This document shows positions 1-34,349 of a stretch of 34,349 nucleotides of DNA, piece by piece. The stretch lies in the NCBI GenBank assembly GCA_031275395.1, contig JAISOU010000055.1, forward strand, positions 1 to 34,349, in the 5' to 3' direction. The stretch comes from Helicobacteraceae bacterium. Its GTDB lineage: Bacteria; Campylobacterota; Campylobacteria; Campylobacterales; SZUA-545. Position 1 is the stretch's first letter. Every line of letters begins with the position of its first letter. The position numbers were made by a program, and so were the translations under genes. Below the pieces are notes generated by a model. That model was not told where the DNA came from and made no database searches. It saw nothing but the letters and a program-made list of their open reading frames with translations.

Positions 1-8069
<8,069 letters not shown>

Positions 8070-8111
8070 TTACCTCGCAATAAAATTAACGCCGAAGCTC
8101 GGCGGAAAATG

Positions 8112-8133
8112 AAAACCGCGAAAACGCGGTTTT
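8112..8133 (-). terminator. stem-loop in rplL-rpoB spacer, possible attenuator
   Basis: A perfect 9-bp stem (AAAACCGCG / CGCGGTTTT) with a 4-base loop, directly upstream of rpoB. Read on the minus strand it is a GC-rich stem ending in four T, so it resembles a weak intrinsic terminator. In E. coli the rplL-rpoB gap holds a partial terminator that lowers polymerase expression; the same role here is inferred from position and shape only. Confidence 0.4.
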
Positions 8134-8260
8134 ATAGACTGATTGACGCAAAAAAAGACGCGGCGCACAATCGATACGCGCGAAGTTGGGGGCTCTTAAG
8201 TCCAAAAAAGCGCGCTTTTTGGAAACCTACGCAAACAAAAGAGCCGAAGGACGATCGTAA

Positions 8261-8277
8261 GCGGGCGTTTCGCCCGC
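8261..8277 (-). terminator. stem-loop just downstream of rplL
   Basis: A 7-bp perfect stem GCGGGCG / CGCCCGC with a 3-base loop, about 20 bases after the rplL stop codon. No T run follows on the minus strand, so it is more likely an RNA-stabilising or processing structure than a full terminator. Confidence 0.3.
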
Positions 8278-8295
8278 CGCGATCGCGATAATTTG

Positions 8296-8673
8296 TTACT
8301 TTAACTCGACCTGAGCGCCGGCTTCTTCGAGTTTTTTCTTCCAGTCCTCTACGTCGGCTTTTGCCACGTGTTCTTTGAGAACCGCGGGAGCGCTTTCTAC
8401 AAGGTCTTTCGCCTCTTTTAGTCCAAGACCGGTAAGCTCGCGGACAACTTTGATAACGTTGATCTTCTTCTCGCCCGCAGATTTAAGATGAACGTCAAAC
8501 TCGCTCTTCTCTTCGGCCGCTTCGGGAGCCGCCGCTACGCTAGCCGCGCCCGCCACTACGGTCGGAGCGGCGCTAACGCCGAACTTTTCTTCAAAAGCTT
8601 TAACGAGATCGTTAAGCTCGACTACAGTTAATTTGCCGATGTATTCCAGCAGTTCTTCTTTAGTGATCGCCAT
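8296..8673 (-). CDS. rplL: 50S ribosomal protein L7/L12
   Basis: Ribosomal stalk protein that recruits translation factors and sits as dimers on L10. 125 residues, normal for the family: N-terminal dimerisation helices, an Ala-rich hinge (about residues 38-55, [20 protein letters not shown]), and the globular factor-binding domain with [20 protein letters not shown] and [15 protein letters not shown] stop ends the gene before the hairpin-bearing rpoB spacer. AGGAAACAA precedes the ATG. It lies about 40 bases after rplJ, the usual arrangement. Confidence 0.98.
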
Positions 8674-8712
8674 TTGTTTCCTTTTTTTGTTTTTTAGCGT
8701 AATCTCGACGCG

Positions 8713-9192
8713 CTATGCGGCGAGTTTCTTAGACAGATTGTCAAGACCCGTAACGAAACCGCGTAGCGGAGCCGTCCAAACCGACAAAAGCATACCGATA
8801 AGCTGTTCTTTGGAAGGTAGCTTGGCAAGCGCGTCGATATAACTTGCATCGACCGCTTTATTCTCGATATAACCAGCCTTGAGCGAAAACTTCTCTTTGG
8901 ATTCGTCGGCGAATTTGCTTGCCATTTTAATTAGGCTCAAACCGTCGCCGCCCCAAAGAAAGACGTTTGTTTCTCGAAGGCTTAAACCCTCTTTGCCCGC
9001 GCTTTTCAAAGCGAGCGTCGCTAAGGAGTTTTTTACCACCTTAACGAACCCGCCAATCTTGCGCGTTCTATTTCTTAAATCCTCAAACTCCGACACGCTA
9101 AGACCTTTGTAATCCGCGACCAAAATAGTGTCGCTGTTTCCAAACTCTTTTGCGAGGTAGTCGACGATCTCCGTTTTTTCAGCTTTTGTCAT
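8713..9192 (-). CDS. rplJ: 50S ribosomal protein L10
   Basis: Base of the ribosomal stalk; binds 23S rRNA and the L7/L12 dimers. 159 residues. The N-terminal RNA-binding domain (residues about 1-100) has LVADYKGLSVSEFEDLR and the KVVKNSLATLALKSAG segment; the C-terminal helix (TAPLRGFVTGLDNLSKKLAA) carries the L7/L12 sites. AAGGAGATAA precedes the ATG. The upstream spacer can fold and is the expected place for L10 autoregulation. Confidence 0.97.
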   Translation of the reverse strand: MTKAEKTEIVDYLAKEFGNSDTILVADYKGLSVSEFEDLRNRTRKIGGFVKVVKNSLATLALKSAGKEGLSLRETNVFLWGGDGLSLIKMASKFADESKEKFSLKAGYIENKAVDASYIDALAKLPSKEQLIGMLLSVWTAPLRGFVTGLDNLSKKLAA

Positions 9193-9213
9193 TTATCTCC
9201 TTTCCGACAACTT

Positions 9214-9253
9214 CGGCGGGCTTTATTAAGTTCGGTCGCCCAAACGCCCGCTG
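9214..9253 (-). promoter_or_regulatory. candidate L10 leader structure
   Basis: In the rplA-rplJ spacer, 9214-9221 (CGGCGGGC) and 9246-9253 (GCCCGCTG) can pair over 8 positions, one of them a G-U, enclosing 24 bases. Many bacteria have an RNA leader here that L10-L7/L12 binds to repress rplJL. The assignment rests on position and pairing; I cannot match the internal bulges of the known leader. Confidence 0.3.
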
Positions 9254-9270
9254 TCTTTAGCCTACAGAAA

Positions 9271-9975
9271 TCAACCGCGCAGTTCCGTCAATTCATTTAC
9301 GTCTAATAGGATCGACGGCGACATAGTCAAGCTCATCGCCGCTTTTTTAACGTATTTGCCTTTGGCGCTCGCGGGCTTCATTCGGTTCAACGCTTTGACC
9401 AAAGTCGCGGCGTTCTCTCTGATCTTGTCGCTAGAAAAACTAGCCTTGCCGATACCGGCGTGGATATTGCCTTTTTTATCGACTTTGAAATTAACCTGAC
9501 CGCCCTTTGCGTTTTTAACGGCGGTCTTAACGTCCTGCGTTACCGTTCCCGTTTTGGGATTAGGCATAAGCCCTTTTGGTCCCAAAATCCGTCCGATCTT
9601 GCCCACTACGCCCATCATATCGGGCGTAGCGATCACAATATCAAAGTTGATAACGCCCTTTGCAACCTCTTCGGCAAGATCGTTATCGCCTACCACGTCC
9701 GCTCCGGCATCTTGCGCCTCTTTCGCCTTTTCGCCTTTAGCGAAAACCGCGACGCGCACCTTTTTACCCGTGCCGTGCGGCAGGACGACCGCGCCCCTGA
9801 TCATTTGATCCGCGTGGCGCGGATCGACGTTAAGCCAAACGGCTAACTCGACCGTTTCGTCAAACTTCGCGCTTTTAAGCTCGCCGATCTTTTGCGACGC
9901 TTTATCAAGCGAATAGATTGCGCCCTTTTCAAGCGTTTCGTTTAGTTTTTGTATCCGCTTTGCAACTTTTGCCAT
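9271..9975 (-). CDS. rplA: 50S ribosomal protein L1
   Basis: Binds the mobile L1 stalk of 23S rRNA and, in other bacteria, represses its own mRNA. 234 residues, the usual length. Landmarks are [21 protein letters not shown] near residue 48, the [19 protein letters not shown] signature around residues 131-149, and [19 protein letters not shown]. It follows rplK by 11 bases in the conserved nusG-rplK-rplA-rplJ-rplL order. Confidence 0.98.
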
Positions 9976-9986
9976 ATTTCCAGCTC

Positions 9987-10412
9987 CTAATCCACTACCT
10001 GAATACCCATACTACGGGCGGAACCCGCCACGCTTTTGAACGCGGACTCCTCGTCTGAAGTATTCATATCGACGATCTTCTGTTTGACGATCGCCTGAAT
10101 CTGCGCTTTTGTGATCTTGCCAACGATGTTTTTAAGGGGGTTATCAGTCCCCTTCTCTACTCCCGCCGCTTTTTTGACAAGATCGGTAACGGGCGGTTGC
10201 TTAGTAATAAACGAAAAACTTTTGTCCTCGTAAACCGTGATCACGACGGGCAGATTCCAACCCGCGCTATCTTTTGTCTTTTCGTTGAACTCCTTGCAAA
10301 ACGCCATAATATTGACGCCTCTTTGACCCAAAGCGGGACCGACTGGAGGCGACGGATTCGCTTTAGTTGCAGGAATAACGAGCTTGATCTGTCCCACGAC
10401 TTTTTTAGCCAT
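9987..10412 (-). CDS. rplK: 50S ribosomal protein L11
   Basis: Part of the GTPase-associated centre, binding 23S rRNA near the thiostrepton site. 141 residues. The start [20 protein letters not shown] and the [21 protein letters not shown] motif, with the two prolines of the drug-binding linker, are typical; the C-terminal RNA-binding domain ends [10 protein letters not shown]. It lies 13 bases after nusG. Confidence 0.98.
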
Positions 10413-10425
10413 TTGCTTACCTTTC

Positions 10426-10962
10426 TTAAACTATCTTTTTTACTTGCGAATAGAGCATTTCAACGGGAGTCGATCGCCCGAAAATCGAAACGTTCAGGCG
10501 CAATTTGCCCGTCGCCGCGTCATACTCTTCGACAACGCCGGTAAAGTTTTCAAACGGGCCGTCTACGATGCGCACCTGTTCGGCGGTATCGAAGAATATC
10601 TTGTGCTTCGCGGGCGCTTTATTCCTCGCCTTATCCAAGATAAGCTGAATATCCTTCTCGCTTAGCTCGGAAGGGCTTTCCGTTTCGCCGATAAAGCGAG
10701 AAACCTTCGAAAGCGACTGAATGCGATGCTGCATATCTTTGTCCATCTCCAACTGCGCGAAAACGTAGCCGGGATAAAGACATCTTGCGACCGTCTTCGA
10801 CTTGCCGCTTTTGCCGTCAATCTCGATGAGATCCTCCGTTGGAACGACGACCTCCGCGATACGATCGGGAATCGAAAGCTCGTCGCGCAGACGCTCGATC
10901 GCCTTTTTAACGCTCTGTTCGCTTCCGTAATAAGTCTGGATCGCATACCATTTCTGCGCCAT
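10426..10962 (-). CDS. nusG: transcription termination/antitermination protein NusG
   Basis: RNA polymerase processivity factor that links transcription to translation and Rho. 178 residues, normal. The N-terminal NGN domain starts [20 protein letters not shown] and has [11 protein letters not shown]; the C-terminal KOW domain has [19 protein letters not shown]. The start ATG lies 9 bases after the secE stop, so the two are likely co-translated. Confidence 0.98.
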
Positions 10963-10971
10963 CTATCGCCC

Positions 10972-11154
10972 TTAATTTATTACCGACGAGATACTGTAAC
11001 TCATCAGCAGATCGACTAGAGCTAAAAAAAGCGTAATTACGGTTACGACCGAAAAAACCGCTATAAAAGCGCTCTTCACCTGCATTGGCAGGGGAAAGAT
11101 GACCTTGCTTAACTCCGCTCTTGAGAGCCGAAAATAGCTAATTAGTTTTTCCAT
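10972..11154 (-). CDS. secE: preprotein translocase subunit SecE
   Basis: Essential small subunit of the SecYEG inner-membrane translocon. 60 residues: a short amphipathic N-terminal helix with LSKVIFP (the conserved region just before the membrane helix) and one transmembrane helix at about residues 28-52. This is the minimal single-span form usual in Campylobacterota. It sits between tRNA-Trp and nusG, its classic place. Confidence 0.96.
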   Translation of the reverse strand: MEKLISYFRLSRAELSKVIFPLPMQVKSAFIAVFSVVTVITLFLALVDLLMSYSISSVIN

Positions 11155-11177
11155 TTATATCCCTCTGTATCCCCTAA

Positions 11178-11253
11178 TGGCAGGGTAGGTAGGATTCGAA
11201 CCCACAACCTACTGATTTGGAATCAGCCGCTCTACCGTTGGAGCTACTACCCT
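11178..11253 (-). tRNA. trnW: tRNA-Trp (anticodon CCA)
   Basis: 76 nt including an encoded CCA tail. The acceptor AGGGTAG pairs with CTACCCT; the anticodon loop TTCCAAA gives CCA for UGG; the T-arm carries GGTTCGAATCC. It is located between rpmG and secE and is almost certainly cotranscribed with them. Confidence 0.98.
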
Positions 11254-11297
11254 AACATAACGCCCTACCCGCCCCCGCGAACGGGAACGGATAGACG

Positions 11298-11450
11298 TTA
11301 TATTTTCGTTTCTTTATGCGCCGTGTGCTTTTTCAGACGCGGGCAATACTTCCTATACTCGACCTTATCAGGGTGAGTTTTCTTGTTCTTTGTGGTCGTG
11401 TAGTTAATATCGCCGCACTCCACGCACTTCAACCCGATCTTATCGCGCAT
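11298..11450 (-). CDS. rpmG: 50S ribosomal protein L33
   Basis: Small 23S rRNA-binding protein, 50 residues, read directly from the minus strand: starts [20 protein letters not shown] and ends in [10 protein letters not shown]. One CxxC pair is present (C9, C12), while the second half of the zinc ribbon is reduced to a single Cys in [10 protein letters not shown], as I recall for Campylobacter L33. The ATG lies 9 bases after the tuf stop, with AAGG upstream. The gene is short and easy to miss. Confidence 0.95.
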
Positions 11451-11459
11451 AACTAGACC

Positions 11460-12668
11460 TTACTTAATAATCTTCGTAACGACGCCCGCGCCGACGGTTC
11501 TGCCGCCTTCTCGGATAGCGAAGCGCGTGCCTTCTTCGATAGCGATCGGAGCGATTAAGGCGCATGAAACCTTAATGTTATCCCCAGGCATAACCATCTC
11601 GACGCCCGCAGGAAGAGAAACCGCGCCGGTAACGTCCGTCGTGCGGATATAAAACTGCGGACGATAGCCGGCGAAGAAAGGCGTATGTCGTCCGCCTTCG
11701 TCTTTGGTTAGCACGTAGATTTCCGCTTCAAACTCGGTGTGCGGGTTGATCGTGCCGGGTTTTGCCAGCACCATACCGCGCTCTACTTCCTCTTTTTTCG
11801 TGCCGCGTAAAAGAATGCCGCAGTTATCGCCCGCTTCGCCTTGCTCCATCTCTTTGTGGAACATTTCTACGCCCGTAACGACGGTTTTGCGAGTTTCGCG
11901 CAAACCGATAATTTCAACTTCCTCGCCCACTTTCACCACGCCGCGATCGATACGACCGGTAACGACCGTGCCGCGACCCGAGATCGAGAAAACGTCTTCG
12001 ACCGGCATCAGGTAAGGCTTATCCGTTTCGCGCTTAGGAGTAGGAATAAACTCGTCGACCGTATCTAAGAGCTTAACGACCTTAGCCGTCCATTCGTCCT
12101 CTTTGCCTTCCATACCCGCGTCGAGCGCCAGCTTCGCCGAACCTGCGATAATCGGAGTGTCGTCGCCGGGAAACTCGTATTTGCTAAGCGTTTCGCGCAC
12201 TTCCATCTCGACAAGCTCGATCATCTCGGCTCTTTCGCTCTCGTCCAACATATCCTCTTTGTTTAGGAAAACGACGATATACGGAACGCCGACTTGGCGC
12301 GCCAAAAGAATGTGTTCTTTGGTTTGCGCCATAACGCCGTCGGTAGCGGCGATCACAAGGATCGCGCCGTCCATTTGCGCCGCGCCGGTGATCATATTTT
12401 TGACGTAGTCGGCGTGTCCGGGACAATCGACGTGAGCGTAGTGGCGCTTCGCCGTTTCGTATTCTACGTGGCTCGTAGCGATCGTAATGCCGCGCTCTTT
12501 TTCTTCGGGCGCGTTATCGATCTGATCGTACGCCTTCTTTTCGCCGCCGTATTTATTCGCTAAAACGACGGTGATCGCCGCCGTAAGCGTAGTCTTGCCG
12601 TGATCGACGTGTCCGATCGTGCCGATATTGATATGCGGCTTGGATCGGACGAATTTTTCTTTTGCCAT
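11460..12668 (-). CDS. tuf: elongation factor Tu
   Basis: GTPase that delivers aminoacyl-tRNA to the ribosome. 402 residues, a few longer than the common 394-399. G1 GHVDHGKT is at residues 19-26, the effector region has [19 protein letters not shown]3 is DCPGH and G4 is NKED (NKxD). Domains 2 and 3 follow ([40 protein letters not shown]), ending GVVTKIIK. This is the tRNA-linked (tufB-like) position. No second tuf copy is in the window. Confidence 0.99.
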
Positions 12669-12712
12669 CTCTTATTTCCTTTCTTTTTTTACTTCTTGTT
12701 TAGCTCGTTATA

Positions 12713-12787
12713 TGGAGCCCATAAGAAGAATTGAACTTCCGACCTCTTCCTTACCAAGGAAGCGCTCTGCCTCTGAGCTATATGGGC
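12713..12787 (-). tRNA. trnT: tRNA-Thr (anticodon GGT)
   Basis: 75 nt with encoded CCA. Acceptor GCCCATA / TATGGGC; anticodon stem CTTCC / GGAAG around loop TTGGTAA, giving GGT. It is the last of the four tRNAs upstream of tuf, matching the thrU-tyrU-glyT-thrT-tufB order known in many proteobacteria. Confidence 0.97.
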
Positions 12788-12926
12788 GCGAGGCATTATC
12801 TTTAGGCTTTATTTCGCTCGCAAAGAGCTTAAACCAACCTCAAAGGTTCCGCTTTATGAAACGCGTGAATGATTCGGCAGGGGGGGCAAAAAATGCCAGC
12901 TCCCGAACTAACCGAACTTGCGTCAT

Positions 12927-13003
12927 TGGAGCGGGAGACGGGACTCGAACCCGCGACCCTCAGCTTGGAAGGCTAATGCTCTAGCCAACTGAGCTACTCC
13001 CGC
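12927..13003 (-). tRNA. trnG: tRNA-Gly (anticodon TCC)
   Basis: 77 nt with encoded CCA. Acceptor GCGGGAG / CTCCCGC; anticodon stem TTAGC / GCTGA around loop CTTCCAA, giving TCC; T-loop GGGTTCGAGTCCC. It is separated from the downstream tRNA-Thr by about 140 bases in which I see no gene. Confidence 0.98.
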
Positions 13004-13115
13004 ACGAAGCGCGTATTTTAGCTAATTTTACGCTTACGACTTTCGTGCGATCATAGATCGCCGCCGAAAGTTTTAGCTTTTTAGCCAAAATCCTACGCGC
13101 AAAATAGGCGTCCAA

Positions 13116-13200
13116 TGGTGGTGAGAGAAGGATTCGAACCTTCGAAGGCAGAGCCAACAGATTTACAGTCTGTCCCCTTTGACCGCTCGGGAATCTCACC
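13116..13200 (-). tRNA. trnY: tRNA-Tyr (anticodon GTA)
   Basis: 85 nt, class II with a long variable arm, encoded CCA. Acceptor GGTGAGA / TCTCACC; anticodon stem ACAGA / TCTGT around loop CTGTAAA, giving GTA. Confidence 0.98.
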
Positions 13201-13304
13201 TCGCCTTGCAAAACGACCAAACGCCTCGCAACGCCATAACGCCTAACGCAAGTCCAGCGCGGTAAAACGCTGTTTCTTAAAAACTGAAACCAAAACGACT
13301 AAAC

Positions 13305-13380
13305 TGGAGCTGGTTAAGGGACTTGAACCCCCGACCTGCTGCTTACAAGGCAGCTGCTCTACCAACTGAGCTAAACCAGC
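13305..13380 (-). tRNA. trnT: tRNA-Thr (anticodon TGT)
   Basis: 76 nt with encoded CCA. Acceptor GCTGGTT / AACCAGC; anticodon stem GCTGC / GCAGC around loop CTTGTAA, giving TGT. First gene of the tRNA-tuf transcription unit. Confidence 0.98.
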
Positions 13381-13399
13381 CCTGAAGTTTAAGGGCGCA

Positions 13400-13405
13400 A
13401 TTGTA
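13400..13405 (-). promoter_or_regulatory. alternative -10 box (TACAAT) for tRNA-tuf operon
   Basis: Minus-strand TACAAT lies 19 bases before the 5' end of tRNA-Thr(TGT), preceded by GC at extended -10 distance. It would place transcription start about 12 bases before the tRNA. It competes with the better box at 13453-13458. Confidence 0.35.
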
Positions 13406-13452
13406 GCTTGCAATCCTTAATCTGCCATTAAATCCCGCCTAAAAACGCCGAA

Positions 13453-13458
13453 ATTATA
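13453..13458 (-). promoter_or_regulatory. -10 box (TATAAT) for tRNA-tuf operon
   Basis: Minus-strand TATAAT is preceded by a run of seven T and G (TTTTTTTG), the form of the housekeeping sigma-70 promoter in Campylobacter and Helicobacter, which lacks a clear -35 box. It lies about 70 bases upstream of the first tRNA and is the best promoter candidate for the whole 13 kb minus-strand cluster. Confidence 0.55.
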
Positions 13459-13675
13459 CAAAAAAACGTCCGTTTCGCCGCGAATCGATCGCCAACAAAC
13501 TAGCTTCGCAACGCGGTTCGCGCAAAATTGCAAAAATCCGCGCGACTTTTTACCCGCGGCAATGATTTCGCCTGTTTTGCAAGACCCGCAAACGTCGCCA
13601 ATCGCTTTTTTTGTGAAATTGGGAAGACGACTAGGAGAGCTTAGGTAATATATCGGCTTATTTTTAGGAGATAAT

Positions 13676-14167
13676 ATGTTAGATAAAGAACCGATGACGC
13701 CTAAAGGCTACGAAAAGATCGTTAAAGAGTTGGAGCGTCTTAAAAACGCGGAGCGCGCGATTGTGGCGAAGGAGATACAGATCGCGGCGCAACTAGGCGA
13801 TCTTAAAGAAAACGCCGAATATCACGCCGCGAAAGAGAAGATGAATCACTTAGAAAAGCGCGTTTCGCTCTTAGAACAGTTTGTCGCTAAAGCGCAGGTG
13901 ATCGATCCGTCTACGCTCCCGCACAAGCGCGTTAGCTTCGGTTCGACCGTTACTTTATTGGATCTCGAAACGGAAAAAGAGATTGCTTATACGATCGTAG
14001 GCTCGGCGGAGAGCGACGCGGCAAAAGGTATGATCTCGATCGGATCGCCGCTTGCCAGAGCGTTGATCGGTAAAGAGGCGGGCGCGGACGTCGTAGCCGA
14101 TCTGCCGAATGGAATAAAAGAATATGAAATCGTTTCGATCGGCTACAAAGAGATCGGGCTTGATTAG
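13676..14167 (+). CDS. greA: transcription elongation factor GreA
   Basis: Rescues backtracked RNA polymerase by stimulating transcript cleavage. 163 residues, the normal length. The N-terminal coiled coil (about 10-80) carries GDLKENAEYHAAKEK, whose D42 and E45 match the acidic tip residues of the family. The C-terminal FKBP-like domain has KGMISIGSPLARALIGKEAG. The start ATG follows AGGAGATAAT; MLDKEPMTPKGYEK aligns with the family N-terminus. It is followed 40 bases later by dut, a pairing I recall from Helicobacter pylori. Confidence 0.97.
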   Translation: MLDKEPMTPKGYEKIVKELERLKNAERAIVAKEIQIAAQLGDLKENAEYHAAKEKMNHLEKRVSLLEQFVAKAQVIDPSTLPHKRVSFGSTVTLLDLETEKEIAYTIVGSAESDAAKGMISIGSPLARALIGKEAGADVVADLPNGIKEYEIVSIGYKEIGLD

Positions 14168-14207
14168 AAAAACATACGGTTCTTGAACCTTAAAAGGCGG
14201 GTAAAAA

Positions 14208-14636
14208 GTGAAATTGCAAATAAAAAAACTTGATCCTAGTGCGCGGATTCCAAAATACCAAAGCGCCAACGCGGCGGGCTTCGATCTACACGCGCTAGAA
14301 GACGGCGAAATAGCTGCGGGCAAAAGCGCTCTAATTAAAACGGGACTGGCGATCTCTTTACCGATCGGCTACGAATTGCAGGTGCGCCCAAGAAGCTCGT
14401 TAGCGTTAAAACATAGCGTTACGGTGCTTAATTCGCCCGGCACGGTCGATAGCGACTATCGCGGCGAATTGATGATAATCTTGATCAACTTAGGGAACGA
14501 AACTTTCAAAATCAGCGCAGGCGATCGAATTGCGCAGGCGATCTTAAGCGCCGTTTCGCAAGCCGATCTCATCGAGGTTGAAGAGCTTGACAAAACGGAG
14601 CGCGGCGCGGGCGGTTTTGGAAGCACGGGCAGATAA
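14208..14636 (+). CDS. dut: deoxyuridine 5'-triphosphate nucleotidohydrolase (trimeric dUTPase)
   Basis: Hydrolyses dUTP to dUMP and pyrophosphate, keeping uracil out of DNA and feeding dTMP synthesis. 142 residues with all five motifs of the homotrimeric family: AGFDLHA (23-29), PRSSLALK (61-68; Ser replaces the more common Gly), NSPGTVDSDYRGEL (75-88), DRIAQAIL (106-113) and RGAGGFGSTG (132-141). The start is GTG at 14208, with AAGGCGGG upstream. Campylobacter jejuni is known for an unrelated dimeric dUTPase, so the trimeric type here is closer to Helicobacter. Confidence 0.96.
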   Translation: MKLQIKKLDPSARIPKYQSANAAGFDLHALEDGEIAAGKSALIKTGLAISLPIGYELQVRPRSSLALKHSVTVLNSPGTVDSDYRGELMIILINLGNETFKISAGDRIAQAILSAVSQADLIEVEELDKTERGAGGFGSTGR

Positions 14637-14698
14637 ACGCCGAGTTTCTCGCGGTTTTTGCGACGCTTAGACAAATAGGCATAAAACCGCGAAACATA

Positions 14699-14734
14699 AA
14701 ACGCGACGGCTTTTTAATCGCGCCCGTCGCGTTT
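14699..14734 (+). terminator. stem-loop downstream of dut
   Basis: An 11-bp perfect stem AAACGCGACGG / CCGTCGCGTTT with a 14-base loop, about 60 bases after the dut stop. Only three T end the right arm, so termination strength is doubtful, but it is the best 3' structure for the greA-dut unit. Confidence 0.4.
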
Positions 14735-14839
14735 AATCGACTACGAAATTAGCGCGGCAAATTTATTTTCAGCGCCTTCAATCGCTCTTTTCTTTCCTAA
14801 ACGCTCTTAATAATAACATAGGCTCGAGAACAGTTTAGC

Positions 14840-14907
14840 GGGCTACGCCCTTTGCGCGGTTTTTCTCCGCCCGCATTTGGGGCGGGGGTCAATGCTACGC
14901 ATTGACC
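14840..14907. repeat. three consecutive short hairpins
   Basis: Three stem-loops follow each other: GGGC/GCCC around TAC (14840-14850), CCGCCC/GGGCGG (14867-14885) and the 8-bp GGTCAATG/CATTGACC around CTACG (14887-14907). The word CTACG sits in the loop or arm of the first and third. It resembles REP/attC-like folded DNA rather than a simple terminator. Function unknown. Confidence 0.45.
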
Positions 14908-15056
14908 TATTACATGCCCCAAACGTCGCATACAGCCGGAACGTTATGCGCAATGCGTCCTAAATTTTATGAAAAAATAAAAAACAGCAACTTTATACAA
15001 TACAAACATAAAAATAGGCGATAAAATAACAATCAAACTTTATAAGGAGCGTTCTT

Positions 15057-15440
15057 ATGGACAAAACGGCATTTGAATTGGGAACCATTTATATTAATGG
15101 GCACGAACTCAATAAAACGGAAAATATTGGGTGGCAAAAACATCCGAAATTTGACGGGGTCTTTACAAAAGGTCTGTTTTCTGGTAAAGACAGCAATGAC
15201 AATTTAAGCGCGATGCTGGTCAAAATTGAGCCAAATTGCGAAATTGGAAACCATATCCATGAGGGGAAGGCGGAATTGCACGAAGTAATTCATGGGGAAG
15301 GCGTTACATTGGTAAATGATAAAAGCATCGTCTACAAACAGGGAACTATATCCTTGATACCGGCTGATATTCCACATAGCGTAAAAGCCAATAACAGCGG
15401 CCTCGTTTTGTTGGCTAAATTTACGCCGCCTTTAAATTAG
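15057..15440 (+). CDS. single-domain cupin protein
   Basis: Small cupin barrel, 127 residues, probably cytosolic. Cupin motif 1 is complete: H66-x-H68, E73 and G80 (GNHIHEGKAELHEVIHGEG); motif 2 has PADIPHSVKANN with H107. These three His and one Glu normally hold one divalent metal. No fused domain is present, so substrate or ligand cannot be told. The start ATG follows AAGGAG by 7 bases. The AraC-type regulator begins 1 base after its stop, so they are one operon and the cupin may supply or consume the signal the regulator senses. Low-GC codon use sets it apart from the neighbours and points to horizontal acquisition. Confidence 0.85.
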   Translation: MDKTAFELGTIYINGHELNKTENIGWQKHPKFDGVFTKGLFSGKDSNDNLSAMLVKIEPNCEIGNHIHEGKAELHEVIHGEGVTLVNDKSIVYKQGTISLIPADIPHSVKANNSGLVLLAKFTPPLN

Positions 15441-15441
15441 A

Positions 15442-16128
15442 ATGGTTTATCAGGCGATAATAAAACCAGAGTACGAATTTTTAGAAATTAGAAATTCGTC
15501 CCATAATTTTCCTATTCATTTTCATAAAAGATTATGTATAGGAAAAGTTATCTCCGGATCACAATATATAGAAATAAATAATCGTGAAAATAAAATATCA
15601 AAAAATGAGGTATATATTATTCCGCCATATATTACCCATTCGTGTAAAACCAATGGGAATAGGGATTATTTGGTATTTTCATTGAACCCAAGCGAAATAA
15701 AAAATTGGGAAATATTATCTGAAGGGGCAAAATATCTCGATTTGGATTTAACTAAAATAAAAAAATTAATAGATGGTATTATTTGCAGTAATGATTTGGA
15801 AAAGAATAATATTGTCAATTATTTATTAAATTATTGCGAAGAAAATCAAAATAACAATATAAAACTAAACGACGTTGCCAATAAACTTGGATACAATAAA
15901 TATTATATTTTACATTTATTTAAAGAAAAAATGGGCATTAGTTTGCATCAGTATATTATACAATTAAAAATAAAACGGGCAAAACAAAATAAAAACAATA
16001 ATTTATTGGACATTGCGCTGGAAAACGGTTTTTTTGATCAAAGCCATTTTATAAGGCATTTTAAAAGATATGAAGGAATAACGCCAAAAGAATATTATAG
16101 ATCAAAAACAACGGAGTACTGCACATAA
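15442..16128 (+). CDS. AraC/XylS-family transcriptional regulator
   Basis: 228 residues. The N-terminal half is a cupin-like sensor (FPIHFHKRLCIGKVISGSQY, then NEVYIIPPYITHSCK, residues about 20-70). The C-terminal 100 residues are the double helix-turn-helix: KLNDVANKLGYNKYYILHLF for the first helices and LDIALENGFFDQSHFIRHF with KRYEGITPKEYY for the conserved second half. This is the standard AraC ligand-sensing architecture; the effector is unknown. ATG begins 1 base after the cupin stop. The coding sequence is very AT-rich and lacks the GATCGC words common elsewhere, a strong sign of foreign origin. Confidence 0.9.
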   Translation: MVYQAIIKPEYEFLEIRNSSHNFPIHFHKRLCIGKVISGSQYIEINNRENKISKNEVYIIPPYITHSCKTNGNRDYLVFSLNPSEIKNWEILSEGAKYLDLDLTKIKKLIDGIICSNDLEKNNIVNYLLNYCEENQNNNIKLNDVANKLGYNKYYILHLFKEKMGISLHQYIIQLKIKRAKQNKNNNLLDIALENGFFDQSHFIRHFKRYEGITPKEYYRSKTTEYCT

Positions 16129-16408
16129 CAGATCTATATATGCTTCGCCGCTAGTAGGCGGTTCGGGCTACGGTTTTGCTTTGGTTTCGCTTCGATCTTT
16201 TTTACGCCTTATTCCGCCTACATTATACATATCCCCAAAAAATGTTTGGGAAATATATTGACAAATCGATCGTATTTCGGCTTACGCTTGTAATTTTAGC
16301 TATCTTGTAGGCTTCAAAATCAGCGCAAAAAAGCTTTAATCTGTCTTAGCTTACGCTCAGACTAGCTTGGACGGCTTAGGATAAGTATAATCTTGTCTTG
16401 AGTCTTAT
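16129..16408. other. non-coding spacer between the AraC gene and pnkp
   Basis: No gene seen. It contains an 8-bp inverted repeat GTAGGCGG (16154-16161) / CCGCCTAC (16214-16221) and a small stem CCCAAA/TTTGGG near 16233-16250. CACATAAC at 16122-16129, overlapping the AraC stop codon, resembles the outer half of an integron attC site, but no matching partner half is visible downstream. Confidence 0.4.
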
Positions 16409-19003
16409 TTATAAACGCGGATCGACGGGTTCGCTCTCTAAAGCCAAAACGCCAAATACGCATTCATGAACGCGATAAAGCGGATCTTTTTTAGCAAACC
16501 GCTCGAGCGATTCCATACCGAGCGCAAACTCTCTTAACGCCAAATCGCGTTTTTTGTTAAGCGAACGTTTTTTAAGCCGAGCGAGATTATTTTTAAGCGC
16601 GTATTCCGGCCCGTAAATAATTCGTAAATACTCCCTGCCTCTACATTTTATCGCGGGTTGTAAAAGTCTATTATTGTCGGTAGCGATAAAATCGTAAGGT
16701 TTAACCACCATTCCTTCGCCGCCACTTTGGGTTAGTTTTTCCCACCATTTTACGCCGATCGCGATAGAGTTTTCGTCGGTAGTATCTACGATTTTATATG
16801 GGGTTTCTATAAATATCTGGTCAAACCCCGTTATGTGTTTTCTAATTATCTCCATATGGGCGATATGGCTTTCATTATTCCAAACTTTGCCTTCCGTAGC
16901 GAGGATATGAAACGGGGCTATTTTATAGTCGTCGATCGATTTAATTTCCCAACAATAACCGCGATAAGATTGCGTATATAACGTAAGCGCTTCGTAACGC
17001 GATTTATAATCGCTTAAAAGCGCGTTTATATCGGCGCTTTGGCTCGATTCTCCGCGTTTAGCTGCGCGCTGCGCTATTTGCGCGCTATTGAAAAGTTTTG
17101 CCGCTTTTTCTATTTGCGCGTTTGCCGCTTCTAGCGCCGATCGTCCCGCTTGCCCTACGGAAGCGTATTGTTGGCTAATAAGCGTTTGCGCTTTGGCCGA
17201 CCAAGGAGTCAGTTCGGTATCTAAACAGATCCAATCGGTTTGAAAATCCTCCCAAAAACTAGAGTCCGTCAATACTTTATTAAGACGCTCTAAGATAGCT
17301 AATTCAGTTTGCGGATCGCTAAAAAAATCTCTGCCCGTTCTTGTATAAATTACGCCTATTTTTCCGTCCGAAACGTTGAATCTTTTTGCGGCGCTTAGTT
17401 CATTTTTGCATAAAACTATGATCGCTCTTGAACCCATATGCTTTTGTTCGCAAACAACCGCGCCAACCCCTCTTTTGCTATAGTATTCAAAAGCCTCGAT
17501 CGGATATTCTAAATACTCTTCATTGCGGCTAGTTTCGCAAGGCGACATAGTCGGCGGCAGATATATTAACCAATGCGGATCAATTGCGAAACGGCTCATA
17601 ATCTCAAGCGCGGCGATCGCGTTTTCTTCGTTAATTTTTATATTTGGGTTTAAGCGCGTAGATAGATAACGCCTATTTAATACGTCATCGATATTTAGCG
17701 TGTCGTCGTCGATAAAACTTTTTGATATTAAAGGTTTAACGCTTTTGTAATACTCTTTTGCGGCGGCTATCTCTACGATTTCGCGTTCGGGATAGCGAAA
17801 AGCGCTAAGTTTTCCGCCAAAAACGCAACCCGTGTCTATGCAGATCGTATTATTGACGTTTTGAACGTCAAGATTTGGAGTATGTCCATAAACGACTAGC
17901 GCCTTACCTCTATAGTCGTTTGCCCACGACAATCGAATCGGTAAACCGTATTCGTCTATTTCGCCGCTAGTTTCTCCATAAAGACAGAACGTCTTAACCG
18001 TTTCGGAGCCTCTGCCTTGCATTTTTTCTTTGATTCCCGCGTGGGCGACTACAAGATTTCCGTTATCAAAAACGTAATGGCTAATTAACGAACCAAGAAA
18101 ACTCTTAACGTCGTCGCAAAACTCGGCGCTCTCTTTTTCTAACTCTGCGATCGTTAATTCAAGCCCGTGCGCGACGACGACTTTTGCGCCTTTCATATAT
18201 CTTAAAAGTTTATAATCGTGATTGCCTAGTATGCAATATGCGCTATTATTTTTTACCATATTCATAACCAGTCGAAGCGTCTTAACGTTTTGCGTTCCTC
18301 TATCGCATAGGTCGCCAAGAAATATCGCTTTTCGTCCAATCGGAGCGACTACGGAAAAATCTTGCTCGTCGATCGAATATCCCAACTTTTCTAATAGAGC
18401 GCAAAGCTCGTTAAAACAACCGTGAATATCGCCAATAATATCAAAAGCTCCGCGTTCGTCTTTTTTATTATTCCATAAAGGCTTTCGTGCGATTTCAACA
18501 GAGTTTGCCTCTTCCTCGCTATCGATTATATAAACATATCTAAAACCCTCTTTTTCAAGTCGTTTAATAGAGCGTCTAAGTTGATCGTATTGTTTTCTTA
18601 TCACATAATCGCCAAAGTTTCTATCCGATCGCTTTTCGTTTCTCTCTATGCAAAGTTTTTCAGGCGTATTAAGGACGATTGCGATCGCGTGGCAGTTTTG
18701 CGCTCTAGCGATATGTACGATCTTTTCTCGCGCCTCTTTTTGCACGCTTGTAGCGTCTATTACGGTTAATTTTCCTAAGTCCAATCTTTTATTCGCCAGA
18801 TAATAGAGCGCGTCGAAAGCCTCGCTGGAAACGGCTTGATTATTTTCGTCGTCCGAAACTAAAGCGCGAAAGTAATCCGAAGAAAGAATCTCCGTAGGCT
18901 TAAAATGTTTTTTGGCGAAAGTCGATTTGCCGCTACCAGAAACTCCTATCAAAGCGATTAAAGCTAATTCTGGTATTTCAAGCGCTTTATTTAATTGGCT
19001 CAT
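16409..19003 (-). CDS. pnkp: bacterial polynucleotide kinase-phosphatase-ligase Pnkp
   Basis: RNA-repair enzyme with three catalytic modules, 864 residues, close to the 870 of the Clostridium thermocellum enzyme. Kinase (about 1-175): P-loop GVSGSGKST at 20-28, to phosphorylate 5'-OH ends. Metallophosphatase (about 185-420): GDIHG (D192, H194), GDLCDRG (D231, R235), GNHD (N261, H262), H321, YGHTP (H374) and D390, to remove 2',3'-cyclic or 3' phosphates. Nucleotidyltransferase/ligase (about 480-864): motif I lysine K521 in EQKHMGSR, LDTELTPWSAKA, EGMVVKP (763-769) and KCRGREYLRIIYGPEY from K787, ending VFGVLALESEPVDPRL. All modules look intact. The start ATG overlaps the hen1 stop (ATGA, 19000-19003). 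In the known system the ligase module needs Hen1 to seal RNA. Confidence 0.95.
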   Translation of the reverse strand: MSQLNKALEIPELALIALIGVSGSGKSTFAKKHFKPTEILSSDYFRALVSDDENNQAVSSEAFDALYYLANKRLDLGKLTVIDATSVQKEAREKIVHIARAQNCHAIAIVLNTPEKLCIERNEKRSDRNFGDYVIRKQYDQLRRSIKRLEKEGFRYVYIIDSEEEANSVEIARKPLWNNKKDERGAFDIIGDIHGCFNELCALLEKLGYSIDEQDFSVVAPIGRKAIFLGDLCDRGTQNVKTLRLVMNMVKNNSAYCILGNHDYKLLRYMKGAKVVVAHGLELTIAELEKESAEFCDDVKSFLGSLISHYVFDNGNLVVAHAGIKEKMQGRGSETVKTFCLYGETSGEIDEYGLPIRLSWANDYRGKALVVYGHTPNLDVQNVNNTICIDTGCVFGGKLSAFRYPEREIVEIAAAKEYYKSVKPLISKSFIDDDTLNIDDVLNRRYLSTRLNPNIKINEENAIAALEIMSRFAIDPHWLIYLPPTMSPCETSRNEEYLEYPIEAFEYYSKRGVGAVVCEQKHMGSRAIIVLCKNELSAAKRFNVSDGKIGVIYTRTGRDFFSDPQTELAILERLNKVLTDSSFWEDFQTDWICLDTELTPWSAKAQTLISQQYASVGQAGRSALEAANAQIEKAAKLFNSAQIAQRAAKRGESSQSADINALLSDYKSRYEALTLYTQSYRGYCWEIKSIDDYKIAPFHILATEGKVWNNESHIAHMEIIRKHITGFDQIFIETPYKIVDTTDENSIAIGVKWWEKLTQSGGEGMVVKPYDFIATDNNRLLQPAIKCRGREYLRIIYGPEYALKNNLARLKKRSLNKKRDLALREFALGMESLERFAKKDPLYRVHECVFGVLALESEPVDPRL

Positions 19004-20400
19004 AATCGGCTCTCTTCCTTATATTTTCTACGATCTCGTTCTAAAGTTTGCTCGGAAAAAAGCGCGGCCTGCGTGGGCGATCCAAGTTTTTCGTCCGATT
19101 CGCCAATGTCGAAAAATTGAACGGAATAACTATGCTTTTGCGCAACCCTATTCGCCCAATCTCTAAACTCGCCTCTTGCCCATTCAAAGCGGTGATCGCT
19201 ATGGCGTAATCCGCCTTTTAGATTTTCATACTTCTCATTGTATTCGCCGTTGGGAGTAGTAACGATCGCATATCTAGGGCGCGCAAACTCGAACAATACG
19301 CGCTCGAAGGCGTTCAAGCGCGATAGATCTAAATGCTCTATTACCTCTACTACGCATGCCGCGTCGTAACCTTCAAAACGCCTGTCTTTATATGTTAGCG
19401 ATCCTTGAAAGATTAAAAGTTTTTCTTTGGCGCTATCGCATAAACGATCGTATTTAATCTTTTCTTTCGCTCTTTCTAATATCGGATACGATACGTCGAT
19501 CGCCCCTATTTTTTCTATAGAAGGCTCTTTTATCAATAGCGAAAGCAGATTTCCTTCGCCGCAGCCAAGATCGATAACGCTTTTTGCGCCGCATTTTTTT
19601 ACTATATCGATCACGCGTTCTAAACGCTGGCGATTAAGACTTAATTTCTCTTTATTTATCTCCTCTTGTTCTACCGTTTCGTCGTCGGCTTCTCTTAATC
19701 TATTAAGCGCGAGATTGGCAAGCGATCGGCTTTTGGCTAAATAACACTTTGTTATAAACTCGCGTTCTGGGTGATCCTTTAGCCACTCCTCGCCTTGTCT
19801 TAATAGTTTATCCACCTCGTCTTCGCCTATCCAGTAGTGTTTTTTTCTATCAAAAACGGGGATTAAAACATAGATATGACGAAGCAAATCTGAAAGCCGA
19901 ACTTTACCTTCGATCGTAAGATTTATATAAGCGCTTTCACCCCATTCGCTAAAGCGCTCGTCCGTAACGAAACGCTCAAATGAAACCCTGTATCCTAGCG
20001 GCTCAAATACCCTATTTAACATAGAAATATCGCTTTTGCACGGAAGCGTAACTATCGTCGCCGATAAATCTAATTTTGCGTCGGCAAGATCTTGAAACTC
20101 ATCGCTGCGTCCCGACATAGCAGAACCAAAAATACGCGCGATCGCCACGCTAGTAAAAGAGGACGAAACATAAGGGCGATCGCAGACGTAATCAAAAAGC
20201 CCCGATCCGTTTCTTGCAAGATCGACGGGATCGATATCTAATAGTAGCGCGATCGTCGTTTTTTGCGCCGAAACTTCGGGATAAAATACATACGCTTTGC
20301 CGTAATTTAGCTCGAAAACCTGCGGGCGCGACGGATTTTTACGAAATAAATAACCAATATTTTGCGCGTTTTCGCCTGCGTATGAGATCGTTAGTATCAT
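19000..20400 (-). CDS. hen1: 3'-terminal RNA ribose 2'-O-methyltransferase Hen1
   Basis: 466 residues, matching bacterial Hen1 (about 465). The N-terminal half (1-240) is the Pnkp-binding and ligase-activating part, starting MILTISYAGENAQNIGYLFR with KNPSRPQVFEL. The C-terminal half is a SAM methyltransferase: VIDLGCGEGNLLSLL at 275-289, then the metal-binding set E352, E355, H356 (VEVIEHLDL) and H403 (HSDHRFEW), the same spacing as the Mn-binding residues of C. thermocellum Hen1. In the known system it 2'-O-methylates the 3' end at a break before Pnkp seals it, so the repaired site resists a second cut by the ribotoxin. A TATAAT lies 25 bases upstream with a short leader. Confidence 0.95.
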   Translation of the reverse strand: MILTISYAGENAQNIGYLFRKNPSRPQVFELNYGKAYVFYPEVSAQKTTIALLLDIDPVDLARNGSGLFDYVCDRPYVSSSFTSVAIARIFGSAMSGRSDEFQDLADAKLDLSATIVTLPCKSDISMLNRVFEPLGYRVSFERFVTDERFSEWGESAYINLTIEGKVRLSDLLRHIYVLIPVFDRKKHYWIGEDEVDKLLRQGEEWLKDHPEREFITKCYLAKSRSLANLALNRLREADDETVEQEEINKEKLSLNRQRLERVIDIVKKCGAKSVIDLGCGEGNLLSLLIKEPSIEKIGAIDVSYPILERAKEKIKYDRLCDSAKEKLLIFQGSLTYKDRRFEGYDAACVVEVIEHLDLSRLNAFERVLFEFARPRYAIVTTPNGEYNEKYENLKGGLRHSDHRFEWARGEFRDWANRVAQKHSYSVQFFDIGESDEKLGSPTQAALFSEQTLERDRRKYKEESRL

Positions 20401-20424
20401 TCTAAAGCCTTTAACAAGGTTAAA

Positions 20425-20430
20425 ATTATA
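20425..20430 (-). promoter_or_regulatory. -10 box (TATAAT) for hen1-pnkp
   Basis: Minus-strand TATAAT in GAATACTATAATTTTAACC. Transcription would start about 18 bases before the hen1 ATG; AAAGG within that leader can serve as ribosome site. No operator repeat is evident. Confidence 0.5.
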
Positions 20431-20518
20431 GTATTCAAAATCTTAAAGCGCAAAAAAGGTAAAATGCGCCGTTGCGTCGGCTTTGTCGTTTAGGCGCAAA
20501 AGCTTTGTTTAGGAGCGC

Positions 20519-21588
20519 GTGGCGCGTAGATTTCGTCGCAAACAAACGGTTTTTATTGCGTTAATTATAACGATCTTAGCCGTATTTTTTACGATCGGAG
20601 GTTGTATGTCCCCGCCCAATTTTGACGAAGAGGCGTGGTATAAGACGACTAAATCTTACGATACCTCTTTGCTATACGCCGATCACGTCGACGAAGACGG
20701 CAAGTTTTTTAATCCTTGGCTTAGAATGCCTTCGCTCTCTTCGCTTATACTGCCGCGCATATTCTCAAAACGCGGCGGTTTTCCAGAGTTTTCGCTGGAA
20801 GAGTTTGAGTATATAAAAAACGACTACGGCTATCTTGGCGAGGATAATAACTCTATCTCGTTTCTCGGGCACGCCTCGTTTATTATTAAACTAGACGGCG
20901 CGACAATTTTTACCGATCCTCTGCTATCCGATCGGGCGGGGCTTGCGTCCAAAAAAGTTAAAATCCCGTTTAACTTTGATAACGTCCCGTTAAAACCGAT
21001 TGTTCTTATTAGCCACAACCACTATGATCACCTCGATTATCAATCGGTAGTCGAGTTAATAAAAAAAGATGCGATATTTATCGTCGGGCTTAAAGTGGGC
21101 GATTACATCAGTGGTTTGGGCGCAAAAGAGGTTTACGAACTTGACTGGTGGAATAACGTAACAATCGATAGCGTTAAATATACCTTTTTACCCGCTCAAC
21201 ACTGGTCGCTAAGATTTGGACAGGGCGCCGATAAGACGTTATGGGGCGGCTTTCTGATCGAGGGAAGCAAAAACGTGTATTTTTCGGGCGATAGCGGATA
21301 TTTTAGAGGTTTTGAAGAGTTTGGCAAGCGTTACGCGATCGATTACGCGCCATTGGCGTGGGGGCTTACGAACCGCGCTGGTTTATGCACTATCAACATC
21401 TTAACGTAGAGGAGTTTTTTCGCGCCGCAAAAGAGATTAACGCAAAGGTAGCGATTCCTATGCATTTAGGCGTTATACAGCTTGGCGACGAACACTATCT
21501 ATACCCGCTTTATGAAATATCCAAAAGAGTTTCAAGCGAAGATAATATAACGATATTAAGAGTCGGCGAACGCCTAATAGTAGAGTAA
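20519..21588 (+). pseudogene. NAPE-PLD-like MBL-fold metallohydrolase lipoprotein, frameshifted
   Basis: Two reading frames make one protein. Frame 1 starts GTG at 20519 (AGGAG 3 bases before) with basic residues, a hydrophobic stretch and lipobox IGGC (Cys29), then the metallo-beta-lactamase core: SFLGHASFIIKLDG, FTDPLLSDR, SHNHYDHLD (H166, H168, D170, H171), H228 and FSGDSGY (D258). At about 21350 it leaves frame. The next frame resumes VGAYEPRWFMHYQHLNVEEF and IPMHLG, supplying the last metal-ligand His, to 21588. One missing base between 21349 and 21352 explains the break (intact proteins read roughly YAxIGVGAYEPRW). Relatives hydrolyse phosphodiesters such as N-acyl-phosphatidylethanolamine. 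It could be a true mutation or a sequencing/assembly error. Confidence 0.85.
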
Positions 21589-21637
21589 GGCGCGATTTTA
21601 ATTCGCCGATAATTTGTAATAAAGGCTTTTCTTAGCG

Positions 21638-22771
21638 CTAATTGCATATAGCGGAAGTATTCGGCGCGATCGGCAAAATCTCGTCGTCGTTCGTAAATAC
21701 GGGAGCGCTATCGCCAAAATCTTCTATCGACAGATCGCGCATCAAATTAGCCGCCGCGTTTGTCGGGTCAATCCTAGGTCCGCCCGGCTTAACCTGAATA
21801 GCCGAATGTATCTTTCCCCGCGTAAAAGTTCCGTCGCTCGCAAGCGTAACCTCCAAGATCGGCGCTAAGCCGCGAAAACCGCTCAGATTCATCATCTCCC
21901 ACGTAGCGAAATTACCCAGCGAATAGGCGATCAGGCGATCTTTATAAATTTCCATTCCTCGCGGAACGTGCGGCCCGTGCCCTACGACAAGATCGGCGCC
22001 GGCGTCTATGGCTATATGCGCAAAAGCGATCGGATCGCCGCGATCTTCTCCCCAATGAAACTCATGCCCTCTGATCGTATGTATCTTATCGCCGCCCTCC
22101 GCGCCGCCGTGAAAAACGACAATGACAAAATCGGCGACTTTCGCCTCTTGCGAAACAAGATTTGCGGTTAAGTTAAGATCGTTAATGCTATGTAGATTTG
22201 CGTTTGGCGCAAAGCCTATTATAGAAACGTTAAAATTGTTTATAATTAGCCGCGCTATATCGCCAATCTCTCCCGTATGCGAAATGTTTTGCTCGTCTAA
22301 CGCGCGACGGGCGCTAGCGGCTCCTTGTTCGCCAAAATCGTAGGAGTGGTTATTAGCTAGATTCATCGCGTTAAAACCCGCTTCTTTAAGTAAAGCCGCG
22401 TAGCGCATCGGCATTCTAAACGTAAAACATCGCAAAGAGACGCTATATCGGCATTTGCGCGTTTCGCCGCCATCGATCATTGCGCCTTCAAGATTGCCGA
22501 TCGTTAAATCGGCGGCTTGTAAAATAGGCTTCACTTCCGCGAACATACTTTTGCCGTCGTCGGGCGGAAGCAACGATTTATCGGGGTAATCCGTACCGAT
22601 CATTATATCGCCAACGGCGGCTACTACGATTGCGTTTTTATTAACGGTTTTTATTTTTGTTTCGCCGCGTTTTGCGATCGGTTCGTACAGCGTTTCGATT
22701 TTAGGGCTTACGCTACACGCGCTAATAAAAATAGTAAGCGTAAGAAACAAAAAGAGATTAGCGATACGCAT
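21638..22771 (-). CDS. CapA-family (PGA_cap) metallophosphatase-fold lipoprotein
   Basis: 377 residues. A lipoprotein signal peptide ends ISAC (Cys19), so it is likely anchored in the cell envelope. The CapA-type calcineurin-like fold is marked by AAVGDIMIG (51-59), IGNLEG (91-96), NLANNHSYDFG (N140, H142), HGGAEGG (H221), VVGHGPHVPRG (H265, H268) and YSLGNFATW. CapA relatives act in poly-gamma-glutamate capsule synthesis in Bacillus, but in most Gram-negatives the substrate is unknown and no capBC genes are near. It starts 10 bases after hspR, so it probably belongs to the cbpA-hspR operon and may be heat-shock controlled. Confidence 0.88.
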   Translation of the reverse strand: MRIANLFLFLTLTIFISACSVSPKIETLYEPIAKRGETKIKTVNKNAIVVAAVGDIMIGTDYPDKSLLPPDDGKSMFAEVKPILQAADLTIGNLEGAMIDGGETRKCRYSVSLRCFTFRMPMRYAALLKEAGFNAMNLANNHSYDFGEQGAASARRALDEQNISHTGEIGDIARLIINNFNVSIIGFAPNANLHSINDLNLTANLVSQEAKVADFVIVVFHGGAEGGDKIHTIRGHEFHWGEDRGDPIAFAHIAIDAGADLVVGHGPHVPRGMEIYKDRLIAYSLGNFATWEMMNLSGFRGLAPILEVTLASDGTFTRGKIHSAIQVKPGGPRIDPTNAAANLMRDLSIEDFGDSAPVFTNDDEILPIAPNTSAICN

Positions 22772-22781
22772 AAGTTTTTAT

Positions 22782-23156
22782 TTAATCTTGCTCGACGACT
22801 ATAATGCGGCGCGACGGCGCGGCTACTATCTGTTTAGAGGGCGGTACTAAGCCGTTTTCATTAACGTCGGATAAACGCGCTTTTAGATCGTCTATCTCTT
22901 TTTGCATTTGCGCGATCTGACGTTTTAATTTTAACGCTATATCCACTCCCGCTAAATTAACTCCCATATCCCGCGTTAGACTTAGAACAAGTCTAATTTC
23001 GTCTATATCTCTTTGCGAATATAGCCGCACCTTTCCTATCGATCGTCCCGGTTGAATCAATCCTTCACGCTCGTATTGGCGAAGCGTTTGCGGATGAACT
23101 TCTAATACCTTTGCCACAACGCTGATCATATAAACTGGTTCTTCGTAACTATGCAT
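22782..23156 (-). CDS. hspR: heat-shock repressor HspR (MerR family)
   Basis: 124 residues. MerR-type N-terminal winged helix: VYMISVVAKVLEVHPQTLRQ, YEREGLIQPGRS and RLYSQRDIDEIR, followed by a coiled-coil dimerisation region (ALKLKRQIAQMQKEIDDLKA). HspR binds HAIR inverted repeats and represses chaperone genes, using DnaK or CbpA-type chaperones as cofactors in other bacteria. It begins 2 bases after the cbpA stop. In Helicobacter pylori and Campylobacter jejuni the same pair exists, and HspR represses its own operon; a HAIR-like site is present upstream of cbpA here. Confidence 0.95.
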   Translation of the reverse strand: MHSYEEPVYMISVVAKVLEVHPQTLRQYEREGLIQPGRSIGKVRLYSQRDIDEIRLVLSLTRDMGVNLAGVDIALKLKRQIAQMQKEIDDLKARLSDVNENGLVPPSKQIVAAPSRRIIVVEQD

Positions 23157-23158
23157 TT

Positions 23159-24040
23159 TTACTCCGGTAATTTTTCTTGTAACATCTTAAGAAGCTCGGG
23201 GTCAAGTTTATCCGCGCTTGGAATCGTTATCTGCGCGATCAGGTATAAATCGCCTCTTACGCCGCTTTTGCGATTGACGACGCCCGCTTCTTTAATGCGA
23301 AACTTTTGAGAGCTTTTCGTGCCGGCGGGTATTTTTAGCGACGTTTCTTTATCGATCGTTTTAACGCTAACCTTTCCGCCAAAAATCGCGGTTTTCAGCG
23401 AAATATAAAAGGTTTTTGTCAGATTATCGCCCTCGCGGATGTATTCGTTTGAAGGCTCGATACGAACTTGCAAAAGCAGATCGCCTCGATCGCCGTTTCT
23501 TCTCTTTTGTCCGCGTCCGCGAGCGCGCAAAGTTTCGCCTTCGTTAATGCCCGCGGGGATTCTGATCTTCATCAATTCGCCGTTAAAGCTAAACTGTCTT
23601 TCGCCGCCTAAGACTGCCGTTTCAAACGGGATCAAAAGCGTAGCGTTTGTATCCGCGTTCGCGCCGTCAAAACCAAAAGCGCTGTCAAACCCTTTTGCGC
23701 GTCCAAATCCGCCGAAACCTCCAAAACCTCCGCCGCCGCCGAAAATCTGATTTAATATATCGTTAAGGTTAAAATCCGCGCCGCCTTGCGATCGCGTGAA
23801 ATCGTGGAAGGATTGATTGCCGAATATCTGATCGCCAAACTGATCGTACTGTCGGCGTTTTTTCTCGTCGCTTAGAATCTCGTAGGCGGCGTTGATCTCC
23901 TTAAACTTCTCTTCCGCGCCGCTCTCTTTGTTGATGTCTGGGTGGTATTTGCGCGCAAGGCGACGATACGCCTTTTTGATTTCCTCGTCGCTCGCGCCCT
24001 GCTCCACGCCCAACGTTTCGTATAAACTTTTACCCGCCAT
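23159..24040 (-). CDS. cbpA: DnaJ-class co-chaperone CbpA
   Basis: 293 residues. N-terminal J domain with the HPD triad at 33-35 ([10 protein letters not shown]), then a Gly/Phe-rich linker (about 95-130, long [13 protein letters not shown] run), then two C-terminal client-binding beta domains ([54 protein letters not shown]). There is no CxxCxGxG zinc finger, so it is the CbpA/type II form, not DnaJ. First gene of the cbpA-hspR(-capA) operon. AGAGGG lies 7 bases before the ATG. Confidence 0.95.
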
Positions 24041-24070
24041 TCAATAACCCTCTTTAATATTTGAGTTGGC

Positions 24071-24076
24071 ATTATA
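24071..24076 (-). promoter_or_regulatory. -10 box (TATAAT) of the cbpA-hspR operon
   Basis: Minus-strand TTTTTGCTATAAT, the T-rich extended form of epsilonproteobacterial sigma-70 promoters. Transcription start would fall near 24064, about 24 bases before the cbpA start. The HAIR-like repeat ends 7 bases upstream. Confidence 0.65.
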
Positions 24077-24083
24077 GCAAAAA

Positions 24084-24104
24084 GTTGAGCGCAACGCAAT
24101 CAAG
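24084..24104 (-). promoter_or_regulatory. HAIR-like HspR operator
   Basis: Minus-strand CTTGATT-N7-GCTCAAC matches the HAIR consensus CTTGAGT-N7-ACTCAAG at 11 of 14 fixed positions with exact 7-base spacing. It covers the -35 region of the cbpA promoter, where bound HspR would block polymerase. Binding is inferred. Confidence 0.6.
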
Positions 24105-24185
24105 TTTATTTAGCGCCTATTTTATAACTATTCAAAACCCGCGTTGCAGGTCGCCCGCCGCCTAGCGCGACTAAAGCCGCTACGT

Positions 24186-24191
24186 TATAAT
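24186..24191 (+). promoter_or_regulatory. -10 box (TATAAT), leaderless start
   Basis: TATAAT ends 7 bases before the ATG at 24199, so transcription would begin at or next to the start codon. No Shine-Dalgarno sequence is seen in the short gap. Confidence 0.5.
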
Positions 24192-24198
24192 ACCGCCT

Positions 24199-24519
24199 AT
24201 GAAAAAAGAGATTTTAAGCGTAATTTTATGGGCGCAAGAGCTAGTAGATCGCAAAGAAGCAAGCGATAAAGAGGTAGAGCGTTTGGCGCGGTGGATCGGA
24301 TACTTTCAACACGAAAGACTTGTTCATCTGATAACGACGGTTTTTGTCGGGCTTGCCGATATGATAAGCCTAGTCGTCTTTCTCCTGATCCCAAACTACT
24401 ATTCGTTCGCCCTCGTCGCGGCGTTAAGCGTATTATTTGTCTTTTATATCTTGCATTACTACGCTTTAGAAAACGGCGTTCAAAAACTCTATAAACTGAT
24501 AGACGATCTAAGCGCTTAG
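24199..24519 (+). CDS. small two-span membrane protein of unknown function
   Basis: 106 residues; not recognised. The N-terminal 45 residues are charged and helical (LVDRKEASDKEVERLARWIG), followed by two hydrophobic spans at about 44-63 (LITTVFVGLADMISLVVFLL) and 67-87, and a short polar C-terminus. It is read convergently with purH and divergently from cbpA. The TATAAT seven bases upstream and absence of a ribosome site suggest a leaderless transcript. Codon use is like its neighbours. Confidence 0.7.
   Translation: MKKEILSVILWAQELVDRKEASDKEVERLARWIGYFQHERLVHLITTVFVGLADMISLVVFLLIPNYYSFALVAALSVLFVFYILHYYALENGVQKLYKLIDDLSA

Positions 24520-34349: not shown

What the first reader, a model, noticed from the sequence alone, without database searches (positions are those of the whole stretch)
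16409..20400. Complete Hen1-Pnkp RNA-repair cassette in a Campylobacterota genome
Seen: a 466-residue protein with the Hen1 metal set (E352, E355, H356, H403) and SAM loop overlaps by ATGA an 864-residue kinase-phosphatase-ligase with all active-site motifs intact. Known: Hen1-Pnkp (studied in Clostridium thermocellum and Anabaena) repairs RNAs cut by ribotoxins and adds a 2'-O-methyl at the break, so the site cannot be cut again. Inferred: this organism faces ribotoxins (colicin-E5-like, PrrC-like or rival effectors). I do not recall this cassette as a usual part of Campylobacter or Helicobacter genomes, so it may be a horizontally acquired immunity module in this phylum. It uses the local codon style and contains GCGATCGC words, so acquisition, if any, is not recent.
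Basis: partly seen in the sequence, partly recalled or inferred. Interest (0 to 1): 0.85.

Follow-up and report, generated by a model that had tools for sequence, protein, structure and literature searches.

The report
Hen1-Pnkp RNA repair pair, horizontally acquired
A termite-gut relative of Helicobacter carries an intact two-gene kit known from other bacteria for mending cut RNA and chemically protecting the mended spot; the kit is almost absent from its phylum and was apparently passed over from unrelated Betaproteobacteria in the same kind of gut.

Summary
Window 19000-20400(-) is a full bacterial Hen1 (TIGR04074, 623 bits, cut-off 340). Window 16409-19003(-) is a full Pnkp kinase-phosphatase-ligase (TIGR04075, 1327 bits, cut-off 750). 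They overlap by ATGA, and every catalytic residue I checked is intact. It is an ordinary, complete member of the known Hen1-Pnkp repair cassette.

What is worth keeping is its distribution. Only 1 of 397 sampled genomes of the phylum has Hen1 above cut-off. In the family it occurs in 4 of 15 genomes, all in one genus. Its nearest relatives outside the genus are in Rhodocyclales MAGs (Accumulibacter, Zoogloeaceae) from termite guts. In a concatenated tree the Campylobacterota copies form one clade (99/98) nested inside the Rhodocyclales copies; keeping Rhodocyclales together is rejected (p-AU 0.0003). Branching inside the genus matches the species tree, and dN/dS is 0.12-0.18. So the best reading is one old transfer, vertical descent under purifying selection, and at least one loss.

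That the cell faces ribotoxins is plausible but not shown: no toxin gene is linked to the cassette. New member of a known kind, with an unusual cross-phylum history.

The parts
19000..20400 (-). Hen1, 3'-terminal RNA ribose 2'-O-methyltransferase, 466 aa: N-terminal ligase-activating domain (aa 1-235) and C-terminal methyltransferase domain (aa ~247-449; SAM loop D277-LGCGEGN; metal residues E352, E355, H356, H403)
   Evidence: TIGR04074 623 bits, PF12623 E=3e-93; aligns end to end with solved domains 4dqz (N) and 3jwi/3jwh (C); residues located and invariant in the full-length homologues
16409..19003 (-). Pnkp, 5'-OH polynucleotide kinase / 2',3' phosphatase / adenylyltransferase-ligase, 864 aa
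   Evidence: TIGR04075 1327 bits over 858 aa; PF13671, PF00149, PF16542; aligns with solved C. thermocellum domains 4gp6 (kinase), 4j6o (phosphatase), 4drf/3ty8 (ligase)
18476..18982 (-). Pnkp kinase domain, aa 8-176; P-loop GVSGSGKS at aa 20-27, D43, R121, R125
17740..18478 (-). Pnkp metallophosphatase domain, aa 176-421; GDIHG (191), GDLCDR (230), GNHD (260), GHTP (373)
16412..17698 (-). Pnkp ligase domain, aa 436-864; nucleophile K521 in EQKHMGSR, E597, EGMVVK (763), KCRGR (786)
19000..19003 (-). ATGA stop/start overlap of hen1 and pnkp (translational coupling likely)
   Evidence: sequence TTATGAGCC on the - strand

Best explanation
This is a complete, selected-for bacterial Hen1-Pnkp RNA repair operon. 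By analogy with the reconstituted systems, RNA (typically tRNA) cut by a metal-independent ribonuclease leaves a 2',3'-cyclic phosphate and a 5'-OH. Pnkp's phosphatase heals the 3' end and its kinase the 5' end. Hen1 methylates the 2'-OH of the healed 3' terminus, and the Hen1 N-domain switches on Pnkp's ligase, so the break is sealed with a 2'-O-methyl that blocks recutting. Shown here: gene identity, intact active sites, operon overlap, purifying selection, phyletic rarity and tree position. Inferred: the biochemistry (from the family), and that ribotoxin attack is what maintains it. The cassette entered an ancestor of this termite-gut Helicobacteraceae genus once, from Rhodocyclales (Betaproteobacteria) or an unsampled close source. 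It then descended vertically and was lost in at least one member.
For: Equivalog models far over cut-off. End-to-end alignment with solved Hen1 and Pnkp domains. Catalytic residues invariant across the full-length homologues. 1 of 397 phylum genomes over cut-off; all other matches are at most 34 bits and fall in the generic methyltransferase part. Family census 4 of 15, all in one genus. Nearest outside relatives are Rhodocyclales MAGs at 67-71%; sample codes Kf353, Gsp477, Nm470 are termites (PMC11707648). Concatenated tree: Campylobacterota clade 99/98 inside Rhodocyclales 100/99, Rhodocyclales monophyly rejected p-AU 0.0003 (Pnkp alone 0.019). One Rhodocyclales contig confirmed by its own tyrS, 69-77% in most of the 26 genomes of that family searched. 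Genus species tree (G000,G398),(G400,(G394,G399)) is congruent with the cassette tree. Cassette identity between lineages (62-69%) resembles core proteins (68-69%). dN/dS 0.12-0.18, like core genes 0.09-0.22. Cassettes carry the genus's GCGATCGC word (1-4 each), Rhodocyclales ones none.
Against: No biochemistry. No RNA substrate or toxin identified. The tree samples mainly Pseudomonadota and plasmid-borne copies, so an unsampled donor (for example another termite-gut phylum) is possible. The genomes are MAGs, so absences in G348, G394 and G397 (98, 96 and 90% complete) could in part be missing contigs. Cassette locations differ between genus members, so no clean empty site was found.
Confidence: 0.88

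Rival explanations
1. Vertical inheritance: the cassette is ancestral in Campylobacterota and lost almost everywhere.
For: Inside the genus the cassette tree follows the species tree.
Against: 1 of 397 phylum genomes; none in the six other genera of the family; copies nest inside Rhodocyclales with monophyly of the latter rejected; 67-71% identity across phyla equals the divergence within the genus.
Confidence: 0.04
2. Binning or assembly artefact: a Rhodocyclales contig was put in this MAG, or the reverse.
For: All genomes concerned are MAGs, many from termite guts shared with Rhodocyclales.
Against: The cassette sits mid-contig beside native genes, with a right flank collinear at 92-93% in an independent MAG (G398); cassettes carry GCGATCGC words absent from Rhodocyclales; a Rhodocyclales contig carries a native tyrS.
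Confidence: 0.03
3. The cassette serves routine RNA maintenance (repair of stress- or self-inflicted RNA breaks) rather than immunity to foreign ribotoxins.
For: No linked toxin; RtcB, the other common RNA ligase, is absent from all seven genus genomes, so this may be the only RNA-sealing enzyme of that type there.
Against: Patchy presence and loss in congeners argue against a housekeeping role; the 2'-O-methyl step makes most sense against repeated cutting at one site.
Confidence: 0.25
4. Separate acquisitions by the G000/G398 and G399/G400 lineages from related Rhodocyclales donors.
For: Different genomic locations in the two lineages; absence in G394, the sister of G399.
Against: Campylobacterota copies are one clade at 99/98, with internal order and divergence like core genes.
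Confidence: 0.1

Closest known systems
[quoted passage not shown] TIGR04074/TIGR04075)
   Same: Same two proteins, domain order, active-site residues and operon adjacency
   Different: Host phylum and Rhodocyclales-derived sublineage; no extra gene such as the nucleotidyltransferase pair seen beside some plasmid copies
Pnkp1-Rnl-Hen1 complex of Capnocytophaga gingivalis (PMC4411300)
   Same: Same repair logic with methylation
   Different: There Pnkp1 and Rnl are separate proteins and hen1 is unlinked; sequence similarity is marginal here (27-34 bits)
Phage T4 Pnkp + Rnl1
   Same: End healing and sealing of cut tRNA
   Different: No Hen1 and no methylation; separate polypeptides

Membership tests
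Bacterial Hen1-Pnkp RNA repair cassette | Hen1 with N-terminal Pnkp-ligase-activating domain | tested here: met
   PF12623 over its full length, E=3e-93; 4dqz aligned over aa 1-223
Bacterial Hen1-Pnkp RNA repair cassette | Hen1 methyltransferase with SAM loop and E-E-H-H metal set | tested here: met
Bacterial Hen1-Pnkp RNA repair cassette | Pnkp with kinase, metallophosphatase and ligase domains in one chain, all catalytic motifs | tested here: met
   TIGR04075 1327 bits
Bacterial Hen1-Pnkp RNA repair cassette | hen1 and pnkp in one operon | tested here: met
   ATGA overlap
Bacterial Hen1-Pnkp RNA repair cassette | Heterotetramer; Hen1-dependent ligation; 2'-O-methylated repair product | not testable with these tools
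   needs purified proteins
Pnkp1-Rnl-Hen1 (Capnocytophaga type) | Separate Pnkp1 and Rnl genes, unlinked hen1 | tested here: not met
   single 864-aa Pnkp, adjacent to hen1
RtcB-type RNA repair | RtcB ligase | tested here: not met
   No PF01139 match in the seven genus genomes

The most novel reading that the evidence does not exclude
Termite-gut bacteria of different phyla share a common ribotoxin threat, and this repair-and-immunise cassette circulates among them. In this genus it is traded off against PrrC/RloC-type anticodon nucleases, whose phage-aborting cut it might undo: the only AAA_13 (RloC-like) nuclease found among the seven genus genomes is in G394, which lies among carriers in the species tree but lacks the cassette.
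Probability: 0.12. Interest if true: 0.6.

Novelty: new member of a known kind. Interest (0 to 1): 0.38.

Why it matters
It places the Hen1-Pnkp RNA repair system in a phylum where it is otherwise nearly absent, with a traceable cross-phylum transfer among termite-gut symbionts. That marks the termite gut as a place where RNA-cutting toxins may shape bacterial competition, and gives sister species with and without the cassette for testing what it protects against.

Tried and rejected
Looked for an empty insertion site: flanks are rearranged between genus members, so none is clean. Looked for a linked toxin or conserved third gene: none shared among the window, G398, G399 and the Rhodocyclales loci. 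PADLOC: no hit to Pnkp and only a weak methyltransferase hit (mad2, 25 bits) for Hen1. Phages: no full-length Hen1 in 50,697 records; viral contigs gave no Pnkp match with exact 8-mer patterns. Plasmids: 17 records carry a near-full-length Hen1 at 33-51%, so the cassette is mobile elsewhere, but none is close to this one. Low GC as a donor signature: rejected, since the Rhodocyclales copies are GC-richer (0.50-0.59) than the window's (0.427).

Full report
Observation. Hen1, 19000-20400(-), matches TIGR04074 with 623 bits (cut-off 340) and PF12623 over its whole length; Pnkp, 16409-19003(-), matches TIGR04075 with 1327 bits (cut-off 750) and has kinase, metallophosphatase and ligase domains. 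They overlap by ATGA. Each domain aligns with solved C. thermocellum structures: Hen1 4dqz and 3jwi, Pnkp 4gp6, 4j6o and 4drf. The named residues (Hen1 D277, G279, E352, E355, H356, H403; Pnkp K26, S27 (T in one homologue), D43, R121, R125, D192, H194, D231, D234, N261, H262, H374, K521, E597, E763, K768, K786) are present and conserved in the full-length homologues; the exceptions are fragmentary rows. Which of these are catalytic is taken from knowledge of the family.

Function. PMC4411300 summarises the system: Pnkp and Hen1 form a heterotetramer, heal and seal ribotoxin-cut RNA, and Hen1 adds a 2'-O-methyl so the RNA resists the same toxin; Hen1's N-domain switches the ligase on; about 250 bacterial species were known in 2015, with both genes always in one operon. 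Everything testable here fits that description. Catalysis itself is inferred. dN/dS between the window's species and G398 is 0.12 (Pnkp) and 0.18 (Hen1 N part), in the range of core genes compared the same way (0.09-0.22), so the genes are under purifying selection.

Host. The window is a whole contig (C49) of a 2.08-Mb, 99.8% complete MAG. Its nearest relatives are 'Helicobacteraceae bacterium' MAGs Kf353_bin5 (= G398, by matching contigs) and Nm470_bin29 (= G400). Sample codes Kf353, Gsp477 and Nm470 denote Kalotermes flavicollis, Glyptotermes and Neotermes meruensis (PMC11707648). That the window's own species is from a termite gut is inferred from this.

Distribution. In 397 Campylobacterota genomes from 68 genera only the window's own exceeds the Hen1 cut-off; all other matches are at most 34 bits and lie in the generic methyltransferase region. 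Pnkp is over cut-off in 4 of 7 genus genomes. Hen1_L is in 4 of 15 family genomes, all in the same genus. In the Rhodocyclales family of G410, 5 of 250 genomes match, two of them only as roughly 45-residue remnants; in Pseudomonadota it is 7 of 399.

Origin. The closest relatives outside the genus are in Rhodocyclales MAGs: Accumulibacter 71%, Zoogloeaceae 68% and 67% (Hen1), against 40-51% for the other homologues outside Rhodocyclales. In the concatenated tree the four Campylobacterota copies form a clade (99/98), sister to three termite-gut Rhodocyclales copies (100/99), with another Rhodocyclales copy (G589) outside both; forcing Rhodocyclales together is rejected (p-AU 0.0003; Pnkp alone p-AU 0.019; Hen1 alone shows the same nesting with weaker support). 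The Gsp477 contig is truly Rhodocyclales: its tyrS matches at 69-77% in most of the 26 genomes of that family searched. Within the genus, the species tree from four core proteins gives (G000,G398) and (G400,(G394,G399)) with G348 outside. The cassette tree agrees with it, and cassette identity between these lineages (62-69%) is close to that of core proteins (68-69%). The simplest account is one acquisition after the split from G348, vertical descent, and loss in G394 (96% complete). G397 could not be placed.

Age. Campylobacterota cassettes contain the genus's GCGATCGC word (1-4 copies each) while Rhodocyclales cassettes have none. The window's cassette is AT-richer than its genome and than the putative donor copies, so base composition gives no donor signature. 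Both points fit an old transfer.

Context. The right flank (metallo-hydrolase, PGA_cap, hspR, dnaJ-like, purH) is collinear with G398; the left flank differs between the two. Nothing beside the cassette is conserved between the G000/G398, G399 and Rhodocyclales loci, so there is no linked cognate toxin. RtcB is missing from all seven genus genomes. One AAA_13 protein (PADLOC PDC-S06 889 bits, PrrC 47 bits; CxxC motif as in RloC, my reading) beside a type II restriction-modification pair is found only in G394, which lacks the cassette. One case in seven proves nothing, but it suggests a testable incompatibility.

Verdict. A real, complete and typical Hen1-Pnkp cassette; new for this corner of Campylobacterota as far as the survey goes; horizontally acquired most likely from Rhodocyclales; immunity to ribotoxins likely but not demonstrated.

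Noticed in passing
window 15057-16128 (+): Cupin and AraC-type regulator genes; the AraC gene is 26% GC, the lowest of the sampled genes in this 48.6% GC genome: likely a recent foreign insertion just downstream of pnkp.
   Followed up: partly
window 20472-21603 (+): Metallo-beta-lactamase-fold hydrolase gene broken by single-base deletions relative to its intact 375-aa orthologue in G398 (L094:734-1861): pseudogene or sequencing error.
   Followed up: partly
G000 sampled stretches: GCGATCGC (the cyanobacterial HIP1 palindrome) occurs 6.8 times per 10 kb, about 50-fold above a zero-order estimate (my arithmetic), but as expected from its own subwords; GATC itself is enriched.
   Followed up: partly
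L102:8425-10214 and L103:5862-7567: Two adjacent nucleotidyltransferase-domain genes sit after pnkp (Asticcacaulis) or between hen1 and pnkp (Deinococcus gobiensis) on plasmids: possible extra components of some cassettes.
   Followed up: no
L130:1417-3663 (G394): RloC/PrrC-like AAA_13 protein with a CxxC motif next to a type II restriction-modification pair, in a genus member that lacks Hen1-Pnkp.
   Followed up: partly
L095:5996-6163; L099 and L100 (G658, G464): Short Hen1 N-terminal remnants (45-56 aa) in Rhodocyclales genomes: decayed cassettes, pointing to repeated gain and loss.
   Followed up: no
L047:3995-5764 and L078:523-2297: DNA adenine-methyltransferase-like gene plus a 261-aa partner inserted next to purH in G398 but at another place in G000 (68-69% identity): a mobile restriction-modification-like pair.
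   Followed up: partly
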